Shown piece by piece: positions 1 to 46,948 of a stretch of DNA of 46,948 nucleotides; within the stretch, counting starts at the first letter, position 1; each line of letters opens with the position of its first letter. This DNA is from an uncultured Anaerolineae bacterium (GTDB lineage Bacteria; Chloroflexota; Anaerolineae; Anaerolineales; Villigracilaceae), in contig CAIJPN010000157.1 of the NCBI GenBank assembly GCA_903822545.1, positions 1 through 46,948 on the forward strand. Direction: 5' to 3'. Under the pieces are notes generated by a model that saw nothing but the letters and a program-made list of their open reading frames with translations, did no database searches and had not been told where the DNA came from. The position numbers were made by a program, and so were the translations under genes.

Positions 1-1
1 A

Positions 2-220
2 CAGGTATCAGGGCAGGTTTGTGACGTGCGGAAAGAATCGGCGCAGGTGCTGGTGAAGTCTATCGAAACGAACCGCAATGAGTTTGTCGAGACCCGCGCG
101 ATGAAACCCTGGACGCCGATGCTGGGCCTGCTGAAAATCGGCTGGGAGAACCTGACCAAAACCGGCAAAGAGCCAGGGTTTACGCTGCACTACGAAGAAC
201 CGTACAAGCCGGAGTTTTAG
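2..220 (+). CDS. C-terminal end of an unidentified protein (cut by window edge)
   Basis: The frame is open from base 2 to the TAG at 218-220, so the gene begins before the window; the visible part is 72 residues. It is hydrophilic with no membrane segment or recognisable motif, and ends in HYEEPYKPEF. A GTG at 26 could be read as a start but has no ribosome binding site, so an upstream start is likelier. It lies 62 nt before the Gfo/Idh/MocA gene on the same strand, so it may belong to the same surface-sugar operon. I do not recognise the family. Confidence 0.55.
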   Translation, partial: QVSGQVCDVRKESAQVLVKSIETNRNEFVETRAMKPWTPMLGLLKIGWENLTKTGKEPGFTLHYEEPYKPEF

Positions 221-282
221 AGACACTGGCAAAATAGCTTGTTTGATGAGACAATTCGGGCATCTCACTTCAGGATGCTGCC

Positions 283-1284
283 ATGAAAATTCTCATCGCC
301 GGGCTTGGCTCGATTGGACGCCGGCACTTTCGCAACCTGGTCGCTTTGGGCCAAAAAGACCTGGTTTTATACCGCACCCACAAAGCAACACTTTCAGATA
401 ATGAACTGGCGGGATACCCCGTGGAAACGAACCTGGCCGAAGCGCTGGAAAAGCACCAGCCCCAGGCAGTCATCGTCGCCAACCCCACCGCCCTGCACAT
501 GGATGTGGCAATTCCCGCCGCTGAAGCGGGCTGCGCCGTCCTGTTAGAGAAACCCATCGCCGAAGATTTGTCCCGTATCGAGGCGCTGCGTTGCGCCGCC
601 GAAAAGAACGGCAACCGTATCCTGGTCGGGTTCCAGTTTCGCTACCATCCCACGCTGAACACAGCCAAAGAACTGATCGAGGCCGGGGCGCTCGGCAAAA
701 TCCTGACGGTGCACGCCCACTGGGGCGAATACCTGCCCAACTGGCACCCCTGGGAAGATTACCGCGCCAGTTACGCCGCCCGCGATGACCTGGGCGGCGG
801 AGTGATTCGCACACTCACGCATCCATTGGATTACCTGCGCTATCTTTTGGGCGAAGTGGAGCAATTATCGGCGTTAAATGGGCACATTTCAGCGTTGGAG
901 CTGGCTGGCGTGGAAGATGTGGCCGAAATCGGGCTGCGGTTCAAGAACGGCGCGATTGGCGGGGTGCATGTCAACTACTTCCAGCGGCCAGCCGTCCACC
1001 GGCTGGAAATCGTCGGCACGGTGGGGACTTTACGCTGGGACAATGCCGACGGAACCTTGATCCACTACCAGATGCCAGACGCCTTTGGCGGCATCTACCC
1101 CCAGCCTGCCGCCGCTATCGAGACACGCTACCACGTCCCAGCTGGGTTTGAGCGGAACCAGCTTTTCGTAGCCCAAACCCAACATTTCCTGGAAGTTGCC
1201 GCAGGGCGGGAAAACCCGCGCTGTTCACTGGAAGACGGTATCCGGGCGCTGGAAATGGCTCTGGCGGCGAGAAAATCCAATTAA
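283..1284 (+). CDS. Gfo/Idh/MocA-family NAD(P)-dependent oxidoreductase
   Basis: 333 residues, the usual length for the family. The N-terminus MKILIAGLGSIGRRH is a Rossmann nucleotide-binding motif (GxGxxG), followed near residue 90 by the diagnostic LEKP motif, whose Lys contacts nicotinamide and substrate. The C-terminal half has the THPLDYLRYLLGE segment with the expected conserved His. These enzymes oxidise or reduce sugars and cyclitols in the cytoplasm. The start ATG follows an AGGA-type ribosome binding site. Given NeuA, NeuB and an SDR downstream, a role like PtmF of Campylobacter legionaminate synthesis is plausible, but that is inference from context; the substrate cannot be read from sequence. 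Confidence 0.88.
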   Translation: MKILIAGLGSIGRRHFRNLVALGQKDLVLYRTHKATLSDNELAGYPVETNLAEALEKHQPQAVIVANPTALHMDVAIPAAEAGCAVLLEKPIAEDLSRIEALRCAAEKNGNRILVGFQFRYHPTLNTAKELIEAGALGKILTVHAHWGEYLPNWHPWEDYRASYAARDDLGGGVIRTLTHPLDYLRYLLGEVEQLSALNGHISALELAGVEDVAEIGLRFKNGAIGGVHVNYFQRPAVHRLEIVGTVGTLRWDNADGTLIHYQMPDAFGGIYPQPAAAIETRYHVPAGFERNQLFVAQTQHFLEVAAGRENPRCSLEDGIRALEMALAARKSN

Positions 1285-1303
1285 TCCCAATAAGGATGAG
1301 CTT

Positions 1304-3298
1304 ATGCTGGTGAAATACAGAAAGTATATCGAGATCGCCCTGTTTTTTCTCGTTGCGGCCGCGCTATACCTGCCTTTTGCGCATCAATTTGGCTACTATA
1401 ACGATGATTGGTATACGATGTACGCCGCGCGCGTGGCCGGACCAGAGATATTTCGAGAGATATACAGCATTGACCGGCCTGCGCGTGAATTTGTGGCCGT
1501 TCCGCTTTATTTGCTTTTCAAAGGGCAGCCTTTCTATTACAGCTTAATCGCCTATCTTTTCCGGGTGCTGGGGGCGTTCAGCCTGCTGTGGCTTTTACGC
1601 CTGCTGTGGAAAGAGCGCCACACTGAAACGTACGTAACATCTTTTTTGTTTCTGATTTATCCAGGATTTCTTTCAATGCCCATTGCGATTGATTTCCAAT
1701 CGCACCTGATCGGGATGATGTGCGCTTTCCTGTCACTTGGGCTAACAGTGCAGGCGTTGAATACATCGCAAATAACGCTCAAGTGGGGTTGCTGGCTCGG
1801 AGCGGCACTGCTGGGGTGGGTATATCTTGGCCAGATGGAATACTATATCGGCTTTGAGCTTGTCCGGCTGGCTATTATTATCATGATTAAGCTGCGAACC
1901 CATCGTTGGGGTAGCGCAATCATTCCATCCTTAAAAGCATGGGTACCATATTCGATCATCCCCGTGTTCTTCGTTATCTGGCGTGAATTCTTTTTTAATA
2001 ATGATCGCAAAGTAACAGAAACCGGCACACAGCTTGGAATGTTACTATCCAACCCTCTTTTGACGCTCTACACATGGGGTGTCAATTTTGCAGAAAGTTT
2101 CATTAATGTAATCTTCCTGGCATGGGGCCTGCCACTTTCCAAATATGCATTTTCGCTTGATTTGCACGCCAGCCTGGTCGGCTTTTTGTTGGCTGGAGTC
2201 CTGGTTGTAACAACAATCGCGGTTATCGCAATATTTAACAGGGATGAAAATGGCGAAAATCATGCCAACTGGCAAAAAGAGATGACTTTTCTGGGGATTG
2301 CCTGGGTAATCTTTGGGTTAATTCCAGTTATCCTGGCGAATCGTTCCATGATTTTTGCAGGTTATTCGCGCTATGGGTTTGTCAGCTCGGTTGGCGGCGT
2401 GATGTTCCTGGCGGTTCTGCTTTCCCAATTGCAGAAGTGGCCTTTTCGTATGGCGATTCTGGCCTTTTTGGTGTTTTCTGCCAGTTTTACACATTACGGC
2501 AACGGCAAGCAATACGCCGATGATGCTGAGTCGATGCGCACTTTTTGGTGGCAAGTCAGCTGGCGTGTGCCGCAAATGCAAGAGGAGACCACCATCATTG
2601 CTGATTACTACAAAGCTGCCATCAATGAGACTTCTTTTGTCTGGGGACCAGCCAATCAGATTTATTACCCGGTGTTGATGGGCAAACGCTTCATCCGCAC
2701 GGGGGTTTACGCATTGCTGCTTAATCAGGACACTGTTACCAGGGTGTTGACTCGTCAGCCTTCCTATACTGATCCATATAACATCGTACGGACTTTCCCT
2801 AATTTTCGAAAAGTGTTGATCATCACTCAACCCAGCCCTGGTGCCTGTGTCCACGTTATCGATGGCCGCCAACCCGAATATTCCACCGCTGAACAGCCAG
2901 GTGTAATGATGATTGGTAGTTATTCTGACACCAGCCTGATCCAAACTGATGCATCGTCGCACATTCCTCCCGCCTTTTTGTTTGGCACAGAACCAGCGCA
3001 TGATTGGTGCTATTACTACCAGGTTGCATCCCTGGCCCGCCAAAAACAGGATTGGGATGCAGTTATTGCAGCGGCAAACGAAGCTCAATCACAGGGCTTT
3101 ATGCCCCAAGATCCTATCGAATGGATGCCTTTTTTGCAGGCTTACTTGGAGCAAGGAAATACAGAAAAGGCATCGGAAATTGCCAGGATGATTGCACATG
3201 ATCGTTTCGTGGCATTACAAGCCTGTCAAATTATGCAAAAAATCCCCAATCTTCCACCGCAAACCAGTGAAGTTGTAATAAAAACCTTGTGCAAATAA
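1304..3298 (+). CDS. large polytopic membrane protein, GT-C glycosyltransferase-like
   Basis: 664 residues. Starting at ATG 1304 (AAGGA site just upstream) removes a longer reading that overlaps the previous gene by about 90 nt. There are roughly 11-12 hydrophobic segments between residues 9 and 430, then a soluble C-terminal part of about 230 residues with helix-rich, TPR-like character. The first extracytoplasmic loop carries YYNDDWY; acidic residues at this place are typical of GT-C enzymes that use polyprenyl-linked sugars. It sits between an oxidoreductase and PAPS synthase, so glycan transfer at the membrane is likely. Its base composition looks more A+T-rich than its neighbours, as often seen for surface-glycan genes. 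Exact family not recognised. Confidence 0.7.
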   Translation: MLVKYRKYIEIALFFLVAAALYLPFAHQFGYYNDDWYTMYAARVAGPEIFREIYSIDRPAREFVAVPLYLLFKGQPFYYSLIAYLFRVLGAFSLLWLLRLLWKERHTETYVTSFLFLIYPGFLSMPIAIDFQSHLIGMMCAFLSLGLTVQALNTSQITLKWGCWLGAALLGWVYLGQMEYYIGFELVRLAIIIMIKLRTHRWGSAIIPSLKAWVPYSIIPVFFVIWREFFFNNDRKVTETGTQLGMLLSNPLLTLYTWGVNFAESFINVIFLAWGLPLSKYAFSLDLHASLVGFLLAGVLVVTTIAVIAIFNRDENGENHANWQKEMTFLGIAWVIFGLIPVILANRSMIFAGYSRYGFVSSVGGVMFLAVLLSQLQKWPFRMAILAFLVFSASFTHYGNGKQYADDAESMRTFWWQVSWRVPQMQEETTIIADYYKAAINETSFVWGPANQIYYPVLMGKRFIRTGVYALLLNQDTVTRVLTRQPSYTDPYNIVRTFPNFRKVLIITQPSPGACVHVIDGRQPEYSTAEQPGVMMIGSYSDTSLIQTDASSHIPPAFLFGTEPAHDWCYYYQVASLARQKQDWDAVIAAANEAQSQGFMPQDPIEWMPFLQAYLEQGNTEKASEIARMIAHDRFVALQACQIMQKIPNLPPQTSEVVIKTLCK

Positions 3299-3329
3299 GT
3301 GAAAAGCCCCTAAAGGTTTTGCCACAACC

Positions 3330-3338
3330 TGCTATAAT
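3330..3338 (+). promoter_or_regulatory. extended -10 promoter of PAPS synthase
   Basis: TGCTATAAT is a perfect extended -10 element (TGnTATAAT). No good -35 box is found 17 nt upstream, as is common for extended -10 promoters. The predicted transcript would start near 3345, leaving about 40 nt before the ATG at 3387, which includes an AAGGAG ribosome binding site at 3372-3377. Confidence 0.65.
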
Positions 3339-3386
3339 AGCGAAAGTTCAAAATTCAGTCGTTGAATATTCAAGGAGTTCGTTGTA

Positions 3387-5111
3387 ATGTCGAAAGCTAA
3401 CCTGATTTCTCCCTACGGTGGCAAACTGGTCAACCTTGTGGTAACCGGTGATGAGCGCGATGCCCTGATCGCTCGCGCCGCCAAGCTGCCGTCCATCAAG
3501 ATTTCCATGCGCAATATGTGTGACCTGGAACTGCTTGCTACCGGCGGTTTTTCGCCGCTGTCCACCTTCATGGGCAAAGCCGATTACGAGAGCGTCCTGC
3601 ACAAAATGCGCCTCTCGGATGGCACACTCTGGCCACTGCCCATCACGTTGACCGTTGACCCGAAAGAACTGCCGACCGTTGGCGAGGATATTGCCCTGCG
3701 CAATGCCAATTTTGACCTGATCGCTGTGATGAACATCGACGAGGTTTATCACTGGGATGCCAACACCGAAGCCGCGCTGGCTTACGGTTCGACCGATTCC
3801 AAGCACCCGATGGTTTCCGAAATGACCCGCTGGGGCAAAGTCTGCATCAGCGGCCCGCTCAAGGTCATCAACCTGCCAAAATATCACGATTTTGTCGAAA
3901 TGCGCCAGACCCCGGCGCAGGTGCGCGAAAAACTGGAAGAAATGGGCCACGATAACGTGGTGGCTTTCCAGACCCGCAACCCGCTGCATCGCATCCACGA
4001 GGAACTGACCAAGCGCGCCGCCGCGGCAGTGAACGGCTCCCTGCTCATCCACCCGGTTGTCGGCATGACCAAGCCCGGCGATGTAGATCACTACACCCGC
4101 ACCCGCACCTACAAGGCCCTGTTCGATAACTACTACGACAAAAACACCACCATGCTGAGCCTGCTCCCGCTGGCAATGCGCATGGCTGGCCCCAAGGAAG
4201 CTGTCTTGCATGCGATTGTGCGCCGCAATCATGGCGTCAACCACTTCATCGTAGGCCGCGACCATGCCGGCCCCGGCAACGATAGCACAGGCAAGCCCTT
4301 CTACGGCCCCTACGATGCCCAGACGATCATGACCGAGCACGAAGCCGAGCTCGGCGTCAAGATGGTTCCGTTCGAAATGCTGGTTTACCTGCCCGACGAA
4401 GACCGCTACGTGGAACAGAAGGATGTTCCCCCTGGCGCAAAAACCCTCAACATCTCCGGCACCCAGGTGCGCGATGACTATCTCGCCAAGGGCAAACTGC
4501 TCCCCGAGTGGTTCACCCGCCCCGAAACCGCCGAAATCCTGCGCCAGAGCTATCCGCCCCGCCATGCCCAGGGCTTCTGCCTGTGGTTCACCGGTCTCTC
4601 TGGCTCAGGAAAATCCGCCACCACCAACATCGTGACAGAACTGCTGCTCGAACATGGCCGCCAGGCAACCGTCCTCGATGGCGATGTTGTCCGCACACAC
4701 CTGAGCAAGGGTCTCGGCTTCAGCAAGGAAGACCGCGACACCAACATCCTGCGCATTGGCTTTGTGGCCGGTGAAATCTCCCGCCACGGTGGCGCCGTTG
4801 TTTGCGCCGCTATCAGCCCCTACCGCGCCGCCCGCGAAGAAGCCCGCAAGTTCGTCGGCGAGAACTTCATCGAAGTCTACATGGACACCCCGGTTGAAGT
4901 CTGCGAAACCCGCGACGTGAAAGGCTTGTACGCCAAAGCCCGCCAGGCCATGGCCGACGGCAAACCGATGGGCTTCACCGGCATTGATGATCCCTACGAA
5001 CCGCCCGTCAACCCCGAGATCACCCTCCAGGGCTATGGCGCCACCCCCGAAGAAAATGCCCACAAGGTTGTGGAATACCTGCTAGATCAAGGCTATATCC
5101 TGAAAGACTAA
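3387..5111 (+). CDS. sat-cysC: bifunctional ATP sulfurylase / APS kinase (PAPS synthase)
   Basis: 574 residues in two domains. Residues about 1-390 are ATP sulfurylase: QTRNPLHRIHE near 195 carries the HxxH catalytic motif, and GRDHAGPG the second ATP-site motif. Residues about 392-574 are APS kinase: WFTGLSGSGKS is the P-loop, followed by DGDVVR, GFSKEDRDTNI and ISPYRAAREEAR, all key family segments. The enzyme makes APS from sulfate and ATP, then PAPS. The kinase P-loop is intact, so this is not the degenerate regulatory domain of fungal enzymes. No PAPS reductase or sulfite reductase is nearby, while a sulfotransferase lies 5 kb downstream, so the product probably feeds sulfation. Own promoter and strong AAGGAG site. 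Confidence 0.95.
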   Translation: MSKANLISPYGGKLVNLVVTGDERDALIARAAKLPSIKISMRNMCDLELLATGGFSPLSTFMGKADYESVLHKMRLSDGTLWPLPITLTVDPKELPTVGEDIALRNANFDLIAVMNIDEVYHWDANTEAALAYGSTDSKHPMVSEMTRWGKVCISGPLKVINLPKYHDFVEMRQTPAQVREKLEEMGHDNVVAFQTRNPLHRIHEELTKRAAAAVNGSLLIHPVVGMTKPGDVDHYTRTRTYKALFDNYYDKNTTMLSLLPLAMRMAGPKEAVLHAIVRRNHGVNHFIVGRDHAGPGNDSTGKPFYGPYDAQTIMTEHEAELGVKMVPFEMLVYLPDEDRYVEQKDVPPGAKTLNISGTQVRDDYLAKGKLLPEWFTRPETAEILRQSYPPRHAQGFCLWFTGLSGSGKSATTNIVTELLLEHGRQATVLDGDVVRTHLSKGLGFSKEDRDTNILRIGFVAGEISRHGGAVVCAAISPYRAAREEARKFVGENFIEVYMDTPVEVCETRDVKGLYAKARQAMADGKPMGFTGIDDPYEPPVNPEITLQGYGATPEENAHKVVEYLLDQGYILKD

Positions 5112-5131
5112 AAGCCTGTTTTAGATACCAC

Positions 5132-5203
5132 CACGGAGACACGGAGTTCACGGAGTTTTTGATAAGTTTTCTCCGTGCTCCCAGTGTCTCCGTGTTTTTT
5201 TTT
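5132..5203 (+). terminator. repeat-built hairpin with T-run (terminator-like), repeat 1
   Basis: Two 24-nt arms (5132-5155 and 5171-5194) built from repeats of CACGGAG pair across a 15-nt loop, with 11 and 7 matched bases at the ends and a poor middle. A run of nine T follows. It can act as a rho-independent terminator for the PAPS synthase gene, and is the first of five different short-word palindromes at successive gene boundaries here. Confidence 0.65.
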
Positions 5204-5307
5204 CTTTGAGATTACCGTTAACGGGCCTTTTCTACCCGCCACAGTGCCGGATGTGAACATCCGGGCTAACCCTACGAAGTCCACTCAAGTGGACTGGTAC
5301 ACCATCC

Positions 5308-6906
5308 TTGTCTCGTTCACTCTTTATCGCATTACTCATCATCTCCCTCGCCGCCGGTCTGACGCTCTGGTACGTCACCCCGGCTGGCATCGGGTTGACC
5401 AATGATTCAACAGCCTACATCGCCGGTGCACGCTCCATTTTAGCGGGGACAGGCTACAGCGACATCTGGCTCGATAGCTCACTCGAAGCGCTCACCCACT
5501 ACCCACCGCTTTTCTCCCTGACCCTGGCCGCCATCGGCCTGCTTGGCCTCGACCCGCTGCGCGGCGCGCGCCTGCTCAACATCTTCCTTTTTGCCGCCAA
5601 CACCGGGCTGATGGGCCTTTTAGGCTGGAAAATGACCCGATCACAGCTATCCAGCCTCCTCCTGGCCCTGCTCTTCGCCCTCAGCGCCCCGCTGCTAACC
5701 ATTCACGCCTATGCCCTGAGCGAACCGCTGTTTCTATTCTTTAGCTTCCTGGCTTTCACCTTCTTTGACTTTGCAATGGATGATAGGAAAAAAGAAAGGG
5801 AAAAGAAAAATCTTTCATCTCCCTTCTTCTTTCTTTGCGGCCTCGCCGCATCTCTCGCCACCCTCGCCCGCTACTCCGGCCTGGCGCTCACCGCCACTTT
5901 TATACTTTCCACCTTCCTGATTATCCCCACCTGGCGCGAAAAACTCAAAAAAATCGCCATCTTCCTTGCCGGAGTCATCCCCCCGCTGGCCGCCTGGTTC
6001 ATTCGCAACCGGCTGGTCGCCGAAAGCGCCACCAACCGCAGCTTCGTTTTCCATCCCGTACTGGCCGAAAAAACCCGAATCGCCATCTACAACTTCTCGC
6101 AATGGCTGATGCCCATCGAAACATGGCGGCGCGGGCTGGTGAAATCTGGGATAATGGAATGGATACTCATCCTGCTGGGAGCAGCCCTCCTTATCTGGGT
6201 TTTATCCCGCGCCTGGGCTCTCTTTTTCCGCCCTGAATCTGTTTCCCTGTCTACTTATATACCTTTTACTACCGCCTTATATATCTTGGGCTACCTCGGC
6301 GCTGTCCTGTTTTCGATGAGCTTTTTCGATGCCAGCACCAAATTCCAGCCCCGAATCCTTTCGCCGTTATACATCTCTCTCATGGTGCTGTTTGTTTTCT
6401 TGCTTAATCGAACCGCCAAGGCTGCAAAGAACGCCAGGAAACCTATAAAAAACTTCGCGCTCTTCGTGTGCTTCGCGGTTGGTTTTATCTCTCTCGGTTT
6501 TTCAACCTTCGACTTTCGACTTACGACTCTCGAATTGCGCAGTTCCGCCGGTCTTGGTTACGGTTCCTGGCAATGGCGCGACTCTGAGGTTATGGCCGAA
6601 CTTAAAAAACTACCGCCGGATGTTGCCATTTACACCAACTCGCCACCTGCCGTATACTTTGTCACCGGGCGCGCCAGCCGGGTTGTGCCCACCCCCGTAG
6701 ACCCAGTCGATGACAAGGCGCGGGGTAACTACCAGCAAGATATGGCCTCGATGAAAGCTGACATCCTGACAGGGCGGGCAGTTTTGGCGCTGTTTGATAC
6801 ATCGTCAGTGGATGAATCGACTGGCGGTGATAATCAGAATGAATATATCTCTGGGCTGAAATTGCTTCTCAAAGCCCAGGGTGATGTGTTGTACGGAAAA
6901 CCTTAA
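5308..6906 (+). CDS. GT39-like (ArnT/PMT-type) membrane glycosyltransferase
   Basis: About 532 residues with an N-terminal signal-anchor and roughly 9-10 further hydrophobic segments. The first periplasmic loop has GLTNDSTAYIAGAR followed by HYPPLFSL, the pattern of GT39/ArnT proteins, where the acidic residue after the first helix takes part in catalysis. Such enzymes move a sugar from a polyprenyl phosphate carrier outside the membrane. The start is uncertain: TTG at 5308 fits the hydrophobic N-terminus, but no clear ribosome binding site precedes it. Residues about 368-391 are encoded by a palindromic repeat (6409-6480), which lengthens a cytoplasmic loop and reaches into the next hydrophobic segment. 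Confidence 0.75.
   Translation: MSRSLFIALLIISLAAGLTLWYVTPAGIGLTNDSTAYIAGARSILAGTGYSDIWLDSSLEALTHYPPLFSLTLAAIGLLGLDPLRGARLLNIFLFAANTGLMGLLGWKMTRSQLSSLLLALLFALSAPLLTIHAYALSEPLFLFFSFLAFTFFDFAMDDRKKEREKKNLSSPFFFLCGLAASLATLARYSGLALTATFILSTFLIIPTWREKLKKIAIFLAGVIPPLAAWFIRNRLVAESATNRSFVFHPVLAEKTRIAIYNFSQWLMPIETWRRGLVKSGIMEWILILLGAALLIWVLSRAWALFFRPESVSLSTYIPFTTALYILGYLGAVLFSMSFFDASTKFQPRILSPLYISLMVLFVFLLNRTAKAAKNARKPIKNFALFVCFAVGFISLGFSTFDFRLTTLELRSSAGLGYGSWQWRDSEVMAELKKLPPDVAIYTNSPPAVYFVTGRASRVVPTPVDPVDDKARGNYQQDMASMKADILTGRAVLALFDTSSVDESTGGDNQNEYISGLKLLLKAQGDVLYGKP
6409..6480. repeat. palindromic repeat inside the GT39-like gene
   Basis: Arms 6409-6438 (CGAACCGCCAAGG... AACGCCAGG) and 6453-6480 (CTTCGCG...CTTCGCGGTT) are imperfect inverted repeats. 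The same words form the spacer element at 44851-44924. Here the element is read in frame within the protein. Confidence 0.6.
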
Positions 6907-6912
6907 AACCTG

Positions 6913-6998
6913 GACACGGATTACACGGAAAACACGGGTTTTCACGGATTTTTTTTGATTTATCCGTGTCCATCCGTGTAATCCGTCAAATCCGTGTA
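6913..6998. repeat. palindromic spacer repeat 2 (ACACGGAT words)
   Basis: Repeats of ACACGGA/TCCGTGT on both sides of a T-rich centre. ACGGATTACACGGA near 6917 pairs perfectly with TCCGTGTAATCCGT at 6973-6986. The element fills the spacer between the GT39-like gene and the SDR gene and ends about 8 nt before the SDR ribosome binding site. Confidence 0.7.
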
Positions 6999-7016
6999 CT
7001 GAAAACGGAGTCTATC

Positions 7017-7850
7017 ATGCCAAAAATTCAAGAAAAATTCGATTTAACTGGCCGCGTCGCTATTGTCACTGGCGGGGTGGGATTGCTCGGAACTGAGTTC
7101 TGCCGCACGCTGGCCGAGGCGGGAGCGGCTGTCGCGGTGGTGGATTTGTCCGCTGAGAAGTGCGCTGCCGTTGCCGCCGATCTGACCGGGGCCGGGTACA
7201 AAGCCCTGGGCGTGGCAACCGACATTACCAGCCCGGAGTCTGTCAACGCGATGGTGGAAAAAGTCATCGGGGCGTTTGGGCGGATTGATGTTCTCGTCAA
7301 CAGCGCCGCGCTCGATCCCAAATTTGACCCGGATGCCGTTTCCAAAGGTATCGCCCCCGGCAAATTCGAGGAATACCCGCTCGAGCAGTGGAACGCCGCC
7401 CTGAACGTCAACCTGACCGGGACTTTCCTCGTCACCCAGGCTTGCGTCAAGCAGATGGTGGCGCAGGGCAAAAAGGGCAGCATCATCAACATCTGCTCGA
7501 CCTACGGCCTGAACGGCCCCGACCAGCGCATCTACCGCAAACCGGATGGCTCGCAGCCCGCTTTCAAGCCGGTCTACTACACCGTGACCAAAGCCGGGAT
7601 TGTGGGTTTCACCAAGTACCTGGCCGCCTACTACATGGAGACCGAAATCCGCGTCAACATGCTGACCCCCGGCGGCGTTTACAACAACCATAATGAGCTT
7701 TTTGTCAAAAACTACTCCGCCAAGACGATTTTGGGCCGCATGGCGAATCGCGACGAGATGAACGGCGCACTGCTCTTCCTGGCATCGGATGCGTCATCGT
7801 ATATGACAGGGAACAATGTCATAGTCGATGGCGGCTGGACGGCGTGGTAA
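7017..7850 (+). CDS. short-chain dehydrogenase/reductase of the sugar locus
   Basis: 277 residues, classical SDR length. VTGGVGLLG is the TGxxxGxG cofactor site, LVNSAA the NNAG-type motif, and YYTVTKAG the catalytic YxxxK; the matching Ser is in ICSTYG. An extra stretch between Ser and Tyr (YRKPDGSQPAFKP) is longer than in many SDRs. The start ATG 7017 has CGGAG at 7006-7010; an earlier possible start lies inside the repeat and is rejected. It is directly followed by neuA/neuB-type genes, as PtmA is in Campylobacter legionaminate loci, so an oxidoreduction step on a nonulosonate precursor is likely. The substrate is not determined. Confidence 0.85.
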   Translation: MPKIQEKFDLTGRVAIVTGGVGLLGTEFCRTLAEAGAAVAVVDLSAEKCAAVAADLTGAGYKALGVATDITSPESVNAMVEKVIGAFGRIDVLVNSAALDPKFDPDAVSKGIAPGKFEEYPLEQWNAALNVNLTGTFLVTQACVKQMVAQGKKGSIINICSTYGLNGPDQRIYRKPDGSQPAFKPVYYTVTKAGIVGFTKYLAAYYMETEIRVNMLTPGGVYNNHNELFVKNYSAKTILGRMANRDEMNGALLFLASDASSYMTGNNVIVDGGWTAW

Positions 7851-7860
7851 AGGCGATATT

Positions 7861-7899
7861 CGATATTTGATAATTCGGCATCCGAATTATCAAATATCG
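7861..7899. repeat. perfect 18-bp palindromic spacer repeat 3
   Basis: CGATATTTGATAATTCGG (7861-7878), loop CAT, then the perfect reverse complement (7882-7899). A partial third copy of the word continues to about 7918, just before the neuA start at 7923, so the repeat replaces the normal ribosome-binding region. Confidence 0.85.
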
Positions 7900-7922
7900 A
7901 ATTATCAAATATCGAGTAATCA

Positions 7923-9146
7923 ATGACCGAAGTATTAGCCATCATCCCCGCGCGCGGCGGGTCGAAAGGTATTCCGCGCAAGAATATCCGCGATTTTTCG
8001 GGCTATCCGCTGATTGCGTGGAGCATCGCGGCGGCGCAAAAGTCTGAGATGGTCACGCGCGTTATTGTCAGCACGGATGACGAGGAAATCGCGGCGGTGG
8101 CCCGCCAATGGGGCGCGGAGACGCCGTTTTTACGCCCGGCTGAGTTTGCGCAGGATAAGACCACCGACCTGCCGGTTTTTGTCCACGCGCTGGAGTGGCT
8201 GGCGCAAAACGAGGATTACCATCCCGATGTCGTCGTGCAGCTGCGGCCCACGTCGCCGATCCGCCCCAAAGGGTTGGTGGATGATGCGGTGAGAATCCTG
8301 CTCCAGCACCCGGAGGCGGATTCGGTGCGGGGTGTTGTCCCAGCCGGGCAGAATCCCCATAAAATGTGGCGGCTGCCCCAGGGCGGCAACGGGCCGATGG
8401 TCAATCTCCTCAGCGTGGATGGAATCGATGAGCCGTATAACGCCCCCCGGCAGATCCTTCCCGATGTCTACTGGCAAACCGGACACATTGACGCCATCCG
8501 CCCTGCTGCCATTTTGGCCGGTTCGATGAGCGGGAAAACCGTCTACCCGCTGTTGATTGACCCGGATTTCACGGTGGATATCGACAACCTGCGCGACTGG
8601 GCGCGTTATGAGTGGCTGGTGGCCTCCGGCGGGTTGGAGATGGTCACGCCGGGGCGCGCCAAGCGCCCGATGCCGAAAAAACTCGATCTGCTTGTGCTGG
8701 ATTTCGACGGCGTCCTGACCGATAACCGCGTTTGGGTGGATGAGACCGGCCGCGAGATGGTGGCCGCCAACCGGGGCGATTCGCCGCTGATGGGTCGGCT
8801 GAAACAATCCGGCACCGATGTGGTGATTTTATCCTCCGAGGAGAACCCGGTGGTGACTGCCCGCGCCAAAAAGATGAAAGTGGATGTGATCCAGGGAATT
8901 GGGATGGATGGCAAGGCCGAAGTCCTGAAAAACCTGCTCGAATCGCGTACAATTGACCCCGCGCGCGTGGCGTATGTTGGTAACGACTATAATGACCTGC
9001 CGTGCTTTGAGCTGATCGGCTGGGCCGTGGCCGTGGCCGATGCCCGCCCCGAAGTGCTCCGCGCTGCCGATTATGTCACGTCGAAACCCGGCGGGCACGG
9101 GGCGGTGAGGGAAGTTGTGGAGTTGATATTACAGAGTATTCGATAA
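7923..9146 (+). CDS. neuA: CMP-nonulosonate synthetase fused to KdsC-like HAD phosphatase
   Basis: 407 residues in two domains. Residues 1 to about 235 are a NeuA-type cytidylyltransferase: IIPARGGSKGIPRKN is the signature CTP-binding motif and QLRPTSPIR the second motif. Residues about 250-407 are a C1-type HAD phosphatase like KdsC: DFDGVLTD with both Asp, SSEE as motif II region, and VGNDYNDLPC as motif IV. The first part activates a sialic/legionaminic-type sugar as CMP-sugar; the second could remove the 9-phosphate of a NeuB product. The same order occurs in animal CMAS. The last residues and stop codon (QSIR, TAA 9144-9146) lie inside palindromic repeat 4. No strong ribosome binding site is visible. 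Confidence 0.9.
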   Translation: MTEVLAIIPARGGSKGIPRKNIRDFSGYPLIAWSIAAAQKSEMVTRVIVSTDDEEIAAVARQWGAETPFLRPAEFAQDKTTDLPVFVHALEWLAQNEDYHPDVVVQLRPTSPIRPKGLVDDAVRILLQHPEADSVRGVVPAGQNPHKMWRLPQGGNGPMVNLLSVDGIDEPYNAPRQILPDVYWQTGHIDAIRPAAILAGSMSGKTVYPLLIDPDFTVDIDNLRDWARYEWLVASGGLEMVTPGRAKRPMPKKLDLLVLDFDGVLTDNRVWVDETGREMVAANRGDSPLMGRLKQSGTDVVILSSEENPVVTARAKKMKVDVIQGIGMDGKAEVLKNLLESRTIDPARVAYVGNDYNDLPCFELIGWAVAVADARPEVLRAADYVTSKPGGHGAVREVVELILQSIR

Positions 9147-9186
9147 TTCGAATACTCGATTTTCGAACATCGAATTATCGAGTATC
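9134..9186. repeat. palindromic spacer repeat 4, supplying the neuA stop codon
   Basis: GAGTATTCGATAATTCG (9134-9150) pairs with CGAATTATCGAGTATC near 9171-9186 with one or two mismatches. The neuA stop TAA at 9144-9146 is inside the first arm, and the neuB ribosome binding site (AGGAG, 9188-9192) starts right after the second arm. Confidence 0.75.
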
Positions 9187-9197
9187 CAGGAGAACAA

Positions 9198-10082
9198 ATG
9201 ACCCGCGAAATTAAATTTGGAAACCGCCTCGTCGGTGACGGGCACCCCGCCTACATCATCGCCGAGATTGGCATCAACCATAACGGCGACCTCGACATCG
9301 CCAAAAAGATGATTTCCGCCGCCGCCCACGCTGGCGCGGATGCTGTCAAGTTCCAGAAGCGCACGCCCGAAGTCTGCACGCCGCCTGAACAGCAAAAGCA
9401 GATGCGTGAAACGCCCTGGGGCTATATCACTTATCTTGACTATCGTTACAAGGTCGAACTTGGCAAGGAAGCCTACACCGAAATCGACCGCCACTGCCGC
9501 GAACTCGGCATCGCCTGGATGGTCTCGGTTTGGGATGAGCCTTCGGTCGATTTCATGGAGCAGTTCGATACCCCGGCCTATAAAGTGCCGTCCGCTTCGC
9601 TGACCGACCGCGCCCTGCTGAAATATGCCCGCAAAACCGGCAAACCCATCATCATTTCCACCGGCATGTCCACCATGAATGAAATCCATCGCGGTGTGGA
9701 TGCGGTCGGGCTGGACAACCTGATGATCATGCACTGCACCAGCGCTTACCCGTGCGAGCCGGAAGAACTCAACCTGCGCATGGTCGAAACCCTGCGGAAG
9801 GAATTCCCCGACAACCCGATTGGCTATTCCGGTCACGAAGTCGGCCTCGTCCCCTCGGCGGTGGCCGTGGCCCTGGGCGCTTGCGCCGTGGAACGTCACT
9901 TCACCCTCGACCGGGCCATGTGGGGCGGCGACCAGGCTGCATCCGTGGAGCCAGGCGGCTTTGAGAAGCTCGTCAAATACATCCGTGTCACCGAAGCCGG
10001 GCTGGGCGATGGCGTCAAGAAAGTCTACGCCAGCGAAATGTCCTCGCTCAAAAAGCTGCGACGGGTGAAAGACTCTGAGTAA
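9198..10082 (+). CDS. neuB: NeuB-family nonulosonate synthase, short form without SAF domain
   Basis: 294 residues. The TIM-barrel synthase domain is complete: EIGINHNG, KFQKRTPE, ISTGMST, HCTSAYP, GYSGHE and ERHFTLDR are the expected active-site segments. The enzyme condenses phosphoenolpyruvate with an N-acetylated amino sugar, or its phosphate, to a nine-carbon acid. Typical NeuB is about 345 residues with a C-terminal SAF (antifreeze-like) domain that helps bind substrate; here the protein ends right after the barrel. The ETPWGYITYLDYR segment is one I associate with a NeuB subfamily that naturally lacks SAF, so this need not be a truncation. AGGAG site 6 nt before ATG. Confidence 0.92.
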   Translation: MTREIKFGNRLVGDGHPAYIIAEIGINHNGDLDIAKKMISAAAHAGADAVKFQKRTPEVCTPPEQQKQMRETPWGYITYLDYRYKVELGKEAYTEIDRHCRELGIAWMVSVWDEPSVDFMEQFDTPAYKVPSASLTDRALLKYARKTGKPIIISTGMSTMNEIHRGVDAVGLDNLMIMHCTSAYPCEPEELNLRMVETLRKEFPDNPIGYSGHEVGLVPSAVAVALGACAVERHFTLDRAMWGGDQAASVEPGGFEKLVKYIRVTEAGLGDGVKKVYASEMSSLKKLRRVKDSE

Positions 10083-10151
10083 CCAGTGATCAGTAATCAG
10101 TGTTCAGTTACCTGACCGACTGATTACTGATTACTGCCCACTGATCACTGA
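10083..10151. repeat. palindromic spacer repeat 5 (AGTGATCAGTAATCAGT words)
   Basis: Words CAGTGATCAGTAATCAGT on the left and ACTGATTACTG / CTGATCACTG on the right form an imperfect palindrome with internal tandem repeats. It fills the spacer from just after neuB to 2 nt before the sulfotransferase ATG. The 12-mer GACTGATTACTG (10118-10129) recurs inside mutL at about 35718. Confidence 0.75.
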
Positions 10152-10153
10152 CT

Positions 10154-11008
10154 ATGGCCCTCCCTGACAGACTCTACCGCACCCTCCGCCCCGCCGCCAA
10201 ATATGCGCAGGCTGTTTTGCGCTGGAATCGGCTTTCGTTTACCGAAGCGCCGCCCATCTTTGGCAACGCCAAACCCAAGAGCGGATCACACCTGCTGCTG
10301 CAAATCCTGGGCGGGATCTGTCAGATTGCACCATACGCCTATGTGGAATCCGACCCCATTCGCACCGTCAAGGCCACAGGCGGGCGCTACTCCCCGGAGC
10401 AGGTGCTCTCGGAACTGAAAAAAGTCCCCGCCGGAGTGATTCCCTGGGGCTACCTGGATGCGACTCCTGAAAACGTGGCTTTTCTCTGCAAACCAGAGCG
10501 GGTCAACTACTTTATCTACCGCGACCCGCGCGATATGCTCATCTCGCACGTATTTTTCGCAACCGACATGCACGAAGGCCACGGGATGCACGAGTATTAC
10601 CAGAAACTATCCGATTTCGACGAGCGGCTCAAAGTCGCCATCACCGGCATTGACGAAGCCGGGCTGTATATGGTCAGTGTCAAGCAAAGGTACGAGGGCG
10701 TTTTCCAGTGGCTGAACCAGCCCTCGGTGATGTGCATCCGCTTTGAAGATTTGATTCAAAAACGGGACGAAACTCTCTCCGCCATGCTCGATCAGATCGA
10801 GAAGACCGGCTACCGCATCCCCACCCCGCGCCAGAAGGCGCTGGAAACGCTGGTTGAAACCATCCAACCCAAAAAGTCGAAAACCTTCCGCTCCGGCAAA
10901 ACCGGCGAGTGGAAGAAATACTACAAGCCCGAGCACAAAACCCTGTTCAAAGAAATCGCCGGAGATTTGCTGGTGCGGCTGGGCTACGAGAAGGATAACG
11001 ACTGGTAG
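10154..11008 (+). CDS. PAPS-dependent sulfotransferase
   Basis: 284 residues. Near residue 40, PKSGSHLLLQIL is the 5'-phosphosulfate binding loop (PKSGTxxL family motif). NYFIYRDPRDMLISHVF is the 3'-phosphate binding motif, and FRSGKTGEWKKYY the C-terminal RxGxxGxWK motif; together these define cytosolic-type sulfotransferases. It would transfer sulfate from PAPS to a sugar, lipid or protein hydroxyl. No signal peptide or membrane segment is seen. Together with the PAPS synthase upstream and neuA/neuB next door, a sulfated glycan precursor is the natural guess, but the acceptor is unknown. The start directly abuts repeat 5, with no good ribosome binding site. Confidence 0.9.
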   Translation: MALPDRLYRTLRPAAKYAQAVLRWNRLSFTEAPPIFGNAKPKSGSHLLLQILGGICQIAPYAYVESDPIRTVKATGGRYSPEQVLSELKKVPAGVIPWGYLDATPENVAFLCKPERVNYFIYRDPRDMLISHVFFATDMHEGHGMHEYYQKLSDFDERLKVAITGIDEAGLYMVSVKQRYEGVFQWLNQPSVMCIRFEDLIQKRDETLSAMLDQIEKTGYRIPTPRQKALETLVETIQPKKSKTFRSGKTGEWKKYYKPEHKTLFKEIAGDLLVRLGYEKDNDW

Positions 11009-11009
11009 G

Positions 11010-11050
11010 AAAACTGGCCGAAGTATCACGATCTAAAACAGGCCAGTTTT
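11010..11050 (+). terminator. hairpin terminator after the sulfotransferase
   Basis: AAAACTGGCC (11010-11019) and GGCCAGTTTT (11041-11050) form a perfect 10-bp stem with a 21-nt loop, starting 1 nt after the stop codon. The terminal T4 is short, so efficiency is uncertain. It marks the end of the glycan locus. Confidence 0.6.
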
Positions 11051-11173
11051 GGCAGTGGGGGAACAGGGATATCATCAAACCGGAAAAGGTTTGCAACAGC
11101 AGCCCCCATTTATGCCTAAAATACAACTCCCGAGTAAGGTAAAATAACAAGACTCTCACCCAAAGGACTTACC

Positions 11174-12094
11174 GTGTTTGAAATCCTGTTCCTCGGAACA
11201 TCTGCATCTGCGCCATCCGCCAAACGCGGGCTGTCCGCATCCATCGTCCAGCACAACGAATACCGTTTCCTGATCGATTGTGGCGAAGGCACCCAACGCC
11301 AAATCCTACAGGCCGGAGTGGGGTTCAAGCACTTAACCCGCATCCTGCTTACCCATTCACACCTCGATCACATCCTGGGCCTGGGCGGGCTCATGTCCAC
11401 CTTCCTGCGCTGGGAAGCGATTGACGAACTGGAAATCTACGGCGGCAAATACACCCTGGAACGCGTCCGCACCCTCATCGACGAGGTTGTCTTGCGCGGC
11501 ACCACCCCGCCCATGCCACTCTACTACCGCGAAATCACCCCCGGCGTCATCTTTGAAGCCGACGATTTCACCGTTACTGCCTTCCCGGTCTGGCACCGTG
11601 GTGCAGACAGCTACGGCTACGTTTTTGAAGAAAAGTCGCGCCAGCCCTTCCTGCCAGAAAAAGCCTCGGAATTGGGAGTACCCTTCGGCCCCGAGCGGCG
11701 GGAACTCGTCAGCGGAATTCCCATCACCCTGGCAGATGGCCGCATTATCCGCCCTGAAGATGTGCTCGGCCCCATCCAGCGTGGCACCAAGCTGGTAGTC
11801 ATCGGCGATGCCGGCCGCACCGAAGAACTGGTCAAAACCTGCCAGGATGCCGATGGGCTGGTCATCGAATCCACCTACCTCGATGAAGAAGCCGATATGG
11901 CCAGGCAATACGGTCATCTCACCGCCCGCGCAGCCGCCGGACTGGCCCAAAAAGCCAACGTAAAAAAACTAATCATCACTCATATCTCGCGGCGCTACCG
12001 CGAAAAAGATGTTATCAGCGAAGCACAGAGTGTTTTCCAAAACACCAGCGTAGCCCGCGATTTTGACAATTTCAGTATTAAAAAGGATTTGTAA
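11174..12094 (+). CDS. rnz: ribonuclease Z
   Basis: 306 residues, the normal size for bacterial tRNase Z. LLTHSHLDHILGLGGL is the zinc-binding HxHxDH motif of beta-lactamase-fold nucleases; FLGTSASAP, GDAG and THISRRY supply the other conserved motifs. Residues about 150-220 contain the flexible-arm (exosite) region typical of the enzyme. It processes the 3' end of tRNA precursors. Start is GTG 11174 with AAAGGA at 11162-11167. A TAAAAT -10-like box lies at 11140-11145. It is followed after 7 nt by 6-phosphofructokinase, so the two are probably cotranscribed. Confidence 0.94.
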   Translation: MFEILFLGTSASAPSAKRGLSASIVQHNEYRFLIDCGEGTQRQILQAGVGFKHLTRILLTHSHLDHILGLGGLMSTFLRWEAIDELEIYGGKYTLERVRTLIDEVVLRGTTPPMPLYYREITPGVIFEADDFTVTAFPVWHRGADSYGYVFEEKSRQPFLPEKASELGVPFGPERRELVSGIPITLADGRIIRPEDVLGPIQRGTKLVVIGDAGRTEELVKTCQDADGLVIESTYLDEEADMARQYGHLTARAAAGLAQKANVKKLIITHISRRYREKDVISEAQSVFQNTSVARDFDNFSIKKDL

Positions 12095-12101
12095 TACCGG
12101 T

Positions 12102-13079
12102 ATGGATTTAAAACCTCTCTCCATTGGCCTGCTCACCTCCGGCGGCGATGCCCCCGGGATGAATGCCTGCATCCGCGCCATTGTCCGCACCGCCATCTCC
12201 AACAACACCCGCGTCATCGGCGTTGTCAACGGCTTCGACGGCCTGATCAATGGCGAATTCAAATTTATGGGCCCACGCGATGTAGGCGGTATCCTGGCGC
12301 GCGGCGGCACCATCCTCCAGACACGCCGCAGCCTGGCATTCAAAGAAGCGCGCGGCCAGCGTGACGCCATCCGCAAAATGAACGAAGTCGGCATGGATGC
12401 GCTGGTTGTTATCGGCGGCGATGGTTCACTAACCGGAGCAAATGCCCTGGTTAAACAAGGCATGAAAGTCGTTGGGATTCCAGCCAGCATCGATAACGAC
12501 ATCTGGGGCACCAACATGGCAATTGGCGTAGATACTGCCATGAACACCATCATGGATGCCGTAGACAAACTGCGCGATACCGCATCATCGCATGGACGCA
12601 CCTTCCTGGTGGAAACCATGGGACGCGGCTCTGGCTACCTGGCCGTTATGGCAGGCATCGTCACCGGAGCTGAAATGGTGCTGACCCCCGAAGTCCCGGT
12701 CACGCTCGAAGAAGTGGCCGATGCTATCGAAGATGCCTACCGCCGAGGCAAAACCCACGCCATCATCATCGTCGCCGAAGGAGCCAACTTCCGCACCACC
12801 GAGCTTGCCAGCCTGCTCGATGATATGGATTTGGGATTCAAGACACGCGTCACCATTTTGGGCCACATCCAGCGCGGTGGCTCGCCGACTGCATTCGATC
12901 GCCTGTTGGCAGCACGCATGGGCGCCAAAGCAGTGGATGCCCTGCTGGAAGGCAAAACCGGTTTTATGACCGGGCTGCAAGGTCGCGATATTGAACTCGT
13001 TTCGCTTGACGAAGTGGTTTCACACGAGCGCACCACCAACCCCGATTATTACAGCATGGCGCGCATGCTGGCGCGTTAA
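12102..13079 (+). CDS. pfkA: 6-phosphofructokinase
   Basis: 325 residues. LLTSGGDAPGMNACIR is the N-terminal ATP loop, IGGDGSLTGA the nucleotide-site motif, PASIDND the substrate/catalytic motif with the catalytic Asp, ETMGRGSGYLA the fructose-6-phosphate motif and ILGHIQRGGSP the C-terminal signature. The Gly after GGD (GGDGS) argues for ATP rather than pyrophosphate as donor; the Ala in PASIDND, where strict ATP enzymes have Gly and PPi enzymes Lys, is intermediate. It commits glucose to glycolysis. The chosen ATG 12102 leaves 7 nt after rnz; an in-frame TTG at 12063 would overlap rnz and is less likely. Confidence 0.93.
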   Translation: MDLKPLSIGLLTSGGDAPGMNACIRAIVRTAISNNTRVIGVVNGFDGLINGEFKFMGPRDVGGILARGGTILQTRRSLAFKEARGQRDAIRKMNEVGMDALVVIGGDGSLTGANALVKQGMKVVGIPASIDNDIWGTNMAIGVDTAMNTIMDAVDKLRDTASSHGRTFLVETMGRGSGYLAVMAGIVTGAEMVLTPEVPVTLEEVADAIEDAYRRGKTHAIIIVAEGANFRTTELASLLDDMDLGFKTRVTILGHIQRGGSPTAFDRLLAARMGAKAVDALLEGKTGFMTGLQGRDIELVSLDEVVSHERTTNPDYYSMARMLAR

Positions 13080-13084
13080 AAAGC

Positions 13085-13111
13085 GTAGCGCGAGAGATTA
13101 TCTCGCGCTAC
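13085..13111. terminator. perfect 11-bp palindrome, terminator-like; dispersed repeat copy A
   Basis: GTAGCGCGAGA, loop GATTA, then TCTCGCGCTAC, a perfect 11-bp stem followed by TTTGTTTG. It can terminate pfkA transcription. A degenerate copy of the same palindrome lies at 20939-20966, so it also belongs to a dispersed family. Confidence 0.75.
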
Positions 13112-13135
13112 TTTGTTTGTTCAAGCGTGAATGGA

Positions 13136-13221
13136 TGCAGGGGCAACCCGCCAGGGCTTAGCCAGATGCTTTTGGTCAAAAAATCCTGGCATAAAAGAAC
13201 CATTTCTCACGCACAGCGAGT
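13136..13221. repeat. nested inverted repeat between pfkA and the asparaginase gene
   Basis: Outer arms TGCAGGGGC (13136-13144) and GCCCCTGCA (13213-13221) are a perfect 9-bp inverted repeat about 70 nt apart; GCCAGG and CCTGGC pair inside. The element sits between converging genes. It may be a small mobile palindrome or a structured transcript end; nothing else is seen here. Confidence 0.45.
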
Positions 13222-13257
13222 CGCCCCTGCAGGTTTTCAAGCCCAAAACGGTAGAGC

Positions 13258-14304
13258 TTAGTTTTTGTTCAGCGTAAACGCTGGTCTGCTGACACCCACT
13301 TCCAGCTTGCGAAAGTTGTAGAGTGTCTTTTCCGGCCCGAACGCCGACATTTGCTCCACCTGAGAATCGGTCAGCGCGCCAAGCGCCCGTAGGATCGCCA
13401 GTGAAACGCTGTGACGGGCACGGTCGGTGTGATCGCCATCGCTGATTTTGACCATGATGCCAATGCCAGGGGAATCTAGCCCAAGCGCGCCGGGCAGCAG
13501 CCCGATGCCCTGATAACCTTCAGCACCCCCTTTGACCACAATTTTGCCGTTGCCAACCTGCATCAGGGTGGTATCGTAACGATCGGGGCCGCCAACCATA
13601 TCCGGGTGGGCCATCATCGAGGTTGAGATGGTTTTACAGGCCGCAGCGCGCCCAGGGGCCAGGCCAAACTGGTCGCACAAACGCGCATATCCCAGGGCGG
13701 CGTTATAGAGCGGCACCGCAAAATTCGGCGCGGAACAACCGTCAATACCCAATTCCACCTGTCCGATGGGCAGGTCACACATCTCTGCAAAAGCCTGCAA
13801 GATGCTTTCCTGAATCGGATGATGAAAATCTACATAATTTTCAGTTGGCAGGCCGCGCATTCGGGCGTGCGCCAGCATGCCGGTGTGTTTGCCAGAACAG
13901 TTATGGCGATATGGGGTGGGCAGTTCGCCGCGCACCTTCATCGCGTCAGATGTAGCTTCATCAATTGGATAGTGAAACCCGCACATCAAGTCATCCACTG
14001 TCACGCCAATTTTGGCCTGCATACCTTTCACCGTTGCCACATGTTCGTCTGTGCCTGAGTGTGAGGCGCACGTCAAGGCCACTTCGCGCGGGGTCAGGCC
14101 AAACTTTTCATGTCCACCCCGCTCAATGAATGGCAGCGCCTGGAAAGGCTTGGCCGTAGAGCGCAGGTAAGTCACCAACTGCGGGTCGCCCAGGGATGCC
14201 AGCAGGCGTCCGCGTGAATCGACCACTGCAGCTGCGCCAAAATGGATCGATTCGACGATTCGCCCGCGCGTTAATTCAAAAACAGGTTCGTAAGGATCAG
14301 TCAC
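13258..14304 (-). CDS. L-asparaginase II family protein (Rhizobium/thermolabile type)
   Basis: 348 residues from GTG 14304. Features of the asparaginase_II family are visible: RSTAKPFQALP near the N-terminus, CASHSGTDEHV, YRHNCSGKHTGML and IDGCSAPNFAVPL. The Ser/Lys-rich motifs STAK and CSGKH contain the catalytic Ser-Lys residues known for the ReAV-like group. It would hydrolyse asparagine to aspartate and ammonia in the cytoplasm; there is no signal peptide. The start is set by a GAGG site and by the neighbour: the stop of the upstream gene (14308-14306) is one base before this GTG, indicating translational coupling. A longer reading up to 14376 would overlap that gene and is rejected. Confidence 0.85.
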   Translation of the reverse strand: MTDPYEPVFELTRGRIVESIHFGAAAVVDSRGRLLASLGDPQLVTYLRSTAKPFQALPFIERGGHEKFGLTPREVALTCASHSGTDEHVATVKGMQAKIGVTVDDLMCGFHYPIDEATSDAMKVRGELPTPYRHNCSGKHTGMLAHARMRGLPTENYVDFHHPIQESILQAFAEMCDLPIGQVELGIDGCSAPNFAVPLYNAALGYARLCDQFGLAPGRAAACKTISTSMMAHPDMVGGPDRYDTTLMQVGNGKIVVKGGAEGYQGIGLLPGALGLDSPGIGIMVKISDGDHTDRARHSVSLAILRALGALTDSQVEQMSAFGPEKTLYNFRKLEVGVSRPAFTLNKN

Positions 14305-14305
14305 T

Positions 14306-15175
14306 TTATTCCTCTTCTTCTTCGCTGCCCGCGCCGGAAGATTGATAGTGGCGAGCATAGTAATGATACAGGCCATACGTCAGCCGTTGGGCATGCTGCT
14401 TTTGGCGGTCTGCCGGGCTGTGGGTATCGCCCAAAATTGGCTGGACGAGCGATTCAGTAGCGGCAGGCCCGGCTTGTTTTTTGGAAAGGGCTTCAAGCTG
14501 TTCGTGGATGGTTTTCATCAGGGCCAGTTGCCCCCTGATGGTGGATTCGGCTACCACGCCGCCGCGCCCGCTGACAATGGCGTAATTCTGGAACCGGGGC
14601 TCCAGCAGTGCTTCGAGGGCAGTGATCCAGGCTGGCAGGTTGGCATTCGCCAGGAAAGGCGGCTGGTTGCGCAGCACCAGATCCCCAATAAAGACAACTT
14701 TTTCATCGGGCAGGATGGCCCAAATTGCGCCAGATGCCGGGCCGGGGTGGCTTTCCAGCACGACTGGCGTATTGCTCCAGTCGATCACCATTCGCGCCGT
14801 AAACGTGATTTCCGGCGGGAACCAGCGCACACTGCCCAGGCCAGCCACATTTTCCCAGGCTGCCCCGGTTTCATCGCCCTGGGCTTTGAAAGTGTTTGGA
14901 CGGTTGCGGAAGGCCTGGGCTGTCTTCTCATGCGCGATGACGGTGCAATCCATAGCGCGCGCGCCCAGAGTCCGGTCGGGGTGAGAATCTAGATTAACCA
15001 GCAGCCGTTCAACGCCAGTATTCAGGCTGAGCAGCGCGGCCCGCCATGAACGGCTGTCTTCTGATGATGGCGGCGAATCGATCTGGATCAGGCCGTGTGG
15101 CAGCGCAATAGCGCCAAGGGTTACACCAGGATATTGGTCTTCAATATATACTTTATTAGCAATCGCTTGCATCAT
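14306..15175 (-). CDS. metallo-beta-lactamase-fold protein with degenerate metal motif
   Basis: 289 residues. Overall pattern is that of an MBL-fold hydrolase: an N-terminal beta-rich part (LPHGLIQIDSP), a LLVNLDSHPDRTLG segment at the place of the HxHxDH motif, VIAHEKT after it, SHPGPASGAIWAI and FIGDLVL as later metal-site segments. The canonical HxHxDH is reduced to a single His and Asp (SHPDR), so metal binding is probably altered. The C-terminus is low-complexity (SGAGSEEEEE). It is coupled to the asparaginase gene (1-nt gap). Start ATG 15175, or the ATG one codon later, follows a GAGG site. No specific function can be assigned. Confidence 0.65.
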   Translation of the reverse strand: MMQAIANKVYIEDQYPGVTLGAIALPHGLIQIDSPPSSEDSRSWRAALLSLNTGVERLLVNLDSHPDRTLGARAMDCTVIAHEKTAQAFRNRPNTFKAQGDETGAAWENVAGLGSVRWFPPEITFTARMVIDWSNTPVVLESHPGPASGAIWAILPDEKVVFIGDLVLRNQPPFLANANLPAWITALEALLEPRFQNYAIVSGRGGVVAESTIRGQLALMKTIHEQLEALSKKQAGPAATESLVQPILGDTHSPADRQKQHAQRLTYGLYHYYARHYQSSGAGSEEEEE

Positions 15176-15239
15176 TACCTCATTACGAAGGGGATTTTGT
15201 TTCTGTGTTTATGTGCCCAGCGCAGGGAAAAGACCTGCA

Positions 15240-17306
15240 TTACCCGATTTGGGCTACCGGGAGAGTAAAAACAAAACGTGAGCCTCTGGGCTTGGCAGCC
15301 TCGACCCAAATTTTGCCGCCATGTCCCTGGATGGCCAGCTTGCAAAAGGCCAGCCCCACGCCCAGCCCCGATGGGCCACCTTTCTGATTGATGCGTGAGA
15401 ACTTTTCGAAGATGGTTTCGCGCGATTCTTCAGGGATGCCGGGGCCGTTGTCTTGCACCCAGCAAGTCAGCCATTCACTGCCGGGTTCGTGCGTGCCGCC
15501 AAACTCGATGGCACCTTTTTGCGGTGTGTATTTGATGGCATTTTCGAGCAGGTTAATCAGCACACGCCGGATCATGTCTCCATCCACATAAACTTGCGGC
15601 AGGGCAATTGCCAGTTTGTTGTTCAGAGATTGGTCACGCGATTCAGCGCTTTGAGCAATGGCATCCAGCGCATCGTAGAATAATCCGGTCACTTCCACCA
15701 CTTTTCGCTCAGTGACTGGCTGGTTTTGTTCGAGCCGGCTCAGGTCTAGCAGGGAACTGACCAGGCGTTGGATTCGATCAATGGAATGGTGGGCAATCCG
15801 CAGCACAGATTCGGCCGATTCCTGTTCGTGTGGTGAAGCCATCGAACCGAGCATTTCCACGCTGGAGAGGATGTTTGCCAGTGGTGAGCGCAGATCGTGG
15901 TAAATCATGGCCGTAAGATCCTCACGCAGAGAATCCACTTCTTTGCGTTCAGAAATATCGCGCAACAGCCATTGCAGCGAGCGCACTTCGTCAAAAAGCA
16001 CCTTGTGGACATGCACTTCCACCGGATGCCGGATGCCATTTTTATCTTTCAGGCTTGATTCGTAGACGATTGCAGTCCGGCCAATACCGATCAGGTTTTT
16101 ACCGGTCTTGTCTGGGTCGGGAATGTGGATTCTATCGATATCGAATTGGCGCAGTTCTTCGCCGGAATAGCCGCTCAACAGTTCTGCGTTGCGGTTGGCT
16201 TCAATAATACGCCCATCCAGGTTGGTGATAACGATGGGGTCAATGCTGTCTTCAAACAATTCCCGGTAACGTTGATGGGCCGAGTTCAGGCGCTCATAAA
16301 GCTGCGAATTCTGGATGACGGTCCCGGCCAGGCTGCCCAGTCCTGTCAGAACCAGCAGCGAATCGGTATCAAAATTCTTTCCCAGCGGGTTGAAGGCTTC
16401 CAGCACACCGATGACTTTTCCCTGGGCATGGATGGGTGCGCACAACAGGGCTGTGACTTTGCCTGAAGCTCGCTCTGCATCGGCCATGCGGGTTTCTGCC
16501 GCAACCGAGGAAACGATCAGCCCCCGACCTTCTCGTACCACGATACCCGCGATGCCTTCTCCAGACTTGATCATGCGCCGCGAGATGGTATTAGCCGCCG
16601 GCCCAGCCGCAGCGCGGAAAAAGATATTGCCGGTGGATGGATCGATCATCCCCAGCACGACTGTTTCAACCTGCAACACCTGTTTGGTCTGTGTGATGAT
16701 GCGATCGTATGTTTGTTCTACGCGCAGCGAGGTGTTCATGGCAATGGCACTCTCGGCCAGGGCCGTCATCACCCGCGCCTGGCGCTGGCTTTCGGTGAAC
16801 AGGCGCGCATTCAAGATCGCTACACCGGCCTGGTCGCAGATGGCGCGCATCAGGTCGAGATGTTCATCGTTGAAAGCCCGGGGCATCGGGTGGACGAGTG
16901 TCATCACCCCGGCCAGTTTCTCGCGTGCCATCAATGGCACGCAAATGGCCGATTTGGCGCCGCTTTTATCAACATGATCATCCTCACGCCGCAGCCAGCG
17001 CTCATCTTTGCTGGTATCGGGTACCAGTACCGGCTTGCGGTTACGGATCACCCATCCAGCCAGGCCTCGGTCGATTGTTTCGCGCAGTTGCCCGGTGGTA
17101 TTCTCACGCACCTGGTTGCCATATACAATCGCCGATTCAACCGGGTTGCCGCTCTCGTCCATCACAATAATGGTGGCGCGCTCCCCTCCAACATGATGCA
17201 CTGCCGCGAACAGTACACGCGTTAACACCGTCTTCAGGTCGAGCGCCGCAGCAAACTCCCGGCTGACCTTCAACAGCAGTTCCACGAACATACGATCATT
17301 GACCAT
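15240..17306 (-). CDS. sensor histidine kinase, GAF-GAF-PAS-HisKA-HATPase
   Basis: 688 residues, no membrane segments, so a soluble sensor. Two GAF domains (about residues 22-165 and 185-330) are followed by a PAS domain with a PAC-like end (about 340-455), the dimerisation/phosphoacceptor helix with YHDLRSPL (His about 478), and an ATPase domain with NLLENAIKY (N box), DNGPGIP (G1) and GLGVGLAFCK (G2). GAF domains bind small ligands or sense redox/light states; the ligand cannot be told here. Start ATG 17306 has an AGAGGG site; a longer GTG reading to 17372 runs into the leader. No response regulator is adjacent; the nearest is at 22028. Confidence 0.9.
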   Translation of the reverse strand: MVNDRMFVELLLKVSREFAAALDLKTVLTRVLFAAVHHVGGERATIIVMDESGNPVESAIVYGNQVRENTTGQLRETIDRGLAGWVIRNRKPVLVPDTSKDERWLRREDDHVDKSGAKSAICVPLMAREKLAGVMTLVHPMPRAFNDEHLDLMRAICDQAGVAILNARLFTESQRQARVMTALAESAIAMNTSLRVEQTYDRIITQTKQVLQVETVVLGMIDPSTGNIFFRAAAGPAANTISRRMIKSGEGIAGIVVREGRGLIVSSVAAETRMADAERASGKVTALLCAPIHAQGKVIGVLEAFNPLGKNFDTDSLLVLTGLGSLAGTVIQNSQLYERLNSAHQRYRELFEDSIDPIVITNLDGRIIEANRNAELLSGYSGEELRQFDIDRIHIPDPDKTGKNLIGIGRTAIVYESSLKDKNGIRHPVEVHVHKVLFDEVRSLQWLLRDISERKEVDSLREDLTAMIYHDLRSPLANILSSVEMLGSMASPHEQESAESVLRIAHHSIDRIQRLVSSLLDLSRLEQNQPVTERKVVEVTGLFYDALDAIAQSAESRDQSLNNKLAIALPQVYVDGDMIRRVLINLLENAIKYTPQKGAIEFGGTHEPGSEWLTCWVQDNGPGIPEESRETIFEKFSRINQKGGPSGLGVGLAFCKLAIQGHGGKIWVEAAKPRGSRFVFTLPVAQIG

Positions 17307-17417
17307 GGTTCCCTCTGTTGCAGACGATGAATAGATGAAATGATGACCGCATGGCCGTGCATCAAACAACACGCACCAGCTTAATAACCAGGTTTCGCGC
17401 CTGCAATCTTAATTAAT

Positions 17418-17426
17418 AGTATAGCA
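17418..17426 (-). promoter_or_regulatory. extended -10 promoter of the histidine kinase gene
   Basis: On the minus strand the sequence reads TGCTATACT, an extended -10 element, giving a leader of about 105 nt before the ATG at 17306. No convincing -35 box. Confidence 0.55.
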
Positions 17427-17516
17427 CTGGCGGGCAAATCACACCGAAAACTGCGACCGGCGTGTAGTAAAACACTGCAACAACAGGAGTTTTGGGCTCC
17501 AGCCCGACTGAATGGA

Positions 17517-17525
17517 TGTTAAAAT
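17517..17525 (+). promoter_or_regulatory. extended -10 element for a leaderless transcript
   Basis: TGTTAAAAT (TGnTAAAAT) ends 6 nt before the ATG at 17532. Transcription initiating about 7 nt after the -10 would begin at the A of the start codon, and there is no Shine-Dalgarno sequence, so a leaderless mRNA is predicted. Confidence 0.55.
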
Positions 17526-17531
17526 GGCTGT

Positions 17532-17654
17532 ATGGAATCTCAAAAAAACACCTGGCGTGAATATTTACTTTCGTGTGGCGTGCTAGCACTCGTAACTACC
17601 TTTTTGGGCAGTTTTTTTATCATTGCAGCCGTTGTGCTGCTCCTATGGAAATGA
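17532..17654 (+). CDS. 40-residue single-pass membrane microprotein
   Basis: Reads MESQKNTWREYLL at the start, then one hydrophobic stretch of about 24 residues (VLALVTTFLGSFFIIAAVVL) and ends LLWK. The charged N-terminus and uninterrupted hydrophobic segment look like a real small membrane protein rather than chance. It has an extended -10 box exactly 6 nt upstream and no Shine-Dalgarno site, and its TGA is followed after one base by the ATG of the HAD phosphatase, which itself lacks a ribosome binding site. Both facts support translation of this frame, with coupling to the next gene. Function unknown. Confidence 0.55.
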   Translation: MESQKNTWREYLLSCGVLALVTTFLGSFFIIAAVVLLLWK

Positions 17655-17655
17655 T

Positions 17656-18351
17656 ATGTCACTCGATCTGACGCGCATCCAGGCGCTGTGTTTTGATGTT
17701 GACGGTACCCTGAACGATACAGATGATCAGTATGCTCAGATCGCCGAGGCTTTTTTCAGACCATTGCGCTTTTTCCTACCCAATCGAGATGCCAAACCCA
17801 TCGCCCGACGCTTTGTGATGTGGGCCGAATCACCTGGGAACGCCCTGATGAGCCTGCCCGACTCTTTAGGACTGGATGACCAACTGGCAAAGCTGTTGAA
17901 CTATCTAAGCCGTAGCCAAAGCCACAAAGTCCGGCGTTTCCAGCCCATCCCCGGCATTGAAGAAATGCTCAAGGCCTTATATGGGCACTTTCCCATGTCC
18001 ATCGTCAGCGCCCGTGATGAAACCACTACCCGCGAATTCTTGCGCCAGGCCGGGCTGGAGAAATATTTCGTTTGCGTGGCTGGCGCGCTAACGGCGGCAC
18101 ACACCAAACCTTATCCTGATCCTATCTACTGGGTCGCCCAACAGATGGGTGTTAGAGCTGAAAATTGCCTGATGATTGGAGACACCACCGTTGACATTCG
18201 CGCCGGGAAAAGCGCTGGAGCCCAGACTGTCGGTGTATTGTGTGGTTTTGGCGAACGGGAAGAACTTATCCGCAAAGGTGCCGATTTGATTATCGAGTCC
18301 ACCCCACAGATGGCCGGGATTCTGCTGGCGAAAGACGAGGGAAAATCATAA
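17656..18351 (+). CDS. HAD-family phosphatase (phosphoglycolate phosphatase/PpaX-like)
   Basis: 231 residues. CFDVDGTLNDTDD is motif I with nucleophile and acid/base Asp, SIVSARDE is motif II, KPYPDPIYW carries the motif III Lys, and MIGDTTVDIRAGKSAG is motif IV. The helical cap between motifs I and II is of the C1 type used by phosphoglycolate phosphatase and pyrophosphatase PpaX. A small phosphate ester is the likely substrate, not defined by sequence. The start is the ATG one base after the TGA of the 40-residue membrane protein; a longer in-frame start at 17623 would overlap that gene and has no ribosome binding site. Confidence 0.85.
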   Translation: MSLDLTRIQALCFDVDGTLNDTDDQYAQIAEAFFRPLRFFLPNRDAKPIARRFVMWAESPGNALMSLPDSLGLDDQLAKLLNYLSRSQSHKVRRFQPIPGIEEMLKALYGHFPMSIVSARDETTTREFLRQAGLEKYFVCVAGALTAAHTKPYPDPIYWVAQQMGVRAENCLMIGDTTVDIRAGKSAGAQTVGVLCGFGEREELIRKGADLIIESTPQMAGILLAKDEGKS

Positions 18352-18440
18352 AAATCAAGGCTCAGGGCAGGATCGGGCGCCTGGGTGATAAAAATTTCAG
18401 CTATAAAAAGCCCGGATTGCCAAATTGCACAGAACTTCTG

Positions 18441-18449
18441 TGGTATACT
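18441..18449 (+). promoter_or_regulatory. extended -10 promoter of rpsB-tsf
   Basis: TGGTATACT is a strong extended -10 (TGnTATACT). A TTGCAC at 18425-18430 is too close (13 nt) to be an ideal -35. The predicted RNA starts near 18456 and has a leader of about 145 nt before rpsB. Confidence 0.6.
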
Positions 18450-18501
18450 ATTGCCCGCTCCCGCCCTGGGTTAGGTTGCAGGTGCGGGCATCATTTTGCC
18501 T

Positions 18502-18545
18502 GGGATGGGCAACAAGCATCCCTGAGCGGGTCAACCAATCCCGCT
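18502..18545 (+). promoter_or_regulatory. two tandem hairpins in the rpsB leader
   Basis: GGGATG (18502-18507) pairs with CATCCC (18517-18522), and AGCGGG (18525-18530) pairs with CCCGCT (18540-18545), each with a 9-nt loop. Ribosomal protein S2 is known to repress its own operon through leader RNA in several bacteria; this leader could serve that role, but the hairpins do not match a motif I can name. Confidence 0.4.
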
Positions 18546-18601
18546 AAACTCACGCCATTCCGCGTTTGACACGTTTGCGAATGGCAAAAAAAGGAGCAGC
18601 A

Positions 18602-19450
18602 ATGGCAGTTATTTCTATGAAAGCCCTCTTGGAAAGCGGCGTGCATTTTGGGCATCGCACAAACAAGTGGGAACCCCGCATGAAGCCGTACATCTTCACC
18701 GAACGTAACGGCATTCATATTATCGACCTGCAACAGACGGTCAAATGCCTCAACAATGCCTACAATGTTGTGCGCGATACCGTTGCCGCGGGTGGCACCG
18801 TGCTGTTTGTCGGCACCAAGCGCCAGGCGCAGGAAACCGTCCGAGAAGAAGCCGTTCGCGTTGGAATGCCCTACGTCACCGAGCGCTGGCTGGGTGGGAT
18901 GCTCACCAACTGGTCGACAATGTTCCAACGTATCCAGGAAATGGAACGGCTGGAAAACCTGCGAGACAGTGGCGATATCAACCGCCTGACCAAAAAAGAA
19001 GGCCTGTTGATCCAACGCGAAATCACCCGCTTGCAGACCCGCCTCGAGGGCGTCCGCAGCATGAAGCGCCTGCCCGATGTCGTTTTCGTCGTTGATGTTG
19101 GACGCGAAGATGCCGCTGTGCATGAATGCAACCTGCTCAACATCCCGGTTGTGGCACTGGTTGATACCAATTGCGATCCCACCGGTGTGGATTATGTCAT
19201 CCCATCCAACGACGATGCTATCCGCGCCATCAAACTGCTGGTCGCCAAGGTTGCCGATGCTGTGCAAGAAGGCAAAGCCGTCCGCAAGGATGAAGAACTC
19301 GATGAAACCGAAGCTGCCCCGGTCGCAACCGGTTCGCGCAAGTTGCCGCGCGTCATGGAAAATGACGAAGAAATGGCCGATGAAGCCTTGCTTGGCAAAG
19401 CCACCCTGGCTAAACTGAGCGCCCAGGCTGACGAAGAACCCGCTGCCTAA
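18602..19450 (+). CDS. rpsB: 30S ribosomal protein S2
   Basis: 282 residues. [22 protein letters not shown] is split over the start as [16 protein letters not shown] and [12 protein letters not shown], the family signature, and [20 protein letters not shown] is the second conserved block (here cited as VDTNCDP and [12 protein letters not shown]). The C-terminal tail of about 50 residues is acidic and longer than in E. coli S2 (241 residues). GGAG precedes ATG 18602. It is followed by tsf after 26 nt, the universal rpsB-tsf order. Confidence 0.97.
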
Positions 19451-19476
19451 CAGCGAATCTAGTACGAGGATTGCAA

Positions 19477-20079
19477 ATGGAAATTACTACTGAAATGATC
19501 AAAGAACTGCGCGCTGCCACCAATGCTGGCATGCTCGATTGCCGCAAGGCACTGGTAGAAGCCAATGGCGACTTCAAGAAGGCCGTTGACTACCTGCGCG
19601 AAAAGGGTGTTGCTACCGCCGCCAAGCGCGCCGACCGGGTTGCATCGAACGGTGTTGTTGAGATTTACTCTCATGGCAATGGCCGCGTCGGTGTAATGGT
19701 CGAAGTCAACTGCGAAACCGACTTTGTGGCCCGCTCCGAGCAGTTCCGCCAGTTTGCGCATGAACTCGCCCTGCAAATCGCCGCCATGGCCCCGCAGTAT
19801 GTCGCCGAAACCGACATCCCCGCCGATGTGCTCGCCCATGAAAGCGATATTGCCCATAAACGCGCCCAGGAAGAAGGCAAGCCCGCCGCCGTAGCCGAAA
19901 AGATTGTCGAAGGCCGCCTGAGCAAGTTCAAGGATGAAGTTTGCCTGCTGCGCCAGGCTTACGTGCGCGATGACAGCATCAAAATCGAGCAGCTTTTGCA
20001 CCAGGTCGTTGCCAGCACCGGCGAGAATGTGATCGTTCGCCGCTTCCAGCGATGGGAATTAGGCGAAGGCCTTTCCTGA
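19477..20079 (+). CDS. tsf: elongation factor Ts (short form)
   Basis: 200 residues. IKELRAATNAGMLDCRKAL is the N-terminal UBA-like domain signature, and NCETDFVAR the core motif that contacts EF-Tu. The second half of the long E. coli core (283 residues) is missing, as in the short EF-Ts of Thermus, cyanobacteria and Chloroflexota. It recycles EF-Tu from GDP to GTP form. ATG 19477 has CGAGGA immediately upstream; a TTG two codons earlier is less likely. A strong terminator follows at 20084. Confidence 0.96.
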   Translation: MEITTEMIKELRAATNAGMLDCRKALVEANGDFKKAVDYLREKGVATAAKRADRVASNGVVEIYSHGNGRVGVMVEVNCETDFVARSEQFRQFAHELALQIAAMAPQYVAETDIPADVLAHESDIAHKRAQEEGKPAAVAEKIVEGRLSKFKDEVCLLRQAYVRDDSIKIEQLLHQVVASTGENVIVRRFQRWELGEGLS

Positions 20080-20083
20080 TGAT

Positions 20084-20114
20084 AAAAAAAGCCAACCGCA
20101 AGGTTGGCTTTTTT
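20084..20114 (+). terminator. rho-independent terminator after tsf
   Basis: A7, GCCAACC (20091-20097), GCAA tetraloop, GGTTGGC (20102-20108), T6. Textbook intrinsic terminator with a GNRA loop. It separates rpsB-tsf from pyrH, which has a TATAAT at 20114-20119 directly after the T-run. Confidence 0.92.
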
Positions 20115-20143
20115 ATAATGCCCTTTACGGGTATGTAACGTAA

Positions 20144-20890
<747 letters not shown>

Positions 20891-20898
20891 AATCATCC

Positions 20899-20926
20899 AA
20901 GACGCTCCGCCAGGGGCGTCTTTTGA
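20899..20926 (+). terminator. terminator after pyrH
   Basis: AAGACGCTCC, loop GCCA, GGGGCGTCTT (10-bp stem with one T-G wobble), then TTG. Located 8 nt after the pyrH stop. Confidence 0.75.
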
Positions 20927-20938
20927 TTCCTGTCAGTC

Positions 20939-20966
20939 GTAGCGCAAGATAATTATCTCGCACTAC
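20939..20966. repeat. dispersed palindrome copy B
   Basis: GTAGCGCAAGAT, AATT, ATCTCGCACTAC: a near-palindrome with two wobble/mismatch positions, closely related to the perfect palindrome at 13085-13111. It lies between the pyrH terminator and the next promoter. Confidence 0.6.
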
Positions 20967-20971
20967 AAGCA

Positions 20972-20980
20972 TGATAAAAT
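20972..20980 (+). promoter_or_regulatory. extended -10 of the flippase-like gene, near-leaderless
   Basis: TGATAAAAT ends 9 nt before the ATG at 20990, and the gap is C-rich with no Shine-Dalgarno site. The predicted transcript would begin within about 3 nt of the start codon. Confidence 0.5.
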
Positions 20981-20989
20981 CCCCCTACT

Positions 20990-21991
20990 ATGAAAAAATG
21001 GCAATTTTGGCTCGGTGTATTGATCAGCGTTTTCTTCATCTGGATCTCCCTGCGCGGCTTGCGGCTGGGGGAATTCTGGGATGTGGTTAAAACCGCCAAC
21101 TACTGGTGGATTTTGCCCGGTATCGCGGTCTACTTCATCGGGGTGTGGGTGCGCGCCTGGCGCTGGCATTACCTGCTGAAGCCGATCAAAGAAATTTCAA
21201 CCAACAGCATGTTCCCCATCACCACTATTGGGTATATGGGCAACAACATCTACCCGGCGCGCGCCGGGGAAGTGCTGCGGGCCGTCATCCTAAAACGGCG
21301 CGAAGGCGTGCCTGTTTCGGCTTCGCTGGCGACCATCATCGTCGAGCGCATTTTTGATGGTGTGGTCATGCTGGCCTTCGTTTTCTTGAACCTGCCCGAG
21401 CTGGCAAAACTGACCGGGTCGTCGGGGTTTGTGGGCAACATCCAGCAGGTGGCGGTTTGGGGTACGGGAGCCTTTATCGGGGCGTTGGTGATTTTCCTTT
21501 TGGCGGCCATGTTCCCAGGGTTTACATCAAAAACCGGGCAGTGGTTCATCAACCGGGTCATTCCGGCCCGATTGCGCGAAAAAACCAGCGGCCTGATGCA
21601 CAAATTCCTGGATGGCCTGGCTTCCCTGCGCTCGCCGCTGAATGTGCTCATGGTTTTCTTCACTTCGGTCATTATCTGGCTGCTTGAAACCGGCAAATAC
21701 TGGTTTGTGATGCACGCCTTCAACTTTGAAGTGTCGTTCTTTGCGCTAATGCTGATGAATGGGATTGTCAACCTGGCAACCACCATCCCATCTGCCCCGG
21801 GATATATTGGTACTTTTGACGCCCCGGGGATTGCCGTACTATCGGCTTATGGCGTCGACCAGGCTGTGGCCGCCGGTTATACCTTGACGCTGCATGCCGC
21901 GCTATGGATTCCCATCACGCTGATAGGGGCCTGGTTCCTGGCGCGCGAAGGCATCAAATGGAGCGACAGCCTGCGTACCGAAGCAGAGTAG
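20990..21991 (+). CDS. LPG-synthase transmembrane-region (UPF0104/flippase-like) membrane protein
   Basis: 333 residues with about eight hydrophobic helices. The pattern matches the PF03706 family: N-terminal helix followed by SLRGLRLGEFW, RAWRWHYLL, the GYMGNNIYPARAGEVLRA block (typically a G-N-x-x-P-x-R-x-G-E motif), ERIFDGVVML, and late IPSAPGYIGTFDA. In MprF this region flips lysyl-phosphatidylglycerol; stand-alone members are thought to translocate lipids or lipid-linked sugars, but most are uncharacterised. No synthase domain is attached. Transcription probably begins almost at the ATG from the TGATAAAAT element. The response-regulator gene follows after 36 nt. Confidence 0.85.
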   Translation: MKKWQFWLGVLISVFFIWISLRGLRLGEFWDVVKTANYWWILPGIAVYFIGVWVRAWRWHYLLKPIKEISTNSMFPITTIGYMGNNIYPARAGEVLRAVILKRREGVPVSASLATIIVERIFDGVVMLAFVFLNLPELAKLTGSSGFVGNIQQVAVWGTGAFIGALVIFLLAAMFPGFTSKTGQWFINRVIPARLREKTSGLMHKFLDGLASLRSPLNVLMVFFTSVIIWLLETGKYWFVMHAFNFEVSFFALMLMNGIVNLATTIPSAPGYIGTFDAPGIAVLSAYGVDQAVAAGYTLTLHAALWIPITLIGAWFLAREGIKWSDSLRTEAE

Positions 21992-22027
21992 CTGTGTCAC
22001 CTGGGAAAGTTGTTTACAGGTAAAGAT

Positions 22028-22678
22028 ATGCAAACTGGAACGGTAAATCAGAAAAAATTGCGGGTGCTCATAGCTGACGACATCCAGGAAACCCGCCGCA
22101 ATATCCGCTTAATGTTATCCATGAACCCCAATGTGCTGGTGGTTGCCATCGCCAGCAACGGCGAACAGGCAATTGAGATGGCGCGCGAACACAAACCGGA
22201 TGTGGTGATCATGGATATCAACATGCCCGGTATCGATGGGCTGGCCGCTTACGAGGAAATCACCACCTTTGCGCCGTATACTGGCTGTGTGGTGGTTTCT
22301 GGCGAGAAGCACATCGCCGCGCTGGGTGTAGCCATGCAAATTGGCGTGCAGGAATACCTGGTTAAGCCTTTTACGGTAGATGAGCTGCTTACAGCAGTTA
22401 CGCGCGTTGGCACAGCCGTGGAGGCCAAACGCCAGGAACCTGAATCGATGGTGCGGGTTCACCCGCCGGAAATTACTCCCAGGCGCAAGCTTGATCAGCT
22501 GGCTGATGAATACATCAAACAGCGCCGCACTGATCAGGAATCCTTGTCTGTTTTTGAGCAATTGGCCCAGAACCCGGCCTGTGAGAAACGCTGGCTGGTT
22601 TTCCTGGCTCATTTATATGCTGAACACCAGCAGTGGGGCAAACTCAAGACGTTGGCAGAGCGGATGGAACAGAACTAA
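22028..22678 (+). CDS. response regulator, CheY-like receiver with helical C-terminal tail
   Basis: 216 residues from ATG 22028. LRVLIADDIQETRRNIR gives the acidic pocket, VVIMDINMPGIDG the phospho-acceptor Asp, VVVSGEKH the Thr/Ser position and VQEYLVKPF the conserved Lys. The receiver spans about residues 10-135. The remaining 80 residues are helical (LDQLADEYIKQ, LFVFEQ-type repeats, HLYAEHQQWGKL), more like a TPR hairpin than a DNA-binding domain, so output is probably by protein contact. The start could be 6 codons earlier at a TTG; the ATG has a weak AGG. No adjacent kinase. Confidence 0.83.
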   Translation: MQTGTVNQKKLRVLIADDIQETRRNIRLMLSMNPNVLVVAIASNGEQAIEMAREHKPDVVIMDINMPGIDGLAAYEEITTFAPYTGCVVVSGEKHIAALGVAMQIGVQEYLVKPFTVDELLTAVTRVGTAVEAKRQEPESMVRVHPPEITPRRKLDQLADEYIKQRRTDQESLSVFEQLAQNPACEKRWLVFLAHLYAEHQQWGKLKTLAERMEQN

Positions 22679-22688
22679 AAATCATTTT

Positions 22689-22707
22689 GTAGGGGTTGCA
22701 CCCCTAC
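22689..22707. repeat. perfect 7-bp hairpin just upstream of the FAD oxidoreductase
   Basis: GTAGGGG, TTGCA, CCCCTAC. The same GTAGGGGC-type word occurs at 36971-36977. It lies in the short spacer and could affect access to the downstream ribosome binding site. Confidence 0.55.
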
Positions 22708-22720
22708 CCGGGAGAGAATC

Positions 22721-24016
22721 ATGAAAATTGCAATTATTGGGGCGGGATACGCCGGGATGTCGGCGGCCTGGGATTTGCGTAAAGCTGGCTATGAAGTCAC
22801 CATCTATGAATCAGCGGATTATGTGGGCGGGCTGGCGAGCGGCTTCAAGGAGCCTCACTGGAAGTGGTCGGTGGAAAAGTTTTACCACCACTGGTTTGCC
22901 AGCGACTCGCACATGCTGGGGCTGATCGATGAGCTGGGGCTGAAAGACAAGGTGCTTTTTCCGCGCCCATACACGGTGATGTACCACGAAGGCAAGTTTT
23001 ACCCGCTCGATTCCATCATCAAGGCGATTTTGTTCCCGGGCCTGGGCTGGGGCATCAACAAGATCCGTTTTGGGCTGGTGGGATTGTTCCTGCGCCTGAC
23101 GACGAACTGGAAAGAACTGGAAAAGTACACCGTCGATGCCTGGATGCGCAAGTGGTGCGGCGACAAGGTTTACAAGCTGATGTGGGAGCCGCTGGTGATT
23201 GGCAAGTTTGGTGAGAAGTATTACAAACAGGTCAATATGGCCTGGATGTGGGCCAGACTCCACGCGCGAACAACCCGTTTGGGCACGTTCGAGGGCGGGT
23301 TCCAGGCGTTTGCTGATGCGTTCGCGGAAAAACTATCGGCGGCGGGGGTGCAGATCAAGCTTTCAGAGCCAGTGACGCATATTAAGCGGAATGACGCAAC
23401 AGGGCAGATTGAACTTTCGACGGCTGATGGGGTCGAATCTGCCGATAAAGTCCTCGTCACCCTGTCGCCCGGAGTCGCCGCCAAGATGGTTCCGTCGCTT
23501 CCCAAAGATTACCTCGAAGGTTTGCTGCGGTTAAAGTCGATGGGGGCGGTGGTGCTGACGCTTTCGCTTAAGCAGCAGCTTTCACGCGAGGGCTATTACT
23601 GGTACAACATTCCTAAGAGCGCCGGGTTCCCTTTCCTGGCAGTGGTGGAGCATACGAATTATGTTTCGCCGGATAATTTTGGCGGCGACCACATTGTGTA
23701 TCTGGGCGATTATGTGGAGCCGGAACACGAGTATTTCCGCTTGAGCGAGCAGGAATTGCTGGAACGCTTTGCGCCAAGCCTGAAACGCTTTAACCCCGAT
23801 TTTGATATGAGCTGGGTGAACAAAATCTGGATGTATCGCACAACCTATGGGCAGCCGGTGCCGCTGGTGAATCACTCGCAGAATATTCCGGCGATTGAAA
23901 CTCCCATCCCGGGTTTGTATTTCGCATCGATGAGCCAGGTTTACCCCTGGGATCGCGGCACAAACTTTGCCGTGGAGATTGGCCGCCGCGCGGCAGGGTT
24001 GATGATGGGCAAGTAG
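22721..24016 (+). CDS. FAD-dependent amine-oxidase/protoporphyrinogen-oxidase-like protein
   Basis: 431 residues. IGAGYAGMSAAWDLRKAG with ESADYVGG is the dinucleotide-binding fold of the NAD(P)-binding_8/amino-oxidase superfamily; the C-terminal block ASMSQVYPWDRGTNFAVE is the second FAD contact region. The middle (WKWSVEKFYHHWF, WMRKWCGDKVYKLMWEPLV, THARTTRLGTFEGGFQAF pattern) resembles a subgroup of protoporphyrinogen-oxidase-like enzymes often found with lipid or glycan genes. Substrate unknown. Cytoplasmic, perhaps membrane-associated. GGGAGAG precedes the ATG. A strong bidirectional terminator follows. Confidence 0.85.
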   Translation: MKIAIIGAGYAGMSAAWDLRKAGYEVTIYESADYVGGLASGFKEPHWKWSVEKFYHHWFASDSHMLGLIDELGLKDKVLFPRPYTVMYHEGKFYPLDSIIKAILFPGLGWGINKIRFGLVGLFLRLTTNWKELEKYTVDAWMRKWCGDKVYKLMWEPLVIGKFGEKYYKQVNMAWMWARLHARTTRLGTFEGGFQAFADAFAEKLSAAGVQIKLSEPVTHIKRNDATGQIELSTADGVESADKVLVTLSPGVAAKMVPSLPKDYLEGLLRLKSMGAVVLTLSLKQQLSREGYYWYNIPKSAGFPFLAVVEHTNYVSPDNFGGDHIVYLGDYVEPEHEYFRLSEQELLERFAPSLKRFNPDFDMSWVNKIWMYRTTYGQPVPLVNHSQNIPAIETPIPGLYFASMSQVYPWDRGTNFAVEIGRRAAGLMMGK

Positions 24017-24032
24017 TGTTCGGTGGTTGGTA

Positions 24033-24073
24033 ACAAAAACCGCCCTTTCCCGGTTGGAGAGGGCGGTTTTTGT
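24033..24073. terminator. bidirectional terminator between converging genes
   Basis: ACAAAAACCGCCCT (from 24033) pairs with AGGGCGGTTTTTGT (to 24073), 14 bp with a short loop and T-runs on both strands. It serves the FAD oxidoreductase and, on the other strand, the PilZ gene. Confidence 0.9.
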
Positions 24074-24114
24074 TGCCAGGTTTCGCTGAGTTTTCGGTTT
24101 TTGCCAGGTAAAAC

Positions 24115-24150
24115 TTCGCGTAATTCGCGCAATTCGCGCAATTCGCGATA
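24115..24150. repeat. 9-bp tandem repeat, four copies
   Basis: TTCGCGTAA, TTCGCGCAA, TTCGCGCAA, TTCGCGATA in exact tandem, just after the end of the PilZ gene (minus strand). Confidence 0.8.
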
Positions 24151-24173
24151 TGATTTTGACTCCGTTTTGCAGA

Positions 24174-24545
24174 TTACTCGTTAAATCCGTATTCCTTCAC
24201 CAGCCATTCGATCAGTTTTTCATCGGCAGCATCGACGCCGATCATGCGAAAGCCGGTATCAATAAAATCGGGGTTGATGTCGTTGGTTGACCACAGGCTC
24301 TCGGCTTCAAAATCCAGGCGGCTTTTGCCAAACAACGAGGTGGGCAGCATCATACGCACCCGGAAAGTCTCACCAACAGCGATGGGCTCTTCGCTGACCA
24401 GCATGATGCCTTTTGGGGTAATATCCACCAGGTGACCCATCAATTTATCGGTGCTGCGGTCAAAAACCCGCAGGTAGTAGATGAGATGGGCGCGTTTTAA
24501 CTCGCGTTTTTCAGCTTTGTTGATGATGCTATCGCTATTTAACAT
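24174..24545 (-). CDS. PilZ-domain protein (cyclic di-GMP binding)
   Basis: 123 residues from ATG 24545, which has a strong AAGGAG site; longer starts are rejected. KRELKRAHLIYYLRV contains the RxxxR motif and DITPKGIML the (D/N)xSxxG-like motif of PilZ domains; here Thr replaces Ser, which is tolerated. The rest forms the beta-barrel pattern (GETFRVRMMLP, LDFEAESLW, DTGFRMIGVD). Such proteins bind cyclic di-GMP and act on motility, secretion or exopolysaccharide enzymes. The last residues (LIEWLVKEYGFNE) form an amphipathic helix. No partner gene is adjacent. Confidence 0.82.
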   Translation of the reverse strand: MLNSDSIINKAEKRELKRAHLIYYLRVFDRSTDKLMGHLVDITPKGIMLVSEEPIAVGETFRVRMMLPTSLFGKSRLDFEAESLWSTNDINPDFIDTGFRMIGVDAADEKLIEWLVKEYGFNE

Positions 24546-24631
24546 AAAATCTCCTTTCCGCCAAACTATAAGCACTTTCTTATTCACTATACAGCGAAAG
24601 GAGACGCGTTTCAAGTGAAAATCATATCAAT

Positions 24632-25159
24632 TTAGGGCTTGCGCCGCCTGAACCACATCCAGGCCAGGGCGTTTTCGCCGCGCAGGAATTGGTAGTAAAC
24701 CCAGGTGAGCAGGTGCAGCACAATCAGCACAAACAGGATGGTGGAAATTGTTCCGTGAACGGTGCGCAGCGGAAAGGCGTAAAAATCAGCGGGAATAGCC
24801 TGGGTATCGGCAAAAAGCCCGGCTTGCAGGGCCAGCCCAGTTCCGCTGAGCGACATCAGGATGGTAAAAAGATACAGCAACAACTGGACTGGCTCCGCCA
24901 TCGTCACAATCAGCGGCTTTTTCTTTGCCAGCGGATTTTTAACCTTGCGCAGCGGCTTCAGCGTCCGCACCCGGATGGTGTAGCGTGCTACCGTTATGAT
25001 GAGAATTCCCAACCCGAGAAGCATGTGTGCCCATAACGGCAGCAGCTTGACCGGGTTGTCAGGCATCGGGACGAGCACAAACACCCCGATTAGGAAGGTT
25101 GCAAAAATAAATAGCGCCGACAACCAGTGCAACAGGATTAAGGAGGCGTGATACCGCAT
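24632..25159 (-). CDS. cytochrome b561-type membrane protein
   Basis: 175 residues with four transmembrane helices. MRYHASLILLHWLSALFIF carries the first-helix His residues, WAHMLLGLGILIITVARYTIR the second, and FPLRTVHGTISTILFVLIVLHLL the last pair, giving the four His pattern for two haem b groups. It would pass electrons across the inner membrane, for example from quinol to a periplasmic partner. The ATG 25159 is the most likely start by family length, but no Shine-Dalgarno site is visible; longer frames up to 25417 run through a promoter and repeats. The predicted leader is about 160 nt with a perfect hairpin. Confidence 0.82.
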   Translation of the reverse strand: MRYHASLILLHWLSALFIFATFLIGVFVLVPMPDNPVKLLPLWAHMLLGLGILIITVARYTIRVRTLKPLRKVKNPLAKKKPLIVTMAEPVQLLLYLFTILMSLSGTGLALQAGLFADTQAIPADFYAFPLRTVHGTISTILFVLIVLHLLTWVYYQFLRGENALAWMWFRRRKP

Positions 25160-25235
25160 AAGTAAGTTTTTCCAGGTAAGTAAGTTTGAGCTGCCCGTCA
25201 CGGGTGGATCATCGAGAGCCGGCTGTGTAGAAGTA

Positions 25236-25256
25236 GCCCCGCTGTTTAAGCGGGGC
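25236..25256. repeat. perfect 8-bp hairpin in the cytochrome b561 leader
   Basis: GCCCCGCT, GTTTA, AGCGGGGC. It lies about 80-95 nt upstream of the ATG at 25159. It could be a regulatory hairpin or another dispersed palindrome. Confidence 0.55.
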
Positions 25257-25328
25257 GAGGCAGGTTTAGAATGAACCAGTTTAACGCATTTCTCCCAGAC
25301 CGGAGCAGTCTTTTTCGGGATTTTTCCC

Positions 25329-25334
25329 ATTATA
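25329..25334 (-). promoter_or_regulatory. -10 box of the cytochrome b561 gene
   Basis: The minus strand has TATAAT here, preceded by GTGCGC. It overlaps an in-frame ATG at 25330, which argues against that ATG as the protein start. Confidence 0.5.
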
Positions 25335-25489
25335 GCGCACAATGGATACCCCCATCGGTGGCTCTCTGAGAATTTCTGCGCTTGAAGCAGCACGTTTGGC
25401 GGTTTGGCGCAGGGCAAAATGGCAATCCACCGATGGTTTTATACCAAAACACCGCCCGGCGATATGTAGACATTATATAATTAACTCAA

Positions 25490-25586
25490 GTTGCTACCTT
25501 TGGCGCAATCGCCCTCATCCCTGGCCCTTCCCCCGCCGGGGGAAGGGGCCAGGGATGAGAGCAAATTCTCATCCAACGGTAGCAAC
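25490..25586. repeat. 97-bp nested palindrome, MITE-like
   Basis: Outer inverted repeats GTTGCTACC (25490-25498) and GGTAGCAAC (25578-25586) enclose a long hairpin at 25514-25559, whose arms CTCATCCCTGGCCC... and ...GGGCCAGGGATGAG match over about 21 bp with one bulge and a GCC loop. The 500-bp gap 25160-25659 otherwise contains the cytochrome leader and promoter, and no gene that I can support. The G/C-rich inner word resembles the repeat at 45633-45719. Confidence 0.7.
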
Positions 25587-25659
25587 CAGGGTTATTCAAC
25601 CTGAATCTTTATTCCCCAGCCGATTGGATGGGTAAACCATGCTGTAACCCGAGGAACCT

Positions 25660-26295
25660 ATGACCCTGACACCCCTGGCGCTTACCTCCATTACCAACTT
25701 CCTGCTTGCCAGTGAAGCCTTCTTCCTGGCAGGCCTTTTTTTTGCCATTCCTAAAATGCCACGCTCCGCGGCCTGGTACTGGCAATGGGCACTACTATTA
25801 CTCTCCACTTCCGCACTGCTCGGCGGCATCGACCATGGCTTTTTCGAAGTTTTTGGGCAAATCCCGGTTCGCAAGGTTATCGAACACACCAACTGGATTT
25901 TGATCGGCGGAATGACATTGTCCGTTTTCCTGGCAGCCACAGAACAATTTGGCCGTCCCGCCTGGAAGCGAAATCTCACCATCCTGGCTGGACTCCAGTT
26001 TGGAATCTATGTGATCATCAGCCTGCTGATCGATAATTTCCTGGTAGTCATGGCGAACTATGCCCCGGTAATGCTGTGGCTACTAATCGGCAGCTTTCTA
26101 GGGCTGAAGAGCGGCAATGGCACCTGGGCACTGAACATTGGCATCATCGCCAGCTTCATCGCGTCTGGCATCCAGGCCGCCGGTCTGGATCTCTTCACGC
26201 CATTCGACCGTAACAGCCTGTACCACTTCGGCATGATGATCGCAGTGTTTTTTCTCTACCAGGGTGGGAAATCCCTGAAAGGCATTTCGCGCTGA
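25660..26295 (+). CDS. seven-helix membrane protein of unknown function
   Basis: 211 residues with about seven hydrophobic helices and short loops. Conserved-looking polar residues lie in or near helices: GGIDHGFFEVF, EHTNWILIG, LDLFTPFDRNSLYHFGMM. Three His and an Asp placed in this way recall the CREST superfamily of membrane hydrolases (ceramidase-like), but the spacing is not close enough for a firm claim. ATG 25660 follows GAGGAAC. It is alone between the MITE-like element and a convergent terminator. I do not recognise a named family. Confidence 0.7.
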   Translation: MTLTPLALTSITNFLLASEAFFLAGLFFAIPKMPRSAAWYWQWALLLLSTSALLGGIDHGFFEVFGQIPVRKVIEHTNWILIGGMTLSVFLAATEQFGRPAWKRNLTILAGLQFGIYVIISLLIDNFLVVMANYAPVMLWLLIGSFLGLKSGNGTWALNIGIIASFIASGIQAAGLDLFTPFDRNSLYHFGMMIAVFFLYQGGKSLKGISR

Positions 26296-26354
26296 AGAGA
26301 ACCCCGCTCCTGATCGGCGCCGCACCAAAAACAGCAGAACCTGGAATAAGATAA

Positions 26355-26386
26355 AAACGAGCCGCAGTCTGACCCACGGCTCGTTT
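26355..26386. terminator. bidirectional terminator
   Basis: AAACGAGCCG (26355-26364) and CGGCTCGTTT (26377-26386) form a perfect 10-bp stem with a 12-nt loop, between two convergent genes. Confidence 0.8.
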
Positions 26387-26404
26387 CCATATCCAACTCA
26401 CCAA

Positions 26405-27442
26405 TCATTCCACGCTGCGCAAACTCGGCTTGTTTGCATAGCGCTTGCGGATTTCCGGCAAGAAATAATCCTCAAAAAAGCGCCGCACATCATAATCTGG
26501 CTGCCAGCCCCAGTCAGCGCGCGCCAGCGAATCATCCACATCTTCCGGCCACGAATCGACAATGCCCTGGCGACGGCGATTCGGTTCAAAAGTCACCACT
26601 GCGCCGGGGAAGGAACGCATCGCCCAATCGCGGAACTCGCCCGCCGTCAGGCTGAACGCATCGATGTTATAGACATGACTCGTCAATCCTTCCTTGGGCG
26701 CATCCGTGATCGTCAACAGCGCCTTAATGGCATCTGGCATTGCCATAAAAGAAATCTTCGCATCCTCACGCACAAAACAGGCATACGGTTTGCCCTGCGC
26801 CGCAGCGTGCAGCATCTCCGGGCCGTAATCGCTCGTCCCGCCGCTGGGCAGCGTAAAAGCGCTGATCAGCCCCGGGAACCGGATCGCCCGAAAATCCAGC
26901 ATCACCGGCGGGTCTTCATCCAGGTGACGCTGGCCGTAAAAACTGCCATAATACTCGCCCAGTTTCTCACAATACAACTTATTGGCGCCATACATCGTGT
27001 GCGGATTATTCCACTCACCCTCTTTCACCCGCCCGGCCTTGCGCTTGGCCGCCACATCTGGCATACCATACGCCGCAATCGAACTTGGGAAGATAAACTT
27101 CACCGCCTTGCCGCGCCGCTCCGATTTGAAGGCCGCCATCATCAACAACTGCATCGTCCCCTCTACATTGATGCGGTGCGCCTCCTCTGTCGCTACCTCG
27201 GCCTTCGAAGAAAGCGAAGCCGCCAGGTGGAAAATCACATCAAAATCATACGCATAGAATTGCTTCACCCGGTACACCAGGTCACCCTGCACATGCTCGG
27301 CAGCCAGCGACTTGATCGCATCTGGCAGCGGCATCAGGTCGGTTGTCACAATCCGGTAGCCGCCCTTTTTTGCAAGGCCCTGCACAAGCGCCTGACCAAT
27401 TTCACCGCACGCGCCAGTAACCAGGACAGAAAAATCACTCAT
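26405..27442 (-). CDS. NAD-dependent epimerase/dehydratase (extended SDR)
   Basis: 345 residues from ATG 27442, which has AAAGGAG in front; the frame continues upstream to 27952 but that part lies over another gene and is not coding. VLVTGACGEIGQAL is the TGxxGxxG cofactor site, FHLAAS the family motif, PSSIAAYG the Ser and MYGANKLYCE the YxxxK pair. The overall pattern (D-erythronate dehydrogenase or UDP-sugar epimerase-like) points to NAD use on a hydroxy-acid or sugar substrate. The substrate cannot be read from sequence. It is divergent from a lipoprotein gene. Confidence 0.85.
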   Translation of the reverse strand: MSDFSVLVTGACGEIGQALVQGLAKKGGYRIVTTDLMPLPDAIKSLAAEHVQGDLVYRVKQFYAYDFDVIFHLAASLSSKAEVATEEAHRINVEGTMQLLMMAAFKSERRGKAVKFIFPSSIAAYGMPDVAAKRKAGRVKEGEWNNPHTMYGANKLYCEKLGEYYGSFYGQRHLDEDPPVMLDFRAIRFPGLISAFTLPSGGTSDYGPEMLHAAAQGKPYACFVREDAKISFMAMPDAIKALLTITDAPKEGLTSHVYNIDAFSLTAGEFRDWAMRSFPGAVVTFEPNRRRQGIVDSWPEDVDDSLARADWGWQPDYDVRRFFEDYFLPEIRKRYANKPSLRSVE

Positions 27443-27546
27443 CGTTTCGCTCCTTTTGAATTGGTTGTAAATTAATTGTACATTACCCATCCCAAATGTC
27501 ATCCCACATTTGCCACAAAAATTATGGATAAAACTCATCAATCGAG

Positions 27547-27552
27547 TAAAAT
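27547..27552 (+). promoter_or_regulatory. -10 box close to the lipoprotein start
   Basis: TAAAAT ends 8 nt before the ATG at 27561 and there is no Shine-Dalgarno site in the gap (CCTCCCTG). The mRNA would start at or next to the ATG. Confidence 0.4.
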
Positions 27553-27560
27553 CCTCCCTG

Positions 27561-28433
27561 ATGAAACTGTTTTTTGGGAAAATCCCGACCAAATGGCCGC
27601 TCATTGCCATCCTGGGCCTGACCCTGCCCATGCTCATCGCCTGCGCCCCGGCACGAGATTCCACCGCCCCGGCCAGTGCCACCGCTATCGAAACAGGAAC
27701 ACCCCTCCAGACTGCCACCGCCACCATCGACTGGTTCCCGGCCACAGCCACTGCCACCGCGCCGCCCCAGGTCCAGGCCACATCCACGCCCCAACCGCTC
27801 CCCGGCCTGGGCGAACAAACCCTGGCCGACGATTTCAGCAACCCATCGCTCTGGCTCAACGCCAAAAACCAGGGAGATGGCGGTAACAGCATCATCATCA
27901 CCAACAAACGCCTTACACTGGCCGCCAACGTCTCGCCAGTCTTCCTGTTCACCCTGCGCCCTGACTTGCTCCTGACCAGCTTCTATGCTGAAACCCAGGC
28001 CTATGTCAACCGCTGTGAGGGCGCAGATGCTTACGGCCTGCTGTTGCGCGCCGCCAGCCGCGATTATGCCTATCGCTTCATCATCAACTGCAAAGGCGAA
28101 ACCCGCCTCGAGCGGGTGCGCGGCGGCGAAGTTTACCCGCTCTCCAGCTGGGAACCCAGCGGCGATATTCCCTTTGCGCCGGGGCAGGTCAAACTTGGTG
28201 CGTGGCTGGCAGGTGTAGAGATGCGCTTTTTCCTGAATGACCGCTTCCAGTTCCGTGTGCTTGACCCGGTCTTCAAAAACGGCAGCCTGGGCATGTTCAT
28301 CGACTCTCGCAGCCCGGTGGGCATGAACATCGGCTTTGAGAACCTGGTCATTTCGCGTGTCGATTACGCTTCACCCACGCCAACATCCACCCCAACGCGG
28401 ACGCCAACCCCCACCCGCACGAAAAAACCATAA
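27561..28433 (+). CDS. secreted lipoprotein with Thr/Pro linkers and a jelly-roll-like domain
   Basis: 290 residues from ATG 27561. A basic N-terminus and hydrophobic segment end in LPMLIAC, a lipobox, so the mature protein should be lipid-anchored outside the membrane. Residues about 25-80 are a Thr/Ala/Pro-rich linker. Residues about 90-270 have a beta-sandwich pattern (DDFSNPSLW, NKRLTLAA, FYAETQAYV, AYGLLLRAAS, YRFIINC, GFENLVISR) like LamG/DUF1080-type domains. The tail is a Pro-Thr repeat (PTPTSTPTRTPTPTRTKKP). Probable cell-surface binding protein; ligand unknown. Confidence 0.8.
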   Translation: MKLFFGKIPTKWPLIAILGLTLPMLIACAPARDSTAPASATAIETGTPLQTATATIDWFPATATATAPPQVQATSTPQPLPGLGEQTLADDFSNPSLWLNAKNQGDGGNSIIITNKRLTLAANVSPVFLFTLRPDLLLTSFYAETQAYVNRCEGADAYGLLLRAASRDYAYRFIINCKGETRLERVRGGEVYPLSSWEPSGDIPFAPGQVKLGAWLAGVEMRFFLNDRFQFRVLDPVFKNGSLGMFIDSRSPVGMNIGFENLVISRVDYASPTPTSTPTRTPTPTRTKKP

Positions 28434-28473
28434 GTTCACCGTTTACTTCTACAAACGCTCTGGGAACTGACCC

Positions 28474-29355
28474 TTGAAAAACAAACTCAACGAACTCGAA
28501 CCGAAAAGCTGGCTGAAATTCCAGAAATCGTGGTTTATCCACAACCCGCCGCCGCGTAAGAAGGGCGTTTTGCGCCATCCGGCAAAATTCCCTGAGACGA
28601 TGGCGCAGGAGTTTATTGAGTTTTTCACCAAACCCGGGCAGACGGTGCTCGACCCGATGGCCGGAACCGGCTCGACGCTGGTGGCAGCGCTGCGGGCAGG
28701 GCGCAATAGCTATGGCATTGAGCTAAACCCGCACTATGCCGAGATTGCCCGGCAGGTGATCCGCGAGGAGCAGGCGCTTTTGGCCGAAAAACTGGCGGGT
28801 GAGGGGCAGGAATCGGCCGATTTAACGGGAGGAAGCTGTCAGGGCGGTGTTGTGAGCTTCAGGCCAGATAACAGCCTGGTGGCGCGGATCATTACGGGGG
28901 ATGCGGCAAAAGCTGTCGAGTTCGGCATTCCAAAAGTGGAGTATGTGCTCACTTCTCCGCCTTATTGGGATATGCTGCACGCCAAAGGCGCGGAAAACCA
29001 GAAAAAACGGCGTGAAGGTGAGCAGTTGGATGTGGTTTATTCGGATGACCCACATGACCTGGGTAATATCCACGATTACGAGGCTTTCCTGGAAATGCTG
29101 GTGACGGTTTATGTTGGGCTGAAGCCGCTTTTGGCCGAGAAGGCTTATCTGACGATTATTGTCAAAAATGTTAAGAAGGGCGGTAAAATTTACCCGCTGG
29201 CCTGGGATATTGCGCGCGAGCTTGGCAAAGTGTATACGTTGAAAGATGAGAAAATTTGGTGCCAGGATAACCAGCCGCTTGCGCCATTTGGACTGGGCAG
29301 CGCCTGGGTGAGTAATACCTTTCATCATTATTGTTTGCAGTTTCGGAACGAGTGA
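28474..29355 (+). CDS. DNA methyltransferase (N4-cytosine/N6-adenine class)
   Basis: 293 residues. RHPAKFPETMAQEFI is motif X, DPMAGTGSTLVAA (residue ~61) the AdoMet-binding motif I, YGIELNPHYAEIA motif II-III, and TSPPYWDML (~158) the catalytic motif IV (S/D-PP-Y). TSPPY is common in N4-cytosine enzymes but also seen in N6-adenine ones. The AdoMet region precedes the catalytic motif, with a likely target-recognition stretch between or after it. The start is TTG 28474 with only a weak GGGA upstream. The next gene, 46 nt downstream, looks like a PD-(D/E)XK nuclease, suggesting a restriction-modification pair. Confidence 0.85.
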   Translation: MKNKLNELEPKSWLKFQKSWFIHNPPPRKKGVLRHPAKFPETMAQEFIEFFTKPGQTVLDPMAGTGSTLVAALRAGRNSYGIELNPHYAEIARQVIREEQALLAEKLAGEGQESADLTGGSCQGGVVSFRPDNSLVARIITGDAAKAVEFGIPKVEYVLTSPPYWDMLHAKGAENQKKRREGEQLDVVYSDDPHDLGNIHDYEAFLEMLVTVYVGLKPLLAEKAYLTIIVKNVKKGGKIYPLAWDIARELGKVYTLKDEKIWCQDNQPLAPFGLGSAWVSNTFHHYCLQFRNE

Positions 29356-29401
29356 GTTTGGTGCGCCAGTGAAGTGCACTTTTTAGCGAATAGGATAGCC
29401 T

Positions 29402-30400
29402 ATGATTTCGACGAACGATTTTATTAAGTTATCGTATACTCCCGACCTGACCGAAGGCGGGATCGCCTACGCCACCCGCTCCCTGCCTTACACATACAAT
29501 CGCATGGGCGGGTCGCTTTATTCCAGGCTGCGGCGTATTGTAGGCGGCGTGGCGGTGGAATTAGCCTTCCGGCGCTACCTGGGCGAGCAGCAAGTGCCTT
29601 TTGATGTAAAAGGAGCCACACCCTTCACTGAACCAGACCGGTATGACGTGGCGCTGGGCAATCATCGCTGTGACTTGAAAACATTTATTATCTCAAAGCG
29701 CAACCAGATTACATCTATGCGCCACAACCCGGCGCAGGTACTGCGTGCCCCGGCACTGATCCCCGAAGACCAGTTTGGGGCCGTCAATCATACCGATAAC
29801 GACCTGTATCTTTTCGCCTTCCTGCTGGGGCTGACCACCAACTCGCCCGAGGATATCCAGAAAGCTGCCAGTGCCGGGCAGCAGTTGTACCTGATCCATC
29901 CATTGAAGCCAGAGTGGGCGCGCCCGCAGGCGTGGGCCTCGCTGGGACGGCTGGCGCTCAAAAGCGAGTGTGCATCCCCAGTCACTGTAGAAATCGGCGG
30001 ACAGGACATGGAACGCAATTTCATCTCTGAAACGCTGGAACTTGCGCCGCTGACGCGCGTTTTTGCCACACAAACCTATTTCAGCCTGTCGTATATTCAC
30101 GTCAAAGCCATCCCCGAAGCGCGGATTGGCATCCACAGCCCGGCGCTGGGCGAAATTTACCTGATCCAGCCACACGAGTGGGGCAACATCTGGATCTATG
30201 GCATGGAAACCTGGCTGACCGGTTACATGGCGCACGATGAATTCCGCCGCAAGGCCAGCCCGATCATGGCAGGCAGCCGCGTTTTCCAGTATAGTGAAAC
30301 CCAAACCAAGAATTTATCTGTCCCGGTGGCCGATTTGCGCCCACTGCCCGAGTTGTTCGAGCGCGTGCGTGAGTGGGAAACCGCCAAAAAATCATGGTAA
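29402..30400 (+). CDS. putative PD-(D/E)XK-type nuclease partner of the methyltransferase
   Basis: 332 residues, no membrane segment and no family that I recognise. The N-terminal third has an arrangement that fits a PD-(D/E)XK core: a helix with VGGVAVELAFRRYL (Glu), then PDRYDVALGNHRCDLKTF with Asp near 80 and the DLK triplet near 90. The rest contains basic and aromatic patches that could bind DNA. The gene immediately follows a DNA methyltransferase on the same strand, with an AGGA site, which is the main reason to suspect a restriction endonuclease. This is inference; a purely regulatory or repair role is possible. Confidence 0.5.
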   Translation: MISTNDFIKLSYTPDLTEGGIAYATRSLPYTYNRMGGSLYSRLRRIVGGVAVELAFRRYLGEQQVPFDVKGATPFTEPDRYDVALGNHRCDLKTFIISKRNQITSMRHNPAQVLRAPALIPEDQFGAVNHTDNDLYLFAFLLGLTTNSPEDIQKAASAGQQLYLIHPLKPEWARPQAWASLGRLALKSECASPVTVEIGGQDMERNFISETLELAPLTRVFATQTYFSLSYIHVKAIPEARIGIHSPALGEIYLIQPHEWGNIWIYGMETWLTGYMAHDEFRRKASPIMAGSRVFQYSETQTKNLSVPVADLRPLPELFERVREWETAKKSW

Positions 30401-30410
30401 CGGAGGAGAG

Positions 30411-31184
30411 ATGCCCTACACCAACATCCTGACTGAAACGCGCGGGCGCGTGGGACTGATCACGCTCAACCGTCCGCAGGCGCTCAATGCCCTCAATGCC
30501 GCCCTGCTGGCCGAACTGAACGAAGCCCTGGCCGCCTTCGACGCTGACTCTGCCATCGGCGCGATCGTGATTGCCGGTTCCGAACGCGCCTTCGCCGCCG
30601 GGGCCGACATCAAGAGTATGGCCAACGCCAGCGAAGCCGAAATGCGCTCCAGCCCGTTCATCGCCAGCTTCGATAACATCCGCAGCATCAAAAAGCCAGT
30701 CATCGCAGCAGTCAGCGGCTTTGCGCTGGGCGGCGGCTGCGAGCTGTCCATGGCCTGCGACATGATCGTAGCCAGCGAAAGCGCCAAATTCGGCCAGCCC
30801 GAAGTCACCATCGGCGTCATCCCCGGCGCGGGCGGTACCCAGCGGCTCACACACGCCGTTGGCAAAGCCCTGGCCATGGAAATGGCGCTCAACAACCGCA
30901 CACTCTCCGCGGCCGAAGCACTGCAGCATGGATTGGTGAATCGCGTCGTGCCGGTGGAAAGATTCCTCGACGAGGCGCTTGCCCTCGCATCTGAAATCGC
31001 TGCGCGTGCCCCGCTGGCAGTTGCCGCCGCCAAAGCGGCTGTCAACGCCGCCTTTGAACTCTCCCTTACCAACGGCCTGGCCGACGAGCGCGAACGCTTC
31101 TTCCAGCTTTTTTCTAGCCAAGACCAAAAAGAAGGCATGGCCGCCTTTGTGGAGAAGCGCAAGCCAGATTGGAAAGGGAAGTGA
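30411..31184 (+). CDS. enoyl-CoA hydratase/isomerase family protein
   Basis: 257 residues, the standard crotonase length. GLITLNRPQALNAL is the N-terminal block, ERAFAAGADI forms the first oxyanion-hole/CoA region, FALGGGCELSMACD contains the first catalytic Glu and GQPEVTIGVIPGAGGTQRL the second. Both Glu are present, so true hydratase activity is expected, in fatty-acid or amino-acid breakdown. GGAGGAGAG precedes ATG 30411. The stop overlaps the GTG start of the next gene (GTGA), so they are translationally coupled. Confidence 0.92.
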   Translation: MPYTNILTETRGRVGLITLNRPQALNALNAALLAELNEALAAFDADSAIGAIVIAGSERAFAAGADIKSMANASEAEMRSSPFIASFDNIRSIKKPVIAAVSGFALGGGCELSMACDMIVASESAKFGQPEVTIGVIPGAGGTQRLTHAVGKALAMEMALNNRTLSAAEALQHGLVNRVVPVERFLDEALALASEIAARAPLAVAAAKAAVNAAFELSLTNGLADERERFFQLFSSQDQKEGMAAFVEKRKPDWKGK

Positions 31185-31966
31185 GCTTCACCATCCGCGA
31201 ACTCACCCAGGCATTCCAGCAGCTTGGCATCCGAGATATGCCGGTCATCGCACACGCCTCGTACAAATCCTTTGGCGGCGTAGATGGCGGCCCACAAACC
31301 GTAGTAGATGCCATGCTGGCCTCGTTTGCATCCGTCATCATGCCGACACACACCTATAAAACGATGGTCACGCCCCAGGTGGGGCCGCGCCATAACGGGA
31401 TCGATTACGAGCGCTGGTACCCGCACAGCCTAAACGCGGAATTCTACGACCCGGATATGCCATCTGACCCATTGATGGGCATCATCCCCGAAACATTGCG
31501 CCGCCAGACGGGCGCCAAACGCTCCAGCCACCCGATCCTGTCCTTCAGCGGAGTCTGCGCCGACGACATCCTCGCCACCCAGACTCTCGACAACCCCCTG
31601 GCCCCCATCCGCAAACTGGTAGAACTGGATGGCTGGGTTGTGCTGATGGGCGTCAACCACACCGTCAACACCAGCATTCACTGCGCCGAGAAAATGACCG
31701 GGCGCAAACAATTCCTGCGCTGGGCGTTGACCAAAGATGGCATCATCGCCTGCCCCGGCTTCCCCGGCTGCTCCGCCGGTTTTGATGACCTGGCCCCCGA
31801 TGTAGAAATCTTCACCCGCAAAGTCCGCGCCGGGAACGCCACCATCCGCGCCGTGCCATTGCGTGGGCTGTTTGCGGTCGTTTTCGAGCGGCTGAAACGC
31901 GATCCCAAAGACCTGGTCTGTGGCGATATCGGCTGCGAACGCTGCAACGAGATCCGCTACCTGTAA
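31181..31966 (+). CDS. AAC(3)-family (aminoglycoside N3-acetyltransferase-like) protein
   Basis: 261 residues from GTG 31181, which overlaps the previous stop by GTGA and has AAAGGGA before it. AHASYKSFGGVDGGPQTVVDAM and VIMPTHTY are the N-terminal family blocks (Antibiotic_NAT), and RSSHPILSFSGVC the middle one. Such proteins transfer acetyl groups from acetyl-CoA; many members in environmental bacteria act on other amines rather than on antibiotics. The C-terminus CGDIGCERC has four Cys-spaced residues that could bind zinc. Coupling to an enoyl-CoA hydratase suggests a metabolic role. No resistance claim is made. Confidence 0.78.
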   Translation: MSFTIRELTQAFQQLGIRDMPVIAHASYKSFGGVDGGPQTVVDAMLASFASVIMPTHTYKTMVTPQVGPRHNGIDYERWYPHSLNAEFYDPDMPSDPLMGIIPETLRRQTGAKRSSHPILSFSGVCADDILATQTLDNPLAPIRKLVELDGWVVLMGVNHTVNTSIHCAEKMTGRKQFLRWALTKDGIIACPGFPGCSAGFDDLAPDVEIFTRKVRAGNATIRAVPLRGLFAVVFERLKRDPKDLVCGDIGCERCNEIRYL

Positions 31967-32013
31967 CCTCCCGGCTTTACCCTGGCGAAGGTATTGTTAA
32001 TCACCTTATAAAG

Positions 32014-32044
32014 AAAAACGAGCGTCTTTTTGACGCTCGTTTTT
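32014..32044. terminator. bidirectional terminator
   Basis: AAAAACGAGCGTC (32014-32026), loop TTTTT, GACGCTCG (32032-32039) and T5. Strong stem for both the AAC(3)-like gene and the minus-strand YtxH gene. Confidence 0.88.
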
Positions 32045-32066
32045 CATCCAGCCAGTTTGACCATCG

Positions 32067-32294
32067 TCAATCCTTGAGCTGGATACGCGGCGCGCGCAGG
32101 CGCTGTAATTCATCTTCAAGTTCCAATCGGCGGGCATCAGCTGCGTTTTTGACTTCAGCGAAAAAGCCCGTTCCACGTTGGCGAATCTGCCCGCGAAGTT
32201 CCTCACCTGACTTGGGAGCCAACAACAAGGCGATGGTGCCTCCCACCAACCCGCCCACAAAAGTGCCAATCAAAAAGCCAAATATTTTACGCAT
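32067..32294 (-). CDS. YtxH-family small protein
   Basis: 75 residues from ATG 32294 (AAAGGAG site). One N-terminal hydrophobic segment (IFGFLIGTFVGGLVGGTIALLL) with Gly-rich packing is followed by LAPKSGEELRGQI, the YtxH signature, and a charged helical tail likely to form a coiled coil. YtxH proteins are envelope-associated, often stress-induced, with unknown biochemical role. Divergent from the infC operon. Confidence 0.8.
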   Translation of the reverse strand: MRKIFGFLIGTFVGGLVGGTIALLLAPKSGEELRGQIRQRGTGFFAEVKNAADARRLELEDELQRLRAPRIQLKD

Positions 32295-32483
32295 ACGCTC
32301 TCCTTTGCGAATATCAGAAACGTTTAAAAACATTATAGAGCAAATCGGCACGTAATGGAAGATTGATGAATAAAATGTGGTATTCTCCTATAATATGGGA
32401 AGCGACAGGCACTGGCCAGGCAGCATCCCTGGGCCGGAGGAAGATAATACATTCCGTGATTTGCTGCAAAAACCAATAAAAAA

Positions 32484-32513
32484 TTGACGGATTACCATCC
32501 TCTGTGGTATCAT
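32484..32513 (+). promoter_or_regulatory. promoter of infC-rpmI-rplT
   Basis: TTGACG (32484-32489), 18-nt spacer, TATCAT (32508-32513) with an extended TG at 32505-32506. A second -10-like TATAAT lies upstream at 32389-32394. The main transcript should begin near 32520. Confidence 0.7.
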
Positions 32514-32526
32514 CAGCCCGCTCAAA

Positions 32527-32545
32527 AGCCAGCCGCAGGCTGGTT
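32527..32545 (+). promoter_or_regulatory. hairpin at the 5' end of the infC mRNA
   Basis: AGCCAGCC, loop GCA, GGCTGGTT: 8 bp including one G-T wobble, ending 17 nt before the AAGGAG ribosome binding site. TTTTATTATT follows after GCCCG. It may be a leader control element for IF3 or L20 feedback or an mRNA stabiliser; it is not a clear terminator. Confidence 0.45.
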
Positions 32546-32573
32546 GCCCGTTTTATTATTCAAGGAGATCGCT

Positions 32574-33116
32574 ATAGCTGAGCAGGAATTTCGAGTAAAT
32601 GAGGCCATTCGGGTTCCCGAAGTGCGCCTGATTGGTCCGACAGGTGAAAACCTGGGCGTTGTGCCTATCCGCCAGGCGATTCAGATTGCCCGCGACGCCG
32701 AGATGGACTTGGTGGAAGTTTCGCCCAATGCCGCCCCGCCTGTTTGTCGTGCAATGGATTTTGGCAAGTTCCTTTACGAACGCGAAAAAAAGGAACGCGA
32801 AGCCAAGAAAGCCCAGACCAAAATCGAGGTCAAGGAAATCCGCCTTCGTCCCAAGACGAATGAACATCATCGCGGCTTCAAGGTGGATGATGCGCGTCGC
32901 TGGCTGCTGCAGGGCCATAAAGTGCGTGTTACCGTCAAATTCCGGGGCCGCGAAATGGACTACCCCGAGCTGGCGCTGGAAGACCTGAAAGAGATTGCCC
33001 AATCCCTGTCAGACATCAGCATCATTGAACAGCCACCCATGATTGAGGGCCGCACCATGCTGGTAGTGCTGGGCCCGGCCAAAATCAAGAAAAAAGGCGA
33101 TAAACCCGGCGAATAA
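32574..33116 (+). CDS. infC: translation initiation factor IF-3, AUA start
   Basis: 180 residues, the usual IF3 length. N-domain: FRVNEAIRVPEVRLIG; linker rich in Lys (EREKKEREAKKAQ); C-domain: EIRLRPKTNEHHRGFK and VTVKFRGREMDYPELA. Start choice: AAGGAG at 32562-32567 is 6 nt before ATA GCT GAG at 32574, and no ATG, GTG or TTG lies in frame nearby. The in-frame TTG at 32484 is the -35 box of the promoter. infC is known to use rare starts (AUU in E. coli) so that IF3 represses itself; AUA would work similarly. First gene of the infC-rpmI-rplT operon. Confidence 0.9.
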   Translation: MAEQEFRVNEAIRVPEVRLIGPTGENLGVVPIRQAIQIARDAEMDLVEVSPNAAPPVCRAMDFGKFLYEREKKEREAKKAQTKIEVKEIRLRPKTNEHHRGFKVDDARRWLLQGHKVRVTVKFRGREMDYPELALEDLKEIAQSLSDISIIEQPPMIEGRTMLVVLGPAKIKKKGDKPGE

Positions 33117-33150
33117 CCGGCTTGAGCATCCCCCCAAGATTTGTTTAATC

Positions 33151-33175
33151 CCGCGGGAGTACGTCGATCCCGCGG
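33151..33175 (+). promoter_or_regulatory. stem-loop in the infC-rpmI spacer
   Basis: CCGCGGGA (33151-33158) pairs with TCCCGCGG (33168-33175), 8 perfect bp, followed by TTATTTT. It lies between infC and rpmI, where L20-dependent control structures are found in other bacteria. It could be an L20 site, an attenuator or an RNA processing signal. Confidence 0.5.
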
Positions 33176-33201
33176 TTATTTTGCCCGAAAGGAGAAAGAC
33201 A

Positions 33202-33429
33202 ATGCCTCGCAAGCAGAAAGATGCGAAATTCAAACTGAAGACACATAAGGCGACCTCCAAGCGGTTTCGCCTGACCGGGTCTGGGCTTTTAGTACGCTCA
33301 AAAGGTGGCAAAAGCCACCTGCGCCGACGCACATCCAAGCGCACCAAGACTTTGCTGGCCGAGACCATTCCGGTCAGTGGCCGTGGCATCATCAAGCGCG
33401 TCCGCCGTCTCGTGCCGAATCTGAAGTAG
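33202..33429 (+). CDS. rpmI: 50S ribosomal protein L35
   Basis: 75 residues, very basic. KTHKATSKRFRLTGSG is the L35 signature near the N-terminus, followed by SHLRRRTSKRTK. GGAG precedes ATG 33202; a start 7 codons earlier would include the ribosome binding site and is rejected. Second gene in infC-rpmI-rplT. Confidence 0.96.
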   Translation: MPRKQKDAKFKLKTHKATSKRFRLTGSGLLVRSKGGKSHLRRRTSKRTKTLLAETIPVSGRGIIKRVRRLVPNLK

Positions 33430-33519
33430 GCGTTTTATCCAACATTTGATTTGCGGACTACCGGGTGTTCACAACTGGCATGACCTGCCGACGCCCGGGG
33501 GTTTGCAGGAGGTTCAAGA

Positions 33520-33864
33520 ATGCGTGTAAAAGGTGGTCCGTACGGACATCGCCGTCATAAGAGAGTACTCGATATTACCAAAGGCCAGCGTGGGGCCAAG
33601 CACTTCCTCTTTAAGCGTGCCAACGAAGCAATGCTTAAGAGCCTGTGGTATGCCACTCGCGATCGCCGCGTTCGCAAACGCGAACTGCGCCGCCTGTGGA
33701 TTGCCCGCATCAACGCCGCTGCGCGCCTGAATGGGACAACCTACAGCCGCCTGGTGGCTGCCATGCGCAAGTCTGATATCGCGCTCAACCGCAAGATGCT
33801 GGCCGACCTGGCCGTGCGCGACCCGCAGGCGTTCGCCGCGGTCGTGGCCCAGGCCAACCAGTAG
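33520..33864 (+). CDS. rplT: 50S ribosomal protein L20
   Basis: 114 residues. [16 protein letters not shown] is a diverged form of the usual N-terminal tail, and [23 protein letters not shown] contains the strongly conserved block (RDRRxRKRxxRxLWIxRINAA). L20 binds 23S rRNA early in assembly and represses its operon in other bacteria. AGGAGG sits 8 nt before the ATG. The 90-nt spacer before it has a CCGGGTGT... ACGCCCGG hairpin-like stretch. Confidence 0.96.
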
Positions 33865-33884
33865 ACTGCAACAGTGCAAAAAAC

Positions 33885-33915
33885 AAAACCGGGTGGGCAA
33901 CCATCCGGTTTTTTG
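33885..33915 (+). terminator. terminator of the infC operon
   Basis: AAAACCGGGTGG, loop GCAA, CCATCCGGTTTTTT: 12-bp stem with one G-T wobble, GNRA loop and T6. Confidence 0.9.
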
Positions 33916-33935
33916 ATTCAAGCACAGGGGAAGTG

Positions 33936-34883
33936 TTATGGTTTTAGCAGCACCTTCATCATCCCGGCTTTGGAGGCTTCATTCATCGCTACGATGCCTT
34001 GCTTGAGCGGGAATTCGGCCTGGATGAGCACTGTCGGGTCGATTTCGCCACTTTCCAGCAGACGCAGCGCCGGGTCGAAGGGGCCGCAGCGTGAACCGAT
34101 CACGGTGATTTCATCCACCACCAGCGAGGACATGTTCAGGGTGATATCACCCTTGTAGGTGGATTTCATCACCATGATGCCGCGCGGGCGCACGGCTTTG
34201 CGCGCCACCGCAAACCCCGCCGGGGCGCCGGTGGCTTCCACAACCACATCCCAACGCCCGGCCTGGATGGCGGATTCTTCAATTGTGGCAATCTTTCGAT
34301 CAGCCAACATTTTCTTTTGGATGTCATGCCGCGCCAGCACTTGCAGGTTACAGCCAGTCAAGGCCAGGGTCTGGGCGATAAGCTGCCCCAGCCGCCCCGC
34401 TCCCACAACGAGCACCCGGTCAACAGGCCGGATCTGCACCTGCTGCTGGATTTCCAGCGCTGCTGCCAGTGGCTCGGTAAAAACTGCGGCTTCATCTGAT
34501 ACTGAATCAGGGACAATATGCAGGTTTTTTAATGGCAGCGAGGTGTATTTTGCGAAAACGCCGTTGCGGTTGACGATTCCCAGCACGCTGCGCCGCTCAC
34601 AGTGTGTTTCGCGCCCGTTGCGGCACTGCTCGCACTCCCCACAGGTAACGTTGATCTCGCCGACCACGCGCTTGCCCAGCCAGGCATCCTCGGACGACTC
34701 GACCACTTCACCGACAAACTCATGGCCCAGAACCCCGGTGAAGGGGTAGTAGCCCTGCATCAGTTCCAGGTCGGTGGCACAAATCCCGGCCAGCCGAATC
34801 TGGATCAACGCCTCATCATACTGCGGCGCGGGCGGGATGTTTTTAAAAAACAACTGCCGGTTTTCGAGCCAAAGTCCCTTCAT
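33936..34883 (-). CDS. zinc-dependent alcohol dehydrogenase family protein (MDR)
   Basis: 315 residues from ATG 34883 (GAGG site); the longer frame to 35063 overlaps mutL and is rejected. GICATDLELMQGYYPFTGVLGHEFVGEV gives catalytic-zinc Cys, His and Glu (cited parts GICATDLE and GHEFVGEV), CGECEQCRNGRETHC the four Cys of the structural zinc, and VVGAGRLGQLIAQ the Rossmann site. It oxidises or reduces a sugar, polyol or alcohol with NAD(P). Shorter than the usual 340-350 residues because the N-terminal part is compact. Lies downstream of mutL on the same strand with an 80-nt gap. Confidence 0.85.
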   Translation of the reverse strand: MKGLWLENRQLFFKNIPPAPQYDEALIQIRLAGICATDLELMQGYYPFTGVLGHEFVGEVVESSEDAWLGKRVVGEINVTCGECEQCRNGRETHCERRSVLGIVNRNGVFAKYTSLPLKNLHIVPDSVSDEAAVFTEPLAAALEIQQQVQIRPVDRVLVVGAGRLGQLIAQTLALTGCNLQVLARHDIQKKMLADRKIATIEESAIQAGRWDVVVEATGAPAGFAVARKAVRPRGIMVMKSTYKGDITLNMSSLVVDEITVIGSRCGPFDPALRLLESGEIDPTVLIQAEFPLKQGIVAMNEASKAGMMKVLLKP

Positions 34884-34963
34884 GGCAACCTCATCTGTGG
34901 CATCGGACTCCAAAGTCTCCAGGCTTTGGAATATTCTCAACATCAGGAGATGTTGGAGTCTGT

Positions 34964-36781
34964 TTAGCGCGCGCCCTTGCGCCCAAACTGCCGCTCCAGC
35001 AAATCCACCGAAATGTGGATCATCGTTGGACGGCCATGCGGGCAGGTGCGCGGCGAATCGCAATTTTCTAAATCGGAGAGCAGTGCGCGCTGTTCATCGG
35101 GATTGAGCGCCTTCCCGGCCTTGACCGCCAGCCGTTTGCACACCCGCCCGGCGATTTTGGCTTCGATTTCGTCTTGCAGCGGGGATTCATCTTCCTCGAA
35201 ATCTTCCACCAGCGCCCGCAGCGCCGACGCTGGATCAGCATTCCCGAACAGAACCGGCATGCCTCGCACCTGGAAAGTGTTCGGGCCAAATGACTCCACC
35301 TGAAACCCGAAATGTCCCAGCGTAGGCAACTGGCTTTCCAGCAGGCTGGCCGACTGTGGCGGCAGCGTCACCATCACGGGCGATAAAAGCGCCTGCGATG
35401 GGATGTTTTTCTGATTATGCTGGAGCATCAGCTTCTCGAACAGTACCCGCTCGTGCGCCGCGTGCTGGTCGATCAGGTACAACCCATCTGGCCCCTCGGC
35501 AATGAGATAGGTTGCGCCCACCTGCCCGACGAGACGTAAGAGTGGTAAGTGATAATTGGTGATTGGTAATTGGCCGGTTTCTGGCAGGTTGGATGGTTGG
35601 ATGGTTGATTCGGTTGGGGAATTTTCACCTTCCAACCTCTCAACCTGCAACCTGGGACCTTCATCATGCCCAATCGCCCATTCCAACGCTGCCCCGGGCT
35701 GGTTACTGTTCCCTGATGACTGATTACTGCTCCCGCCCCACAGGTTTTGCGTTACCGGCACAGATGGGACTGGCGAATAGGCCAGCAGCCCACGCCGCAC
35801 CGCCCGCTGGACAAAGCTGAAGGCCCGCTCTGGCGCGCGGAAACGAACTTCGGCTTTGGCCGGGTGAACGTTAACATCCACATCCTGCGGGTCAAGCTCC
35901 AGGAAAATCGCCGCCAGGGGAAAGCGTCCCACCATCAGCAAGGTGTGATAAGCCTGGATGAGTGCTGTCGAAAGCGGCGTATCCGAAACCCAGCGGCCAT
36001 TGATAAAAAAGGTAATATCCTTGCGGTTCGAGCGTGTCAGCGAGGCCGGGCTGATGTAGCCGCTCAGGCGCATCACCCCGCCAGATTCGGTTGTGGAATC
36101 GTCTTCAGCCAGCACTTCCAGCATTTGTTTGGCCACATCCACCCCGTAGAGTGATGCCAAAATCGCGCGGCGGTCGCCATCCCCGGCGGTTTGCAGCGTG
36201 GGGGTGGGGCCATCCATTAAACGGAATCGCACAGACGGGTAGGCCAGCGCATAGCGCGTCATCAGCCCGTCGATAGCACGGCGTTCGGTCAAATCCTGTT
36301 TTAAAAATTTCAGCCGCGCAGGCACATTGTAGAACAGGTCTTCCACCCGCACCACCGTGCCAGCTGGCGCGCCCACCGGCTCCACCCGGCCCATGATGCC
36401 GCCCTCCACCCGAATTTTTGCGCCAATTTCAGCATTTTTAGCGCGGCTGGTCAGCGTCAGGCGCGAAACCGAGCCAATCGAGGCCAATGCCTCACCGCGA
36501 AACCCCAGCGTGGAAATGCGGAACAGGTCACCCGCAGCCACCAATTTGGATGTGGCGTGGCGCTCCACCGCCAGCAGCAGTTCGTCAGCCGGGATGCCGC
36601 TGCCATCATCGGCCACCTCGATCAGGCGGCGGCCCGCCTCGGCAATGTTCACTGTCAGCGTGCGTGCGCCGGCATCCAACGCATTTTCAACCAGCTCTTT
36701 GACCACCGAAGCCGGGCGTTCAACTACTTCCCCGGCGGCAATTTGCGAAGCGACTTCAGGAGCGAGAATTTGAATGGACAT
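34964..36781 (-). CDS. mutL: DNA mismatch repair protein MutL
   Basis: 605 residues. N-terminal GHKL ATPase: IAAGEVVERPASVVKELVEN, DAGA, DDGSGIP and GFRGEALASI. C-terminal domain: DQHAAHERVLFEKL is the DQHAxxExxxE metal motif of the endonuclease-type MutL, and CPHGRPT the second zinc/metal site, so nicking activity is expected, unlike E. coli MutL. The linker at residues about 347-417 is encoded by three kinds of short-word repeat (35530-35735). The start ATG has no Shine-Dalgarno site but a TATAAT ending 6 nt upstream. mutS is not adjacent. Confidence 0.95.
   Translation of the reverse strand: MSIQILAPEVASQIAAGEVVERPASVVKELVENALDAGARTLTVNIAEAGRRLIEVADDGSGIPADELLLAVERHATSKLVAAGDLFRISTLGFRGEALASIGSVSRLTLTSRAKNAEIGAKIRVEGGIMGRVEPVGAPAGTVVRVEDLFYNVPARLKFLKQDLTERRAIDGLMTRYALAYPSVRFRLMDGPTPTLQTAGDGDRRAILASLYGVDVAKQMLEVLAEDDSTTESGGVMRLSGYISPASLTRSNRKDITFFINGRWVSDTPLSTALIQAYHTLLMVGRFPLAAIFLELDPQDVDVNVHPAKAEVRFRAPERAFSFVQRAVRRGLLAYSPVPSVPVTQNLWGGSSNQSSGNSNQPGAALEWAIGHDEGPRLQVERLEGENSPTESTIQPSNLPETGQLPITNYHLPLLRLVGQVGATYLIAEGPDGLYLIDQHAAHERVLFEKLMLQHNQKNIPSQALLSPVMVTLPPQSASLLESQLPTLGHFGFQVESFGPNTFQVRGMPVLFGNADPASALRALVEDFEEDESPLQDEIEAKIAGRVCKRLAVKAGKALNPDEQRALLSDLENCDSPRTCPHGRPTMIHISVDLLERQFGRKGAR
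35530..35735. repeat. short-word repeats inside the mutL linker
   Basis: Three classes on the plus strand: GGTAAGTGATAATTGGTGAT followed by TGGTAATTGG near 35542-35570; GCAGGTTGGATGGTTGG (~35583) paired with CCAACCTCTCAACCTGC (~35633-35649); and GACTGATTACTG (~35718), identical to part of the spacer repeat at 10118. All are read in frame on the minus strand as the flexible MutL linker. Confidence 0.65.
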
Positions 36782-36787
36782 AGGGCG

Positions 36788-36793
36788 ATTATA
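36788..36793 (-). promoter_or_regulatory. -10 box of mutL, leaderless spacing
   Basis: On the minus strand TATAAT ends exactly 6 nt (CGCCCT) before the mutL ATG at 36781. No Shine-Dalgarno site is present. Confidence 0.6.
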
Positions 36794-37237
36794 TATGACT
36801 CTGCTGAAAAAAACTTGCCGCCAAGTTGCAAAGATGCCAAGAAATCCGGTATCTTGTTTCGTTTTCTATGCTTTTTTACAGCTTGCTCAAATTTATTCCT
36901 TGTAAAACCTGGCATACCTGGCGGTTAAGCATTTGGCTTTTTGGCTCTCCCGTTTTTGATGTGGTGTTGGGTAGGGGCGCCCTTACGAGTTTTCACGCCA
37001 CAAACGGTAGATCCGGCTTTTTTCAGTACAAAGCCTTCGTCAAAATTCAGCGCATCCCGGTAATGCCAAATTAACCGGGGACAAACGGGGTAAAGGGGAT
37101 TTTTGGGTCTTCCTTGAGCAAAGAAGCCCGGCTTTGGAGTGAAAAATGTTCATCGCAGTTTATCCCCGGTAAAAAAATGTGGGTTTTACGAAAACCTGGC
37201 AAAACTGTTCCTCGATTTTGCCGGAGCCTCTTTCCTG

Positions 37238-37246
37238 TGCTAAAAT
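37238..37246 (+). promoter_or_regulatory. extended -10 promoter of the DUF151 gene
   Basis: TGCTAAAAT, extended -10. The transcript should start near 37253, with an AGGAGC ribosome binding site before ATG 37271. Confidence 0.55.
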
Positions 37247-37270
37247 AAGGCACACAAAACAGGAGCAACT

Positions 37271-37897
37271 ATGTCCGAGATGGTCGAAGTCGTTATTGAT
37301 AGTGTCCGTGTCAGCTTGATGTCACCCCAACGTCTGGTAGTTTTGCGCCAGACCGATTCTGAGCGCTACCTGCCCATTTGGGTCGGCCCTTACGAAGCCG
37401 AAGCCATCACCGTGGCTTTGCAGGAAATCGAAATGATCCGCCCGCTGACGCATGACCTGCTCAAAAATCTTTTTACCACCTTCAACGCTCACATCCGCCG
37501 TGTGGAGATTGTGGCGCTGCGCGAAGATATTTTCTACGGGAATATTGTGGCCGAAACTGCAGATGGAACCACCATCAACATCGACTCGCGCCCCTCGGAT
37601 GCCATCGCCCTGGCAGTGCGTTCCCATGTTCCGATTCTGGTCGACCCGACTGTAATGACCAGCGCTGGCATCATCCCCGAAGATGATATCCGCTCACAGA
37701 TGCCACCCGCTCCCGGGCTGAGTGATCGCTCCAAAACGACCCCGCTCCCGGCAGAACGCCCCATCCCAACCGCGCCGCCGCTCCCGGCCCGCGCCCCGGC
37801 CAACCCGGATGACTCCCGCCTATCCATCTTCGAAGACTTCTTGAAGAAAATCGACAAAGATAAACCGGATGAAGGCGACAAGCCCAAAAACAACTGA
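37271..37897 (+). CDS. bifunctional nuclease (BFN/DUF151) family protein
   Basis: 208 residues. The N-terminal 130 residues match DUF151: VVLRQTDSERYLPIWVG, EAEAITVAL, RPLTHDLL and the hallmark SRPSDAIALAVR. Plant and Mycobacterium homologues have nuclease activity, and thermophile structures are trimeric; the bacterial physiological role is unclear. The last 75 residues are Pro-rich and then charged (LSIFEDFLKKIDKDKPDEGDKPKNN cited as FEDFLKKIDKDKPDEG), a flexible tail. It directly precedes dnaB with a terminator between. Confidence 0.88.
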   Translation: MSEMVEVVIDSVRVSLMSPQRLVVLRQTDSERYLPIWVGPYEAEAITVALQEIEMIRPLTHDLLKNLFTTFNAHIRRVEIVALREDIFYGNIVAETADGTTINIDSRPSDAIALAVRSHVPILVDPTVMTSAGIIPEDDIRSQMPPAPGLSDRSKTTPLPAERPIPTAPPLPARAPANPDDSRLSIFEDFLKKIDKDKPDEGDKPKNN

Positions 37898-37922
37898 TTA
37901 AAACCAGGTTGTCACGCAAAAA

Positions 37923-37967
37923 AACAAAGGACACGATGTAAAATAACAGCAGCGTGTCCTTTTTGTT
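37923..37967 (+). terminator. terminator between the DUF151 gene and dnaB
   Basis: AACAAAGGACACG (37923-37935) pairs with CGTGTCCTTTTTGTT (37953-37967), 13 bp with a small T bulge. The loop contains TGTAAAAT, a -10-like box that could start dnaB transcription. Confidence 0.75.
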
Positions 37968-37986
37968 CCCCTTTGAGCACCCCATT

Positions 37987-39351
37987 ATGACCGACGAATT
38001 CATCACATCATCCGAACCTGCCCCCAGTGGTGGTCTGCCGCATAGCCGTGAAGCTGAAGAAGCTGTCATTGGCGCGGTACTCATCAACTCGGAAGTGTAT
38101 TACGATATCGCCCAGTTCTTGCAGGCCGATGATTTTTACATTCATCGGCTGCGATTCATCTGGGAAGCATATGTGCGCCTGCACGAGCGCCGCGTGCCGG
38201 TTGACCTGCTGACCGTCAGCGAGGAACTGGACGATATGGGGCGGCTGGATGAAATCGGCGGACCAGCCTATCTCACTGCGCTGCTGAACCAGGTGCCAAC
38301 CACGCTCCATGCCGAGGCTTACGGCAAAATCGTTGAAGCGGCCTCCATCCGCCGCAAACTGCTAACCGCGGCCAACAGCATCGCCACACTGGCTTACGAT
38401 GAGAAAGAAATCATCGAAACGGTGATGGGCGAGGCCGAAAAGGCTATTTTCAACGTTGGCGAGCGCCGCACACGCCATGATGTACGCCCCATCCGCGAGG
38501 TATTGAGCGAATATTACGACCACATCGAAAGCCTGATGCGCCGCGCCGATGAAATCGTGGGCGTGCCAACTGGTTTTATCGATCTGGATAAAATGACCGG
38601 CGGTTTGCAGCCTTCCGACCTGCTGATTGTGGCTGGCCGCCCTGGCAGCGGTAAAACCGCCTGGATGTTGACCGTTGCCAACAACGCCGGGCTGCTGCAC
38701 AAAAAACGAGTGGCGATCTTCTCGCTGGAAATGTCCAACGAACAGGTGGTGCAGCGCCTGATTTCGCAGCAAACCGGCATTGATTCGCAAAAGCTGCGCA
38801 CCGGCAAACTCAGCCCGGATGATCTCGATTTGTTCAATCATGCCATCGAAGTGCTGGGTGACACCCGCATTTATCTTGACGACACGCCCAGCCTTTCGCC
38901 GCTGCAACTGCGCACCAAGGCCCGCCGCCTGCACATGGAATATGGCCTTGACCTGATTATCCTCGACTATTTGCAATTAATGAGTTCTGAAACGCGCACC
39001 GATAACCGCGTACAGGAGGTTTCATACATCTCGCGCTCGATGAAGCAACTGGCGCGCGAATTAAATGTGCCCATCCTGGCGGCAGCACAGCTTTCGCGTG
39101 CCGTTGAACAGCGCGCCGATAAAGAACCGCAGCTCTCGGATTTGCGTGAATCCGGCTCGCTGGAGCAGGATGCCGATATCGTGATGTTCATCTACCGAGA
39201 TGAGAAGGATCAGGCCATGCAAAATGTCACCCACCTTAAGGTGGCGAAGCACCGCAATGGCCCGGTTGGCACGGTGGATTTGATCTTCCGCAATAACCTG
39301 ACCAAGTTCGAGAATGCGGCGACCAGAACGGTGGATTTGGATAAGGTGTAG
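37987..39351 (+). CDS. dnaB: replicative DNA helicase DnaB
   Basis: 454 residues. N-terminal domain PHSREAEEAVIGAVLIN; RecA-like domain with GRPGSGKTAWML (Walker A), IFSLEMSNEQVVQRL, DLIILDYLQLM (Walker B) and LAAAQLSRAVEQR / LRESGSLEQDAD. It unwinds DNA at the fork as a hexamer. ATG 37987 is chosen by family alignment; no ribosome binding site is clear, and a GTG at 37954 lies in the terminator stem. It is followed by a DnaD-domain protein and a DnaC/DnaI-like ATPase, the probable helicase-loading machinery. Confidence 0.96.
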   Translation: MTDEFITSSEPAPSGGLPHSREAEEAVIGAVLINSEVYYDIAQFLQADDFYIHRLRFIWEAYVRLHERRVPVDLLTVSEELDDMGRLDEIGGPAYLTALLNQVPTTLHAEAYGKIVEAASIRRKLLTAANSIATLAYDEKEIIETVMGEAEKAIFNVGERRTRHDVRPIREVLSEYYDHIESLMRRADEIVGVPTGFIDLDKMTGGLQPSDLLIVAGRPGSGKTAWMLTVANNAGLLHKKRVAIFSLEMSNEQVVQRLISQQTGIDSQKLRTGKLSPDDLDLFNHAIEVLGDTRIYLDDTPSLSPLQLRTKARRLHMEYGLDLIILDYLQLMSSETRTDNRVQEVSYISRSMKQLARELNVPILAAAQLSRAVEQRADKEPQLSDLRESGSLEQDADIVMFIYRDEKDQAMQNVTHLKVAKHRNGPVGTVDLIFRNNLTKFENAATRTVDLDKV

Positions 39352-39371
39352 GACAAATCTATAGATTTGTC
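39352..39371. repeat. perfect 20-bp palindrome after dnaB
   Basis: GACAAATCTATAGATTTGTC is fully self-complementary with no loop, beginning at the base after the dnaB stop codon. It could be a protein-binding operator for the dnaD-loader pair, or a repeat. Confidence 0.8.
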
Positions 39372-39384
39372 TTGCAAACATAAC

Positions 39385-40047
39385 ATGGCTGATTTCAAAG
39401 GTTTTACTTCTACGGAGACGTTTACGCAGGTGCCTGATTCGCTTTTCCGGTTGATGAATGAGATGGATGACGGGAGCGAGTTGAAGGTGACGCTGTATGT
39501 GTTGTGGCGCATCGAGCACACGCAGGGACGTTTCAGGTATATTTGCCAGAGTGAGATCGAGGAAGATGGTGAGTTCATGCGCGGGTTGCCTGCGGCGGAA
39601 CTCAGCGCGGGATTGGAAAAAGCCGTGCGGCGCGGGACGCTGCTGCGGGTGGAGAATGAATCGGGCGGCTTTTATGTGTTGAATTCTCCGCGGGGGCGGG
39701 TGACTGCTGAGGCGCTGCGAAACGGTCAATGGCGCGAATCCGCCAGTTCCACATCATCCACCCCGCCGCGCGAAAGGCCAAATATTTATAAGTTGTACGA
39801 GGAAAATATCGGTGCGCTGACCCCACTGATGGCCGATGCGCTGAAGGATGCTGAGAAGGATTATCCCGCTGAATGGTTCGCGGAGGCGTTCGGCGAGGCA
39901 ATCAGCCGCAATAAGCGCAATTGGAAGTACATTGAAGCAATTTTGAAGCGCTGGAAGGAAAGTGGACGTGAAGGAAAAAATCGGCAAGACGCTGGAAAAG
40001 ATCCAGAACGATATTCCAAAAGCCAGTTCTCAGATTTCCTCGGCTGA
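39385..40047 (+). CDS. DnaD-domain replication protein
   Basis: 220 residues from ATG 39385. The N-terminal 120 residues look like a winged-helix domain (FTQVPDSLFRLMNEMDD, ELKVTLYVLWRIEHTQG). Residues about 135-195 are the DnaD domain: IYKLYEENIGALTPLMADAL, then RNKRNWKYIEAILKRW, matching the YxxxEENxG and YIxxILxxW pattern. In Bacillus, DnaD remodels DNA and recruits the DnaI-DnaC helicase complex. The end overlaps the next gene by 86 nt in another frame, suggesting tight coupling. Located right after dnaB. Confidence 0.85.
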   Translation: MADFKGFTSTETFTQVPDSLFRLMNEMDDGSELKVTLYVLWRIEHTQGRFRYICQSEIEEDGEFMRGLPAAELSAGLEKAVRRGTLLRVENESGGFYVLNSPRGRVTAEALRNGQWRESASSTSSTPPRERPNIYKLYEENIGALTPLMADALKDAEKDYPAEWFAEAFGEAISRNKRNWKYIEAILKRWKESGREGKNRQDAGKDPERYSKSQFSDFLG

Positions 40048-41485
40048 GTTGAAGCCGAAGGTGGAGCCGCTGGGCAACCCGGACTGTCCCTATTGCCAGG
40101 GGCAGGGCTATGTGCGTTGGGATGTGCCGCTGGGGCATGAGAAGTTCGGTAAAATTGAGTTGTGCGTTTGCCGGGGCGTGGATGTGGCCGAGAAGGCGCG
40201 CAATCGGCTGTATGCGTTGAGCAGTTTGAACCGGCTGAGTCACCTGACCTTTGAGAATTTCAAGGTGGGCGGAAATCCCAAGAGCAAGCACGCGATTTCG
40301 GAGATCGAGAAGGATAGCCTGGACACAGCCAGGCATACCTGCCGTGATTTTTCGGAGCGACTGAATGGCTGGATGCTGCTGGAAGGTTCTTACGGCTGTG
40401 GAAAAACGCACCTGGCGGCAGCGATTGCCAACGCTGCGGTGAGCCGCGGCGTGCCGACGCTGTTTATCACGGTTCCTGACTTATTGGACAGCCTGCGTTT
40501 TGCCTATAACAGCCCAGAGACAACCTTCGAGGAGCGATTCGATGCCATCCGCAATGCCAACCTGCTGGTGATGGATGATTTCGGCACACAAAACGCCACC
40601 GGCTGGGCGCAGGAGAAGCTCTTCCAGATTATCAACTATCGCTATATCAATCGGTTGGCGACGGTCATCACCACCAACCTGGTGTTGGATGAGATCGAGA
40701 GTCGCATCCGCTCGCGTTTGCAGGATGAAGAACTGGTGAAGCACGTCCGCATCCTGACGCTGGATTACCGTCACCCGGACGAAACCAGCAACCCCGGGCT
40801 GTCGATGCTCTCGCTTCATGATATCAAGGAGATGACTTTCTTGAAGTGGCAGGACCGGCAGGAAGAAGTCGGGCAGGAAATTGTCACCGTCAAGACGACC
40901 GAGCGTAAAGGCGCGGCAGGATTTTCGGTGAAGGAAAAGGAAATCGAGCGGGAAAAAGTCACCACCGAGCACATCCACAAGCTGAAAAAGGCTCACGACG
41001 CGGCGGCGGCTTTTGCAGATATGCCGACCGGCTGGCTGGTGCTGCTAGGGCCATCTTACTGCGGTAAGACACACCTGGCAGCGGCTATTGGGCATTATCG
41101 CATGGGCATGGGCGGGCAGGCCATCATGGCCGATATTTCAGTGCTGCTGGATTACCTGAAACAGACCTTCCGCCCGAATGCGGATGTCTCGTTCGACCGG
41201 CGCTTTTATGAAATCCGCACCACGCCGCTGCTGATCCTGGATGGCTTCAAAGAGAGCAACATGAACTCGGCCTGGGCCGAAGACAAGCTCTACCAGATTT
41301 TGAATTACCGCTATTACGACAACCTGCCGACGGTCATCACTGCCGCGATGGGGCCGGATGACTTTGCCAAGAGTCATCCCAGCCTGTGGAACAAACTGCT
41401 CGACCCGACAAAGTGTCAGGTTTTTGCGATTGATATGCCGCCGTTCAGAAGACAGAAGCCTAAGGGCAGGAAAAAAGAAAGATAA
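39962..41485 (+). CDS. tandem DnaC/DnaI-like AAA+ ATPase (double helicase loader)
   Basis: 507 residues with two loader-type ATPase domains. First unit: zinc-like CPYCQGQGY and LCVC (residues 42-72), GSYGCGKTH Walker A (~141), LLVMDDFG Walker B (~200), SRIRSRL arginine region (~245). Second unit: GPSYCGKTH Walker A (~362) and LLILDGFKE (~423), where the usual DD is DG, and no clear arginine finger (KSHPSLWNKLLD), so ATP hydrolysis there may be lost. A linker of about 50 charged residues joins them. Single-domain DnaC/DnaI loaders are about 250-310 residues. GTG 39962 has GGAAGG upstream. Confidence 0.85.
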   Translation: MDVKEKIGKTLEKIQNDIPKASSQISSAELKPKVEPLGNPDCPYCQGQGYVRWDVPLGHEKFGKIELCVCRGVDVAEKARNRLYALSSLNRLSHLTFENFKVGGNPKSKHAISEIEKDSLDTARHTCRDFSERLNGWMLLEGSYGCGKTHLAAAIANAAVSRGVPTLFITVPDLLDSLRFAYNSPETTFEERFDAIRNANLLVMDDFGTQNATGWAQEKLFQIINYRYINRLATVITTNLVLDEIESRIRSRLQDEELVKHVRILTLDYRHPDETSNPGLSMLSLHDIKEMTFLKWQDRQEEVGQEIVTVKTTERKGAAGFSVKEKEIEREKVTTEHIHKLKKAHDAAAAFADMPTGWLVLLGPSYCGKTHLAAAIGHYRMGMGGQAIMADISVLLDYLKQTFRPNADVSFDRRFYEIRTTPLLILDGFKESNMNSAWAEDKLYQILNYRYYDNLPTVITAAMGPDDFAKSHPSLWNKLLDPTKCQVFAIDMPPFRRQKPKGRKKER

Positions 41486-41579
41486 CCCCCATCCGAGCCT
41501 TCCCCCCAATCCTACTCGCAAAAAGTGTGGGGCAACAAATTGGGCTTTGGGGGAAGGAGATTAACACGCCCTTTCTGTT

Positions 41580-41585
41580 TATAAT
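41580..41585 (+). promoter_or_regulatory. -10 box, leaderless spacing
   Basis: TATAAT ends exactly 6 nt before the ATG at 41592 (gap CTCCTC), with no Shine-Dalgarno site. Confidence 0.65.
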
Positions 41586-41591
41586 CTCCTC

Positions 41592-42392
41592 ATGCTGCAT
41601 CTCAAATCCCTGACGTTGCGCGCGTTGCCCGAAAACGGGAGTTTCCCTTTTAGCCTGCCGATCCTGCGAGGGCTTGAGGAACTGCGCTTCGAGGCGGATG
41701 TCACCTTTTTCGTGGGCGAGAACGGCTCGGGCAAATCCACGCTGATGGAGGGCATCGCCTGTGCCGCCGAGATGGTGACGGTTGGCAGCGAGAACATTCG
41801 CACCGATAAAAGCCTGGGGCATGCCCGCGAACTGGCCAAATATCTCAAGCTGGCCTGGACAAAGCGCACCAAACGCGGCTTTTTCCTGCGCGCCGAAGAT
41901 TTCTTCGGCTACGCCAAACGCCAGAATGAGATGCGCGCCGAGATGGAATCTGACCTGCGCGACATCGATGCTGAATACAAAAATCGCTCCGAATATGCCA
42001 AAGCGCTGGCCAAAATGGGCACGGCGGGCCAACTGCATGATATGCGCCGCCGCTACGGCGATGGACTGGATGCGCGTTCGCACGGCGAGAGTTTCCTGGC
42101 GCTTTTCCAGAGCCGCTTTGTGCCTGATGGCCTGTACCTGCTCGATGAGCCGGAAGCGCCGCTTTCGCCCATCCGCCAGCTGGGGCTGATCGCGGCCATT
42201 AAACAGATGACTGCCCAAAACGGGCAGTTCATCATCGCTACGCATTCGCCAATCGTCATGGCCTACCCCGGCGCACAAATTTTGAGTTTTGAAGATGGCA
42301 AAATCCGCCTGGCGGAATATGATTCGCTGGAGCACGTCAGCCTGACACGCGATTTCCTGCAAAACCCGCGGGCGTATATTGAGCGTCTATGA
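41592..42392 (+). CDS. orphan ABC-type AAA ATPase
   Basis: 266 residues, no membrane segment. FFVGENGSGKSTLM (residue ~42) is Walker A, SHGESFLALF (~160) the signature motif, LYLLDEPEAPLSP (~182) Walker B with catalytic Glu, and ATHSP (~216) the H loop. This compact SMC/RecF-like NTPase form (AAA_21/23) occurs in OLD-like, retron and other defence systems, but also alone as a housekeeping protein. There is no nuclease (TOPRIM) domain and no partner gene at the right place. Expressed probably as a leaderless mRNA. Confidence 0.88.
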   Translation: MLHLKSLTLRALPENGSFPFSLPILRGLEELRFEADVTFFVGENGSGKSTLMEGIACAAEMVTVGSENIRTDKSLGHARELAKYLKLAWTKRTKRGFFLRAEDFFGYAKRQNEMRAEMESDLRDIDAEYKNRSEYAKALAKMGTAGQLHDMRRRYGDGLDARSHGESFLALFQSRFVPDGLYLLDEPEAPLSPIRQLGLIAAIKQMTAQNGQFIIATHSPIVMAYPGAQILSFEDGKIRLAEYDSLEHVSLTRDFLQNPRAYIERL

Positions 42393-42454
42393 ATTGAGTT
42401 CCCGGGGGGGCATTATCTTCCAGACCAGCCCCGCCAGATGATCGACAAATACGC

Positions 42455-42727
42455 CTAGCCCCCGGTCACCGATGGCACCACTTTGACAATATCGTGCTCA
42501 CCAACCGGCGTTCCCAGCCCTTTCAGGTCACGGATGTTCTCTTTGTTGACGAAAAGGTTGATATGGCGGCGCACCTGGCCTTTGTCATCAAAAATATGGC
42601 TTTGGATTTTAGGGTATTGATCCACCAGTTCGCGCAAAATGTCACCGACGGTTTCACCGGTCAGGGCCACGTCGGTCTGGTTATCGAGATAATATTTCAG
42701 TTGGGAGGGTACTCGTAAGGTAGGCAT
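42455..42727 (-). CDS. MoaD/ThiS-family sulfur-carrier protein
   Basis: 90 residues with a beta-grasp pattern: MPTLRVPSQLKYYLDN, TVGDILRELVDQYPKI, HINLFVNKENIRDL, EHDIVKVVPSVTGG. The C-terminal GG is the site of thiocarboxylate formation by an E1-like enzyme. It may serve molybdopterin, another cofactor, or tRNA thiolation; moaA lies 3 kb away, but no moaE or moeB is here. Start ATG 42727 has no ribosome binding site and a TGATACAAT -10 element 6 nt upstream. Confidence 0.85.
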   Translation of the reverse strand: MPTLRVPSQLKYYLDNQTDVALTGETVGDILRELVDQYPKIQSHIFDDKGQVRRHINLFVNKENIRDLKGLGTPVGEHDIVKVVPSVTGG

Positions 42728-42733
42728 GTTTCG

Positions 42734-42742
42734 ATTGTATCA
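42734..42742 (-). promoter_or_regulatory. extended -10 of the MoaD-like gene, leaderless spacing
   Basis: Minus strand TGATACAAT (TGnTACAAT) ends exactly 6 nt before the ATG at 42727. Divergent from the ArsR promoter. Confidence 0.6.
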
Positions 42743-42757
42743 AAAAAGCGGGATATC

Positions 42758-42814
42758 TTGACACCAGGGTGGTTTTTGGGTATATTTAATTAGAAGTTTA
42801 TCGAATTAAATATA
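42758..42814 (+). promoter_or_regulatory. promoter and palindromic operator of the ArsR-type regulator
   Basis: TTGACA (42758-42763), 17-nt spacer, TATATT (42781-42786): near-consensus promoter. Overlapping the -10 is a perfect 11-bp inverted repeat TATATTTAATT (42781-42791) / AATTAAATATA (42804-42814) with a 12-nt spacer. Position over the -10 and start site fits autorepression. Confidence 0.8.
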
Positions 42815-42829
42815 TAAGGATAAAATCAA

Positions 42830-43390
42830 ATGAACCAAAATGAAGAATTACTGACCGTTTTCAAAGCCCTGGCCGATTCCAACCGGCTGAAAATTGTCGG
42901 GCTGCTGGCCCAACGCGCTTACAGCGTGGAAGAACTCTCGGCGCTGGTAGAACTCAAACCGCCGACCGTTTCCCATCATCTGGCCAAGCTGGCGGATGCC
43001 GGACTGGTGACGGCCCGCGCCGAAGGCTATTACTCCGTCTACCAGCTTGACCGGGCTGCCCTGGAAGCAACCACCCGGCGCATTCTCTCAGCTGAACAAA
43101 TGTCCGCCGCAGCTGAGAGTGTTGACCTGGACGCCTACGACCGCAAGATTATCAACGACTTCTCCCTGCCCGATGGGAGCCTGAAAACCATCCCGGCCCA
43201 GCGCAAAAAGCTGGATGTGATCCTGCGGCACATCGTCAAAGCCTTCGAGCCGGGAACCCGCTATAGCGAGAAACAGGTCAACGAAATCCTGGGCCGCTTC
43301 CACGCCGATACCACCTCCTTGCGACGAGAACTGGTTGGCGCGAAACTGATGGGGCGGGAGGGGGGAGGCGGGGAGTATTGGAGAGAATAG
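42830..43390 (+). CDS. ArsR-family regulator with C-terminal DUF2087
   Basis: 186 residues. The first 85 residues are a winged-helix ArsR domain (KALADSNRLKIVGLL, VEELSALVELKPPTVSHHLAKLADAGLV). The C-terminal half (residues ~100-186) matches DUF2087: RKKLDVILRHIVKAFEPG, RYSEKQVNEILGRFHADTTSLRRELV. No metal-binding CxC or His motif typical of arsenic or zinc sensors is visible, so the signal is not known. AAGGA ribosome binding site at 42817-42821. A palindrome overlaps its own promoter, so it probably represses itself. Confidence 0.9.
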   Translation: MNQNEELLTVFKALADSNRLKIVGLLAQRAYSVEELSALVELKPPTVSHHLAKLADAGLVTARAEGYYSVYQLDRAALEATTRRILSAEQMSAAAESVDLDAYDRKIINDFSLPDGSLKTIPAQRKKLDVILRHIVKAFEPGTRYSEKQVNEILGRFHADTTSLRRELVGAKLMGREGGGGEYWRE

Positions 43391-43442
43391 TGATAAGAAA
43401 AGGTGAACGAGGAAATCAGCGCTCACCTTTTTTCTTATCACT
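43389..43442. terminator. long bidirectional hairpin between converging genes
   Basis: AGTGATAAGAAAAGGTGA (43389-43406) pairs with TCACC(T)n TTCTTATCACT (to 43442), about 18 bp with a 2-nt bulge. A direct repeat CTTACCACTT follows at 43441-43450 and 43455-43464, running into the malic-enzyme stop codon. Confidence 0.8.
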
Positions 43443-43462
43443 TACCACTTGCCGCTTACCAC

Positions 43463-44812
43463 TTATTCTTCCACATACGGCACATACTCGGCCCTGGCAA
43501 TGCCCTGGTCGATAGCTTTTTGGGCCACAGCACGAGCCACCGCCTGGTGAACTTTTTTATCCAGCGGGCTGGGAACGAGTTCGCCGGGCGGGGTCATATT
43601 GGCGATAGTGTAGGCGGCGGCCAGTAACATTTCGTGGGTAATGCGCGGGGCATTGGCATCCACGGCGCCACGGAAAATGCCGGGGAAACCGAGCACGTTG
43701 TTCACCGATTTGCCGTCTGCGGCGAAGGCTGCGCCGCGCTCCAGCGCCACTTCCGGGCTGATCTCGGCATTGGGGTTGGAGAGCGCCAGGATAATCTGAC
43801 CTTTGCGCACCATTTCGGGTTTGATCAAGCCTGGCACACCAGTGGTGGAAACAACAATATCGCAGTTTTCCATGATTTCCTTCAGGTTGGAGCGTTTGCC
43901 ACCTGCCAGTTCATGGCGTTTGAGCGCTTCCTCGCTTAAATCTGCGCCCCAGACCGGATTGCCGGTCAGGCGCGAAACCATGCGGGCAGTGGCAAAACCA
44001 GCAGCGCCCAGGCCGATCTGTCCGATTTTTGCAGCAGACAGGTATATTCCGGTAGTACGGGATGCCACCAGCAGGGCGGCGGTGGTGACAACCGCTGTCC
44101 CGTGCTGGTCGTCGTGCATCACGGGAATATCCAGCATTTTCTGGAGCCGTTCTTCAATCTCAAAACAGCGCGGCGCAGAAATATCTTCAAGCTGGATGGC
44201 GGCAAATGTCGGGGCAATGTTTGCTACGGTGCGGATGATTTCTTCGGGGTCTTTGGTGTTGAGCAGGATCGGGATGCCCGAAAGCCCCACCAGCGTTTCC
44301 ATCAGCATGGCTTTTCCCTCCATCACCGGCATTCCGGCCAGCGGGCCGATGTCGCCCAGGCCCAAGACGGCGGTGCCATCGGTCACGATGGCGACCATGT
44401 GGCTGGTAGATGTGTACAGCCGCGCCAGGGCCGGGTCTTTGGCGATTTTCAGGCAGACTTCGGCCACGCCGGGGGTATAGACGCGCCGCAGGGTGGTCAG
44501 AGATTCGATGGGGTAGCGCGAGCGGATGGCGATTTTGCCTTTCAGGTGCAGTTCCAGCACTTCATCGCGCACATCTGTGACGATAGTGCCTTCATTTTCG
44601 CGCATGGCAGCCACAATTTTTTCAATCTGCGGCTCGTTATCGGCATAAATGGCGATGTCGCGGACGACATGCCGGGATGTTTCGGTGAGCAGGTGAATAT
44701 CACCCACCGAACCGCCGTTTTCGTAGATGGCGGTGAGCAAACGCGCCAGGATCCCCGGTGTTTGGGTGTTGCGGATGCGCACGGTGCGCGTGATTTTCTG
44801 TTCCCAGGCCAT
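43463..44812 (-). CDS. NAD(P)-dependent malic enzyme with N-terminal ACT domain
   Basis: 449 residues. Residues about 1-80 form an ACT-like domain (RTVRIRNTQTPGILARLL, GGSVGDIHLL, VVRDIAIYADN), a small-molecule-binding regulator. The catalytic part follows: YTPGVAEVC, VTDGTAVLGLGDIG, GKAMLMETL, MHDDQHGTAVV (metal site) and LGAAGFATARM (NAD(P) site), ALSNPNAEISPE. It oxidatively decarboxylates malate to pyruvate. An amino acid could control it through ACT. GGAGG site 4 nt before ATG 44812. Confidence 0.92.
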   Translation of the reverse strand: MAWEQKITRTVRIRNTQTPGILARLLTAIYENGGSVGDIHLLTETSRHVVRDIAIYADNEPQIEKIVAAMRENEGTIVTDVRDEVLELHLKGKIAIRSRYPIESLTTLRRVYTPGVAEVCLKIAKDPALARLYTSTSHMVAIVTDGTAVLGLGDIGPLAGMPVMEGKAMLMETLVGLSGIPILLNTKDPEEIIRTVANIAPTFAAIQLEDISAPRCFEIEERLQKMLDIPVMHDDQHGTAVVTTAALLVASRTTGIYLSAAKIGQIGLGAAGFATARMVSRLTGNPVWGADLSEEALKRHELAGGKRSNLKEIMENCDIVVSTTGVPGLIKPEMVRKGQIILALSNPNAEISPEVALERGAAFAADGKSVNNVLGFPGIFRGAVDANAPRITHEMLLAAAYTIANMTPPGELVPSPLDKKVHQAVARAVAQKAIDQGIARAEYVPYVEE

Positions 44813-44850
44813 GGTTCCTCCAAATTTTGGTGCAAAAGCTCAAAACATAT

Positions 44851-44924
44851 CGAACCGCGGAGAACGCCAGGGGCGCCAAGATTTAAACGGTTTTCTTCGC
44901 GTTCTTTGCGGCCTTCGCGGTTCG
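44851..44924. repeat. palindromic spacer element (CGCCAAG/CTTCGCG words)
   Basis: CGAACCGCGGAGAACGCC... (44851-44880) and CTTCGCGTTCTTTGCGG... (44895-44924) are imperfect inverted arms about 30 nt each. It shares words with the element inside the GT39-like gene (6409-6480) and sits directly after the end of the HAD gene (minus strand). Confidence 0.7.
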
Positions 44925-44929
44925 TTTGG

Positions 44930-45730
44930 CTATTGGGGCAATAAAATTAGCAGCTGCTTCAACTCGGTAATTACTTCGCAATCGGCGTTGTCAAAAATGC
45001 CGTGACGGTCATATAAAATCGGGCGCATCCCAGCAGCGCGGGCGGCGATGATATCGGCATGATAATTATCGCCGATGTAGACGGATTGGGCGGATTCTAC
45101 CCCGGCCATTTGCGCCGCCTTGTGCAGGATGCCGGGATTGGGCTTTTTCACCCCGGCTTCTGCTCCCGATAAATTGAAATCTACCAGCCTGGAAAGCCCT
45201 TTTTGTTCCAGGTACTCACCAAAAGGCTTATCGCGGTTCGATACCACCCCCAGGATGTAGCCGCGCGCTTTCAGCGTGGATAGCGTCTCATGGGTATCGT
45301 CAAAGAGCCGGTCGGCGGGTTTGTAGTGCGCATCCATGTAAGCGCTGAACCTTGGGCTTAATTCAGCCGCCTGTGAGGGGGAGCAGCCCAAAACTACCAG
45401 CTGGCGGGCGCTGTAGTGTTCATAAAAGGATTTGTGATCAGTGTAGGCGAGTTGATCTGCCAGTAGTTCTGGCGATTCAGCCCAATAAGCATGTTCCCAC
45501 AGGTAAGTGCGACGACGGGTTTCATCATCAACTGGCAACCCGAGGGATGCGGCATAATCGATGAAAAATTCGCGCCCCGGCGGGTCATTGTAGCGCAGGG
45601 TACCGTCGAGGTCGAACAAGACAGCGCGAATGCCCCTCACTCCCGGCCCCTCACTTTGCGCGGGAGCGGCGAGTTCCCTTCTCCCTGCAGGAGAAGGGGG
45701 ATGGATGAGGGAATGGGGTGGTTTCGTCAT
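44930..45730 (-). CDS. HAD-superfamily hydrolase
   Basis: Up to 266 residues. LFDLDGTLRYND is motif I, LGVVSNRDK motif II, KKPNPGIL the motif III Lys, and YIGDNYHADIIAARAAGM motif IV (the Asp pair is DN-D). C1-type cap of 100 residues; substrate unknown, probably a small phosphate ester. Start is ambiguous: ATG 45730 directly abuts the moaA stop (coupling), but residues 1-30 are encoded by a palindromic repeat; GTG 45640, two residues before motif I, has GAGGGG as ribosome binding site. The catalytic part is certain either way. Confidence 0.85.
   Translation of the reverse strand: MTKPPHSLIHPPSPAGRRELAAPAQSEGPGVRGIRAVLFDLDGTLRYNDPPGREFFIDYAASLGLPVDDETRRRTYLWEHAYWAESPELLADQLAYTDHKSFYEHYSARQLVVLGCSPSQAAELSPRFSAYMDAHYKPADRLFDDTHETLSTLKARGYILGVVSNRDKPFGEYLEQKGLSRLVDFNLSGAEAGVKKPNPGILHKAAQMAGVESAQSVYIGDNYHADIIAARAAGMRPILYDRHGIFDNADCEVITELKQLLILLPQ
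45633..45719. repeat. palindromic repeat within the 5' end of the HAD gene
   Basis: CCCTTCTCC (45676-45684), CTGCA, GGAGAAGGG (45690-45698) form the core, with CCCCTCACTCCC and GGGAATGGGG outer arms. The word type is like the 25514-25559 inner hairpin. It encodes an Arg/Pro/Ala-rich N-terminal stretch if ATG 45730 is used. Confidence 0.65.
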
Positions 45731-46705
45731 CTATCCACCGATCTGGTTCATGGCGCGGTTGAGCGGAATATAGCCTTCTTCCAGACCGTGGCCCCAGGGT
45801 TTGTTCCAGACGGCATCCAGGATCAGTTGGCGCAGGTTTTCGAGCGAGGCGCCAGCGCGCAGCGGGGTGAGCAGATCAATTTCTTTTTCGCGCAGCAGGC
45901 ACATGCGCAGCACACCGTCAGCGGTGAGGCGAGCGCGGGTGCAGGCCGAACAAAACGGGACAGTGACTGATGAGATGAATCCAAGCTCGCCCCTGCCGCC
46001 TTTGATGCGGTAGATGCGCGCTTCGCCGTCATATTTGCCTGTGGGTTCGAGCGGGCCAAACTCTGATTCGATTTTGGCCTGGATCTGGGCTGCGGTGACG
46101 ATTTGCTGGGTTTGCACATCCGTCACCCCGGCGAAGGGCATCATTTCGATGTAGCGCATCTGCCAGGGCCGGTCAATGGTCAGTGCGGCCAGATCGATGA
46201 CATCTTCTTCGTTGTAACCTTTCACCACCACAGCATTGAGTTTAACCGGGGCCAGCCCAACCCGTTCGGCTTCGAGAATACCTTCCCAGACCTGTTCCAG
46301 CTTGCCCCAGCGCGTTAAACGGTGGAACTTTTGCGGGTCAAGCGTGTCGATGGAGATGTTCACTCGCTGGAGTCCTGCCTGTTTAAGGGGGCCTGCCAGA
46401 CGCTTGAGTAAAATCCCATTGGTTGTCATTGAAACAGATTTGATGCCGGGGGTGGCTGCAATCTCCCGAACAATTTCCACCACGTTGGCGCGGACGGTGG
46501 GTTCGCCGCCAGTCAGGCGGATTTTATCAAAGCCCAGGCTGGCAAACAGGTGTGTGAGTTGGGTTATTTCATCGTCCTGCATCAATTCGGCATTCGGACG
46601 AAAAGTTTGATCTTCGGGCATACAATAGATGCAGCGTAAATTACAATGATCAGTAAGGGAAATTCGCAGGTAGTGGATGTTTCGTCCAAAGCGGTCAATT
46701 GCCAT
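45731..46705 (-). CDS. moaA: GTP 3',8-cyclase (molybdenum cofactor biosynthesis protein A)
   Basis: 324 residues. SLTDHCNLRCIYCMPE is the radical-SAM CxxxCxxC motif. RLTGGEPTVR is the AdoMet motif. FCSACTRARLTADGVLRMC provides the second 4Fe-4S cluster, CxxC-x13-C. The C-terminus ends in GG (NQIGG), needed for activity. The enzyme turns GTP into 3',8-cyclo-GTP, the first step to molybdopterin. It lacks neighbouring moaC or moaE here. Start ATG 46705 has an AGAGG site and a TATAGA box 7 nt upstream. The HAD gene follows with no gap. Confidence 0.96.
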   Translation of the reverse strand: MAIDRFGRNIHYLRISLTDHCNLRCIYCMPEDQTFRPNAELMQDDEITQLTHLFASLGFDKIRLTGGEPTVRANVVEIVREIAATPGIKSVSMTTNGILLKRLAGPLKQAGLQRVNISIDTLDPQKFHRLTRWGKLEQVWEGILEAERVGLAPVKLNAVVVKGYNEEDVIDLAALTIDRPWQMRYIEMMPFAGVTDVQTQQIVTAAQIQAKIESEFGPLEPTGKYDGEARIYRIKGGRGELGFISSVTVPFCSACTRARLTADGVLRMCLLREKEIDLLTPLRAGASLENLRQLILDAVWNKPWGHGLEEGYIPLNRAMNQIGG

Positions 46706-46840
46706 GAAAACCTCTATACCGACATTACCGTTAAAGGTTGTTCTAAAGTCAACGGCTTGTCTGAAATGTTTTGAGAAAAGTGGGCTTATTATACAGCCTG
46801 CTAAAATAATAATAGGATTGTTCCTGATTAGTGTGAATTC

Positions 46841-46849
46841 TGGTATATT
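46841..46849 (+). promoter_or_regulatory. extended -10 promoter of the last gene
   Basis: TGGTATATT, extended -10, 29 nt before the GTG at 46879. Confidence 0.5.
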
Positions 46850-46878
46850 TGGGTAAAACCTTGCGAGGAGATTACCAA

Positions 46879-46948
46879 GTGATCCCAGAAATCCGAGATG
46901 ATCGTCAACAGCGAGCGTTGACAGGCGTACCGACAGAGAAATTCTCGA
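46879..46948 (+). CDS. 5' end of a gene cut by the window edge, perhaps a transposase
   Basis: GTG 46879 with GAGGAG at 46865-46870 opens a frame that runs to the end of the window (23 codons visible: MIPEIRDDRQQRALTG...). The ALTGV..EKF pattern recalls the N-terminal helix-turn-helix of some IS5-like transposases, but too little is present to be sure. Confidence 0.45.
   Translation, partial: MIPEIRDDRQQRALTGVPTEKFS

Follow-up and report, generated by a model that had tools for sequence, protein, structure and literature searches.

A methyltransferase and putative nuclease pair fixed in the chromosomes of Anaerolineales, with the putative nuclease retained in many genomes despite a broken site

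Type II restriction-modification systems are built from separate methyltransferase (M) and restriction endonuclease (R) genes. Methyltransferases that stand alone are reportedly conserved as well, with CcrM-like enzymes and others, including those of a Halobacteria study, as examples. For the opposite case, solitary restriction endonucleases, the accessible part of one survey describes 272 scattered R genes without a cognate M, many of them fragments, and names active-site mutation among the possible reasons for their existence (PMC3488263). From Chloroflexi CL500-11, a member of the Anaerolineales, the accessible part of another report describes M.AbaBS3I, an m4C methyltransferase with target GCWGC, which is recorded there without a restriction partner and is only 22.9% identical to its best REBASE match (PMC6329791). 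This was the only report found in a limited open-access literature search on Anaerolineales and restriction-modification, and an equally limited search on broken or domesticated restriction enzymes did not find the pair described here in titles or abstract openings.

Here, we analysed a 46,948-nucleotide stretch of DNA from a member of the Villigracilaceae (hereafter, the window), in which a methyltransferase gene is followed by a gene for a protein without a known family; going forward, we refer to these as M and B. A first-pass annotation had read the two genes as a compact type II-like system. Beyond that annotation, we find that the pair is an old chromosomal locus and that many genomes lacking M keep a B whose site is broken. 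The features of the locus are as follows.

26405..27952, minus strand: epimerase/dehydratase-like ORF, named from sequence reading by eye; second landmark (cluster 1), called start probably too long, no functional link claimed.
27510..28433, plus strand: lipoprotein-like ORF upstream of M, no Pfam family; conserved landmark (cluster 0), no functional link claimed.
28474..29355, plus strand: M, an amino-methyltransferase (N4mC or N6mA type) of 293 aa with a TTG start.
28651..28677, plus strand: motif I of M, DPMAGTGST (residues 60-68); D60, P61, M62, G64, G66 and S67 are kept in 44/44 sequences.
28951..28968, plus strand: catalytic motif IV of M, TSPPYW (residues 160-165), in 44/44 aligned M sequences.
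29402..30400, plus strand: B, a family-less protein of 332 aa with an ATG start, putative PD-(D/E)XK restriction nuclease.
29402..29791, plus strand: N-terminal half of B (residues 1-130), the putative nuclease half, with slow evolution confined to cases that combine M with an intact site.
29558..29560, plus strand: E53 of B (VELAFRR), first putative catalytic residue, from the alignment.
29645..29647, plus strand: D82 of B (YDVALG), from the alignment.
29672..29680, plus strand: D91-L-K93 of B (CDLKTF), the putative (D/E)xK pair, from the alignment.
29792..30397, plus strand: C-terminal half of B (residues 131-332), with W172, K187, G200, W260, G267 and G274 conserved in active and broken B.

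The two ORFs are arranged as first annotated, with the methyltransferase ahead of the 332-residue protein on the same strand, and 46 bases separate them in our ORF reading. M belongs to the N4/N6 amino-methyltransferases: it scores 83.3 bits against Pfam PF01555, above the curated cut-off of 26.7, and both the AdoMet and the catalytic motif are present, in agreement with its description as a complete amino-methyltransferase. As had been claimed, the AdoMet motif lies ahead of the catalytic one (residues 60-68 versus 160-165); the stretch that matches PF01555 best, residues 15-93, aligns to positions 139-220 at the end of the 221-position profile, consistent with a circularly permuted order with the AdoMet motif first. 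TSPPY(W) is typical of N4mC enzymes, and on this typing the base marked by M is probably N4-cytosine. At 293 aa, the window M exceeds the ~270 aa usual in its relatives, with an apparent insert after about residue 104, and the M of genome G005 is likewise long. In-frame inserts of another kind occur in two further genomes. The insert in G015 (L073:7557-9497), near residue 263, has Pfam intein-splicing and LAGLIDADG matches and by these is identified as an intein within a restriction-type methyltransferase. The insert in G075 (L125:2855-4729) interrupts TSPPYW itself; it has intein-like ends as well as a LAGLIDADG match and is a probable second intein at another site of the same protein.

B contains the E...D...DLK arrangement pointed out in the first-pass annotation (E53, D82, D91, K93), and we were likewise unable to place it in a known family, with zero matches in Pfam, PADLOC, NCBIfam and PHROGs up to E=1. 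When 44 B members, aligned as A1, were compared with Pfam, the only matches were isolated ones, none better than E 0.031; A1 was hand-picked from 75 diverse rows with broken ones mostly omitted, and invariance of the site inside it is not counted as evidence. A missing profile match leaves a PD-(D/E)XK fold possible. The remote-homology and structure checks proposed earlier were run. Against PDB sequences, the best match of the 44-sequence B profile was an unrelated protein at E 0.93, and a profile of the N-terminal half (33 sequences) reached E 2.3 at best, with all matches up to E=10 unrelated. Relatives of B were not found in phage, plasmid and viral-contig collections. AlphaFold2 yielded low-confidence models only, with mean pLDDT 45.0 for whole B (five sequences: the window and L031-L034) and 40.6 for residues 1-171 (five sequences), and Foldseek with the whole-B model returned 621 matches at E<=10, zero of them at E<=0.001; we excluded the models and the Foldseek matches from the evidence. 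The compact type II-like system as first proposed is partly supported: the conserved pairing and the tie between site and M, described below, speak for such a system, and the PD-(D/E)XK fold found no support in the models. The PD-(D/E)XK signature has E in a helix, then D and D-x-K on a hairpin; the spacing of E53, D82, D91 and K93 fits this, and the low-confidence models place a helix at 39-59 and strands at 82-85 and 88-91. An E-D-(D/E)xK motif is too short to convince in one protein, so the weight lies on its behaviour across relatives.

The adjacency that the first-pass annotation had put up for checking is conserved, so the first of the outcomes that it named as refuting did not occur. 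Among the 91 M-positive genomes for which the B locus was fetched, 70 have M on B's stretch, and in 70/70 of these it lies upstream of B on the same strand, within 200 bp in 54/70 and up to 2.2 kb away in the others. Where genes intervene between M and B they are often defence-like (L039:5513-6553, L044:6109-7668, L068:1722-3537), with a YhcG/DUF1016 nuclease in G024, a DUF4365 protein in G006, and a second methyltransferase plus a small unplaced ORF in G059. Among the 21/91 unlinked cases, seven have <1 kb of contig upstream of B and 14 have M elsewhere or beyond the stretch read. Ten of these 14 genomes have an intact four-residue site in B with at least 1.8 kb upstream of B read without M, so M would protect in trans.

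The same setting recurs before the pair, with the epimerase-like gene on the opposite strand in 84 loci and the lipoprotein-like gene in 94. Between the lipoprotein-like gene and B, the 53 M-positive loci have a median gap of 1026 bp and none below 838 bp; in the 41 M-negative loci the median is 110 bp, and 39 of them do not exceed 433 bp. Thus, the setting is retained and the gap closed where M is missing, as in-place deletion of M from a vertically inherited locus would leave them. Several genera stay together on the B tree, and a transposase was not noticed among the ORFs read at 24000-35000. The M-B pair is not a roaming cassette, and B is found mostly in one chromosomal setting.

B is present in 138/152 genomes of the window's family (86/88 good ones), while an M orthologue (E<=1e-30) is present in 85/152 (55/88 good ones). 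In these 152 genomes, 83 have B and M, 55 have B only and 2 have M only, with genes missing from incomplete assemblies a source of error in these and all following presence counts. An order-wide sample of 251 genomes includes 101 with B and 107 with M (60 both, 41 B only, 47 M only). Sampling of the class (298 genomes; B in 14, M in 11) and of the phylum (301 genomes; B in 18) recovered these genes solely within the window's own family. In two families of the order sample, f5 and f14, many genomes have M and no B, and the B proteins that adjoin M in f5 are broken in all 4 read. B is much wider spread and steadier than typical restriction genes, and we count this against a restriction reading.

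We scored the site of B in a four-site form (E53, D82, D/E91 and K93, aligned on the window) and in a six-site form that adds G71 and D79, two conserved residues near the site in sequence, and scored M as present if found anywhere in the genome. The first set had 147 aligned rows, 145 of them scorable, after removal of L031 and L032 as duplicates and of G028 as a 50-aa B fragment. The four-site form is intact in 72/89 M-positive versus 27/56 M-negative rows; with genus g9 set aside, the counts for the family are 61/76 versus 0/9. All 27 M-negative rows with an intact site belong to g9, which has 44 M-negative rows, and none of the 27 retains both G71 and D79. With the six-site form, 67/89 M-positive rows are intact versus 0/56 M-negative rows. 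G71 and D79 were added post hoc, from a residue-difference comparison that skipped seven remote or partial rows, and G008, G146 and G168, which are M-positive members of g9, are already without G71/D79. A strict rule that the four-residue site never occurs without M is ruled out by genus g9.

The out-of-sample test did not need G71 and D79. A prediction noted before fetching was applied to 40 unseen B proteins from other families of the order (G742, G751, G803, G811, G789, G826 and G730 having been excluded beforehand as partial or weak), and the site was intact in 14/22 M-positive versus 0/18 M-negative rows, identically for the four-site and six-site forms (Fisher p 2e-5, not corrected for kinship). 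W260 of the C-terminal half was retained in 40/40 of these rows. With both sets summed, the four-site form is intact in 86/111 M-positive versus 27/74 M-negative rows, and the six-site form in 81/111 versus 0/74; the four-site form is thus broken in 25/111 M-positive rows. In the first set, 12/145 rows have lost two or more of the four residues. Altogether, these counts support a tie between the E-D-(D/E)xK site of B and the presence of M, as a restriction nuclease would need.

Correction for kinship leaves a consistent direction with too few contrasts for significance. On a tree of the C-terminal half (178 rows), M changes 15 times and the four-site state 27 times. Well-supported branches provide 8 independent contrasts for the four-site form (4.8 concordant, 0.2 discordant, 3.0 no difference; median p 0.125), and the six-site form gives 4.7 concordant, 0.0 discordant and 3.3 no difference (p 0.0625). 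A kinship test on a smaller set had 6 pairs (p 0.375). The trees omit the remote outliers G045, G047 and G060, and the 178-row tree also omits G765 and G823.

To compare selection on the two halves of B, with the boundary at residue 130/131 being our choice, we used 42 disjoint B pairs, many with dS above 1, so that dN/dS values are rough. The ratio of dN in the N-terminal to the C-terminal half has a median of 0.48 in 18 M-positive intact pairs, compared with 0.76 in M-negative intact (9), 0.75 in M-negative broken (5) and 0.82 in M-positive broken (3) pairs; mixed-class pairs give 0.63 (3), 0.70 (1) and 0.82 (3). The 18 M-positive intact pairs differ from the 17 others when the seven mixed-class pairs are excluded (Mann-Whitney p=0.0005), and the difference is also found outside g9 (17 vs 4, p=0.006). 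The only M-positive intact pair inside g9 (G168, G146) has a ratio of 0.79, and the g9 signal may therefore be partly a genus trait. Whole-gene dN/dS medians are 0.12-0.17 in all four unmixed classes; the rest of B is under purifying selection regardless of site or M, and the broken B is therefore not a pseudogene. Over all M-negative rows, conserved columns were lost from the N-terminal half (11/33) and not from the C-terminal half (0/27; p 0.0006). This excess did not reach significance in the subsets, with p 0.12 for M-negative intact rows, 0.06 for M-positive broken rows and 0.35 for broken rows outside g9. The conserved C-terminal half of broken B points to a possible binding role.

Site avoidance was compared for 416 palindromic motifs between genomes with intact and other B, and avoidance linked to the pair was not found among them, either pooled or grouped. 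The strongest pooled signal, GGCC (O/E 0.69 vs 0.42), was rejected as a target because it is gone within genera (0.31 vs 0.32 in g9, 0.75 vs 0.80 in g12, 0.15 vs 0.17 in g18). GATC was rejected as well, being missing in some genomes out of step with B. With both strands counted, 0 GATC were seen versus about 196 (G011), 31 (G100) and 33 (G042) expected, and GATC is also absent or nearly so in the G032 and G035 loci, with no relation to B state seen. GCWGC showed no avoidance signal in the fetched genomes, and none of the fetched loci has a very high GCWGC density like that reported for CL500-11. M as the GCWGC enzyme M.AbaBS3I is only a lead.

On balance, we think it rather probable that M and B represent an ancestral type II-like restriction pair, probably intact in the window, in which the nuclease was repeatedly disarmed, mostly ahead of the loss of M, and then kept for another role. 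B is likely a nuclease of a new family. The pair would have become fixed in a single chromosomal setting before the order split into its families, with M marking a short DNA target, probably by N4-methylcytosine, and B, through its putative E-D-(D/E)xK site, cutting DNA without the mark. Both appear intact in the window genome. For many relatives, we infer that the cutting site of B was broken first, with M still present, and that M was then deleted in place. Retention of the reading frame and C-terminal half of B would then imply a further function independent of both cutting and M, and the simplest candidate would be DNA binding at or near the old target. We see about even chances for the larger claim that the order has domesticated a restriction enzyme. 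On that view, an ancestral type II nuclease belonging to a new family lost its activity on many occasions and survives in inactive form as a maintained core protein with its own role, which would probably be to read DNA at the former target, whether methylated or not.

The coupling of site and M would be explained equally well if B were a nuclease or other DNA-acting partner dependent on M, for example in epigenetic control or repair, whose site decays as useless after M is lost. Such an account also suits the vertical and near-universal occurrence of B across the family, which is unusual for a restriction gene. However, with the site broken in 25/111 rows that have M and the six-site form kept in 0/74 that do not, breakage often precedes M loss, and a useless partner fits less well than a restriction pair; neither gene requires the other, given 47 genomes with M and no B and 41 with B and no M in the order sample. 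We thus consider a dependent partner unlikely. Profile and fold matches were not found, as expected if B is not a nuclease and E53, D82, D91 and K93 form some other M-dependent site, such as a binding site, with a superficial likeness to PD-(D/E)XK. Against this stand the residue spacing, with the helix and strands predicted at low confidence, and the joint loss of two or more site residues in 12/145 rows, and we judge it decidedly improbable. M without B and B without M are both widespread, which would also be seen if an ordinary orphan methyltransferase lay beside an unrelated core gene by chance, but the site of B tracks M, also among the unseen proteins of the out-of-sample test and in genomes with M unlinked, and such a coincidence seems scarcely credible.

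With the restriction-pair origin as our preferred reading, an unplaced, widely conserved protein gains a testable identity, and the roughly 15 changes of M on the tree become a natural experiment on the dismantling of a restriction pair. If the disarmed B has its own function, new cellular DNA-binding proteins would arise from restriction enzymes, a transition that is usually assumed and not observed, and the order's "orphan" methyltransferases may be, or may once have been, partnered by a nuclease that went unrecognised.

How does the locus compare with described systems? The closest full-length relative of M among plasmids is a Haloferax lucentense plasmid DNA methyltransferase (WP_275880820.1, L193; 41.1% identical over 99% of M); unlike M, it is followed by an ATP-dependent helicase and has no B annotated alongside. 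M.AbaBS3I, as described in the accessible part of its report, is an m4C-type enzyme from the same order, the type that M would share if its motif is typed correctly. Like conserved orphan methyltransferases, M shows strong conservation and within the order frequently occurs with no B, but it differs in that its putative nuclease partner is ancestral and usually linked. Like the solitary restriction endonucleases of the accessible survey text, B occurs without a cognate M; in contrast to them, it forms a single orthologous family that continues under purifying selection and in which loss of the site was followed against loss of M. The pair resembles a type II system, with an adjacent, co-directional methyltransferase and putative PD-(D/E)XK protein and, in counts uncorrected for kinship, an R site confined to M-positive genomes apart from its reduced form in g9. 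It differs in an R that is family-less, vertical and near-universal in the family, and whose broken form is kept as a conserved protein. The unusual part of the M-B pair is its chromosomal fixation, together with the upkeep of the disarmed B.
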